DNA of 41,205 bases from Desulfobulbaceae bacterium. GTDB lineage: Bacteria; Desulfobacterota; Desulfobulbia; Desulfobulbales; Desulfobulbaceae. The stretch lies in NCBI GenBank assembly GCA_012744275.1, contig JAAYIE010000045.1, forward strand, positions 1 to 41,205. Reading direction: 5' to 3'. Shown piece after piece: positions 1 to 41,205 of this stretch. The translations under genes were made by a program, and so were the position numbers. Every line of letters begins with the position of its first letter. Within the stretch, counting starts at the first letter, position 1. The notes under the pieces are model-generated. The model saw only the letters and a list, made by a program, of their open reading frames with translations, had not been told where the DNA came from and searched no databases.

Positions 1-82
1 GTTAACAGGCATTCCCTAAAGTGACCAAAACCAACCTGAAAAGCACCAATTAATACGCTGGAACAGTAATGTCTGGCCCACC

Positions 83-466
83 ATGCTCAAAGTATTGACT
101 GCCATTGGTTTAGGCGCATCTCTGGGCGCCATCCTGCGCTGGTTCCTTGGTCGCATCTTCAACGCGGTTTTTCCGGCCATTCCTTTGGGAACTCTGCTGG
201 CTAACTACCTGGGTGCCTACCTGATTGGACTGGTCATAGCCGTTTTCGCCTTGATGCCTACCATATCGCCTGAATGGCGGCTTTTCCTTATCACCGGTTT
301 TCTGGGTGGACTCACCACATTTTCCACTTTTTCTGCCGAAGTGCTGGCCCTGCTGCAAACAGGACGGATTTGGCTTGCAGCAACAGCCATTGCCCTCCAT
401 GTGGGCGGCTCCCTGGTTCTTACCTTTCTGGGTCTGTTGACCGTGACCCTGCTGCGCCGCTTTTAG
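83..466 (+). CDS. crcB: Fluoride ion channel CrcB/Fluc
   Basis: The 127-residue protein is almost entirely hydrophobic, with four predicted membrane segments, which is the size and topology of CrcB/Fluc. These proteins form antiparallel dimers in the inner membrane and export fluoride down its gradient. The family signature [13 protein letters not shown] is at about residues 72-84, and an Asn-containing segment ([11 protein letters not shown]) is in the second helix; both match the pore-lining motifs. Another ATG at 69 is out of frame, so the start at 83 is preferred, although no strong ribosome binding site precedes it. About 110 bp separate it from thiL on the same strand, so co-transcription is possible but not shown. 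I see no fluoride riboswitch in the 82 bases available upstream. Confidence 0.93.
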
Positions 467-575
467 GCTCAGCTCAAGGGCAAAGCGCTGGTAATGCAGC
501 TGCTTGCACTTTGCCGACAGATTGTCTACAACTGCCACTTGGGTACTATCAACCTGTTTCTTTCGTGAATACACG

Positions 576-1601
576 ATGAACGAATTGGAATACATCCGTA
601 GCCTTGCCCAGCAGCAACACCAGTGGCAAACACCTGTGCACCAGGGCAGCCTGCTTATGGGGCCGGGAGATGATTGTGCGGTCATCAGAAAGTGTGGCAG
701 CCGCGTTCAATTGCTCAGCATGGATACCTTGGTGGAAGCTGTACACTTTGACCGCTGTTTTCATCCACCCGAGCTGTTGGGCCGCAAGGTGATCAGCGTT
801 AATGTGAGCGATATCGCCGCCATGGGTGGCATCCCCACTCTGGTGCTGCTTTCGGCTGGTTTGCCACCCGGTTTTGACGCCAACTGGGTGCTGGCCTTTA
901 ATCAGGGGCTGCTTGAGGCTTGCCAGCACTACAACTGCAGTCTCATCGGCGGTGATACCGTTGCCAGTCCCGGGGGTTTTAGTTTTACTATCACTATACT
1001 TGGCGAAATGGAGGAAAGTGCTGTTCTGTACCGCGACAGAGCCCGTGAAGGCGATACAGTCTTTGTCAGCGGCTTCCTTGGCCTGTCAGCCGGAGGACTG
1101 GCGCTGCTTAAGGCAGGTTTTTCCGCGCGCGAACCACAATTTGCAGAACTGATCTCCCAACATTTGAATCCAACGGCTCGGGTGCAGTTGGGCGCAGCTC
1201 TGGCTAACAGTGGTTTGGTGCACGCCATGATGGACAGCTCCGACGGTTTGGCCACTGACTTGGCCCACATCTGCAGCGCATCGCAATTAGGGGCGCAGAT
1301 TCTTGCTGAACAATTACCCATTTCTGACAACTTGCGTGAGGCAGCCCGATTATGTAGGGCAGATCCGCTTGATTGGGCCCTGCGCGGTGGTGAAGATTTT
1401 GAGTTGATTTTCACCGCGCCGCCTCAGGCAGCCGCTGCACTGCGTGAACTTGGTAATGATTGCTCTGTGCAGATACACGCCATAGGTGTTATGGACAGGG
1501 GCGAAGGTCTGCGTTTGCTTGAGCAGGATGGCGTTGCCTGTTGCGAAACCTTCCTGACGCATCAGGGGTATGATCACTTTCGCCGTGTAGAAGAAAACTG
1601 A
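576..1601 (+). CDS. thiL: Thiamine-monophosphate kinase
   Basis: ThiL phosphorylates thiamine monophosphate to thiamine diphosphate with ATP, the last step of cofactor synthesis, in the cytoplasm. The 341-residue product has the AIR-synthase-like fold markers in order: GPGDDCAVI near the N terminus, DTLVEAVHF, a VNVSDIAAMGG helix, SLIGGDT, MDSSDGL and a C-terminal GGEDFEL. These carry the Mg-ATP and substrate aspartates of the family. The open frame extends upstream to 504, but the extra 24 residues do not resemble the family, so the internal ATG giving MNELEYIRSL is chosen; length then fits the usual 320-345. The stop is one base before the next ATG, so it is almost certainly co-transcribed and translationally linked with the dikinase-like gene. 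Confidence 0.93.
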   Translation: MNELEYIRSLAQQQHQWQTPVHQGSLLMGPGDDCAVIRKCGSRVQLLSMDTLVEAVHFDRCFHPPELLGRKVISVNVSDIAAMGGIPTLVLLSAGLPPGFDANWVLAFNQGLLEACQHYNCSLIGGDTVASPGGFSFTITILGEMEESAVLYRDRAREGDTVFVSGFLGLSAGGLALLKAGFSAREPQFAELISQHLNPTARVQLGAALANSGLVHAMMDSSDGLATDLAHICSASQLGAQILAEQLPISDNLREAARLCRADPLDWALRGGEDFELIFTAPPQAAAALRELGNDCSVQIHAIGVMDRGEGLRLLEQDGVACCETFLTHQGYDHFRRVEEN

Positions 1602-1602
1602 C

Positions 1603-4188
1603 ATGGTAGTAGGAGCACTGTTCAAACACTGGTCGTTGCGTGTTCTGGCTCCGGATACGGTGCTCAGGCGCACCTACGACGCCTTCAAGGAACTGCTCAG
1701 ATTCGATATCCAATGCCATGAGCTCATGGCTGAGTTCGAGGAGTTGTACTATCAGGGTAAAAGGGAAGATTTTGCCGCCATCCGTGTACGTTACAACAAG
1801 TTAAGTGCAGGCGTACAGGCAATGCTGATCGCCCTGGAACGTATGCAGCCCGGCCGTACCGGCACTTTGCGCGAATACTACATCAAGTACGATTTCTATG
1901 CGCGCATGCTGCTGGAACCACCCGAGCGCTTCCTAACCCCTCCCTATGTAGTTGATCATGAAGAACTACACGAGGTGAACCTGATTGGCAACAAGAGCCA
2001 CAGTCTGTTGCGAATCAGGCAGGCGCAACAGGCAGAGGTACCTGCAGGTTTTACCATCACGATTTCTGCTGCAGCCATGCTGATGGCACACAATCAGCTC
2101 AGGCCTGCGGTGGATTTGTTGCTCGCCCGCATGGATATCAGCTCCCGCGCAAGTGTGGAAACATCTTCCAGTGCACTCATGACCCTGGTGCGCAGCATGG
2201 AAATACCGGCAGCACTTGGTGAGGCGGTTATCGAGGAATATGACCGCTTGGCTGCTAATTTTCCCGAGGATGCCCCGCCCTTGGTTGCGGTGCGATCATC
2301 CGCCATGCAGGAAGATGGTCGTCACAGCTTTGCCGGGCAGTACCACTCCGCCCTGGCGGTGGAACGGGATGGTATTCTCGACGCCTACCTGGAAGTGCTT
2401 GCTTCAAAATATACACCCGAGGCCCTCCTGTACCGCATCCACACAGGCCTGGCCGATGAGGAGACTGACATGGCGGTGCTGGTGCTGGCCATGGTCGATG
2501 CCGCGGCAAGTGGGGTTGCCTATAGCCGCGTTACCACCACAGACAAGGCAGACGGTGCGGACGAGCAGTTGCTGGTGCAAAGTGTATATGGATTGGGGAT
2601 GCCGCTGGTGCAGGGTGAAGTGCTCCCGGATCGCTTTGTTTTTGCTCCTCCGGAAAAAGAAGAACCCATTAGCGTACAAAGCGGTAGCCAGGAGCAGAGG
2701 CTGATTATGCATCGGCAGGGTCTGCAAATGGAAGCTGTTCCAGATACAGACCTTAATAAAACCGCGATCAGCATCAAAGAGGCTGCCCAGGTGGCAGCCC
2801 AGACGAGGCTTTTGGAAGAGGCCTTCGGTGAGGCACAAGATGTGGAATGGGTGCTGGATAAGCAGCGTTTTCTCCATATCGTGCAATCCCGGCCTCTGCA
2901 GCGCTGGGAAAAGGTGACGCAAGATGTGTCGGCTGTCTCTGCCGCTCAAAACCCGGCGGCTGTGCTTCAGATTGAGCCCCTTCTCGCTGGTGCAACTCCT
3001 GCCTCAAGCGGTGCCTGTCAGGGCGTGGTTTGCCATGTGGAAGAACTGGATAATCTGGATGCGGGGGCCGGGCGTATTTTGGTAAGTCAACAAATACCAC
3101 CCTCGCTGGTGCGCTATCTGGACAGGTTGAGTGGAGTTGTCTGTGAGCGCGGTGCCACCACCGGTCATTTTGCCACAGTCTGCCGCGAATTTGGCGTGGT
3201 GCTGCTGGTGGATGCGGCTAGCGCCATGGGCATCCTGCCCTCTGGTATGCAGGTGACTGTGGATGGTTATGCTGGTGCGGTGTACCCTGGAATTGTTACT
3301 GAACTGCTGTATACCAGAGGACAGCACGATGCGCGGGATTCTGCTTATCATAAAAAAATTCGTGCACTGTTAAACTATATAACTCCACTGAACCTGACCG
3401 ATCCGGATTCCACCGATTTCAGGCCACAGTCCTGTAAATCCCTGCATGACCTCATCCGCTACAGCCACGAGACTGCAGTGCGTACTATGTTTGGCTTGGG
3501 TGAAATTGCCTCGGGTGCCTCAGCGCGTAGTCGAAAACTAAAAAGCAGTCTGCCGGTAGACGTATACCTGCTCGATGTGGGCGGCGCCTTTGCCGCACAT
3601 GCCCCAGGAGAAGGCGCCCTGACCCTTGAAGAACTCGATTGCCGTCCCTTTGTCTCCTTCTGGCAGGGGCTTTCTCATCCGAAAATTGACTGGGATTCGC
3701 ATGTGCATTTTGACTGGAAGGGGTTTGCTGATGTGTCGCTTGCCGATGGCTTAACCACTGGTGGCAGCAAGGATTTCGCCTCCTACGCGGTAATGAGTGC
3801 CGACTATGTGAATCTCAACATGCGTTTTGGCTTTCATTTCACCCTGGTAGATTGCTTGTGTGGAGCAGACAAGCGCGCCAATTATTGCCAGCTGCGTTTC
3901 GCCGGCGGTGGCGGTGACTATGCAGGCCGTTCGGTACGCATCGACCTTTTGGAGCGCATCCTGACGAAGTTAGGCTTTGTGGTGCGCATCAAGAGTGATT
4001 TGCTCGATGCCCGGGTTGATGGTTTCAATGTGAGTGATTTGAGTGTTTTGTTGGTAGAGCTGGGCCGTTTGCTCGGTATGACCAAGCAGTTGGACATGGT
4101 AGTGCAAGAGGGCGATGTGCAAGCCCATGTTGATCAGTTCTTTGCCGGGGCAGGGCGTTTTGTCTCCCCGCACAGCCACGCAGGTTGA
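1603..4188 (+). CDS. PEP synthase/PPDK-like dikinase with a non-canonical C-terminal domain
   Basis: This 861-residue protein resembles pyruvate, water dikinase / pyruvate phosphate dikinase over its middle only. After a helical N-terminal region (1-120), an ATP-grasp nucleotide-binding domain spans about 125-435. It has a diverged glycine/lysine loop (NLIGNKSHSLL), the AVRSSAMQED segment at about 229 and VEWVLDKQRF..QSRPL at its end. A swivelling phosphohistidine domain follows at about 455-565 with GATTGHFATVCREFG, putting the phospho-acceptor at His522. The C-terminal ~300 residues do not show the motifs of the PEP/pyruvate TIM barrel. They contain instead DFASYAVMSADYVNLN, a Cys pair in DCLCGADKR, and FAGGGGDY. 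The protein can therefore plausibly phosphorylate His522 from ATP, but its final acceptor is unknown. It sits between thiL (1-nt gap) and a phosphatase gene (4-nt gap). Confidence 0.85.
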   Translation: MVVGALFKHWSLRVLAPDTVLRRTYDAFKELLRFDIQCHELMAEFEELYYQGKREDFAAIRVRYNKLSAGVQAMLIALERMQPGRTGTLREYYIKYDFYARMLLEPPERFLTPPYVVDHEELHEVNLIGNKSHSLLRIRQAQQAEVPAGFTITISAAAMLMAHNQLRPAVDLLLARMDISSRASVETSSSALMTLVRSMEIPAALGEAVIEEYDRLAANFPEDAPPLVAVRSSAMQEDGRHSFAGQYHSALAVERDGILDAYLEVLASKYTPEALLYRIHTGLADEETDMAVLVLAMVDAAASGVAYSRVTTTDKADGADEQLLVQSVYGLGMPLVQGEVLPDRFVFAPPEKEEPISVQSGSQEQRLIMHRQGLQMEAVPDTDLNKTAISIKEAAQVAAQTRLLEEAFGEAQDVEWVLDKQRFLHIVQSRPLQRWEKVTQDVSAVSAAQNPAAVLQIEPLLAGATPASSGACQGVVCHVEELDNLDAGAGRILVSQQIPPSLVRYLDRLSGVVCERGATTGHFATVCREFGVVLLVDAASAMGILPSGMQVTVDGYAGAVYPGIVTELLYTRGQHDARDSAYHKKIRALLNYITPLNLTDPDSTDFRPQSCKSLHDLIRYSHETAVRTMFGLGEIASGASARSRKLKSSLPVDVYLLDVGGAFAAHAPGEGALTLEELDCRPFVSFWQGLSHPKIDWDSHVHFDWKGFADVSLADGLTTGGSKDFASYAVMSADYVNLNMRFGFHFTLVDCLCGADKRANYCQLRFAGGGGDYAGRSVRIDLLERILTKLGFVVRIKSDLLDARVDGFNVSDLSVLLVELGRLLGMTKQLDMVVQEGDVQAHVDQFFAGAGRFVSPHSHAG

Positions 4189-4192
4189 CATC

Positions 4193-5302
4193 ATGTACGA
4201 ACTTCACTGGATAACCAGCCACCTGGCCACCGGCCACGCTCCCATGTCGTATGCCCACCTTGACGACATACGCGCCCAGGGTATCAGTGCCATCATCAAC
4301 CTCTGCGACGAGTTCTGCGATCTGCACGAAATTGAGGAGACATCGGGTTTTGATGTTTTCTATCTGCCCATACCCGATGAATGCGCGCCCGACAAGGCTA
4401 CCATGGAGCAGGGGCTTGACTGGCTGGATGAGGCCATTTATCTGAACAAAAAGGTGCTGGTGCACTGTCGCATGGGCCATGGCCGCACCGGTACCTTTAT
4501 TGCCGCCTACCTAATGAGACGCGGTTTTGATTTCAAGGGCGCGCAAAAGGCCATGAAGGGGCGTAACGCTAATCCGGCCACCTTTGCCCAGCGCCGCTTT
4601 CTGAAGAAATACGGCAAGGAAGAAGGGGTATTGAAGGTTTCTGCGCCAAGAATTGACAGCCGCCGCGGTGACAGCACTGATACCGCAGTTATTGCCGAGT
4701 TCAGCCAGGTGCTGGAGCATTATGATCAGCTGGTCCTGGGCAGGCCGCTCGGGGCCGAAACCATGCCGGAATTCTCCTGCTGCAGTCAGCCATTTTATCT
4801 GTATTTGGTGGAAAGCATGCATCTCAGCCAGGAGTTGAACCGTTTGCTCCGCCTGCAAAAGCGTCAGGAGGTTATCAACAGGGCACTTGCACTCAGTGCG
4901 ACCATGAAGACCCTGGGAATGCAGCCCCCAACACAGGCAACCAGCACATCTCCAGTGGTTGATCCTGCTGCCACTGGAGATGTGGCTACAGTAGAGCTTG
5001 TTTGCCCGCTGTGGGAAAACGGTTATTGCTTGGCGGCGGAAATGCGGCCTCTTCGCTGTCGCTACTGGGGCAAAGAATTGAGCGATGCTCTGCAGTACGC
5101 CCTGATAGAAGACGCCATCGTGCTTTCCCGCAAGGTTTTTATCATGCTGACCGGTAAGGCACAGCTTAGCGATGGACTGCGGTTTTCCTTGGCTGATACA
5201 GTTACCGGCAAGTATGTGCAGCTCTCTTTTCAAACCCTGACTGCGAAAAGACGGGCAGACAATGCGAAGGCTGCGGGCACGGAAGAGCAGGGCGAAGAAT
5301 GA
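4193..5302 (+). CDS. Dual-specificity phosphatase fused to a YkgJ-like cysteine cluster
   Basis: The N-terminal ~145 residues are a Cys-based dual-specificity/tyrosine phosphatase. The P-loop HCRMGHGRTGT places the nucleophile at Cys92 and the phosphate-binding Arg at 98, and Asp62 in PIPDECAPD is a plausible general acid. After a charged linker, residues 190-295 carry a Cys pattern: CC at 196-197, then Cys271, Cys279 and Cys289 in CPLWENGYCLAAEMRPLRC. This resembles the second half of the YkgJ Zn/Fe-chelating cluster (C-P-L..C..RP..CR). The remainder has no recognised motif. The longer frame from 4115 would overlap the upstream gene, so ATG 4193, four bases after that stop, is used (369 residues). 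Its stop overlaps the next start (ATGA). Context suggests it dephosphorylates a product of the neighbouring dikinase-like protein, but this is inference. Confidence 0.85.
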   Translation: MYELHWITSHLATGHAPMSYAHLDDIRAQGISAIINLCDEFCDLHEIEETSGFDVFYLPIPDECAPDKATMEQGLDWLDEAIYLNKKVLVHCRMGHGRTGTFIAAYLMRRGFDFKGAQKAMKGRNANPATFAQRRFLKKYGKEEGVLKVSAPRIDSRRGDSTDTAVIAEFSQVLEHYDQLVLGRPLGAETMPEFSCCSQPFYLYLVESMHLSQELNRLLRLQKRQEVINRALALSATMKTLGMQPPTQATSTSPVVDPAATGDVATVELVCPLWENGYCLAAEMRPLRCRYWGKELSDALQYALIEDAIVLSRKVFIMLTGKAQLSDGLRFSLADTVTGKYVQLSFQTLTAKRRADNAKAAGTEEQGEE

Positions 5303-6738
5303 CAGGAGAAAACAGGCCGACAGCAATGGAGGGCGCACGCAGGCTCCTTATTGTAGATGATGATGAAGACATGCTCAAGCTACTTGCCAAAATGCTGGGC
5401 AAGCACTGCCAATGCGAAACCATGCTTGCCAACTCCGCTGACGAGGCCCTGGCTCTGCTCGAACATACGCCTCCGGCCGTGGTGCTGAGCGATATTCGCA
5501 TGCCGGGGATGGATGGGCTTCGTTTCTTCGAGCAGATCAACCACCATGTTCCGGCCATTACCACCATCCTCATGAGTGGTTACGGCACCATTGAAATGGC
5601 GGTGCAGGTACTGAAAAAAGGTGCCTATGATTTTATAGAAAAACCCTTTGATCGCGACCGCATTACCCAAACTGTCAGTCGTGCCCTGGAACGAACCAGG
5701 CTTATGCGGGAAAACGAGCGTCTGCAGCAGATGCTGCACGGCCAGAAAGTTGCGGTGCACGGGTTTATCGGTTCTTCTGCTGCCCTGCGCAGAACACTGG
5801 CACGATTGGGGCGGGTGGCGGCCAGTGATGTGACCGTACTTATCCGGGGTGAATCCGGAACCGGAAAGGAATTGGCAGCCCACGCCCTGCATGCCATGTC
5901 TGCGCGGGCGCATAACCCCATGATCACGGTCAACTGTCCGGCCCTGCCCGAAGCCATTTTGGAAAGCGAGCTATTCGGTTACCGGCGCGGTGCATTTACC
6001 GGTGCAAACCAGGATAAGCGCGGACTTTTCCAGGAAGCGGACGGCTCGACCATACTGCTCGACGAGATTGCTGATATTCCTGTAAGTGTGCAAACCAAGC
6101 TTTTACGGGTATTGCAGGAAAAAGAGATCAGGCCGCTTGGACAAAACAAAACCGTGCAGGTGGACGTACGGGTGCTGGCCTCTACCAATCAGGATCTGGA
6201 GGCAAAGATGCAGGTCGGGCAGTTCCGGGAAGATCTGTATCACCGGCTCAATGTAATGTCTATTACCATGCCCACCCTCGAACAGATGGCCTCTGACATC
6301 ATTCCGCTTGCCCAGGCCTTCCTTGAAAAATTTCGTGAAGAGAGCGACAGGGATCAACTCGAATTTTCGACTGTTGCGCTATCTTATCTAATGCGGCGCA
6401 AATGGCCGGGCAATGTGCGGGAATTGCGCAATGCTGTGCAGCGGGCGGTTTTGCTCTGTGAAGGCAATGAAATTGGCTGTAACGATTTTTTTGATGACGA
6501 AGGCGGCGAGTGCCTGGAGCCATTAACTGCTGCCCCAACCGTCTGGAACGACTCCATGGGCTACAAGGAAGCCAAGGAGCAGGCCTTGGCTCATTTCCAC
6601 GACAATTATTTGTCGGCCATCCTCCGCGAACATCAAGGTAATATCACCCATGCAGCGAGGGCTAGCGGTCTTGACCGACAGGCCCTACAGCGTCTTCTGC
6701 GCCGCTACGGCGTTCAGAGTAGCACTTTCCGTTCATAA
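5299..6738 (+). CDS. Sigma-54-dependent response regulator (NtrC/GlrR type)
   Basis: The 479 residues form the three-part layout of an enhancer-binding protein. The receiver domain (about 14-130) has acidic residues in LLIVDDDED, phospho-acceptor Asp65 in VVLSDIRMPG, and Lys115. The AAA+ domain (about 155-385) has Walker A GESGTGKE at 184-191, the sigma-54 contact loop GAFTGA at 231-236, Walker B ILLDEIA at 252-258 and an arginine-finger region. The C-terminal Fis-type helix-turn-helix is at about 435-475. With GAFTGA intact it should activate sigma-54 RNA polymerase. The start overlaps the phosphatase stop, so it is translationally coupled to that operon. No histidine kinase gene is adjacent in the operon. 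A sigma-54 promoter candidate lies about 160 bases downstream and is a plausible target. Confidence 0.93.
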   Translation: MTGENRPTAMEGARRLLIVDDDEDMLKLLAKMLGKHCQCETMLANSADEALALLEHTPPAVVLSDIRMPGMDGLRFFEQINHHVPAITTILMSGYGTIEMAVQVLKKGAYDFIEKPFDRDRITQTVSRALERTRLMRENERLQQMLHGQKVAVHGFIGSSAALRRTLARLGRVAASDVTVLIRGESGTGKELAAHALHAMSARAHNPMITVNCPALPEAILESELFGYRRGAFTGANQDKRGLFQEADGSTILLDEIADIPVSVQTKLLRVLQEKEIRPLGQNKTVQVDVRVLASTNQDLEAKMQVGQFREDLYHRLNVMSITMPTLEQMASDIIPLAQAFLEKFREESDRDQLEFSTVALSYLMRRKWPGNVRELRNAVQRAVLLCEGNEIGCNDFFDDEGGECLEPLTAAPTVWNDSMGYKEAKEQALAHFHDNYLSAILREHQGNITHAARASGLDRQALQRLLRRYGVQSSTFRS

Positions 6739-7073
6739 ACGTTCAGCCGCATGATTTGTGTTGCGGTGACGCAGTAAATTTGTTGCACCACTATCACAAC
6801 TGTGGCGAAATATGGCTGCGAATTAATATGACCTTTTGGTGAATATCGGAAAAACAGCGGGTTGGATGTCTTTGTTTGAGAAAGTCTCGAACCGTTTTTC
6901 TGGTATTGTTTTTGCACGGTATTGTTTAGCTTTATTAAAGAGATTTGTAAAAATGCAATACGCTGGCGGCTTACTGCCTGCTGGCAGTCGGGGCATGGGA
7001 ACATGAACGACGGTATGCAGGGCAGGTATATGACAACTATGCCGGACGCAATCAAGGGAGGACTATAGTTTCC
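6739..7073 (+). other. 335-bp intergenic region between two regulators
   Basis: No coding potential is convincing here. It holds the sigma-54 promoter candidate at 6901-6916 and a Shine-Dalgarno-like GGGAGGA about 11 bases before the ATG at 7074. A weak CCAC/GTGG inverted repeat near 6787-6804 could be part of an activator site, but it is too short to call. There is no clear terminator after the upstream regulator gene. Confidence 0.6.
6901..6916 (+). promoter_or_regulatory. Candidate sigma-54 (-24/-12) promoter
   Basis: TGGTATTGTTTTTGCA keeps the invariant GG and GC dinucleotides exactly ten bases apart (6902-6903 and 6914-6915). It agrees with TGGCAC-N5-TTGCA at most fixed positions. It faces the response regulator gene at 7074 and leaves a leader of about 145 bases. 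The upstream neighbour encodes a sigma-54 activator, which makes the assignment more plausible. No start site data exist, so this is a sequence match only. Confidence 0.55.
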
Positions 7074-7445
7074 ATGGCAGAGATACTAGCTTTGGACGAT
7101 GTGCAGGATGCTTCGATTCTAGTGGGTAAAATCCTCAAAAAAAAAGGGCACACAGTACACACCTTCACCGATGAGGACGAGGCTATTGCGCATGCGCGCA
7201 CACAACCGGTGGACCTGGCCATTTTGGACATCAAGCTCAAACGAATGAGTGGTATCGAGGTGCTTGCATTACTCAAGGAAATAAACCCTGCCATGCGGGC
7301 CATCATGCTTACCGGCTATCCCACCATGGAAACGGCCCGCGAAGCCATGGGTTTAGGAGCGGATGAGTACTGCGTCAAGCCCATTGATCGTGCTGAATTG
7401 GAAGAAAAGGTAGAAAAGGTGTTGGCTCTGGCCAAGGCTGGTTGA
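7074..7445 (+). CDS. Single-domain response regulator
   Basis: This 123-residue CheY-like receiver has no output domain. The acidic pair is in LALDDVQD, the phospho-acceptor is Asp52 (LAILDIKL), the conserved Thr is in IMLTGYP and the Lys is in YCVKPID, so phosphotransfer chemistry looks intact. It probably relays phosphate to or from a partner, or acts by protein contact. GGGAGGA upstream supports the start. The sensor gene begins ten bases after its stop, so the two form one transcription unit, possibly driven by the sigma-54 promoter candidate upstream. The output is unknown. Confidence 0.9.
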   Translation: MAEILALDDVQDASILVGKILKKKGHTVHTFTDEDEAIAHARTQPVDLAILDIKLKRMSGIEVLALLKEINPAMRAIMLTGYPTMETAREAMGLGADEYCVKPIDRAELEEKVEKVLALAKAG

Positions 7446-7454
7446 GGGGGGCGC

Positions 7455-9158
7455 ATGGGCACAGGCGCAAAAACAAAGCAAAATCGGGATATGAGCTGCC
7501 AAGTGGCGCGCTCAGACCGTTTTCTGGATATTCTCCAGCAAACCATTGCCATGACCTCCAGCGTGCTGGATCACCAGGAGGTGATGGAGACCGTGGTGCA
7601 CGAATTACCCGGTCTGCTCAATGCCGATGCCTGCACCATCCGCCTGCTGGACGAATCGACCCGAAGTTTTGTTCTGGGGGCGGCGCACGGGGTGTCCTTG
7701 GAATATCTTACCCGGGAAAGCATCGATACCGAGCAGACCATGCAGATGGTGCAGGCCGGTTATCCGGTATACACAGACCATATCGACGAAGATCAACTTC
7801 TGCCCTTTCATGATGCCGCCAAGCGTGAAGGCATCAAAGCGGTGCTGTCTTTGCCCATCCTTTTTCAGGACCAGGTTATCGGTATCATGCGGTTGTTGAC
7901 CAAAAGTGCAGCCAGGCTGTTTACCCCCGAGGAAATATCCAGGGCCATGGCCTTGGCAATGCAGGTGGGCATTGCCATTGCCCACGGCCGCATGTTTAAG
8001 GAGCAGCAGACTCAGCTCAATTTTCTGCGGGAGTTGCAGGTTTTTTCCCGTCTGGTCAACTCTTCGCTGGACCTCGATGAAACCCTCGCTGCCATGGCCA
8101 GGCGAGCCGTTGAGAGCTTGCAGGTAAAGGGGTGCACCCTGCGCCTGGTAGATCCAACCACCAACCGTTTATATCTGGCCGCATCCCATGGGCTTTCCGA
8201 AAGCTATCTGCACCGGGGTGAGGTTGCCAGTGAACGCGGGATTCAACTGGTGCTTGCAGGCGAGCCTGTGGCCATCTATGATGCAGTCCATGATGAACGG
8301 GTTGATTACGCCGAACAGATGCAGGCAGAGGGTATTGTCTCCCTGTTGGCTGTGCCCCTGCGGGTGCAGGGCGAGATTATCGGCGTTATGCGGGTACTCT
8401 CCAGTACACCGAGAATTTTTACCGATGCCGAAATCCGCTTTGCCTCGACCTTGGCGGAAGTGGGCGGCACTGCCATTCATAACGCCAGAAATTACCAGAA
8501 AATCAGCAATCTGCTTATTCGAATCGAAGGGCATGAGACGTTTCTCGCTAACATCATAGATAGTTTGCAGCACCAGCTCATAGTCTTTAATCAGGATCGT
8601 CGGGTCGTTTTGGCCAACAGACAGTTTCTTGCGGCAATCAACCGAGTGGAAGATGAGGTGATTGGTTTGCATTATTCGGAATTGTGCCGTGATGAAGACG
8701 CCTGTCCGGTCAATCTGGTTTTTGACGGCCTGACCCCTCAAATAATGACCGAGGAGCAGCCCGGTACCAGCGGGAGCAGTTGGTTTGAGCGCAGCGCGTC
8801 CCCCATTGTTGGAGATAACGGCGAGATTGAGTATGTAATTGAAATAATTAGAAATATAACGATTGAGCGCAGGCTGTCTGAAGTGGAGGTGGAACAGGGC
8901 AGGTTGAGCGGAATCGTAGAATTGGCGGGCACGGTCGCCCACGAGATCAATAGCCCGCTCTTTGCGGCTCTGGGCACTGCAGAACTCTTGGCCGAAGATG
9001 AAGAAAGCAGTGGTATTGCGGAAGAATTGCAGGTGGTTATTCGTAACTTGCGACGTATCAGTGAGCTGACCAAGAAGATGACCACTATGACCGGTTTTGA
9101 ACGCAAGCAATATGTGGGTGAAAGCACGGTGCTTTCCCTGGAAGATGATACACAGTAA
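7455..9158 (+). CDS. GAF-GAF-PAS sensor with DHp domain but no ATPase domain
   Basis: The 567-residue protein has no membrane segments. Two GAF domains are visible as repeats of the same layout at about 25-190 and 205-365; both end in a VIGIMRLL / IIGVMRVL strand followed by FTPEE / FTDAE. A PAS-like domain follows (about 375-470), then a HisKA-type helix at about 480-545 with AGTVAHEINSPLFAALG, putting the phospho-acceptor at His496. The protein stops about 70 residues later. The N, G1, F and G2 boxes of the HATPase_c domain are absent, and none is encoded downstream before 9340. It may be phosphorylated in trans or act as a phosphotransfer partner for the receiver encoded just upstream. GAGGGGGG precedes the start. 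Confidence 0.85.
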   Translation: MGTGAKTKQNRDMSCQVARSDRFLDILQQTIAMTSSVLDHQEVMETVVHELPGLLNADACTIRLLDESTRSFVLGAAHGVSLEYLTRESIDTEQTMQMVQAGYPVYTDHIDEDQLLPFHDAAKREGIKAVLSLPILFQDQVIGIMRLLTKSAARLFTPEEISRAMALAMQVGIAIAHGRMFKEQQTQLNFLRELQVFSRLVNSSLDLDETLAAMARRAVESLQVKGCTLRLVDPTTNRLYLAASHGLSESYLHRGEVASERGIQLVLAGEPVAIYDAVHDERVDYAEQMQAEGIVSLLAVPLRVQGEIIGVMRVLSSTPRIFTDAEIRFASTLAEVGGTAIHNARNYQKISNLLIRIEGHETFLANIIDSLQHQLIVFNQDRRVVLANRQFLAAINRVEDEVIGLHYSELCRDEDACPVNLVFDGLTPQIMTEEQPGTSGSSWFERSASPIVGDNGEIEYVIEIIRNITIERRLSEVEVEQGRLSGIVELAGTVAHEINSPLFAALGTAELLAEDEESSGIAEELQVVIRNLRRISELTKKMTTMTGFERKQYVGESTVLSLEDDTQ

Positions 9159-9167
9159 ATTTTAACT

Positions 9168-9241
9168 GCTTCCGGCTGCGGGAAGCGGTACCAAGGAGGT
9201 TTTTTTATCTGCAGCACATCCTGACGTTTCATCAGAAACGT
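9168..9241 (+). promoter_or_regulatory. Two small hairpins in the leader between sensor and TSUP genes
   Basis: A 6-bp stem (9168-9173 with 9181-9186) lies just after the sensor stop; a T run follows only after a 14-base gap, so it is a poor terminator. A second perfect inverted repeat, ACGTTTC-ATCA-GAAACGT (9224-9241), lies about 100 bases before the transporter start. It could be an operator or an RNA hairpin. Function is unknown. Confidence 0.35.
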
Positions 9242-9339
9242 AGCGTGCATTGTATGTGCCCGCTTTGTTAATGTGTTTTTTAAACTGCCGGTGCAGTACA
9301 GCGCAGGCAATTTTTCACCAACAACCGAAGAGGTATCGC

Positions 9340-10626
9340 ATGAACAGCAAGGGTATGGGTAAATCCTGGATTTTTGCCGCTGCATTCCTGCTGGCCAGCG
9401 CTGGACTGGCCGTTGCTGCAGAAAATGCTCCGGCTCAACAGGCGGAAAGCGCAGCGCCAGCAGCTGCCGCAGTTGCAACCGAGGCTGTACAGGCAGAAGC
9501 TGTAGCCGCAGCGTCTGGTCCGGTCTCCATTGAATTTGACGGCAATGCCACCATCAACAATGGCGGCACCATCAAGGTGAAGGGTAAAGCTCCGGCCGGT
9601 CAACCGGTCTTTTTGGAAGTCTGGGCAGAAGGCCATGATGTGCGCGCCAACCGTTTTGACAAAGATCCGGATCCCAAAACCGGTGTGCGGCCCTACATTT
9701 TTTATCTGACCGAGCACATGCCGGCCTATTTTAAAATCTTTGCTCCCACCACCATGCAAGACAAGATCGATGCCGAGAAAAAGAAGGGCGGCAAGTGGAG
9801 CATGTCCAATATTATCAAGGAACTCGGTGCAGATGCTGCGTATAATGCTCCTGCCGAAGCCCCGATCAAGGCGTATAAGAGTTCATTTATCGCCAGCATT
9901 ATCGGCAGCCGTGGCGAACTGCTCTCCGATGCTCCGGACAGGCGTCGCTCCATGCAGTTGACCAAGGCTCGCTTCCGTGACCTTGACAAGGTGGTTGCAG
10001 CCCAGGTGAATGTTGCTGCTGACGGCAACTTTACTGCCGAAATTCCAATGCGTAAAGGTATTGCACCAGGCGAATATCAGATCGTTGCCCATGTGGATAA
10101 AGCGACCAAAAGCGCTCCAATTACGTTCACCAACCAGACCAATTTCCCCACTGTGTATCTGACCAACGCAGGTACCAGTATGAACTTGATCTATCCCTTC
10201 TTCCTGACCCTGGCGGTTACCATTTTTGGCGTGCTCATGGGCGCAGGCGGTGGGTTTATCCTCAACCCGCTCCTGGTAACCTTGTTTCCCATGCTGCCGC
10301 ACACCATCGTGGCGGGAACCGTGACTCCCACGGTACTTTTCTCCCAGGGTAGTGGTATCTATAACTATTCCAAGATAAAATTCATCAGCTGGAAGCTTGG
10401 CATCGGTATTGGTTTGGCCATGCTGGCCGGTGGTTTTATTGGCCCCAAACTAACGGAAATGATTACTCTGGCCCAGTTTAAATCCGCCTTTGGCTATATT
10501 CTACTGGTCTTGGCTGCTCTGATGTTCTGGCAGACCACCCCTGGTTACCTGGCAAAGAATAAAAAAGAGCAGGCCATCTTGAAGGAATTCAAGAAGCGTG
10601 CTGAGGAAGCAGCGGCTAATAAGTAA
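9340..10626 (+). CDS. TSUP (TauE/SafE) transporter, first half, with large periplasmic domain
   Basis: The product is 428 residues starting with a signal peptide (MNSKGMGKSWIFAAAF.., likely cleavage after AVA near residue 27). An Ala-rich linker and a periplasmic domain of about 220 residues follow (roughly 60-275). From about residue 280 there are four membrane segments typical of one TSUP repeat, with the signature GAGGGFILNPLL and GGFIGPK. A complete TSUP carrier has two such repeats; the second is encoded by the next gene. Substrates of the family include sulfite, sulfonates and other small organosulfur or carboxylate anions, so sulfite export is a reasonable guess in a sulfur metaboliser. 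ATG 9340, preceded by GAAGAGG, is preferred over the frame opening at 9250 because it starts the signal peptide. Confidence 0.82.
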   Translation: MNSKGMGKSWIFAAAFLLASAGLAVAAENAPAQQAESAAPAAAAVATEAVQAEAVAAASGPVSIEFDGNATINNGGTIKVKGKAPAGQPVFLEVWAEGHDVRANRFDKDPDPKTGVRPYIFYLTEHMPAYFKIFAPTTMQDKIDAEKKKGGKWSMSNIIKELGADAAYNAPAEAPIKAYKSSFIASIIGSRGELLSDAPDRRRSMQLTKARFRDLDKVVAAQVNVAADGNFTAEIPMRKGIAPGEYQIVAHVDKATKSAPITFTNQTNFPTVYLTNAGTSMNLIYPFFLTLAVTIFGVLMGAGGGFILNPLLVTLFPMLPHTIVAGTVTPTVLFSQGSGIYNYSKIKFISWKLGIGIGLAMLAGGFIGPKLTEMITLAQFKSAFGYILLVLAALMFWQTTPGYLAKNKKEQAILKEFKKRAEEAAANK

Positions 10627-10655
10627 GCAACTACTACCAGTAAGGAGATAATATA

Positions 10656-11045
10656 ATGAAAGTAGAATTCTGGGGACAGGAATTTAAGGTCAACATGTTT
10701 GTGGGCTGCCTTGGCGGCTTTCTCATCGCCATCATGTCGTCCATGTTCGGTTTTGGCGGCGGTCCCTTCATGGTGCCCCTGATGACGGTATTTCTGCGTC
10801 TACCCATGTACTTAGTGGTAGGCAGTTCGCTTCTGGCCATCTTCTTCAACACCTCCATGAGCACCATGCGGCACTACCAGTTCGGTAACTTCGACTGGAT
10901 ACTCTTCTGCGCCATGTTCCCGGCGGCACTGCTTGCCGGTTTCATTGGTCCGAAAATTGCGCAGAGGCTCAGCCCGATCGTGGTTAAGCGTGTAGCCTGC
11001 GTTGGTTTGATTATCTTGGCGTTGAGCCTGTTAGGCGTGTTTTGA
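10656..11045 (+). CDS. TSUP (TauE/SafE) transporter, second half
   Basis: This 129-residue membrane protein has four segments and the TSUP signature GFGGGPFMVPLM, followed by GFIGPKIAQRLS, mirroring the end of the preceding gene. It is only one repeat of the usual two-repeat carrier. AAGGAGAT lies eight bases upstream of the ATG and the gap from the previous stop is 29 bases, so this is a separately translated gene and not a frameshift product. The two products presumably assemble into one transporter. A strong terminator lies about 170 bases beyond the stop. Confidence 0.85.
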   Translation: MKVEFWGQEFKVNMFVGCLGGFLIAIMSSMFGFGGGPFMVPLMTVFLRLPMYLVVGSSLLAIFFNTSMSTMRHYQFGNFDWILFCAMFPAALLAGFIGPKIAQRLSPIVVKRVACVGLIILALSLLGVF

Positions 11046-11214
11046 GATGTGTAATTTTTATTCCAACGCAAAGGATTCAGAGGATTATCTGTGCTGGTAG
11101 CGGTTATTACTTGCAGGATGTGGCTGCATGTACGCCTGCATCGCATGATCCTTGCCTTCTAGATAGTATCGTTGATCTGGAGCGGGGAGAACGCCGCGAT
11201 TAAAGCATAGTGCA
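11046..11214. other. Non-coding stretch after the TSUP genes
   Basis: No gene or recognised site is visible between the TSUP stop and the terminator. Confidence 0.5.
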
Positions 11215-11250
11215 ACAAAAAAACACCGGATTATTTCCGGTGTTTTTTTG
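11215..11250. terminator. Bidirectional rho-independent terminator
   Basis: A perfect 7-bp GC-rich stem (ACACCGG 11223-11229, CCGGTGT 11237-11243) with a 7-base loop is flanked by an A run on the left and a T run on the right. It therefore gives a U tract in both directions. It ends the TSUP operon on the + strand and could end a - strand gene whose 3' end would lie just to the right. Confidence 0.88.
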
Positions 11251-11323
11251 TTCATACGTCTCATAACCCGGCTTCATACTTGATGGTATTGAGGAAGGTA
11301 AGGCGCACGTTGTAAAAATTCTT

Positions 11324-11355
11324 ATTCCAATTCCACTTTTAAATGCACTCTTTGT
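11324..11355 (-). repeat. Half-copy of the palindromic element at 26486-26617
   Basis: The 12-mer ATTCCAATTCCA (11324-11335) followed after ten bases by CACTCTTTGT (11346-11355) also occurs, as the reverse complement, at 26606-26617 and 26583-26592, with a 13-base gap there. Only this arm is present; IS30 inverted-repeat sequence begins directly after it. It may be a copy interrupted by the IS insertion. Confidence 0.45.
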
Positions 11356-11356
11356 C

Positions 11357-12434
11357 GGGGTGAATTCAACTTGCAAGCGCACCACGCAGTGCCTGGCAAA
11401 AAACTTCAGCAGGAGTCTGGTAGTGTAAACATTTGCGTGGTCGATTATTCAGTCGTTCTACTGCTTTCAAGAGCATCGCTTCCGTGATCTGATGAAAGCT
11501 GGTCACTCTTGGAAAATACTGTCGCAGCAGGCCATTGCCGTTCTCGTTGGACCACGCTGCCACGGCGAATAAGGACGGCAAAAATACGTGCTTATGCCGG
11601 TTGAGGCCTCCAGCCCTGTGAACCGGGCCATTTCAGAGCCATTATCAAGCGTCAAGCTCTGTCTCAGTTCTGCCGGAAGAGCGCGCAAACGTGGAATTAA
11701 CGCATCATTGAAGGAGGCGGCCGTCTTATCCTCAACCTTACCCAGCAACAGAAAACGGCTTTTGCGTTCGTTACAAGTGAGCAGCGCCGCTTTGCCTTGA
11801 GAAGCACAGACGAGATCTGCCTCCCAATCTCCAAACCGCGCTCTGTCGGCCACAATCTGCGGAGGATGGGCAATGTCAATACGCCCCGGAAAACGGCATC
11901 TGCCCCGGCCGTACCGGATCTGCCGCCTGCGTCGTCTGTGGCCGCGGCGCAAATGACGAAAGCTGGTGCCGCCAAACTGTGCAGCGACATAAATCCAGCG
12001 GTAGATCGTTTCCGTGCTGATGCGCATGTTTGTATCCTTTGGGTACTCCAGGCGCATACGTCCTGATATCTGTTCAGGCGACCAATCTCTGCGCAGCTTT
12101 TCATCAACATAAGTGATCAGCTCAGGCCGGTTCAAGCAGCGGTAATGGCGTGGTATCTTTCGTCTTTTACGGGCACGGCGATCAACAGTCTGAGCACGGT
12201 AGCCGCTTTTTGAGCTGTTGCGGTGCAGTTCCCTTAAAATGGTTGTATGGTTTCTCCCAATCTGCGTAGCGATTTCTCGGCAAGTCCTGCCCATATGCAC
12301 AAATAATTCGATAGCAACGCGTTCTTCCAGTGTAAGATGGGTATGGGACATGGCGGACTCCTTCTGGCTGGTTGGTGGTTGGCGCTTCCAACTCTGCCAG
12401 AATCCCGCTGTGTCCTATGAACTGTTTTCACCCC
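11357..12434 (-). mobile_element. IS30-family insertion sequence, degenerate
   Basis: A frameshifted IS30-type transposase gene is bounded by imperfect inverted ends: GGGGTGAATTCAACTTGCAAG (11357-11377) against the complement of 12414-12434, which shares GGGGTGAA and about 13 of 21 positions. The left end overlaps the transposase stop, as is common in this family. The exact outer ends and target duplication are not clear from this one copy. Confidence 0.7.
11366..12351 (-). pseudogene. IS30-family transposase, frameshifted
   Basis: Reading from 12351, the first 260 or so residues carry the N-terminal helix-turn-helix (LTLEERVAIELF.., CREIATQIGRNHTTILREL). They also carry the first two catalytic acidic sites of the DDE domain (FGDWEADLV and TLDNGSEM). 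After SPWQRG the frame is lost. The expected continuation, NENGNGLLRQYFPR with the catalytic Glu, is in a neighbouring frame that ends at 11366. Losing one base at about 11550 (GGTTCC to GGTCC on the coding strand) explains the change exactly. IS30 transposases are normally a single frame of about 320-340 residues, so this copy should be inactive. Confidence 0.85.
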
Positions 12435-12705
12435 AACTGCTGGTGCAGTTTGAAGGAGAATTTACCTCCCTTGTTTTTTCTCAGCTTTTGCTATGGGAAA
12501 ATCTATGAGACAATACTGTTGCTTACCACAAGATCTACATTATTAACATTATTCTCTTGATTTTCTTATGTGGGCCCATGAAATCCCACATTATTTTCTC
12601 GTTTTTATTAATAACAAGCAGTTAATTTTTTTTGAATAAATATCGAATACACTAGATATATCCTGATATACGATCATGGATATATAAAATTATACTATAT
12701 ACTAA
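12435..12705. other. AT-rich non-coding stretch
   Basis: The base composition shifts sharply to A+T compared with the flanking backbone. No gene is supported. A 7-bp inverted repeat (ATGTGGG 12568-12574, CCCACAT 12585-12591) is the only structure seen, and its role is unknown. This looks like acquired DNA next to the IS30 remnant. Confidence 0.5.
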
Positions 12706-13155
12706 TTATAAATTAGTTTTAATTATTTCAATTATCCGTTGACCTTGAATAAAGGCATCTTCATTATCTGTAGAACCATACCTGTATCCTTTTTTTGACA
12801 TTATTTTAACATTAACTTTGCTTGAAAAATTATTTTCATTTTTTATAAAAATATCATACGAATAATCTGTATCCTCATTCCTTTCATTTGTATCTAATCC
12901 GCATCTTACGAGACCTAGGGATTTATCTGCATTGTTTATATCCGCATACAATGATCTACATGCTTGAATTGCTGCGTTAAATACCTTTTCATAATTAATG
13001 TTAGGCAAATGCAAATCAACGCTTGCCTTTCCATTATCTGTCTTTACTGGGGCAATTGGAATTTTTTGATTTATTGCATTATTATTCATACTACATGATG
13101 GCAGTGAAACAATAAAACAAAATATTAATATTTTTAATAAATTTTGTTGTTCCAT
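12706..13155 (-). CDS. Small predicted lipoprotein, unknown function
   Basis: The 149-residue product begins with a short signal peptide ending in a lipobox-like LPSC (Cys at residue 21), so it is probably lipid-anchored. The mature part is hydrophilic and Asn/Lys-rich, with no domain I recognise; two further Cys occur in the middle (QACRSLY and VRCGLD). Codon use is strongly AT-rich, unlike every neighbour, and it lies between an IS30 remnant and the hairpin at 13275, so recent transfer is likely. The C-terminal half (SKVNVKIMSKKGYRYGS) looks like a beta-rich fold. No function can be assigned. Confidence 0.6.
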   Translation of the reverse strand: MEQQNLLKILIFCFIVSLPSCSMNNNAINQKIPIAPVKTDNGKASVDLHLPNINYEKVFNAAIQACRSLYADINNADKSLGLVRCGLDTNERNEDTDYSYDIFIKNENNFSSKVNVKIMSKKGYRYGSTDNEDAFIQGQRIIEIIKTNL

Positions 13156-13274
13156 GGCAATTCCTTATTGAAAAATATTTTAATAAAAAATATATGAGCC
13201 TTTTGCAAAATGACGAGGCATGGGGCTTGTTGCAGTGAAGTTCGCGTGGGCGATTTTACGATATAACACGTTGA

Positions 13275-13314
13275 AGTGCATTCTCCACCGCCTGAAGGCG
13301 GTGGAGAATGCACT
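13275..13314. repeat. Perfect 18-bp hairpin immediately after ppnN
   Basis: An 18-base arm at 13275-13292 (AGTGCATTCTCCACCGCC) is perfectly complementary to 13297-13314, with a TGAA loop. It touches the ppnN stop codon at 13315-13317. Neither side has a T run, so it is not a standard intrinsic terminator. It could stabilise the 3' end of the mRNA, be a REP-like repeat, or mark the boundary of the AT-rich insert. Confidence 0.7.
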
Positions 13315-14688
13315 CTACGAGGCAAGCAGACGATAGCACGGATTGTACTGCTTGTTTGGCAGTTTCATGCGCTGCTGTTTTACAAAGGCTGCCAGCAGCT
13401 CATCCATGGGCTCAAGGATGGCAGCCTCTCCCCGGAGCTCAAAGGGGCCTTTTTCGGCAATGGCACAGATGCCCGCTGCCTTGACGTTACCACTGACAAT
13501 GCCTGAAAAGGCCCTGCGCAGGTCACTGGCCAGCAGGTTCACCGGCCGCCCTTTTCTGAGATCAAGGGTGCGCATGTTTTCGTGGGTGGCCTCAAAGGGT
13601 TGCTGAAAATCCAGCGGAATGTGTAATTGCCAGTTAAAAAAATTGGCATCTTCAGTGGCCCGCCTGAAATCCCGTACCTCGGCAATACCGTGTACCACTT
13701 GCCGTGCCACATTTTCAGGATCATCTATGATAATTTGGTACAAGCGCCTTGCCTCTTCGCCCAGGGTTGCAGTGATAAAACGGTCCACCAGTTCAAAATA
13801 GGACTTGGAGCTTGCCGGGCCGGTAAAGATCAGCGGATAGGGGATGTGCGCATTGGCCGGATCGACCAGTATGCCCAGGATGTACAAAATTTCTTCAGTG
13901 GTGCCCACTCCGCCGGGGAAAACAATAATGGCATGACCCAAACGGACAAAGCTCTCCAGACGTTTTTCAATATCCGGCATGATGACCAGATCCTGTACAA
14001 TTGGGTTGGGTGATTCCGAGGCGATAATGCCAGGTTCACTGATCCCCAGGTACTGGCCGGTGTGGTTGCGCTGTTTGGAATGGCCTACGGCAGCTCCTTT
14101 CATTGGCCCCTTCATGGCGCCGGAACCGCAGCCGGTACAGATGTCGAAATCTCGCAGGCCCAGCTGGTGGCCAACCTCCTTGCTGTAATCGTATTCTTCC
14201 CGAGAAATGGAATGCCCGCCCCAGCACACCACCATTCGCGGCGGGATATCTGGCTTTAGCACACGAGCATTGCGGAGGATGTGGAAAACCGCGTTAGTGA
14301 TGCCATCTGAGCTGCACAGGTTAAATGAGGCGTTGCGCTGCAAGGTGCTGTCGATATACACCATGTCGCGCAGCACAGAAAAAAGGTGCTCACTAATGCC
14401 CCTGATCATTTCGCCATCGACAAAGGCAGCGGCCGGTGCATTAAAAAGTTCCAACTTGATGCCGCGCTCTTCCTGGATAACGCGGATATCATAATTGGGA
14501 AAACGCTGCAGCAGTTCCTGACCGTCATCAAGATAATCTCCGTAGTTGAGTACTGCCAGTGAACTGCTGCGGAATGCAGGGTATAGGTTGCCACGGCTGA
14601 CTTCCAGCATGGCGCTCACCTCGTGGCGGGAGAGCAGGTTGAGATGGCCGTTTGGACAGATGCGAGCATTGACGACTTGGTTCGGCAT
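13315..14688 (-). CDS. ppnN: Nucleotide 5'-monophosphate nucleosidase (YgdH/LOG family)
   Basis: The 457-residue protein aligns along its length with E. coli PpnN (YgdH, 454 residues), which cleaves purine and pyrimidine nucleotides to base and ribose 5-phosphate and is controlled by (p)ppGpp in that organism. Shared blocks include SLAVLNYG, AAAFVDGEMIRG, RMVVCWGGHSI, ICTGCGSGAMKGPMKGAA, IMPDIEKRLESFVR, SFNW-like FFNWQLHIP and RRAFSGIVSGNVK. The LOG-family active-site motif is PGGVGTTEE, with the catalytic Glu. It ends in PCYRLLAS like its homologue. AAGG precedes the start. It is transcribed away from the MFS gene, and its stop abuts a perfect hairpin. Confidence 0.95.
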   Translation of the reverse strand: MPNQVVNARICPNGHLNLLSRHEVSAMLEVSRGNLYPAFRSSSLAVLNYGDYLDDGQELLQRFPNYDIRVIQEERGIKLELFNAPAAAFVDGEMIRGISEHLFSVLRDMVYIDSTLQRNASFNLCSSDGITNAVFHILRNARVLKPDIPPRMVVCWGGHSISREEYDYSKEVGHQLGLRDFDICTGCGSGAMKGPMKGAAVGHSKQRNHTGQYLGISEPGIIASESPNPIVQDLVIMPDIEKRLESFVRLGHAIIVFPGGVGTTEEILYILGILVDPANAHIPYPLIFTGPASSKSYFELVDRFITATLGEEARRLYQIIIDDPENVARQVVHGIAEVRDFRRATEDANFFNWQLHIPLDFQQPFEATHENMRTLDLRKGRPVNLLASDLRRAFSGIVSGNVKAAGICAIAEKGPFELRGEAAILEPMDELLAAFVKQQRMKLPNKQYNPCYRLLAS

Positions 14689-15098
14689 AAAAAACCTTAT
14701 TGAGTAGAAAATTCCAGGTATTTGCTAAGTATACACACAAAAGTTAACATGATAGCATACTCGTGTTGGCGAAAGCCACCCAGGATTACAGCCATGCACA
14801 GTTGTGTCGCCCTGAGCAAACTGGGTTTGTCGACCACAGACTTTCATGCCTGCTGTTGGTCGCCGGAGAACATGTTGTACCGGTTCTCCTTATTTTCCTG
14901 TGCCTTTCGCCAGTATATTCTGGCCTTATGGCATTTTTTTACTGTGATTTCACTATACACCAGTTCCAGAGCAAAGATGCACTCAAGGAGGCAAGGAAAA
15001 TGCGATGCAGATGTCCGTACATGTACTTCGAGCAGCATTTTCCGAAATCGAGCCAGAAGGTATTTTAGTATGAGACTGGGATCACATAGCGCCGCGCC
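14689..15098. other. 410-bp divergent intergenic region
   Basis: This separates ppnN (-) from the MFS gene (+) and must hold both promoters. The short frames across it look like no known protein, contain many Cys/Arg runs and overlap each other on both strands, so I do not call genes. A perfect 10-bp palindrome GTACATGTAC (15017-15026) lies about 75 bases before the MFS start and could be a repressor site; this is only a guess. Confidence 0.45.
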
Positions 15099-16286
15099 AT
15101 GAAGACCAGAATCCTGGCGACACTATTTGCTGCTGTTTTTATTGCCATGCTGGGGATCGGCATTGTTATCCCGGTGCTGCCACAACTGGCGGTGCAACTG
15201 GGGGCAAGTGGCTTTACCCTTGGGGTAATCACTGCCGCCTTCTCCCTGAGCCGCGGCTTGCTGCAACCCCTGGTTGGAGATTTGTCTGACCGGCGCGGAC
15301 GAAAACAGTTTATTGTTGCTGGGCTTGTAATATACGGCCTGGTAGGCCTCCTGGTTCCCCTGGCTCAATCTGTGGTACATCTGGTATATATTCGCATTCT
15401 GCAGGGAATGGGCGCTGCCATGATCGTGCCGGTGGCCATGGCTTATACCAGTGCCTTGACCCCACCCGGGCAAGAAGGCCGATACATGGGCATGATGAAC
15501 GCCTCCCTCTTTTGTGGTATCGGCTTTGGTCCGGTTATTGGTGGTGTGATTGCCGACAATCTGGGGCTTGCTCCGGTGTTCTACGTTATGGCCATGTTGG
15601 CCACAGGGGCGCTGGCGCTGATATTGGTTCTGTTGCCGCCCTCACAGGCAGTAACGGGCTCTGGTACAATAGGCATTACCAGGAACATGGGCCTCATGTT
15701 CAAACGCTTGCGAAGCCGCGGCATCCTTCTGGCGCGTTTTGCCAGCGTCCTTATGATCGTACCGGCCATGGCTTTTCTCCCGTTGATTATGACTCCATGG
15801 TCGGGCACCACAACCACCCATGTGGGCGTGGTCATAGCTGGTAGGACCCTGGTCAATGCAGTGCTGCAAATTCCGTTTGGCCGACTTGCTGATCGCATTA
15901 ATAAAAGCTTTCTGCTTGGTATTGGCACGGTGGGAACCACCCTGGCCCTGTACTGGATTCCGTTTATGCAGAGTTTTGAGGCGATGCTTCTGATTTATTT
16001 GTTCTTGGGCTGCAGTGAAGCTGTGCTCTGGCCGGTGCTGGGTGCCTTTGCCTCAGAAGAGGGCAGAAACTATTTCGGCCATGGTGCCATGATGGGTGTA
16101 TTCAACCTGTCTATGAGCGCCGGAGTATTTGCCGGTGCGATGTTCGCAGGGGCCAGCTCAGATTACTGGGACCTGACCATGGCTTTCCACCTTATTGCCG
16201 CAGCTAACCTGCTGCTGACCTCAGTTGCCATCGTTTATATTTACAGGGGTGATCGTCAGGACTGCGCTTTGTGCAGCAATCAGTGA
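15099..16286 (+). CDS. Major facilitator superfamily efflux transporter
   Basis: The 395 residues contain about 12 hydrophobic segments. The MFS motif A lies between helices 2 and 3 (GDLSDRRGRKQ, about residues 60-70). A second diagnostic segment is ILQGMGAAMIVPVAMAYT, and the inter-half repeat GRLADRINK is at the start of the second half. This layout is that of drug/metabolite:H+ antiporters in the inner membrane. The substrate cannot be told from sequence. The ribosome site is weak; the ATG at 15099 is the first consistent with a normal N-terminal helix. The last residues contain a Cys-rich tail (CALCSNQ). It has no operon partner. Confidence 0.85.
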   Translation: MKTRILATLFAAVFIAMLGIGIVIPVLPQLAVQLGASGFTLGVITAAFSLSRGLLQPLVGDLSDRRGRKQFIVAGLVIYGLVGLLVPLAQSVVHLVYIRILQGMGAAMIVPVAMAYTSALTPPGQEGRYMGMMNASLFCGIGFGPVIGGVIADNLGLAPVFYVMAMLATGALALILVLLPPSQAVTGSGTIGITRNMGLMFKRLRSRGILLARFASVLMIVPAMAFLPLIMTPWSGTTTTHVGVVIAGRTLVNAVLQIPFGRLADRINKSFLLGIGTVGTTLALYWIPFMQSFEAMLLIYLFLGCSEAVLWPVLGAFASEEGRNYFGHGAMMGVFNLSMSAGVFAGAMFAGASSDYWDLTMAFHLIAAANLLLTSVAIVYIYRGDRQDCALCSNQ

Positions 16287-16366
16287 TTACAGGAGACATG
16301 GTACGATAGCTAATAGTATACAGCGCAGATTTCGTGCTGAGTCTGCCAGCTTTCTGTCGTGATTGC

Positions 16367-16396
16367 TTGACGTTCGGCATTGTGCTGATTAATAAT
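16367..16396 (+). promoter_or_regulatory. Sigma-70 promoter of tRNA-Leu
   Basis: TTGACG (16367-16372) and AATAAT (16391-16396) are separated by 18 bases, and each matches five of six consensus positions. The expected start is a few bases before the mature tRNA end at 16408. Confidence 0.7.
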
Positions 16397-16407
16397 ACAA
16401 AGTTTAC

Positions 16408-16492
16408 GCGAGAGTGGCGAAATTGGCAAACGCACCAGACTTAGGATCTGGCGGTTAACACCTTGGGGGTTCAAGTCCCCCCTCTCGCACCA
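16408..16492 (+). tRNA. tRNA-Leu (anticodon UAG)
   Basis: An 85-base class II tRNA. The acceptor stem GCGAGAG pairs with CTCTCGC (16482-16488), the anticodon stem CCAGA/TCTGG encloses a CTTAGGA loop (anticodon TAG), and the T arm is GGGGG-TTCAAGT-CCCCC. A long variable arm is present as expected for Leu, and CCA is encoded (16490-16492). Confidence 0.96.
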
Positions 16493-16608
16493 TTGGCAGG
16501 TATCAGCGCCACCAGACCAGCACACAATCCCTGCACAAAGCAGGCATCATCCCGTAAACCGCGCCGTTATACAACGGTCTGCACACAGCACTGAAAGGAA
16601 TATTTTCC

Positions 16609-17949
16609 ATGGACATCGCCGTTGAACAGCTTTCTGATCTCACACGCAAGTTGACCATCACTCTTCCCCAGGAAACAGTCAAACCCGCCTTGGACAAGGC
16701 TTATGCCAAGGCGAACAGAGAAGTGACCCTTAAGGGATTCAGGCGTGGCAAGGTGCCGCGTTCTGTGCTGGAGAAAAATTTCAGGGAACAGATCGAGGCA
16801 GAGGTAGGCGAACAACTGGTGCAGGACAGTTACTTTAATGCGGTGGAGCAGGAAAAAATTGAGCCAGTGGTGCATCCGGAAATTACCGAACACCGCTTCA
16901 ACGAAGAAGGCGGTTTTTCCTATGTTGCCATGGTGGATATCAAACCGGAATTTGAACTGGGTCAGTACAAAGGGCTTGAAATAGAGCTGCCGCCGCTCGT
17001 GGTGGGCGATGAGGAAATAGAGCTGGAACTGGGTAGGATTCAACGCAGGCAGGCCGCCGTGCAGAGTGCACCCGATGGGCACGCCATTGTCATGGATGAC
17101 CTGGTAACCGTTGACTTCCAAGGTTTCCATGATGGCAAGGCCATGCCTGAAGTACACAACGAAAATTACCTGATTGACATGGGCACCAACCGGCTTGGCG
17201 AGGATTTTGAGAAAAAGCTGCTAGGCCTGCACCAGGGCGATAAAACCCTGTACGAAATCGATTTTCCCACCGATTATCCCAACCCGGTGCTGGCAGGGAA
17301 AAAGGTGGAATTCAAGGTGGATGTGAAGGAAGTCAAGATCCGGATCAAGCCCGAAATTGATGACGAGTTGGCCAAGGATGTAGATGCCAAGTATACTGGC
17401 CTTGAAGATCTGAAGAGCGCAATTCGTGAGGAAATGCTCAAATCGCGGGAAATGGCGCGTCAGGGCGACTTGGATGACAAGCTTGTGGTGCGGCTCATTG
17501 AGCTGACCCCGTTTGAAGTGCCCAAGCGCCTGGTCAACTACGAGATTCAGGAAATGCTGAAACAGACCGAGGAAAACCTGAAGCGGAGCGGACTCAGCTT
17601 TGAATCGGCTGGTATTGATCTGAAAGAGCTGGTTGATCGAAACCGGAGTGTTGCGGAAAATCGGGTAAAAGGCGATTTCCTTTTGAAGAAAATCGCTGAG
17701 GTTGAAGAAATCAAGCTGGCGGATGAAGACATTGAGCGTGGTTATCAGCGCGTTGCCGATCAGTATCGCATGACTGTGGAAGAGGTAAAAGGATATTTCA
17801 CCCGCCGGGAAGAATTGCTCCCCTTCATGAACGAACTGCACAACGAAAAAGTGCTCAATTTCCTCAGGGAACAGGCCGTCATCGTTGACAAGGCTCCGGA
17901 AGTTGCTCCAGAAGAAACTGAAGAAAAGCCTGCTGAATCAGGTGAGTAG
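16609..17949 (+). CDS. tig: Trigger factor, ribosome-bound chaperone and prolyl isomerase
   Basis: The 446-residue product has the three trigger-factor domains. The N-terminal ribosome-binding domain has the signature [13 protein letters not shown] (about 44-56). The central FKBP-type PPIase domain is at about 150-245 ([13 protein letters not shown].., [22 protein letters not shown]), and the C-terminal helical chaperone arms follow. It ends in an acidic tail ([14 protein letters not shown]), as in many homologues. It binds at the ribosome exit tunnel and shields nascent chains. GAAAGGA is correctly placed before the ATG. It heads the conserved tig-clpP-clpX-lon order, linking folding with proteolysis. 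Confidence 0.97.
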
Positions 17950-17980
17950 AGCAAGGACAATCCGGCGTTCTGCTGTTAAG

Positions 17981-18005
17981 AGCGTTAAGTAAGCAAGCGT
18001 TAAGT
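17981..18005 (+). repeat. 10-bp direct repeat before clpP
   Basis: AGCGTTAAGT occurs at 17981-17990 and again at 17996-18005, five bases apart (15-bp period), directly before the clpP ribosome site. A shorter GTTAAG copy precedes both. It could be an operator or only a local duplication. Confidence 0.5.
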
Positions 18006-18014
18006 GAGGTTGGT

Positions 18015-18623
18015 ATGAATCTGGTTCCTATGGTGGTTGAGCAGAGCCCACGGGGTGAGCGTGCCTTTGATATCTATTCGCGGCTACTCAAGGAGCGTAT
18101 TGTGTTTCTGGGCACACAGGTAAACGATGACATTGCAAGTCTCATTGTTGCCCAGTTCCTTTTTCTGGAGGCTGACGATCCGGACAAGGACATCACCTTC
18201 TACATCAACTCGCCAGGCGGGTCGGTAACAGCTGGCCTTGCCATCTACGATACCATGCAATACATCCGCTGCGATGTGGCAACCCTGTGCATGGGGCAGG
18301 CGGCCTCCATGGGAGCCTTGTTGCTGGCAAGCGGCGCCCAGGGAAAACGCTATGCCCTGCCCAATGCCCGCATTATGATCCACCAACCCATGGGTGGGTT
18401 CCAGGGCCAGGCAACGGATATTGACATCCATGCCCGCGAGATTCTGCGCATGCGTGAAGACTTGAATAAAATACTCGCCAAGCACACGGGCAAGACCCTG
18501 AAGAAGGTGCAGGCTGATACCGAGCGCGACAACTTCATGGGCCCTGTGCAGGCCTGTGAATATGGTATCATCGACAAGGTGCTGAGCAGCCGCGAACAGA
18601 CCGAAGGAGTGAAAAAAGCGTGA
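18015..18623 (+). CDS. clpP: ATP-dependent Clp protease proteolytic subunit
   Basis: The 202-residue product matches ClpP, the tetradecameric serine protease that degrades proteins delivered by ClpX or ClpA. The catalytic triad is at Ser98 ([12 protein letters not shown]), His123 (MIHQPMGG) and Asp172, one residue off E. coli numbering. The segment [20 protein letters not shown] forms the substrate-binding strand region. A short propeptide-like N terminus precedes [21 protein letters not shown] lies before the start. Its last codons overlap the GTG of clpX, so the pair is translationally coupled. Confidence 0.97.
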
Positions 18624-19915
18624 AGGACAGCAGCACCGAAGACTACGGACAGGATCAAGTCTGTTCGTTTTGTGGCAAAAAATCAAACGAAGTCGCCAAT
18701 ATGATCTCAGGCCCGGATACCTATGTGGGCGCTAAGGTCTATATCTGCAACGAGTGCATCGCTGCCTGTAACACCCTCATCGATGAGGACCTGGAGGAGC
18801 AGGAAGAAGAGACGGGCGGTGACAGTGAAGAGGTGATGTTTCATACCCCAAGGCAGATCAAGGAATACTTGGACAGCTATGTCATAGGCCAGGATCGTGC
18901 TAAACGGGTGCTGGCGGTAGCGGTGTACAATCACTATAAGCGTATTAACGCCTCAAACGGTGCGCTTGATGGAGTTGAACTGCAGAAATCAAACGTGGTG
19001 CTCATCGGCCCCACGGGCAGCGGCAAGACGCTGCTTGCGCAGACCTTGGCTCGTTTGCTCAATGTTCCCTTTGCCATGGCAGACGCCACCATGCTCACCG
19101 AGGCAGGCTACGTGGGCGAAGATGTGGACAGCATCCTCACCAGCTTGCTTTTAAGCGTGGATTATGATGTGGAAAAGGCCGAACGCGGCATTATCTACAT
19201 TGATGAAATTGACAAAATCGCTCGCAAATCCGATTCGGCCTCTATTACCCGCGATGTATCCGGCGAAGGCGTACAGCAGGCCCTCTTGAAGATCATCGAA
19301 GGTACGGTTGCCGCGGTTTCCCGGCAGGGTGGTCGCAAGCATCCCAAGGAAGAGATGGTTCGGCTCGACACGACCAATATACTATTCATCGTTGGTGGTG
19401 CTTTTGTCGGCCTGGAAGATATCATCCGACAGCGTAGTGGCGTAAAGGCCATGGGTTTTGGCGCCAACGTGGTCAGCCAGAAGAGCCGTTCCTATGGCGA
19501 ACTGCTGGCAGATATTCAACCTGAAGATTTGCTTAAATTTGGACTTATCCCTGAATTGGTCGGCCGTCTGCCAGTAATTGCCCCCCTGCAGGAACTGGAT
19601 GAAGACGATCTGGTACGGATCCTCAAAGAGCCAAAAAATGCACTGAGCAAACAGTACCAGCATCTGTTCGCCTTGGAAAATGTCCGGCTGCACTTCACCG
19701 AAAGCGCCTACCGTGCCATCGCGCGCAAGGCCATCGAACGCAAATCCGGTGCCCGCGGTTTGCGTTCGGTTATGGAAGAATGTATGCTGGATGTCATGTT
19801 TGAATTGCCTTCCACAGAAGGTGTCAGTGAGTGTGTTATCAACGAACAGGTGATAGCTGCCGACGAAAAACCGGTTCTTTTGTATGAACAGTCAGAAAAA
19901 GAAGCAAACGGGTAG
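18620..19915 (+). CDS. clpX: Clp protease ATP-binding subunit ClpX
   Basis: The 431-residue AAA+ unfoldase recognises and unfolds substrates for ClpP. It has an N-terminal C4 zinc finger (Cys15, Cys18, Cys43, Cys46), Walker A GPTGSGKT, the conserved [13 protein letters not shown], Walker [10 protein letters not shown], the pore loop region and sensor 2 in [10 protein letters not shown]. The start is GTG, overlapping the clpP stop (GTGA) with AAGGAG upstream. The zinc finger is unusual: about 24 residues separate the Cys pairs, against about 18 in E. coli, because of an insert (DTYVGAK) before YICNEC. Otherwise the protein looks complete and functional. Confidence 0.97.
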
Positions 19916-19923
19916 GGCGCATT

Positions 19924-22344
19924 ATGACTGAAAATGCCTCTGCTATCTATCCACTCCTGCCATTGAGGGACATTGTTTTATTCCCCAACATGGTCGCCCC
20001 TCTGGTGGTGGGTCGCGAGAAATCCGTTCAGGCACTTGAACGCGCCATGCGGGAGGATTCCTTTGTCTTCCTGGTGACCCAGCGTGAAGCAACGGTTGAA
20101 GACCCGGAGCAGAAAGATTTGTTCACCATGGGTACCTTGGGCAAGGTCATGCAGTTGCTGCGCCTGCCGGAGGGTACAGTTAAGGCGCTGGTTAAAGGGA
20201 AGCGGCGAGCCCGCTTAATCGGCGTGTTCGATTCGCTAAGTGGGGATGCCTCCTGCACCTATGCCCGGCTGATGGAGGCAGAGGACACGGAGACGGACAG
20301 CGCCCATATTCCCGCCTTTGTGCGTGAACTGCGCAAGGTTTTTGACGGTTACTGCCAGGCCAACCGTAAAATTCCACGGGAAGTGCTGCAATCCATCATG
20401 GAGCAGGAAGACTCTGTCCGCCTGGTGGACACCATCTGCGCCCATCTACCGATCATCAGCCGTGAAAAGCAGGAACTCCTGGAAAGCCTGTCTGTGCCCA
20501 AGCGCATGCGTACAGTCCTTGAGCTGTTGCACCGTGAAATGGAGTTGATGGCATTGGAACGCGACATCAATGCCAAGGTCAAAAAGAAGATGAACGAGGT
20601 GCAACGCAACTTCTATCTTGCCGAGAAAGTGCGTGCTATTCAGGAGGAGATGGGGCAGGGCGAAGGTGGTGATGAAATGGCCGAATTGGAGGCTGCTATT
20701 GCCAAAAAAAATCTGCCCGAGGTAGTGCGGAAAAAAGCTGAAAAGGAGTTTCGTAAATTACGGCAGATGCCACCTATGTCTGCTGAAACCACGGTGGTGC
20801 GCAATTACCTGGATGCCATCCTTAATTTACCCTGGCGTAAAAAATCACGCGGTCGCATTAATATTGTCCGGGCTGAGGATATCCTTAATGAAGACCATTT
20901 TGGTTTGGACAAACCCAAGGAGCGCATCCTCGAGTATCTGGCGGTTCAGGCCCAGGTCAAGAAAATCAAGGGCCCGATTTTGTGCCTGGTTGGTCCCCCA
21001 GGGGTTGGCAAAACCTCGGTGTGCAAATCCATCGCCCGCTCTATTGGTCGGGAATTTGTCCGGATCTCTTTGGGTGGCGTGCACGACGAGGCGGAAATTC
21101 GAGGACACCGGCGCACCTATATTGGTGCCATGCCGGGCAAGATTATCCTGGCCATGCAGAGGGCAGGGGTAGTCAACCCGGTGTTCTGTCTGGATGAAGT
21201 CGACAAGATGAGCAGTGACTTCCGTGGCGATCCGGCCTCGGCCCTGCTTGAAGTGCTGGATCCGGAGCAGAACAACACCTATAATGATCATTATCTCGAT
21301 CTGGATTATGATCTTTCACAGGTCATGTTCATTACCACGGCCAATCATCTGCATGGCATCCCGGCGCCTTTGAAGGACCGCATGGAAATTATCGAGCTAC
21401 GCGGTTACACCGAGGAAGAAAAGCTTCATATTGCCACAGGGTTCCTTCTGCCGAAACAGCTGGAGGCCAATGGTTTCAAGCCCGACGATATCATCCTGCC
21501 CGAGGAAACACTCTTGGGTATAATTCGTTCCTACACCCGCGAGGCGGGGGTGCGCAGCCTGGAACGAACTATCGGCACGGTATGCCGCAAGGTGGCCCGT
21601 AACCGGCTCAAATCGGGCCAACCCAAAAAGAAGTACACCATTGCCGCAACTGATCTGGAAGAATATTTGGGTGTGGCAAAACACCGCTTTGGCATGGCTG
21701 AGGCTCAAGACAGGGTTGGCTTGGCCACCGGTATGGCCTGGACCGAGATGGGCGGCGAACTGCTGCAAATAGAGGCCACCGCTATGCCCGGTACGGGTAA
21801 GCTGGTCATTACCGGTAAGCTGGGCGAGGTCATGCAGGAATCGGCCCAAGCTGCGCTCTCCTACGTTCGTTCCCATTCCGTGCAACTCGGTCTGGATGTT
21901 GATTGTTATCAAAAGATCGACATTCACGTGCACGTGCCGGAAGGTGCTATACCCAAGGATGGGCCGTCAGCGGGCATAACCATCGCCACTGCAATCGTCT
22001 CGGCTCTTTTGCGGATACCGGTGCGCTGCACAATCGCCATGACCGGTGAAATTACCCTGCGTGGTCGGATCCTGCCCATTGGTGGTTTGACGGAAAAACT
22101 GCTGGCTGCCCGCCGCGGTAACATTACCCAGGTCCTCATTCCCCAGGAAAATGCGCGTAATCTGCGTGATGTCCCGGCTAAAATCAAGGATAGTCTGCAG
22201 ATCGAGCTGGTGGACAATGTCGACGAGGTGCTGCAATGGGCCCTGGCCCTTGGCGAAGGGGAAAAGCTCTTTGCCGATGTACCTATGGATTCATTGTACG
22301 CGGGCTTTCCGCTCACAGGCCGCGATACCGGCGCACCACTGTGA
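19924..22344 (+). CDS. lon: ATP-dependent protease Lon
   Basis: The 806-residue product is a full LonA protease degrading misfolded and regulatory proteins. The N-terminal substrate domain starts [19 protein letters not shown], followed by a coiled region. The AAA+ module has Walker [10 protein letters not shown] and Walker [10 protein letters not shown]. The C-terminal protease domain has the Ser-Lys dyad at Ser682 (PKDGPSAG) and Lys725 ([11 protein letters not shown]), close to the E. coli positions. It starts eight bases after clpX, completing the tig-clpP-clpX-lon cluster. The ribosome site is modest (GGGTAGGG). No convincing terminator follows before the tRNA genes. Confidence 0.97.
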
Positions 22345-22370
22345 TTTGTTTCCGTGGACATAATCATTGT

Positions 22371-22390
22371 CCATGCGGTACCATGCGGTA
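22371..22390 (+). repeat. 10-bp tandem duplication
   Basis: CCATGCGGTA is present twice back to back, between lon and the tRNA-Val promoter. It is one of several short perfect tandem duplications in this neighbourhood (see 23009 and 23185). Confidence 0.75.
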
Positions 22391-22407
22391 AAGTGTGCAG
22401 TTTTTGC

Positions 22408-22436
22408 TTGACGCAAGGCGCCGGTCCTGATAAAAA
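22408..22436 (+). promoter_or_regulatory. Sigma-70 promoter of the tRNA-Val/tRNA-Asp pair
   Basis: TTGACG (22408-22413) and TAAAAA (22431-22436) are spaced by 17 bases. The -35 is strong and the -10 fair. A start near 22443 would precede tRNA-Val by about 15 bases. Confidence 0.6.
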
Positions 22437-22458
22437 GGACACTTCAATCTGCAACGAA

Positions 22459-22534
22459 GGGCGAATAGCTCAGCTGGGAGAGCATCGGCCTTACAAGCCG
22501 AGGGTCACAGGTTCGATCCCTGTTTCGCCCACCA
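22459..22534 (+). tRNA. tRNA-Val (anticodon UAC)
   Basis: A 76-base tRNA. The acceptor stem GGGCGAA pairs with TTCGCCC, the D loop is AGCTGGGA, the anticodon stem TCGGC/GCCGA encloses CTTACAA (anticodon TAC), the T loop is GTTCGATC, and CCA is encoded. Confidence 0.96.
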
Positions 22535-22541
22535 CTATACT

Positions 22542-22618
<77 letters not shown>

Positions 22619-22625
22619 GTAAAAT

Positions 22626-22662
22626 CAAGGGGTTAGGTTAAAAGCCTAGCCCCTTGTTTTTT
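22626..22662 (+). terminator. Rho-independent terminator of the tRNA operon
   Basis: A 12-bp stem (22626-22637 with 22645-22656, one G-U pair) and a 7-base loop are followed by TTTTTT. It ends the tRNA-Val/tRNA-Asp transcript. Confidence 0.92.
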
Positions 22663-22664
22663 GT

Positions 22665-22687
22665 AGGTGAGCCCGTCGGGCTCACCT
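22665..22687. repeat. Perfect 10-bp hairpin at the integrase 3' end
   Basis: AGGTGAGCCC (22665-22674) and GGGCTCACCT (22678-22687) enclose a 3-base loop and cover the stop codon of the integrase remnant. There is no T run on either side. The core GGTGAGCCCG recurs in the integrase duplication at 23009-23032. Confidence 0.6.
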
Positions 22688-23008
22688 GCCATTCGCCACC
22701 AGTCTGAGAATTCTGCCCGGGTTCCCTTTCTTTTTGGTGGTCCCTCTCCCTTCCAGGATAGAAATTGATCTACGCAAAGGCTGCAGCTGATGCACGTATC
22801 TGGCTGTGGTTGTTAACTTCTTATGCCGTAGAATAGCCTGCACATCTACCAGTGGAACCCCAGCTGCCACCAACAGGCTGGCCGTGAGATAGCGAATGCC
22901 GTGCAGGCCGAAGGGCCTCACCCCTGCAGCCTCGCAGAGCCGTGGCATCCACTTGTTCCGCTCCACATAGGGTTCACCCGTCGACGGGTTGGGGAATACC
23001 CAGGGACA

Positions 23009-23032
23009 TTGGTGAGCCCGTTGGTGAGCCCG
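23009..23032. repeat. 12-bp tandem duplication inside the integrase remnant
   Basis: TTGGTGAGCCCG occurs twice back to back. Its length keeps the frame and duplicates four codons of the recombinase. Confidence 0.8.
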
Positions 23033-23184
23033 GAGGGCATCAGTCAGATCCTGCGTGAGCGGGATCTCGTCGAATTCCAACGACCCATCCTTGCGTTTCC
23101 TGGTTGCCAACCGGACGCGCCTGTCCTCAAGGTTAACGTCTTCCCAGCGTAGCTGTAAAACTTCATTCCGCCTGGCAGCCAAAT

Positions 23185-23204
23185 GCAGATAGGCGCAGAT
23201 AGGC
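23185..23204. repeat. 10-bp tandem duplication that breaks the integrase frame
   Basis: GCAGATAGGC occurs twice back to back. Deleting one copy joins MVLAYLHLA to ARRNEV in a single frame, so the duplication is the inactivating change. Confidence 0.85.
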
Positions 23205-23297
23205 CAGCACCATGATTATGTCCTGATCCGTCCCGCTATCTGACCCAATTCCGCCTTTTTAAGAGACTCAGAGACAGGCATCATGAATTAAGTGAAA

Positions 23298-24179
23298 TCA
23301 AGCAAGTCGACCGTGGTAACAGATACGGCCGTTTTGATCTGCCTGCCAGAACTCTTGGTTGAGGATATTCATGCAGGTCAAACGGCCATCTGCAACACAG
23401 CTGCTGCCTGTATCCAGATAGAGCAAGGAGCCGATGAGTTTGGGCAGCCGCTCGCGCGTAATCTGGTGGCCAACCACCAGAGTCTTGCTCAAGCTGGTGC
23501 AGGCTTTGCCAGGATATCCCCAATGCAGGGTGGAAAGATTTTGCGCCTTGGGCGTGGAGTGTGCGTCATAACCGCCATGCGTCAGAAGGTGCTGGCGGGT
23601 GACTAGGAGGTCTGCACAGGTTGCTCGCATGAAGCTGAAGTCTTCAGGTGGGACGATTGTACTCAGTTCGGTGCAGTGTTGGACGAGGGCATTTTCAGTG
23701 GAGATTCTGTCAGCTTCCAGCCAGTTTACCTTTACCAAGGTTTTCCTTAGGGCGGCCAGGCTTTTTTGCGCTGCCGCCCCTGCAGTGCGGCAGTAGGACT
23801 CTAACGTGGCCAGGCCGCCATTATTGAGCCACATATTGCAATTATCGGCAAGTGAGGCGCTGTCATCGGGGACTGTCTTATCGTACATGTCCGGTATGGC
23901 TGGCGAACGCGACAGTGCCATGAGCAGCATGGCCTCGTGATTGCCGCGCAGATGAACGCTGTTGAGTTCAGCCGCGCAGGAGCGTAGTTTGGCAATGACC
24001 TCCCTGGAATCTGGACCCCGGTCGATATAATCACCCAAAGTGACCAGCAGGTCGTCCCGGCCTGGTTGCACCTCCCTCAGCAGGGCAATGAACGCCTGGT
24101 AGCCACCATGGATATCGGCAATTACCAGAATGCGCTGATAGGGTGCAGCATCGTATCTGATAACGGGTTGCGTGCGCAT
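23298..24179 (-). CDS. PPP-family metallophosphatase (serine/threonine phosphatase-like)
   Basis: The 293-residue protein carries the three calcineurin-type metal motifs in order: DIHG at about 22-25, GDYIDRGPDS at about 48-57, and RGNHEAM at about 78-84. The later metal-binding His residues are in LLTHGGYD and VVGHQI. This is the layout of bacterial PrpA/PrpB-like protein phosphatases and related diadenosine tetraphosphate hydrolases; the two cannot be separated here. An inserted segment of about 50 residues rich in Ser/Asp (103-150) lies between the third and fourth motifs. It is followed by the integrase scar and preceded by the YkgJ gene 61 bases upstream, with which it may be co-transcribed. 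Confidence 0.85.
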   Translation of the reverse strand: MRTQPVIRYDAAPYQRILVIADIHGGYQAFIALLREVQPGRDDLLVTLGDYIDRGPDSREVIAKLRSCAAELNSVHLRGNHEAMLLMALSRSPAIPDMYDKTVPDDSASLADNCNMWLNNGGLATLESYCRTAGAAAQKSLAALRKTLVKVNWLEADRISTENALVQHCTELSTIVPPEDFSFMRATCADLLVTRQHLLTHGGYDAHSTPKAQNLSTLHWGYPGKACTSLSKTLVVGHQITRERLPKLIGSLLYLDTGSSCVADGRLTCMNILNQEFWQADQNGRICYHGRLA

Positions 24180-24190
24180 CCGGATAATCC

Positions 24191-24217
24191 CCGGCAGCGT
24201 GGCGCTGCGCTGTCGGC
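24191..24217. repeat. GC-rich hairpin between the YkgJ and phosphatase genes
   Basis: GCAGCG-TGG-CGCTGC (24194-24208) forms a perfect stem. An alternative, CCGGCAGCG with CGCTGTCGG (24191-24199 and 24208-24216), competes with it. It lies in the 61-base spacer and may tune expression of the downstream gene. Confidence 0.4.
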
Positions 24218-24240
24218 GAAGGGTGTCAGCATGCTTTTGC

Positions 24241-25206
24241 TCAATCCTCTTTAGGACTGCCCGGCCTTTGTCCCCGCTCGGCCAGCATGCGGTCCCGCTC
24301 GGCTTTCAGTTCCTTGTATTCCTGCTCCGCCCTTTGAACAGCTTCATTTTGCTGCTTTTGCAACTGCTCAATCTTGCTGCGAAGCTTATCTTCACGGATT
24401 TGCAACCCAGGTGCGCCAAAAAGGCTGTTGGCCAGATAGGTGAAGGAGAAAAGCATCAGGGCAACATCATCGGTTTTAATGCGGTCTATGGTTTCCTGAT
24501 CAAGATCGTAGGTTTTAAGGAAGGAACTTTCAAAGACAAAGGAGCGGAAAGTGTCCAGGTCTGTTGAGGCCATGAAGAACATGCGTTTGGCCGCCTCACT
24601 CAAAGATGCCTGGAGGCCAAAGGATTTGCGCCGCATCACCAGACGCAACCACTCCTTATTCATTTCGTCACGCAGATCCACCCCCTGGTCGGCGCGCCAT
24701 TCGCCAATAGTCCAGTGTTTATCTTCCTCATGCCCTTTGCAGTGGGCCTCTTTTACGAGGAAGAAAAATTTTTCCTCTGCGTCTTCCTCTTCATTACGGC
24801 CTTCGTGAAAATCAGCCATGCCTACGGGATAGTAACGGCAGGCACTGGGACGGTCTGTATACACGGTACAGCCTTCGGGCGTGACAAAGGGGCAGGCCTG
24901 TTTGTCTCCTGTCAGCTTGAGTTGCACCCCCGGCATATCGGTTTTTTCCAGATAGGTGGGTTCGGTATAGGTGGTGATGAATTCATCGGCGGAAAGCTGC
25001 AACCGTTTGCGTAGCATAAGGATATCGTAGGGCGTCAGGATAATTTTGATGGTATGACAGCAAGCGGTAAAGCAGCTCACGCCCGGGTGACATTGAAACT
25101 TGAGAGAAGAGTTCAAGTCCAGTTTTTGTGGCAATATATTGGAAGGGTTAGTGTTTCCTTTCCCGGGAAAAACAGTATGCTGTTCGGGTTGCTCTGATTG
25201 AGCCAT
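24241..25206 (-). CDS. YkgJ-family cysteine-cluster protein with coiled-coil tail
   Basis: The 321-residue protein has the YkgJ (Zn/Fe-chelating) pattern: Cys39, Cys45, Cys49 and Cys50 in QCHPGVSCFTACC, then Cys105, Cys113 and Cys123 in CPFVTPEGCTVYTDRPSAC, followed by RYYP. About 150 helical residues follow. The last 50 (LRSKIEQLQKQQNEAVQRAEQEY..) are charged with heptad spacing and should form a coiled coil. Metal or Fe-S binding is expected from the family, but the cellular role is unknown. It is the second YkgJ-like domain in the window, after the one fused to the phosphatase at 4193. Confidence 0.85.
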   Translation of the reverse strand: MAQSEQPEQHTVFPGKGNTNPSNILPQKLDLNSSLKFQCHPGVSCFTACCHTIKIILTPYDILMLRKRLQLSADEFITTYTEPTYLEKTDMPGVQLKLTGDKQACPFVTPEGCTVYTDRPSACRYYPVGMADFHEGRNEEEDAEEKFFFLVKEAHCKGHEEDKHWTIGEWRADQGVDLRDEMNKEWLRLVMRRKSFGLQASLSEAAKRMFFMASTDLDTFRSFVFESSFLKTYDLDQETIDRIKTDDVALMLFSFTYLANSLFGAPGLQIREDKLRSKIEQLQKQQNEAVQRAEQEYKELKAERDRMLAERGQRPGSPKED

Positions 25207-25425
25207 GGCAGGCCTCGCTTAAATTATGTATTTTAGAATAAGAGGAAAGATAAAAATGAGGGGCTTCATTTTACCATGTGTTTTTTAGCTGTCAAATTCT
25301 ATCCAGCGTCTTATGGTAGACGTAGTGCCTGTGTGGCTGCTGAACCACAAGGTAGCAGTCGTACGCTGTCAAGTCCCGCGTAACTGGCCGGGTTATTTAT
25401 CCATATTTTTTTGAGCACATTGGCA

Positions 25426-25641
25426 ATGAAAGACAGTAGCATATTGACACGGTTGTTTCATCACCCCATTGACATGAGCAAGGTCAGCACCCTGATCTAC
25501 CATCTGCCTGACGGGCCTGCACTTTCGGTTGAAATGGGTGGGAGTGATTTCTTTTTTGATCTTGAAATGGAGATGGGTGATGTCTGCGACACGACGGATA
25601 TTGATGGCGTGCTGCATTTTTTCCCCAAGGGTCACGCATGA
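25426..25641 (+). CDS. Small acidic hypothetical protein
   Basis: This is a 71-residue frame (55 if translation starts at ATG 25474) with a strongly acidic middle (SDFFFDLEMEMGDVCDTTDIDG) and no recognised domain. It lies 29 bases upstream of the PHP phosphatase gene on the same strand, so it could be its first cistron. No good ribosome site is seen at either start, so it may not be a gene. Confidence 0.35.
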   Translation: MKDSSILTRLFHHPIDMSKVSTLIYHLPDGPALSVEMGGSDFFFDLEMEMGDVCDTTDIDGVLHFFPKGHA

Positions 25642-25670
25642 GAAAACCGACATTTGATTAAGACCGCAAG

Positions 25671-26474
25671 ATGACACACTCTCCATATAAACAGCCGCTC
25701 GTTGATACTTCCAAAGACGGGCATGTGCACACCTTCCTCTGTCGCCACGCCATTGGCGCCATGGAGGAGTATGTACAGGCTGCGCTGCGCAAGGGCTTAC
25801 GCAGCCTGACTTTCCTTGAACACATGGAGGCAGAAATCCAGTATCCGCATCGCAGCTGGCTTGAGGAGCTTGATTTCGACTTTTATTTTGAAGAGGGACA
25901 GCGCCTGCGCGAGGTGTATCAGGGGCAGATCGAGGTGCGTCTGGGCGTGGAGATGGGCTACAATCCGGATGCAGTTGATACGCTGCGCAAAAAGCTTGGG
26001 CAGTATCCCTGGGACAGTGTGGGCCTGTCCTGCCATTTTTTCCTTCATGATGGCCAACACTACAACCTGCTCAGCAATCGCAGGGAAAACCTGCAAAAAT
26101 TTGCTGATTTTGGGGTTGATACCGTGTTGCACAGCTACTTGGCTATGCTTATAGAAGGGGTGCAGCGCATCGATTGCACGGTGCTCTGCCACTTGGATGC
26201 CGGGCTCAGACATATGCCAGGCATTCTCTTTAATGACGAGCACAAGAGGCAGATCCATGCCCTGCTTGAAGCAGTGCATGGACGAGGCATGGCGCTTGAA
26301 GTGAATACCTCTGGCTTTGATTACCGGGGCAATCCTTTTCCCGCCGACTGGATTATCACCAAGGCTCTGGAAATGGGCATTCCTCTTTCCCCCGGTTCAG
26401 ACGCGCACCGACCCGAGGAGGTCGGTCGCCATTTTGATCGGCTCCCTGCCTATCTAGAGGTCCTGCGGCCGTAA
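25671..26474 (+). CDS. PHP-family phosphatase, histidinol-phosphatase-like
   Basis: The 267-residue protein has the PHP metal motifs: DGHVHTF at about 17-23, a Glu/His pair in TFLEHME, GVEMGYN (Glu), LSCHFF (His), CHLDAG and the C-terminal GSDAHRPEEVG. This arrangement matches HisK/HisJ-type histidinol-phosphate phosphatases of the PHP family, which carry a trinuclear metal centre. Other PHP phosphoesterases look similar, and no other his gene is nearby, so the substrate is uncertain. It converges on the flavoprotein gene at 26617 across a nested palindrome. Confidence 0.82.
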   Translation: MTHSPYKQPLVDTSKDGHVHTFLCRHAIGAMEEYVQAALRKGLRSLTFLEHMEAEIQYPHRSWLEELDFDFYFEEGQRLREVYQGQIEVRLGVEMGYNPDAVDTLRKKLGQYPWDSVGLSCHFFLHDGQHYNLLSNRRENLQKFADFGVDTVLHSYLAMLIEGVQRIDCTVLCHLDAGLRHMPGILFNDEHKRQIHALLEAVHGRGMALEVNTSGFDYRGNPFPADWIITKALEMGIPLSPGSDAHRPEEVGRHFDRLPAYLEVLRP

Positions 26475-26485
26475 ACCCCGCTTTT

Positions 26486-26617
26486 ATTCCAATTCCAGAT
26501 CAAGGATGATGCCAAGGAGGCGGGGCAAATGCTATACAGGGGTACCCCACGGTACGCCCTGCTAACATTTGCCACTGCTGAAACAAAGAGTGTTGTGCTG
26601 TGATGTGGAATTGGAAT
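26486..26617. repeat. 132-bp nested palindromic element between convergent genes
   Basis: Three inverted pairs share nearly one centre (about 26549). The outer pair is ATTCCAATTCCA (26486-26497) with TGGAATTGGAAT (26606-26617), the middle is GGCAAATG (26524-26531) with CATTTGCC (26566-26573), and the inner is CAGGGGTACC (26537-26546) with GGTACGCCCTG (26551-26561). It fills the space between the stops of the two converging genes and reaches the stop of the right one. It may be a miniature mobile element or a long bidirectional terminator, though it has no T runs. Confidence 0.7.
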
Positions 26618-28353
26618 TACGCTTCCTTTCCTCCGTACCAACTCACCCCCATGCGGCTGATCACATTGAGGCCACCGCAAAGTACCTGGGTATTTTTCTT
26701 GCCAATGGCATCCAGAAAAACCTGTACTTCATAGGAGCGGGTACCGGCGTTGCATACCAGGATGCAGTTTTTATCTGTGGGCAGTTGTTCATGGATGTTG
26801 CGCATCTGTTCGTAGGGAAGTGACATCCAGTGTGCAGCTCCGAAACGTTCTATATAGGGTTCGGCTTCCTTGGGATGACGCAGATCGACCACTACCCAGT
26901 TTGGCTCGCAGGCCATGTTATCCACCCAGCGGAGGAAATGGTTCAGGTGCACCCGTCGCAAACGGTTATCGCACATGTTTTCCGCCACGTAGGCGGCTGC
27001 ATTGATGGAATCGATGGCAGCGGCAAAAGGAGGCGCATAGGCCATTTCCAGGGTACCGAAATCTTCTATGGTGCCGCCTTCGGCTATGAGGGCCGCTGCG
27101 GCATCCACCCGGGCGGAAATGGAGTCGTTCATGTTGCCAAAGGCTTGCAAACCGAGAATGCGTCGTGATTTTCGATCAAAGACTAATTGCAGGATCACCA
27201 CTGCCTGACCAGGGAAGAAGTGGGCCCGGTCTGAAGGTGAAGTAAGGGCATAGTCGGCGTCAAAGCCTTCAAAGAGGGCAGCCTCGTAGCTGATGCCGGT
27301 TGCACCGATGCAGCGGTCAAAGGCCTTCATGATGAACGAATTGCACACCCCCTTGAAAACCGCGGGATGACCCGCGATATTATCAGCGGCAATACGGCCC
27401 TGCCTGTTGGCAAGCGATCCCAGGGGTGCATAGGTTTCCCGTCGGGTAACCAGGCTGGTGGTGGCAATACAGTCGCCGGCGGCGTAAATGTTTGGATCAG
27501 AGGTCTGCAACCGCTGGTTGACCTTGATTGCTCCCCAGGAGGTGACATCCAGTCCGGCCGCTCGGGCCAGTTCGCTGCTGGGCCGCACTCCGACTGCCAT
27601 GATAACCAGATCCGCTTCCAGGCTGCGCATATTGGTCTGTACGCCCGCAACATTGCCGGAGCCATTATCAATCATGGACAGCGCAGATTCTCCAGTAAAT
27701 ACTCGAACGTCTTTTTCCTCCAGATGCTGCTTGAGCATGGCAGCGAAATGCGAGTCCACTGCGCCGGGCAGGAGCCGTGGTTCCAGCTCAACCAGCGAGG
27801 TCTCAATGCCCCAGAGATCGGTCAGGGCCTCGGCCATTTCAATGCCGATGGCGCCACCACCGATCACCACGGCCCTGCTTACCTTGCCGGCGGCGATGCG
27901 TTTGCGGATTTCAATGGCCTTGTGCAAATCGGAAATGGTGAATACACCGTCCAGTTGAGCTCCTGGTATGGGCAGCTCAAAGGGTTGAGCGCCGGTGGCG
28001 AGCAACAGGGTGTCGTAGCGTAAATCCTCCTCTTGCCCGGTGTCGAGATACTGCACTCGTACTTCTTTTTGGTTACGATCAATGGCAAGCGCCCTGGTAC
28101 GGGTGCGAACCTCGACACCCTTGGCATCTTCAAAAAAACGCTTGTCACGCACCATGTGGAAGCTGGTGGAGCGCAGTTCGCTCTCATCGGAGACATCACC
28201 GCTGACATAGTAGGGAATGCCGCAACCTCCATAAGAGATGAGGCTGTCTTGGTCCAGCATGAGAATATGCCAGTCCGGCTGCAGCCGTTTGAGGCGGCAG
28301 GCAGCCTTGGGGCCGGCGGCCACCGCACCGATGATGATAACCTTTCTGCTCAT
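26617..28353 (-). CDS. CoA-disulfide reductase / NADH:sulfur oxidoreductase with C-terminal rhodanese domain
   Basis: The 578-residue flavoprotein has an N-terminal FAD motif (VIIIGAVAAGPKAA) and the redox Cys44 in ISYGGCGIPYYVSG, diagnostic of the single-cysteine CoADR/Npsr group. An NAD(P)H motif follows (VVIGGGAIGIEMAEAL), then the second FAD segment IYAAGDC and the dimerisation domain. The last ~110 residues are a rhodanese domain with active Cys534 in LVCNAGTRS. Family members reduce CoA disulfide, CoA persulfide or polysulfide with NAD(P)H, and the rhodanese part handles sulfane sulfur. This fits a bacterium using sulfur compounds. AAAGGAGGT gives a very strong ribosome site before the start at 28353. 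Confidence 0.9.
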   Translation of the reverse strand: MSRKVIIIGAVAAGPKAACRLKRLQPDWHILMLDQDSLISYGGCGIPYYVSGDVSDESELRSTSFHMVRDKRFFEDAKGVEVRTRTRALAIDRNQKEVRVQYLDTGQEEDLRYDTLLLATGAQPFELPIPGAQLDGVFTISDLHKAIEIRKRIAAGKVSRAVVIGGGAIGIEMAEALTDLWGIETSLVELEPRLLPGAVDSHFAAMLKQHLEEKDVRVFTGESALSMIDNGSGNVAGVQTNMRSLEADLVIMAVGVRPSSELARAAGLDVTSWGAIKVNQRLQTSDPNIYAAGDCIATTSLVTRRETYAPLGSLANRQGRIAADNIAGHPAVFKGVCNSFIMKAFDRCIGATGISYEAALFEGFDADYALTSPSDRAHFFPGQAVVILQLVFDRKSRRILGLQAFGNMNDSISARVDAAAALIAEGGTIEDFGTLEMAYAPPFAAAIDSINAAAYVAENMCDNRLRRVHLNHFLRWVDNMACEPNWVVVDLRHPKEAEPYIERFGAAHWMSLPYEQMRNIHEQLPTDKNCILVCNAGTRSYEVQVFLDAIGKKNTQVLCGGLNVISRMGVSWYGGKEA

Positions 28354-28439
28354 TATAACCTCCTTTCTGAACGATCAGGGCTAGGGCAGGCCTGTATCGA
28401 AATTATTAAAGATGCTATACTGCTTTTCCTCGTTTTTTG

Positions 28440-28464
28440 CCGGATAATTTGCTGGAATATCCGG
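28440..28464. repeat. Short hairpin upstream of the flavoprotein gene
   Basis: CCGGATA (28440-28446) and TATCCGG (28458-28464) form a perfect 7-bp stem in the 117-base gap between the AsmA-like stop and the flavoprotein start. In the - direction an A run follows, not T, so it is not a usual terminator for the AsmA-like gene. Confidence 0.4.
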
Positions 28465-28470
28465 TAATAA

Positions 28471-31032
28471 TCAGTTGAATGGCACGGATAGCTGAAAGGG
28501 GGTCGCTTCGGGCTGTATGCCATGCCGTTTCAACATTTCGTTGGTCTCAAGATATTTACCCTGCAGGGCGAGCAGGCCTGAGCGCCGACCCTCATCCCAG
28601 AGAAAGCCTTTTCCTTGGGCCCAGAAATTCTGGTTGTGTACGCTGAATTCGAGAATATCCCAGGAGGATAAACGGGTGCTGTCAGCAGCTTCCAAACGGG
28701 TGTAGAAATTGAGTGCCTGCTTGTGAAAGAGCTGGCGGCCATTTTTTTCAAAGGCGGCGCTGTCTAACTGGGCGGCAAATTCTAATTCGGGCAGGGGCTT
28801 GCCCGGGTAGTCGGCACGCACGGCAAGCTGAGTCGGGCCCTGCAGCTTCAGCCCCGCAGGCATGTAGCTGGTGGCGCGCAGCAGGGTGTCCAAGATGGCA
28901 CCATCTATATTGCCGTGGGCGTGGAGCTCGCAACCGGGCCGCTCCTGCCACCAGTGCCGCAGGGCAAGCCCGCCCTTGAGCAAAAGGCCATCCGAAAAGA
29001 GCAGGAGGGGTTGGAGGGTCAGGCTTTGCTTTTGCAAGTCAAAAATGGACTGATCCTTTTCCTGCTGCCTCAGTCGCTCCGGGTTTTTTGCCAGGTGTAG
29101 CGCGGCTACACCATTTGTTTGTTGGGCAGGGTAGTTGTGCACCGCCTCCCCACCTGCTACCACAGTACGCCCAGCCTGAAAGGAATACACTGCTTCCCTG
29201 GAGGCAATCTTGATCAATGGTTTGTTGAGCATCGCATGCAGATTTTGCACCCTGTGGCTGCTGCCCTCAAGCTGCGCGGCCAGATCAAAGTGTATGGATC
29301 CAGCCATACCTAGGGAGGTAAGCTCTGGAAACAGGCTTTGCAGCAGAGGCTGCAAACGTGCCAGCAGCATAGTACCGGTTACGGTATAGCGACCGCGACG
29401 TTCTACACCTTGGCCCTGAACATCATGAAAGTTTCCTGCAATGGTGCCGGGCCACCAGGTACCCTTCAGTTTACCGGCGCTGGTTCCGTTTTCTCTTTGT
29501 GTGCTGTTTGCCTGTAAACTGAGCGTATGCGCCGGGAAGAGTTGCTCACCGCCTTTGTGCAGGGTAAAATCTGTGATACTGAAATTCAGTTCATCGTTGT
29601 AGACTGTTGGGCCAAATTCTTTGCGAGCAGCGGCAAAGGCCATCTTGCCTTGAGGCAGCAGCGGCAGCAGCACTACCTTGCCCAACTCGCTGGCCAATGC
29701 GCCAATATCACCAGTGGCGCGGATAAAGGTTCCATCACCCTGCGCTTCCATGCCTGCCTCAGCATGCAAAAATGCAGACTGGAGTTGCGCCTGGTACACG
29801 TTCAAGCCAAAGCTGTGTTTAGTGTCCCTGGTAGCCTGAACCGTGAGGGCCAAGGGCCTTGTCCAGGTAATCAGTGCATCTGCCTGTCGCGCCTGGATAT
29901 CAGACACATTGCAGCTCAGGTGTAGAGGCATTGCCTTAAAGGGACCGCTTGCATGCAGGCTGCACTGGATATTGCCGCTTTGCAGGTGTGCATCAGGACG
30001 AAAGGCCTGTGTACTGCGCAAGCGCAAAGCTTCAGAGAGTTGCGGTAAGTTCAGTGTAGCAGTGGCGTCCAGGTCGCTTTTTTCAGGATGCAGCAGGCCT
30101 CGTGCATCCAGGCTCACCAGATCGGAATCAAACTGCAGCTGCTGCGCCAGCCACTGGCCTTTGCTCTGGCGGGTCAGATCGAAATGCAGCCCTGCTTTCT
30201 CCACTTGCAGTTGTTTTTCACCTCGGCCAAAGAGGGGCAGAAGAAGGTTTTGGCCTGACAATGCGCCTTGCAGTTGCAAAGAACCATCAACATCGCGCAC
30301 TAGACGGCAAGTGCCTGAGACTGTGCCCTTCATGGCTGCAAGCAGCCCTGGGGCCTTGGGTAATGGGGGCAAATCGGCCACCGTAGCGGGTTTTAGAACA
30401 ATGGTGCTGGTGCCCATCAGGGTTGAAGTGGTGTCCTGCTTTGGCGGTGCGTTGAGAAACCCTTCTACGAGCAGATTATCTTCTGCACTGCCTCCGGCGT
30501 GGGCCTGCAAAATGTAGCGGAGGGAGCCGTTTTCCAGTGCTCCGGCAAAAGAGGCTCCGTTGAACAGAGAGACAGTATCGTCATCATACTGCAACTGCAC
30601 CTGCCCCCGCTGTGCTCGCATCTGAAACGAGCCTCTGTTCCACCAGGGAAGCAGCCTGGACACTGTTTTTTGGGGAGCAGATTGTGCTGATGCAGCTTTT
30701 GCAGTATGGACAGTAATAACAGGTTCCTTCAGGTTGATATCTCCCAGGTAACCAGGAGCCAGCAGCAACAGCAAAAGCCCCTTGCTGCTGCGTAGCTCAT
30801 CGATCGTCAAAACGAGCGCCTTGTCATGGCCAAGGTAGTGAAAATTCTTGCAGCGCAGCCCACTAAACCAGCCAAAGGAGCAGGAGTCGGCAGAGAACTC
30901 TCCCGAAAGATTGTCACCCAGCCACGAAAAAACAATACTCCGTGCTGCGTTCACCTGCATAAGCCAGGGCAGTGGAAGGGAGGCTAGGAAAAGTACAGCA
31001 ATCAGGCTGAAAAGAATGGTACGTCTCGTCAT
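28471..31032 (-). CDS. AsmA-like envelope protein
   Basis: The 853-residue protein starts with a basic stretch and one membrane segment (ILFSLIAVLFLASLPLPWLM, about 6-25), followed by a very long periplasmic region rich in beta-strand patterns. The early segments LSGEFSADSCSFGWFSGLRCKNFHY and YLGDINLKEPVITVH resemble the N-terminal part of AsmA/TamB-superfamily proteins, which form long lipid-transfer grooves spanning the periplasm. Later repeats (LQGALSGQNLLLPLFGRGEKQLQVEKAGL, SIHFDLAAQLEGSS) fit. The exact subfamily is not certain. It starts 57 bases downstream of nadK on the same strand, so it may be the last gene of that operon. Confidence 0.7.
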   Translation of the reverse strand: MTRRTILFSLIAVLFLASLPLPWLMQVNAARSIVFSWLGDNLSGEFSADSCSFGWFSGLRCKNFHYLGHDKALVLTIDELRSSKGLLLLLLAPGYLGDINLKEPVITVHTAKAASAQSAPQKTVSRLLPWWNRGSFQMRAQRGQVQLQYDDDTVSLFNGASFAGALENGSLRYILQAHAGGSAEDNLLVEGFLNAPPKQDTTSTLMGTSTIVLKPATVADLPPLPKAPGLLAAMKGTVSGTCRLVRDVDGSLQLQGALSGQNLLLPLFGRGEKQLQVEKAGLHFDLTRQSKGQWLAQQLQFDSDLVSLDARGLLHPEKSDLDATATLNLPQLSEALRLRSTQAFRPDAHLQSGNIQCSLHASGPFKAMPLHLSCNVSDIQARQADALITWTRPLALTVQATRDTKHSFGLNVYQAQLQSAFLHAEAGMEAQGDGTFIRATGDIGALASELGKVVLLPLLPQGKMAFAAARKEFGPTVYNDELNFSITDFTLHKGGEQLFPAHTLSLQANSTQRENGTSAGKLKGTWWPGTIAGNFHDVQGQGVERRGRYTVTGTMLLARLQPLLQSLFPELTSLGMAGSIHFDLAAQLEGSSHRVQNLHAMLNKPLIKIASREAVYSFQAGRTVVAGGEAVHNYPAQQTNGVAALHLAKNPERLRQQEKDQSIFDLQKQSLTLQPLLLFSDGLLLKGGLALRHWWQERPGCELHAHGNIDGAILDTLLRATSYMPAGLKLQGPTQLAVRADYPGKPLPELEFAAQLDSAAFEKNGRQLFHKQALNFYTRLEAADSTRLSSWDILEFSVHNQNFWAQGKGFLWDEGRRSGLLALQGKYLETNEMLKRHGIQPEATPFQLSVPFN

Positions 31033-31089
31033 GGTTTGGAATGACTACAGGTGAAAACGACAAGGCTGCGAGCGCGAGTACTGGTGCAC

Positions 31090-31953
31090 TTAGCAGTGCT
31101 TGCATACCTTTTCGGGTAGAGGCAAGTCAACCGGATCACCACCCCAATTGAGTTTGGTGCGCAAGATATTAAAATAACTCTTCCAGGGTGAGCTGACCAC
31201 CAGAAGCGGTCGCTCGGCCTTACGTACCAGCAGATAGTCGTTTTCTGTGATACGCCAGCGTAATTCACCGTCCACAATCACCTTAACTTCGCCGGCCGGG
31301 GCAAGCAGATGGGTGGTAATACGGGTATCGCTGCATAAAAGCACTGGTCTGGATTCCAGCATGAAGGGGCAGATGGGGGTAATGACTATGCTGTCGAGTT
31401 CGGCATGCACCAGCGGACCGCCTGCCGAAAGGTTGTAGGCGGTTGAGCCGGTGGGGGTGGCGATGATGAGTCCATCTGCCCGGTAGGTGGTAATATATTC
31501 CTGGTTGGCCCAGCAGCGCAGACGGACCATGGCGGCGGTACTGTCTTTGACGATAACTACCTCGTTGAGGGCGCGTACCGGTTCGCTGATAGCGCCGCTA
31601 TCGCCGTTAATGATAGCAGCCTTGACCATGATACGCTTTTCAATGCGGGATTCGCCTGCCAGCACCATGGTCAAAGTTTTGAACATTTCATCCACAGCGA
31701 TTTCAGAGAGAAAGCCCAGGTGCCCCATGTTTACGCCCAGAACAGGCAGGCCGTTTTGGCTGGCAGCATCGGCTACATGCAAAAGGGTACCGTCGCCGCC
31801 CAAAACGATGAGCAGATCCATGCCCGGATCAATGCGGTTCTGTTCGGTGGTGGTAATACCCTGCCGGTTCAGCCACTGCGCCAGTTCATACCCCTTCTGT
31901 TCGGCATCGGGGCTGTTTGGCCGCACAATGATGCCAACAAAGCGAATGTTCAT
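31090..31953 (-). CDS. nadK: NAD kinase
   Basis: The 287-residue protein phosphorylates NAD to NADP. Diagnostic motifs are LGGDGTLLH (GGDGT at 52-56), NMGHLGFLSE, the NEVVI region and TPTGSTAYNLSAGGP, which binds NAD. The ITPICPF segment and the C-terminal strands are also as expected. The start overlaps the proC stop (ATGA), with GGAG-type sequence inside the end of proC, so translation is coupled. The tail (LPEKVCKHC) ends in two Cys residues, of unknown meaning. Confidence 0.96.
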   Translation of the reverse strand: MNIRFVGIIVRPNSPDAEQKGYELAQWLNRQGITTTEQNRIDPGMDLLIVLGGDGTLLHVADAASQNGLPVLGVNMGHLGFLSEIAVDEMFKTLTMVLAGESRIEKRIMVKAAIINGDSGAISEPVRALNEVVIVKDSTAAMVRLRCWANQEYITTYRADGLIIATPTGSTAYNLSAGGPLVHAELDSIVITPICPFMLESRPVLLCSDTRITTHLLAPAGEVKVIVDGELRWRITENDYLLVRKAERPLLVVSSPWKSYFNILRTKLNWGGDPVDLPLPEKVCKHC

Positions 31954-32762
31954 CCTCCTAACTCCTGCGATCGCCGGGTGGCTGTTTGCACCGCATCCAT
32001 AATAAGGCCGCGAAATGCTCCTTGCTCAAGGGCGTGAATGCCTGTGATGGTAGTGCCGCCAGGGGAGGTGACTTTTCCTTTGAGTACTGCGGGATGCTCC
32101 CTGCTTTCCAGGGCCAGTTTAGCACTGCCGTACAGAGTTTGCAGGGCAAGCTCCTCTGCCGCTTGGCGAGGTAGCCCGGCCAGCACGCCACCCTCGATAA
32201 GCGCTTCCAGAAAGAGGAACACATAGCCCGGGCCGCTGCCACTTAAACCCGTAACTGCATCAAGTAGCGATTCTGGCATTTCCAGAGCGTTTCCCACGGC
32301 AGCAAAAATTGTCTGGGCCAGGCTGCAGTCTTCCGTGGTGGCAGAGGGAGCAGGGCTGTAGGCGGTGGCTCCGGCCAGGATCAGGGCAGGGGTGTTGGGC
32401 ATAGCACGGATCAGGCGTACCCGCTCGCCAGCTGACTGGCGCAGATGGGCAAGAGATATACCCGCCATGATGGAGATCAAAAGATGCCTTTCATTCAGAT
32501 GCGGAGCATACGCGGCCAGTACCTGCCGTGCCACCTGCGGCTTGACTGCGGCCAGCAGTGTGCCACATTGTGCACACAGCTCTGCTACGCTAGCGGCAGC
32601 TTGAACATTGTAGGCAGCGCACAGGGTGTCCATGCGTGTTGTATTTGGCTCCATAACGTAAATGCGCTCGGGAGCAAGCAGGCCGGCGGCGATAATTCCG
32701 CGAATCAGCGCCTCTGCCATCTGGCCTCCGCCGATGCAGCCAAATGAGGTAAGGGTAGTCAT
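31950..32762 (-). CDS. proC: Pyrroline-5-carboxylate reductase
   Basis: The 270-residue protein catalyses the last step of proline synthesis, reducing pyrroline-5-carboxylate with NAD(P)H. The N-terminal Rossmann motif is GCIGGGQMAEAL, followed by AVKPQ, MPNTPALI, and the C-terminal signature GLSGSGPGYVFLFLEAL..AG and VTSPGGTTITGIHALE. The frame is open to 32798, but the ATG at 32762 places the Rossmann motif at the usual distance from the start. It lies 32 bases after the zinc-ribbon gene and overlaps nadK. Confidence 0.95.
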   Translation of the reverse strand: MTTLTSFGCIGGGQMAEALIRGIIAAGLLAPERIYVMEPNTTRMDTLCAAYNVQAAASVAELCAQCGTLLAAVKPQVARQVLAAYAPHLNERHLLISIMAGISLAHLRQSAGERVRLIRAMPNTPALILAGATAYSPAPSATTEDCSLAQTIFAAVGNALEMPESLLDAVTGLSGSGPGYVFLFLEALIEGGVLAGLPRQAAEELALQTLYGSAKLALESREHPAVLKGKVTSPGGTTITGIHALEQGAFRGLIMDAVQTATRRSQELGG

Positions 32763-32794
32763 GGTATTGGTCTTAAAAAGGGTGCAAGCAGTGT

Positions 32795-32983
32795 TCACTG
32801 CGATGAGTTTGCGGAGATGGCGCCCATTGCATCAGGCTGTACAGCTGTGTCTGCGGCTACACAATTTTTATACACAATAATAGCATGGCCACACTTCTGG
32901 CAGGGGAAGCACGCCTTGAGTCCCTTAATCTGGCTTTCATCGACTTCATATTTTTTTGCACATTCTTCACAGATGACCAGCAT
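32795..32983 (-). CDS. Small zinc-ribbon protein
   Basis: The 62-residue protein is a treble-clef-like zinc ribbon: CEEC at 5-8 and CQKC at 28-31, with KKYEVDESQIKG between, matching the MJ0042-type domain often found at the N terminus of regulators and adaptor proteins. Here it stands alone with a short polar tail. It is the first gene of the unit with proC and nadK. Function is unknown; metal binding is likely. Confidence 0.75.
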   Translation of the reverse strand: MLVICEECAKKYEVDESQIKGLKACFPCQKCGHAIIVYKNCVAADTAVQPDAMGAISANSSQ

Positions 32984-33147
32984 CGTTTAAAACCCCGGAG
33001 TTTCCACCGTTTCGTGTTAAAATTGACCACCCGCATTTATAGCGGCAGCTGTTTTGCTCCTTACCTCTAAGCTGAACTCACGCAATAAGGTCAGCTGTAT
33101 ACAGTATGCTGTTGTATAGGAAATGGCAGGTGGAAGCAATTGAAATA

Positions 33148-34254
33148 TCAGTGCAGACGATGGCGAAACAACCAGGTGGCCAGGCTGAGCGTACAGGCCG
33201 CAATGAGCGCCATGGGCCAGATTTCGTGCACCAACAAATGTATCTCCGTGCCTTCAAGGAATACCCGCCGCACCACAATGAGAAAATAGCGCATGGGATT
33301 GACCACGGTGAGATGCTGCATCCATTCGGGCATGTTGGCAATTGGCGTGGTGAAGCCTGACAGGGTTACAGCGGGCACAATAAACAAAATGGAACCCAAA
33401 AGCGCCTGCTGCAGGGTGGTGGAGAAGGAGGATATCATCAGGCCCACACCAACTACCGAGAGCAGGTAAATAACCAGCGCCGGATACAGGGTAAGCAGAT
33501 TGCCATGCAGGGGAATGCGGAACCAGAACACAGTCAGGGCAATGATCAGGCTGACCTCGACCAGGCCAACCAGCAGGCCGGGCAGGGATTTGCCCACCAT
33601 GATCTCCCATGGCCTTAAAGGAGTAACCAAAAGCTGATCAAAGGTGCCGTCTTCTCGTTCACGGGCAACCGACAGAGCCGTTACCACCAAGGTGACAATC
33701 ATGCCCAGGAGGGCAATAATCCCCGGCACAATGAACCAGCGGCTCTCCAGGTTGGGATTGAACCAGGCTTGTACCGCCAGCCGGGCAGGCATACCCTTCC
33801 CCTGACGCGCCATGATATCTTCATTGAAATCGGTCACAATGGCGCGCACATAATTAAGTGCCAGCATGGCGGTGTTGGAGTTGCGACCGTCAATCAGCAC
33901 CTGCACTGGACAGCTTTCGCCGGTGGCAACCCGACGGGAGCAAGCGTTGTCGATACGCAGCACCATCAGGGTTTTTTCGTTATCGATGAGGCTCTGGATA
34001 CCCTGTTCAGACCCGAGATATGCCACAATTTCAAAGGTGGAGTTGCCTTGGAAACGGCTGACCAGTTCGCGGGAGAGTGCGCCGCTGTCTTCATTGAGGA
34101 TAGCTATCCTGACCCGGTTCAGATCAAAGGTGGCGGCATAGCCAAAGACAAAAAGCTGGATGATGGGTGGCACGATAATGGCCATACGGCTGGCTTTATC
34201 CAGAAAAATAGCCAGAAATTCCTTGAGGAGCAGTGCCCGGATGCGCCTGATCAT
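33148..34254 (-). CDS. ybhR: ABC-2 type exporter permease (YbhR-like)
   Basis: The 368-residue inner-membrane protein has an N-terminal helix, a large extracytoplasmic domain (about 45-175) and five further helices with the ABC-2 signature around REREDGTFDQLLVTPLRPWEIMVGK. Length equals E. coli YbhR (368). It pairs with the neighbouring permease to form the channel of an efflux exporter fed by the double ATPase. In E. coli, YbhFSR acts in drug or cation export; the substrate here is unknown. It is last in the operon, three bases after the preceding stop. Confidence 0.85.
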   Translation of the reverse strand: MIRRIRALLLKEFLAIFLDKASRMAIIVPPIIQLFVFGYAATFDLNRVRIAILNEDSGALSRELVSRFQGNSTFEIVAYLGSEQGIQSLIDNEKTLMVLRIDNACSRRVATGESCPVQVLIDGRNSNTAMLALNYVRAIVTDFNEDIMARQGKGMPARLAVQAWFNPNLESRWFIVPGIIALLGMIVTLVVTALSVAREREDGTFDQLLVTPLRPWEIMVGKSLPGLLVGLVEVSLIIALTVFWFRIPLHGNLLTLYPALVIYLLSVVGVGLMISSFSTTLQQALLGSILFIVPAVTLSGFTTPIANMPEWMQHLTVVNPMRYFLIVVRRVFLEGTEIHLLVHEIWPMALIAACTLSLATWLFRHRLH

Positions 34255-34257
34255 AAC

Positions 34258-35382
34258 CTAGTCGAGCCGTTTGCCGGTTTTGAGATAGGTCAGGCCAAGA
34301 AAAATGGTGGCCATGCCCAAGAGATACAAGGAGTTGATCAGTAAAATGAAACCGACATTGCCCACGAGAAAAAGGGTTTGCAGCATGGATACATAGTAGC
34401 GGGCAGCGATGATGCGGGTGATACCTTGGATGACGAGCGGCATGCTGCGGATATCGAAAATAAAGCCGGACAGGAGAAAGGCTGGCAGAAAGGTGACCAC
34501 AAGAGCCACCAGAGCTGCAACAAACTGGCTGCGGAAGACCGTGGAAATGGCCAGGCCCATGCCCAGCGCTACTAAAAGAAACAGTGCGGAAACTGCGACC
34601 AGAAGGAGCAGGGAGCCACGAATGGGTACCATAAAAAGAAAGCGTGCCATGGCGAGTGAAATAAAAAAACCTGCCATGCCCAATACAAAATAGGGAATCA
34701 ATTTGCCCGCCAGTAGTTCAAACACGGATATGCGGGTGACAAGCAGGGTCTCCATGGTGCCGCGCTCCCACTCCCGGGCAATGACCAGGGCAGTGAGCAG
34801 TGAGCCGATCAAAGTCATAACCACAGCCACGACTCCTGGCACCAGGTAATCGGTGGAACGTACCTCCGGGTTGAACCAGATGCGCTGTTCCAGTTGCAAC
34901 GGTGGTTTGAGGCGTGTGCCGCTCAGTTCTGCCTGTTTGTCGAGCCAACCAAACCAGATACCCTGAACATAGCCTTCAACCAAGCGGGCGGTATTGGCAT
35001 CTACACCATTGACAATCACCCCGATGGGTGGGCTGGTGCGGGAGAGATAATCAGCATCAAAATTGCTGCGCAACCAGACAATGCCCTGTACTTCCGCCCG
35101 CTTGAGAGCCTCTTCCGCCTCCTGTACACTGCGCATCATGTGTGGTTGGAAGTAGGGTGTGTTGAAAAAGGAAGCGGCAAAGGCATTGCTCTGACTGCCC
35201 GGTTGTTCCACCACCACGGCAATCGGAACATTTTTTGCGTCAAGGGAGACGCCGTAGCCAAAAATAAAAAGCAGTACCAGCGGCAGAGCCAGGGCAATGG
35301 CCAAGCTGGAGGGGTCGCGCATCACCTGCAGCCACTCCTTGCGCACCAGACCGGTAAGACGCATCAGCCGGCCCGGTTTCAT
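34258..35382 (-). CDS. ybhS: ABC-2 type exporter permease (YbhS-like)
   Basis: The 374-residue permease has the same architecture as its neighbour: an N-terminal helix ending in LFIFGYGVSLD, an extracytoplasmic domain and five helices with the ABC-2 segment REWERGTMETLLVTRISVFELLAGK. E. coli YbhS is 377 residues. The start overlaps the ATPase stop (ATGA), so the two are translationally coupled. It forms a heterodimer with the YbhR-like protein by analogy. Confidence 0.85.
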   Translation of the reverse strand: MKPGRLMRLTGLVRKEWLQVMRDPSSLAIALALPLVLLFIFGYGVSLDAKNVPIAVVVEQPGSQSNAFAASFFNTPYFQPHMMRSVQEAEEALKRAEVQGIVWLRSNFDADYLSRTSPPIGVIVNGVDANTARLVEGYVQGIWFGWLDKQAELSGTRLKPPLQLEQRIWFNPEVRSTDYLVPGVVAVVMTLIGSLLTALVIAREWERGTMETLLVTRISVFELLAGKLIPYFVLGMAGFFISLAMARFLFMVPIRGSLLLLVAVSALFLLVALGMGLAISTVFRSQFVAALVALVVTFLPAFLLSGFIFDIRSMPLVIQGITRIIAARYYVSMLQTLFLVGNVGFILLINSLYLLGMATIFLGLTYLKTGKRLD

Positions 35383-37256
35383 GTTGGCACCTCTTTGGAC
35401 TCAGATGCCTTGATCAGGCCTATAAAGGCGTCTTCCATGCTTGCCTCGCCATGGCCGCCATATTCGCGCTTCATATCTGCCGGTGTGCCTTCGGCTAGAA
35501 CCCGCCCCTCTGCCATTATAACCAGCCGGTCACAGTATTCGGCCTCTTCCATGAAGTGAGTGGTTATCAGCACGGTCACCCCTTGTTCTGCCAGTTGGTT
35601 GATATGCTGCCAGAATTCGCGGCGGGCCAGTGGATCGACCCCTGAGGTGGGTTCATCGAGAAAGAGTACCTTGGGGCCATGCATGAGTGCTACTGCCAGG
35701 GCAAGGCGCTGCTTATAGCCCAAGGGCAAGGTCTGGCTGGGCACCTCGGCAAAAGGTTTAAGGGCAAAGCTGTCCAGTGCCCATTGAATGCGTTCGCTGC
35801 GGTGTTTGCCCCTCAGTCCGTAGGCACTGCTGAAAAAATGCAGATTGTGCATAATACTCAGATTGCCATACAGGGAAAATTTTTGCGCCATGTAGCCTAT
35901 TTTGGCGCGTGCAGCAGAGGCGGCGTGGCGTAGATTGACTCCGGCAACCGTGCAACTGCCACTGGAAATGGGGAGCAGGCCACAGAGCATGCGAAAAGTG
36001 GTGGTTTTGCCCGCACCGTTTGCACCAAGAAGACCAAAAATTTCACCGCGGTCAACCCTGAAGCTGACCTGATCCACCGCGATGAAGGATCCGAAGCGGC
36101 GCACGAGTTTGTCCGCCTGGATTATTGCTGTAGCTGCAGCGGGAGAAGCATCGCTGCTCGCATCCATCTGGCTGACAAAGGGGCGCTGTACCACAGGATG
36201 AGCCGTATTCTGTTCCAGCTCCTGTGTGATTTCAAGTGGGGCTGGCGGGGTAAGCACTTCTTCATCATCACGCAGTGCAGCCAGAAAAAAATCTTCAAAT
36301 CTGGGTGGGAGCGGGGTGATGGTGAGATCGTCTATTTCTGACAAATCTCCAGGTTTAAGAGCAATTCCCTGCCGGGTAACTACTCGCAGTGACGAGCCCA
36401 GCACCAGGGCGTCCAGGATTGAGGCATGCCTGAGCATCCGCATCTGCAGGCGACGGCTGGATATTGCGCCGGAATGCAGTTTCCAGGTTCGTCCCTGCAT
36501 TTTGACGCGAAAACTTGCAGGGCTGCCCTGACCCAGGATTGTGCCCTGATGGATGAGCGCCACTTCGGCACAGCGCTCTGCCTCGTCGAGATAGGCGGTG
36601 CTTAGGAGTACACTTACGCCTTCTTCCTCAACCAGCCGGTATACTATTTGCCACAGCTCGCGCCGCGAGACTGGATCTACCCCTACTGTGGGTTCGTCCA
36701 GAAGCAGCAGCTTTGGTGAGCGCACCAGGGTGCACATCAGACCCAGTTTTTGCTTCATGCCACCGGAGAGTTTGCCTGCAAGACGCTTGCCAAAGGGCTC
36801 CATGCCAGACATTTCCATAAGCCGCTGGTAACGTTCTGCTCGCCTATCATGCGCCACCCCGTGCAGGTTGGCAAAGAGATCCATATTTTCCTGCACACTT
36901 AAGTCTTCGTAGAGGCCGAAACGCTGAGGCATGTATCCTATGCGGGCTTGAACTTCCAAGGTCTGCCGCACCGTATCCAGACCCAGCACTTGCAACTTGC
37001 CGGCATCGGGGCGGAGCAGGCCTGCGCACAGACGCATGAAGGTGGTTTTGCCGGCTCCGTCTGGACCGATGAGTCCGGTTACTTGTCTGGGGCCAACATT
37101 CAGATGCAGGCCAGCAAGGGCATGCACCTGTTTTTGTGCCTGCATAAATCCCTTTTCAAGCCCCCGGGCCTCAATAACTGCCTTGTTTTCTTCGACGGAT
37201 GTCGAGGGGAAATCAGGAGCGGCAGCCAGGGTTTGCGCCGTGGGTTGGTGTGGCAT
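35379..37256 (-). CDS. ybhF: Double ABC ATPase (YbhF-like)
   Basis: The 625-residue protein contains two complete nucleotide-binding domains. The first has Walker A GPDGAGKTT (64-72), signature LSGGMKQKLGL and Walker B LLLLDEPTVG. The second has Walker A GANGAGKTT (about 412-420), a weaker signature LPLGYKQRLAL and Walker B VLFLDEPTSG. A linker of about 100 residues (310-385) lies between them. This tandem ATPase is the engine of YbhGFSR-type exporters. It is somewhat longer than E. coli YbhF (578), mainly through the N terminus and linker. It starts six bases after the membrane-fusion gene. Confidence 0.9.
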   Translation of the reverse strand: MPHQPTAQTLAAAPDFPSTSVEENKAVIEARGLEKGFMQAQKQVHALAGLHLNVGPRQVTGLIGPDGAGKTTFMRLCAGLLRPDAGKLQVLGLDTVRQTLEVQARIGYMPQRFGLYEDLSVQENMDLFANLHGVAHDRRAERYQRLMEMSGMEPFGKRLAGKLSGGMKQKLGLMCTLVRSPKLLLLDEPTVGVDPVSRRELWQIVYRLVEEEGVSVLLSTAYLDEAERCAEVALIHQGTILGQGSPASFRVKMQGRTWKLHSGAISSRRLQMRMLRHASILDALVLGSSLRVVTRQGIALKPGDLSEIDDLTITPLPPRFEDFFLAALRDDEEVLTPPAPLEITQELEQNTAHPVVQRPFVSQMDASSDASPAAATAIIQADKLVRRFGSFIAVDQVSFRVDRGEIFGLLGANGAGKTTTFRMLCGLLPISSGSCTVAGVNLRHAASAARAKIGYMAQKFSLYGNLSIMHNLHFFSSAYGLRGKHRSERIQWALDSFALKPFAEVPSQTLPLGYKQRLALAVALMHGPKVLFLDEPTSGVDPLARREFWQHINQLAEQGVTVLITTHFMEEAEYCDRLVIMAEGRVLAEGTPADMKREYGGHGEASMEDAFIGLIKASESKEVPT

Positions 37257-37262
37257 AGTGCA

Positions 37263-38306
37263 TCACGGCGTAGAAGGCTGCCCGCACGGATCTGCCCCCA
37301 GGGCAACAGGTTGGGCGTTGCGCTCAATCCGAACAGTAACCGGCATGCCCAGTCGCAGTTCATGTTGATCATTGCAGACCATAATTCGGGCCTGATACAC
37401 CAGTTTGGTTCGCAGTTCCGTGGTTTCCACGGTTTTCGGGGTGAATTCAGCCGTGGAGGCAATAAAACCTACCCAGCCCCGGTAATTCTTTTCGGGAAAA
37501 GAATCGCTGTACACCTGTGCAGGCATACCTTCTCGGATGCGGCCCAGGTCAGGCTCGGTGATATAGGTGCGTACCCACAGGGGTTCGCTTAGTGCCAGAG
37601 TGAAAACCGGTGCGCCAGGACCAGCCAATGCTCCGGGTTCAAGGATGCGACTGCGGATAATACCTTGGGCCGGGGCCAGAAGGCGGCTGTCAACCAGACG
37701 CTTTTCGGCGAGCGCTAGTGCGGCCTGCACAGAGGCCAGAGCAGCTTCAGCTGCTGCAATATCCTCCTGGCGTGCACCTTCCTCAGCCAGGGAAAGCCCT
37801 TCCTGGGCTGATTTGAGTGCTGCTTGTGCGGTTTGCTCGCGGGCACGGGCACTGTCCACTTCCTGTTTGGCAATGTGGTTGCTGGTATAGAGGCGTGTTT
37901 TACGATCCAGCACCAATTTGGCCTCGTGCAGGGTGGCCCTGGCTGCAGCGACCGCTGCCTGGGCCTGCAAAACTTCCTGAGTGCGGCTGCCGGTTTGCAG
38001 GCGTTTGAGGGCTTCAGCCTGGGCCGCCACTTCACCTTGAAGACGCCTTACCTCCAGGGCAAAGCGTTCGGGCTCGAGCTCGGCCAGCAGTTGGCCCGGG
38101 CTGACTGATGCACCTTCCTCCACTAAAACAGAGGCAATCTTACCGCCGTCCTGGAAGGCGAGTTGCACTTCGCGGATATCCACGTTGCCGTATAACAAAA
38201 GGGCATCCTGTTTGCCCCTGTTTGCGCCCAAATCACAGCTGAAAAGCACAAGCGTGAAAATGTAGGCCAAGAGAATCCGGAATAATGCAGAGATAGGTTG
38301 TGGCAT
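37263..38306 (-). CDS. ybhG: HlyD-family membrane fusion protein, probable lipoprotein (YbhG-like)
   Basis: The 347-residue periplasmic adaptor has a signal segment ending in LVLFSC, a plausible lipobox. A biotinyl-lipoyl half follows (GKIASVLVEEGASVSPGQLLAELE), then a long alpha-helical hairpin with many Ala/Gln heptads (about 85-200), the second lipoyl half (LLAPAQGIIRSRILEPGALAGPG) and a beta-barrel domain. It links the inner-membrane exporter to an outer-membrane channel. Gene order adaptor-ATPase-permease-permease equals E. coli ybhGFSR, but no TetR-type regulator gene (cecR) is adjacent. Confidence 0.87.
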   Translation of the reverse strand: MPQPISALFRILLAYIFTLVLFSCDLGANRGKQDALLLYGNVDIREVQLAFQDGGKIASVLVEEGASVSPGQLLAELEPERFALEVRRLQGEVAAQAEALKRLQTGSRTQEVLQAQAAVAAARATLHEAKLVLDRKTRLYTSNHIAKQEVDSARAREQTAQAALKSAQEGLSLAEEGARQEDIAAAEAALASVQAALALAEKRLVDSRLLAPAQGIIRSRILEPGALAGPGAPVFTLALSEPLWVRTYITEPDLGRIREGMPAQVYSDSFPEKNYRGWVGFIASTAEFTPKTVETTELRTKLVYQARIMVCNDQHELRLGMPVTVRIERNAQPVALGADPCGQPSTP

Positions 38307-38335
38307 GATTTGTTCCCGTACGCAGGAAAATAAGG

Positions 38336-38752
38336 TTACTCCCCGATAATTTTGACCAGTACCCGTTTTTTACGCCTGCCATCAAACTCGCCATAGAAGA
38401 TGCGCTCCCAGGTACCGAAATGGAGTTTACCTTTGGTAACAGCTACCACCACCTCCCGGCCCATGATCTGGCGCTTCAGGTGGGCATCGGCATTGTCTTC
38501 ATAACCGTTGTGGCGATACTGGCTCACAGGTTCGTGTGGCGCCAGCCGTTCCAGCCATTGTTCGTAGTCGTAGTGAAGGCCCGATTCATCATCATTGATA
38601 AAGACCGAGGCGGTAATGTGCATGGCATTGCACAAGAGCAGCCCTTCCTGAATGCCACTTTCCCGCAGGCATTGCTCCACCTGCGGGGTTATGTTGATAA
38701 AGGCGCGTCGGGTGGGCACTTCAAACCAGAGTTCCTTGCTGTAGCTTTTCAT
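38336..38752 (-). CDS. yjbQ: YjbQ/UPF0047 family protein
   Basis: The 138-residue protein has the conserved layout of the YjbQ family: [20 protein letters not shown] at the start, [15 protein letters not shown] with a metal-type His, [48 protein letters not shown] at the end. Members have been linked to thiamine phosphate synthase-like activity and to metal binding, but the physiological role is not settled. The frame is open to 38800; the internal ATG at 38752 is used because family members start there. It is 29 bases before the exporter operon and could be its first gene. Confidence 0.85.
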
Positions 38753-38809
38753 GGGTATGTATAGGGTTATAGATAGGGTAGAGTTGTTAAGAACAAGCAA
38801 GCATGGGTT

Positions 38810-39874
38810 TTAGTCTGCAAAGCGGGTGGCAATAGCCCGGAACTCATCTTGCACCTGGAGCAGTGCTTCCAGCACTACCGGATCAAAATCTTTTTTATTT
38901 TGCTCGGTAATAATGGCAATGGCCTGACTGTGTGGCAGGGCGGGTTTATATACCCGTTTGCAAATCAGAGCGTCGTAAATGTCGGCAATGGTCATCAGGC
39001 GGCCTGCCAAAGGGATGTCAGTACCGGCAAGGCCGCGGGGGTAGCCAGAGCCGTCAAAACGTTCGTGGTGGGCACCGCAGATCTCCTTGGCGCACTTGAG
39101 AAAAGCAGTGTTCTGCCCGGCCATCTGCTCCAGCTTGTTGACCATTTCCTCACCGTATATGGTGTGGTTTTTCATGATGGCGTACTCTTCCGGGGTCAAG
39201 GGGCCGGGTTTGAGCAGTATCCTGTCGGGGATGGCCACTTTGCCAATATCATGAAGCGGCGCGGATTTATACAGGATGGTGATATTATCCCTGGTTAACT
39301 GCTCTGTATAATGGCCATTAAGTGCAAGGGTTTCGGCCAGTATCCGTACATATTCCATGGTGCGGCGAATATGGCCGCCGGTTTCGCGGTCACGGTATTC
39401 TGCCATTTCGCCCATGGCCTCAATGACCACATCCTTCAGTTGCTCAATGGCATAGGTGCGTTCTTCCACCATGTCTTGCAATCTGGTGCGGTAGGCAAAC
39501 AGTTCCAGGTGGTTGCGTACCCGTGAGCGCAACTCCATGCCGTTGAAGGGTTTGGTGATGTAATCTACCCCTCCCAGGTTGAAACCCCGCACTACATCCT
39601 CGGCATCGGCGCGGGCCGTGAGAAAAATAATTGGTATGGAGCTGACATACGGGTTTTGCCGCAGACGGACCACAGTGTCAAAACCGCTCAGCCCCGGCAT
39701 CATCACGTCCATGAGGATGAGCTGTGGCTTGACCACAGCGATTCGGCTCAGGGCCTGTTCGCCAGAAAGGGCGTAGGCGAATTCACAATCCAGCTCCTGC
39801 AGATGGGAAATGGCAACCTGGATATTGTCAGCCACATCATCAACGATAAAGATCAGTGGTTTGCCGGTATTCAT
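38810..39874 (-). CDS. HD-GYP response regulator, probable c-di-GMP phosphodiesterase
   Basis: The 354-residue RpfG-type protein has an N-terminal receiver (FIVDDVADN, phospho-acceptor Asp56, Lys108) joined by a helix to an HD-GYP domain. The metal-binding HD is at 208-209 in SAPLHDIGK, later metal His residues are in MKNHTIYGEEM and GAHHERFDGSGYP, and GYP is at 277-279. The active site looks complete, so hydrolysis of cyclic di-GMP is likely. It starts two bases after the DHp-REC gene, forming a two-gene signalling unit that probably receives phosphate from it. Confidence 0.92.
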   Translation of the reverse strand: MNTGKPLIFIVDDVADNIQVAISHLQELDCEFAYALSGEQALSRIAVVKPQLILMDVMMPGLSGFDTVVRLRQNPYVSSIPIIFLTARADAEDVVRGFNLGGVDYITKPFNGMELRSRVRNHLELFAYRTRLQDMVEERTYAIEQLKDVVIEAMGEMAEYRDRETGGHIRRTMEYVRILAETLALNGHYTEQLTRDNITILYKSAPLHDIGKVAIPDRILLKPGPLTPEEYAIMKNHTIYGEEMVNKLEQMAGQNTAFLKCAKEICGAHHERFDGSGYPRGLAGTDIPLAGRLMTIADIYDALICKRVYKPALPHSQAIAIITEQNKKDFDPVVLEALLQVQDEFRAIATRFAD

Positions 39875-39876
39875 AC

Positions 39877-40908
39877 TTACGATTCCTTGAGCAGAGGAAT
39901 CAGCTGGGCAATGAGGGCTTCCATTCCAGCTATGTCCGGCTCGGAGGCACAGTGCACCAAGCGGCTGCCAGCCCTCTGCATGGGGGGACAGTTGTGCTGC
40001 TCGCCCTCACTCAGCAAACAATCGCCAAGCTGGCGAGCAACTTGCAGACTGCCGGAATGGGTGGCTGCAGCCAGCAGTTTGGCCAGCTGCATGCTCCAGT
40101 AGGGGCGGATGATCTCGGCCAGATTCTCGTCTCCTGTTGTGGGAGTCGCATTAACAGGTAGCATGGCGGAGGTGCCGGCGCAGGCTGGAGGATGTATCCA
40201 GGAGTCAACCATAGTGCGGAGCTGTTTCAACTGAAAGGGTTTCTGTAAAAAATCATCGAAATGGTGTTTGTATTCCTCAGCCTTTAAAAATTGACCGGTC
40301 ATCACAATAAGGGGAGTGGCTGTTGTTTGTGTATTATTTCGGAGCGTTTTGGCCACCTGCCATCCATCTGTATCCGGCAGGTTCAGATCAATAAAGATGA
40401 GTTGTGGCAGTTCAGAAAAGGCCAGTTCCAATGCCTTGGCACCGCTGCTGGCGGTCAGAATGGTAAAATTATCCTCACTGAAAATATCCAGGAAAAGGTC
40501 GCGGATCATTGATGAATCCTCAACCACCATCAGCTTTAGCGGCGCGCTTTCCTGATGCACCTCTGTTGCAGGTGCGGCTTGGCCAGAAGTAGATGTTTGC
40601 AGTTGCGACTCTTGCCCAGGATGCGGTTCTGTGGCCTGTTTCAGCCAGGTGTTAAGGATGTCCACTAGGGCCAGGCTGCTTTTTATAATATTGCTGGCAA
40701 AGTGCTGTTGCCTCGTATCCAGATTGGTTTTATGCAGCATCTCCGCATAACCCATAATAGCATTGAGTGGGGTGCGGATGTCGTGGCTTATCTTGGCGAG
40801 AAATTCTGCCTGAACCTGGCAGTTCTGTGCCGATGCTGCCGCCTGTTCCGACTTGTGTCGGGGGAATTTTGTGTTTTGAGCTGCTGCTGCATTGGTATTG
40901 GCTGGCAT
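39877..40908 (-). CDS. DHp-receiver hybrid protein lacking an ATPase domain
   Basis: The 343-residue cytoplasmic protein opens with a HisKA helix (about 30-90, KISHDIRTPLNAIMGYAEML, His42). It then goes, without any N/G1/F/G2 ATP-binding boxes, to a linker (95-120) and a receiver domain (KLMVVEDSS, phospho-acceptor Asp174, TG, Lys223). The C-terminal ~110 residues are helical, like the tail after receivers in many hybrid kinases, but lack the HxxKG pattern of a true Hpt domain. It cannot autophosphorylate alone, so a partner kinase or in-trans chemistry is implied. The HD-GYP gene follows after two bases. No strong ribosome site is visible. Confidence 0.82.
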   Translation of the reverse strand: MPANTNAAAAQNTKFPRHKSEQAAASAQNCQVQAEFLAKISHDIRTPLNAIMGYAEMLHKTNLDTRQQHFASNIIKSSLALVDILNTWLKQATEPHPGQESQLQTSTSGQAAPATEVHQESAPLKLMVVEDSSMIRDLFLDIFSEDNFTILTASSGAKALELAFSELPQLIFIDLNLPDTDGWQVAKTLRNNTQTTATPLIVMTGQFLKAEEYKHHFDDFLQKPFQLKQLRTMVDSWIHPPACAGTSAMLPVNATPTTGDENLAEIIRPYWSMQLAKLLAAATHSGSLQVARQLGDCLLSEGEQHNCPPMQRAGSRLVHCASEPDIAGMEALIAQLIPLLKES

Positions 40909-41205
40909 GATGCGGTGTTGGTGAAAAGAGGTGGCGGTGTATGCCGGGCCTTATCTTGGCAAGGTGGCCGAAAATTTAGTCAAAAATGCACTTATAGTTT
41001 TTTTGCTCCAACTTTCTTTGGTTGTGGCGACTGAGAAAAAGTAATTCAACAAAAAATCTAGAAATCTAGTAGTCGTAGACTCTTTATTTTTTTTACGCGA
41101 CTTGTGCTGGGATTGCAAGTAATGCCACGGCTGACAAGTAGAAGAGGGCAGGAATGCAAGACGAATAAAGCCACAATGGTGGCCAAGTGTGTTGTTAATT
41201 TACAA
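40909..41205. other. Intergenic end of window
   Basis: No gene is supported. It should contain the promoter of the - strand signalling operon. An AATCTAG direct repeat (two copies in the stretch 41057-41071) is the only pattern noted. Confidence 0.4.

Follow-up and report, generated by a model that had tools for sequence, protein, structure and literature searches.

The window, by which we mean the whole stretch of 41,205 nucleotides analysed here, carries two adjacent forward-strand genes that each encode one repeat of a TSUP protein. The first gene (9340..10626, +; 428 aa from ATG to stop) encodes a signal peptide, a periplasmic domain, TSUP repeat 1 and a K-rich tail, and GAGG at 9330..9333 (+), read from the sequence, is a possible Shine-Dalgarno site for it. 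The second gene (10656..11045, +; 129 aa from ATG to stop) encodes TSUP repeat 2, with an FWGxEF motif at its start and GGGP at residue 34. An earlier note on this DNA had described a TSUP carrier split over two genes at exactly these coordinates, and profile searches agree with it: both products exceed the curated cut-off of PF01925 (32.6 bits), the first over residues 287-401 (profile positions 2-113, 60.9 bits) and the second over residues 15-125 (positions 128-237, 81.8 bits), so that each gene supplies one repeat with one glycine-rich signature. The second gene also has the good ribosome site of its own that had been read there, AGGAG at 10643..10647 (+), 8 nt upstream of its ATG. The source genome holds seven further TauE genes, matched by PF01925 at nearly full length.

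The N-terminus of the first protein has a basic start, a hydrophobic stretch at residues 7-30 and an AxA-like end, and was judged by eye to be a signal peptide of about residues 1-27 (9340..9420, +); the model has a helix at residues 6-19. After an Ala/Gln-rich stretch comes the periplasmic domain, residues 61-282 (9520..10185, +), which AlphaFold2 predicts to be an Ig-like beta-sandwich with a long insertion, with a block pLDDT mostly above 90. The signal peptide and the periplasmic domain of about 220 residues that had been claimed for the first half were thus recovered. Structure prediction, suggested at the time as a check, gave a confident fold but no significant relative, as the comparison of the domain model with the PDB by Foldseek returned no match at E≤0.001. 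VIA-align gave Z scores of up to 8.2 over about 94 residues with complement and macroglobulin domains, and of about 7-8 also with RbmA and antibody domains; Z values of about 7-8 are the level expected of a common arrangement. The domain might bind the substrate, as the earlier note proposed.

Repeat 1 (residues 283-398; 10186..10533, +), delimited from Pfam, the model and the sequence, has its GGGF at residue 303. It is followed by the K-rich tail (residues 399-428; 10534..10623, +), which aligns with the linker of fused homologues, contains 8 K/R and 4 D/E, and has a mean column conservation of 0.87 over 82 aligned first genes. For the second gene, the mean column identity is 77% over 78 aligned rows. 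The membrane half of the first protein was modelled with low confidence (block mean pLDDT 56-83) as six helical segments, one of them only 6 residues long, and the second protein, also with low confidence (overall pLDDT 65.8), as five. The description of one four-helix repeat per gene with GGGF and GGGP signatures therefore holds for the repeats and the signatures, and not for the helix count in these low-confidence models. The model of the second protein gave no Foldseek match in the PDB at E≤0.001 and a VIA-align Z of at most 6.0, and sequence queries of the PDB found no TSUP structure.

Upstream of the pair and on the same strand, Pfam identifies a GAF-GAF-PAS-HisKA kinase-like protein (7455..9158, +), a single-domain response regulator (7074..7445, +), a sigma-54 response regulator (5299..6738, +) and a dual-specificity phosphatase-like protein (4115..5302, +). 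These recur as neighbours of the split genes at other loci, at least 13, 17, 26 and 4 times, respectively, among 80 contig-derived loci, the counts being lower bounds given the simple longest-frame gene caller that was used. The phosphatase-like domain occupies the first part of a 395-aa protein that stands among two-component genes. Downstream, a hairpin followed by a T-run (11222..11249, +), noticed by eye, is a possible terminator; it is absent from the list of the terminator scan, which found 12 terminator-like sites against 5.1 expected and none at the end of the gene pair. Matches to the sigma-54 promoter pattern were not above chance (62 against 70 expected), and the sigma-70 pattern was at chance level (4 against 4.2). 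Just 3' of the carrier genes lies an open frame on the opposite strand (11503-12351, −), which we take to resemble an IS30-type transposase.

Relatives of the first gene were collected at 95 loci, 80 from genome contigs and 15 from a 198-genome sample of the window's phylum; some genomes may be in both samples, and the 95 loci are therefore not fully independent of one another. The nearest named relatives are Desulfobulbaceae (L039), from which the window's phylum was taken to be Desulfobacterota. A second gene of at least 120 aa lies directly downstream in 90 of them (the copy at L106 has no stop), and at the other five (L051, L053, L058, L071 and L114) the stored DNA stops short of it or breaks off within it. 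Across the 90 loci the intergenic gap has a median of 23 nt (range −11 to 150), the start codon of the second gene is ATG 87 times and GTG three times, a Shine-Dalgarno-like word precedes it in every case, and it occurs in each of the three possible frames with respect to the first gene (43/19/28). From these loci, 82 of the 95 first genes and 78 of the 90 second genes were taken into the alignments. The conserved pair in relatives of two phyla rules out a recent frameshift or an assembly error, as the earlier note had held in calling this a true split.

With the second gene as query, 11 of the 118 genomes searched in the window's phylum gave strong matches (E≤1e-55), which lie in open frames of 130-153 aa; among 148 genomes from the phylum to which the Nitrospira locus L062 belongs, 20 did so, the frames there measuring 131-231 aa. 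No fused frame occurred among the strong matches in these 118 and 148 genomes; close relatives with the halves fused and a recent stop at this locus were therefore not found. The two-gene TSUP is conserved in many sulfate-reducing and related bacteria, and the split is real and old. A literature search found no paper on split or half-size TSUPs.

One-chain carriers with open frames of 563-605 aa (L187-L194) were found in 8 of the 198 genomes of the window's phylum, a count from which two further partial matches were excluded. The five that were read consist of an N-terminal domain, repeat 1, a K-rich linker, an FWGxEF-like motif and repeat 2, and residues 61-426 of the first protein align to positions 35-415 of the fused profile (hhalign E 6e-16). 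The split point falls in the linker, where the split form is about 20 residues shorter than the fused form. The surroundings are also partly shared: three of the five fused loci read (G029, G105 and G088) have the molybdoenzyme and regulator genes of split loci alongside, G066 has only the sigma-54 regulator in common with them over the stretch read, and G070 has none of their partner genes. The order at G088, from the family of the window's organism, is response regulator, molybdoenzyme, FeS protein, GAF kinase, 149-aa protein and fused carrier, followed by a 211-aa protein, a kinase, the phosphatase also found in the window and a sigma-54 regulator. Over the part that was read, the genes of the split locus L059 follow the same sequence, except that two carrier genes replace one. 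Both forms together were found in none of the 198 genomes, which is not significant (p 1).

Other genes were observed beside fused carriers. Small membrane-like proteins (L179:6088-6720 and L176:5992-6618) are weakly EMC3/TMCO1-like, their scores of 19.7 and 17.8 bits lying below the cut-off of 27.1. Just 5' of the fused carrier in L175 (2799-3515) and L176 (8356-9078) is a gene that we would name as Rex-like, after the redox repressor; in Pfam, only the L176 copy showed the DNA-binding and CoA-binding domains.

The orientation of the two products was approached through the K+R bias, counted between the helices of the models, the loop borders being those of low-confidence models. The bias was −1.0 for the split first halves (range −2 to 0, n=17), with the K-rich tail left out, and +4.67 for the split second halves (range 4 to 7, n=18); the tail adds weight to the same side as the bias of the first half. 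For the fused carriers it was −0.76 in first halves (n=17) and +3.55 in second halves (n=29), the two differing with p 4e-7. Within the reach of these models, the counts suggest opposite orientations of the two gene products. A periplasmic domain before the first half and a K-rich linker after it fit an N-out/C-in first half and an N-in/C-out second half. For this arrangement each half would have to cross the membrane an odd number of times; the low-confidence models show five and six segments.

A PhsA/PsrA-like molybdoenzyme was found in the fetched flanks of at least 43 of the 80 split loci, and a DmsB-like FeS protein in those of at least 30. The enzyme can be called PhsA/PsrA-like only, from its sequence, given that the copy at L067 scored 541.8 bits against the PhsA equivalog NF012032, below the cut-off of 694; the best solved relative is 2vpw, named thiosulfate reductase (E 1e-103). 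No twin-arginine leader was visible in 15 enzyme N-termini, two of them from longer fused proteins, and the enzyme is therefore probably cytoplasmic. At E≤1e-150 it is present in 13 of 15 genomes with the split pair (G014 and G145 being the two without a match), in 7 of 8 with the fused carrier and in 27 of the 175 others in the 198-genome sample; the co-occurrence with either carrier form gives p 8e-12 by a statistic that ignores kinship. Within this sample the enzyme lies within 10 kb of 6 of 8 fused carriers, compared with only 3 of 15 split pairs. When the enzyme was taken as the starting point, 23 of its 51 places were at most 10 kb from a TSUP gene, one of these (G036:C54) being a half-size gene, in a count for which places were copied by hand and the chance rate is rough. 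The pair in the window has no molybdoenzyme beside it; the genome's best match, with 53% identity, is on another contig (C47). A further group of TSUPs of 385-482 aa (L132, L133, L135, L137, L139, L140, L142 and L144-L147) has its first repeat matched only in the second part, and 8 of these 11 are within 10 kb of the same molybdoenzyme family.

Mutants in a TauE-gene cluster of Desulfovibrio resist nitrate (Korte et al. 2014; PMC4001038), and the accessible text of that paper suggests a leaky thiosulfate transporter, partly on the strength of its unpublished growth data; rex mutants are likewise described there as nitrate-resistant. The linkage to the molybdoenzyme and this proposal make thiosulfate or a near relative our first guess at the substrate, which from gene context we would put at perhaps one in three.

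Our preferred reading, to which we assign a probability of about one half, is that the two genes encode a heterodimeric TSUP carrier, derived from an old fission, that moves a sulfur oxyanion for a PhsA-like molybdoenzyme under the control of the neighbouring two-component genes. The two products would be the subunits of one carrier. The first would enter the membrane by way of its signal peptide, leaving the Ig-like domain in the periplasm and the K-rich tail in the cytoplasm, and the second would be inserted the opposite way, with its start inside and its end outside. Their association would give a heterodimer with inverted repeats that rebuilds the two-repeat carrier. The pair would go back to a one-chain carrier in which part of the cytoplasmic linker was deleted and a stop, a Shine-Dalgarno site and a start appeared in that place. 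The cargo, thiosulfate or a relative, would supply the cytoplasmic enzyme, and the adjacent two-component genes would govern the system.

The direction of transport could be the reverse, and the pair might be an exporter that removes what the molybdoenzyme makes, sulfite or something else, and not an importer of the enzyme's substrate; we consider this doubtful. Sulfite is a useful electron acceptor within a sulfate reducer, and this general consideration argues against its export. The precedent for export is the TauE of Cupriavidus necator, a probable sulfite exporter according to the accessible parts of two papers (PMC5840216, PMC4287615).

The fission proposed in our preferred reading was examined with trees. 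The half-domain tree held 98 rows. Two possibly frameshifted or partial sequences (L166 and L168) were omitted from it, as were the first halves of 12 fused carriers that were only partial, and for L033 and L130 the first halves were taken by fixed residue ranges. Split first halves formed one clade (100/99), grouped with 9 of 17 fused first halves (96/92), while the other 8 fell outside this grouping. The split second halves, too, were a single clade (100/99), nested with 17 of the 29 fused second halves in a larger set (99/92) and adjoining those of the 565-aa carriers (92/69). In a second half-domain tree, made without the long rows L001, L003, L004 and L005 and with six near-copies removed, the grouping of split first halves with those of the 565-aa carriers had a support of only 61/71. 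The phylogeny of the halves against fused TSUPs that had been put forward as a check thus yielded firm split clades in a weakly resolved tree; a single clade of split first and second halves was not rejected by an AU test made with the halves only (p 0.27).

A two-repeat tree of 45 rows was made with both halves joined, 11 carriers of about 400 aa entering as second halves alone. In it the sister group of the split clade (100/99) consisted of L004 and the fused carriers of 400 and 565 aa, and all of these together (97/88) stood apart from 11 ordinary fused TSUPs, which alone rooted the tree, the named outgroup not being one side of any branch. Split pairs and 565-aa carriers as a clade of their own were weakly rejected (AU p 0.029). 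If these two do not form a clade, the periplasmic domain that they share must either have been lost from other lines or have been acquired by them independently.

The split most likely came after the internal duplication, to judge from three observations: each half matches its own half of PF01925, one-chain kin with the same periplasmic domain and linker exist, and fused carriers lie outside the split clade. The idea in the earlier note that such a split could show how the duplication arose is not supported by these observations. As far as the sequences tell, and with trees that are not decisive, the split looks like an old fission in the cytoplasmic linker and not a fossil of the duplication. 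A single fission on the split branch would be the shortest account of the two-repeat tree. The opposite direction, in which this clade began with the two-gene form and fusion later produced the one-chain forms of 565 and 400 aa, agrees with the sister position of the split clade to the linked fused forms and with the spread of split genes across two phyla; it is nevertheless unlikely, because the ordinary TSUPs outside, by which alone the tree is rooted, are fused as well, so that a split and a re-fusion, two changes against one, are needed.

It could also be that the pair is mainly a sensor that reports an anion to the adjoining kinases and transports little. Kinase and regulator genes do recur as neighbours, and a signalling role has been published for a YeeE-type sulfur importer, as far as the accessible part of that work goes (PMC11582611). 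The adjacent kinase, however, shows only GAF, PAS and HisKA domains in Pfam, and the co-occurrence with the molybdoenzyme is strong, which makes a mainly sensory function improbable. That the pair is instead an independent duplication of a half-size gene that never fused would sit with the AU result for the halves, but is very improbable given the opposite halves of PF01925 matched by the two genes, the placement of each split clade with fused halves of its own kind, and the linker and periplasmic domain common to the pair and the one-chain homologues.

Half-size TSUP genes do exist in this phylum. A half-size profile matched 19 of the 198 genomes at E≤1e-20, in frames of 103-170 aa except for the fused gene of G110; the match in G060 is possibly a full-length gene with a frameshift. 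Half-size genes, about 117-150 aa long, were noted at L024, L026, L028, L030, L032, L036-L038, L150, L157-L159 and L161-L165. When 11 genomes with a half-size gene were searched with PF01925, nine held just one, among them G145, which has the split pair as well, and G010 and G107 had further partial TSUP genes. Where the wider surroundings were read, for six half-size genes, the gene contexts were scattered and included no adjacent second half. At E≤1e-25 none was found in the 148 genomes of the phylum of L062, an empty result that is not evidence of absence. The mean K+R bias of the half-size proteins is 0.06 (range −1 to 4, n=17), different from that of fused second halves (p 3e-6) and not from that of fused first halves (p 0.31).

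The gene of G110 (L160; G110:C14:31434-32183) is a single frame with two TSUP halves that are 67% identical, have K+R biases of −3 and +2, and form a sister pair (100/96) inside the half-size clade. From its sequence, it appears to be a young internal duplication or a fusion of two half-size genes. The half-size TSUPs and this gene bear on the origin of internal duplications more than the split pair does. A bolder and more tentative idea, which we hold at somewhat less than even odds, is that one phylum keeps every stage of the route, with inverted repeats: unpaired half-size genes with hardly any charge bias, whose products would act as dual-topology homodimers, the young fusion of two such halves, whose biases (−3 and +2) have already moved apart, ordinary fused carriers, and a re-split heterodimer with fixed opposite orientation. 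Shlykov in 2012 reportedly described TSUP as a duplicated four-helix unit, and the staged route with inverted repeats, if true, conflicts with that picture.

For most TSUP proteins the substrate is a guess. A carrier that occurs naturally as two subunits of fixed orientation would offer a handle on the fold, the inverted repeats and the substrate, and its co-occurrence with a molybdoenzyme in sulfur-cycling bacteria leads to a concrete physiological hypothesis. The orientation and the substrate of the two-gene TSUP are open to test, whereas its value for the origin of the duplication is doubtful.

Among the systems closest to the pair are the one-chain TSUPs of 563-605 aa, which have the same domain order, linker and motif but are single genes, with about 24-39% identity in local blastp pieces. 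The TSUP/TauE-SafE family at large (PF01925; TCDB 2.A.102 according to the accessible part of PMC5840216) shares with it the GGG signatures and a sulfur-linked enzyme that is often nearby; the pair differs in its two chains and in the signal peptide and Ig-like domain of about 220 residues before repeat 1. The TauE genes of the Desulfovibrio nitrate cluster (DVU0251/Dde_0598), in the accessible text of PMC4001038, also adjoin two-component genes, with thiosulfate uptake suggested. This likeness is one of description and not of sequence, and DVU0251, at 963 bp, is long enough for one chain; DVU0251/DVU0250 had been considered as the same split and was dropped on the lengths given in that text, the second gene having 588 bp. 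Like the first gene, MamO and MamE of magnetotactic bacteria combine a TauE domain with an extra domain, which in their case is a protease domain, as described in the accessible part of PMC4287615. Finally, the UPF0016/GDT1 family, in the accessible text of PMC4067407, occurs as lone halves, as pairs of neighbouring genes and as two-domain proteins with opposite orientation. Its pairs resemble the TSUP pair in the opposite K+R bias of adjacent gene products and differ in belonging to another family with a presumed cation substrate, whereas the TSUP pair seems to be derived from a fused form.
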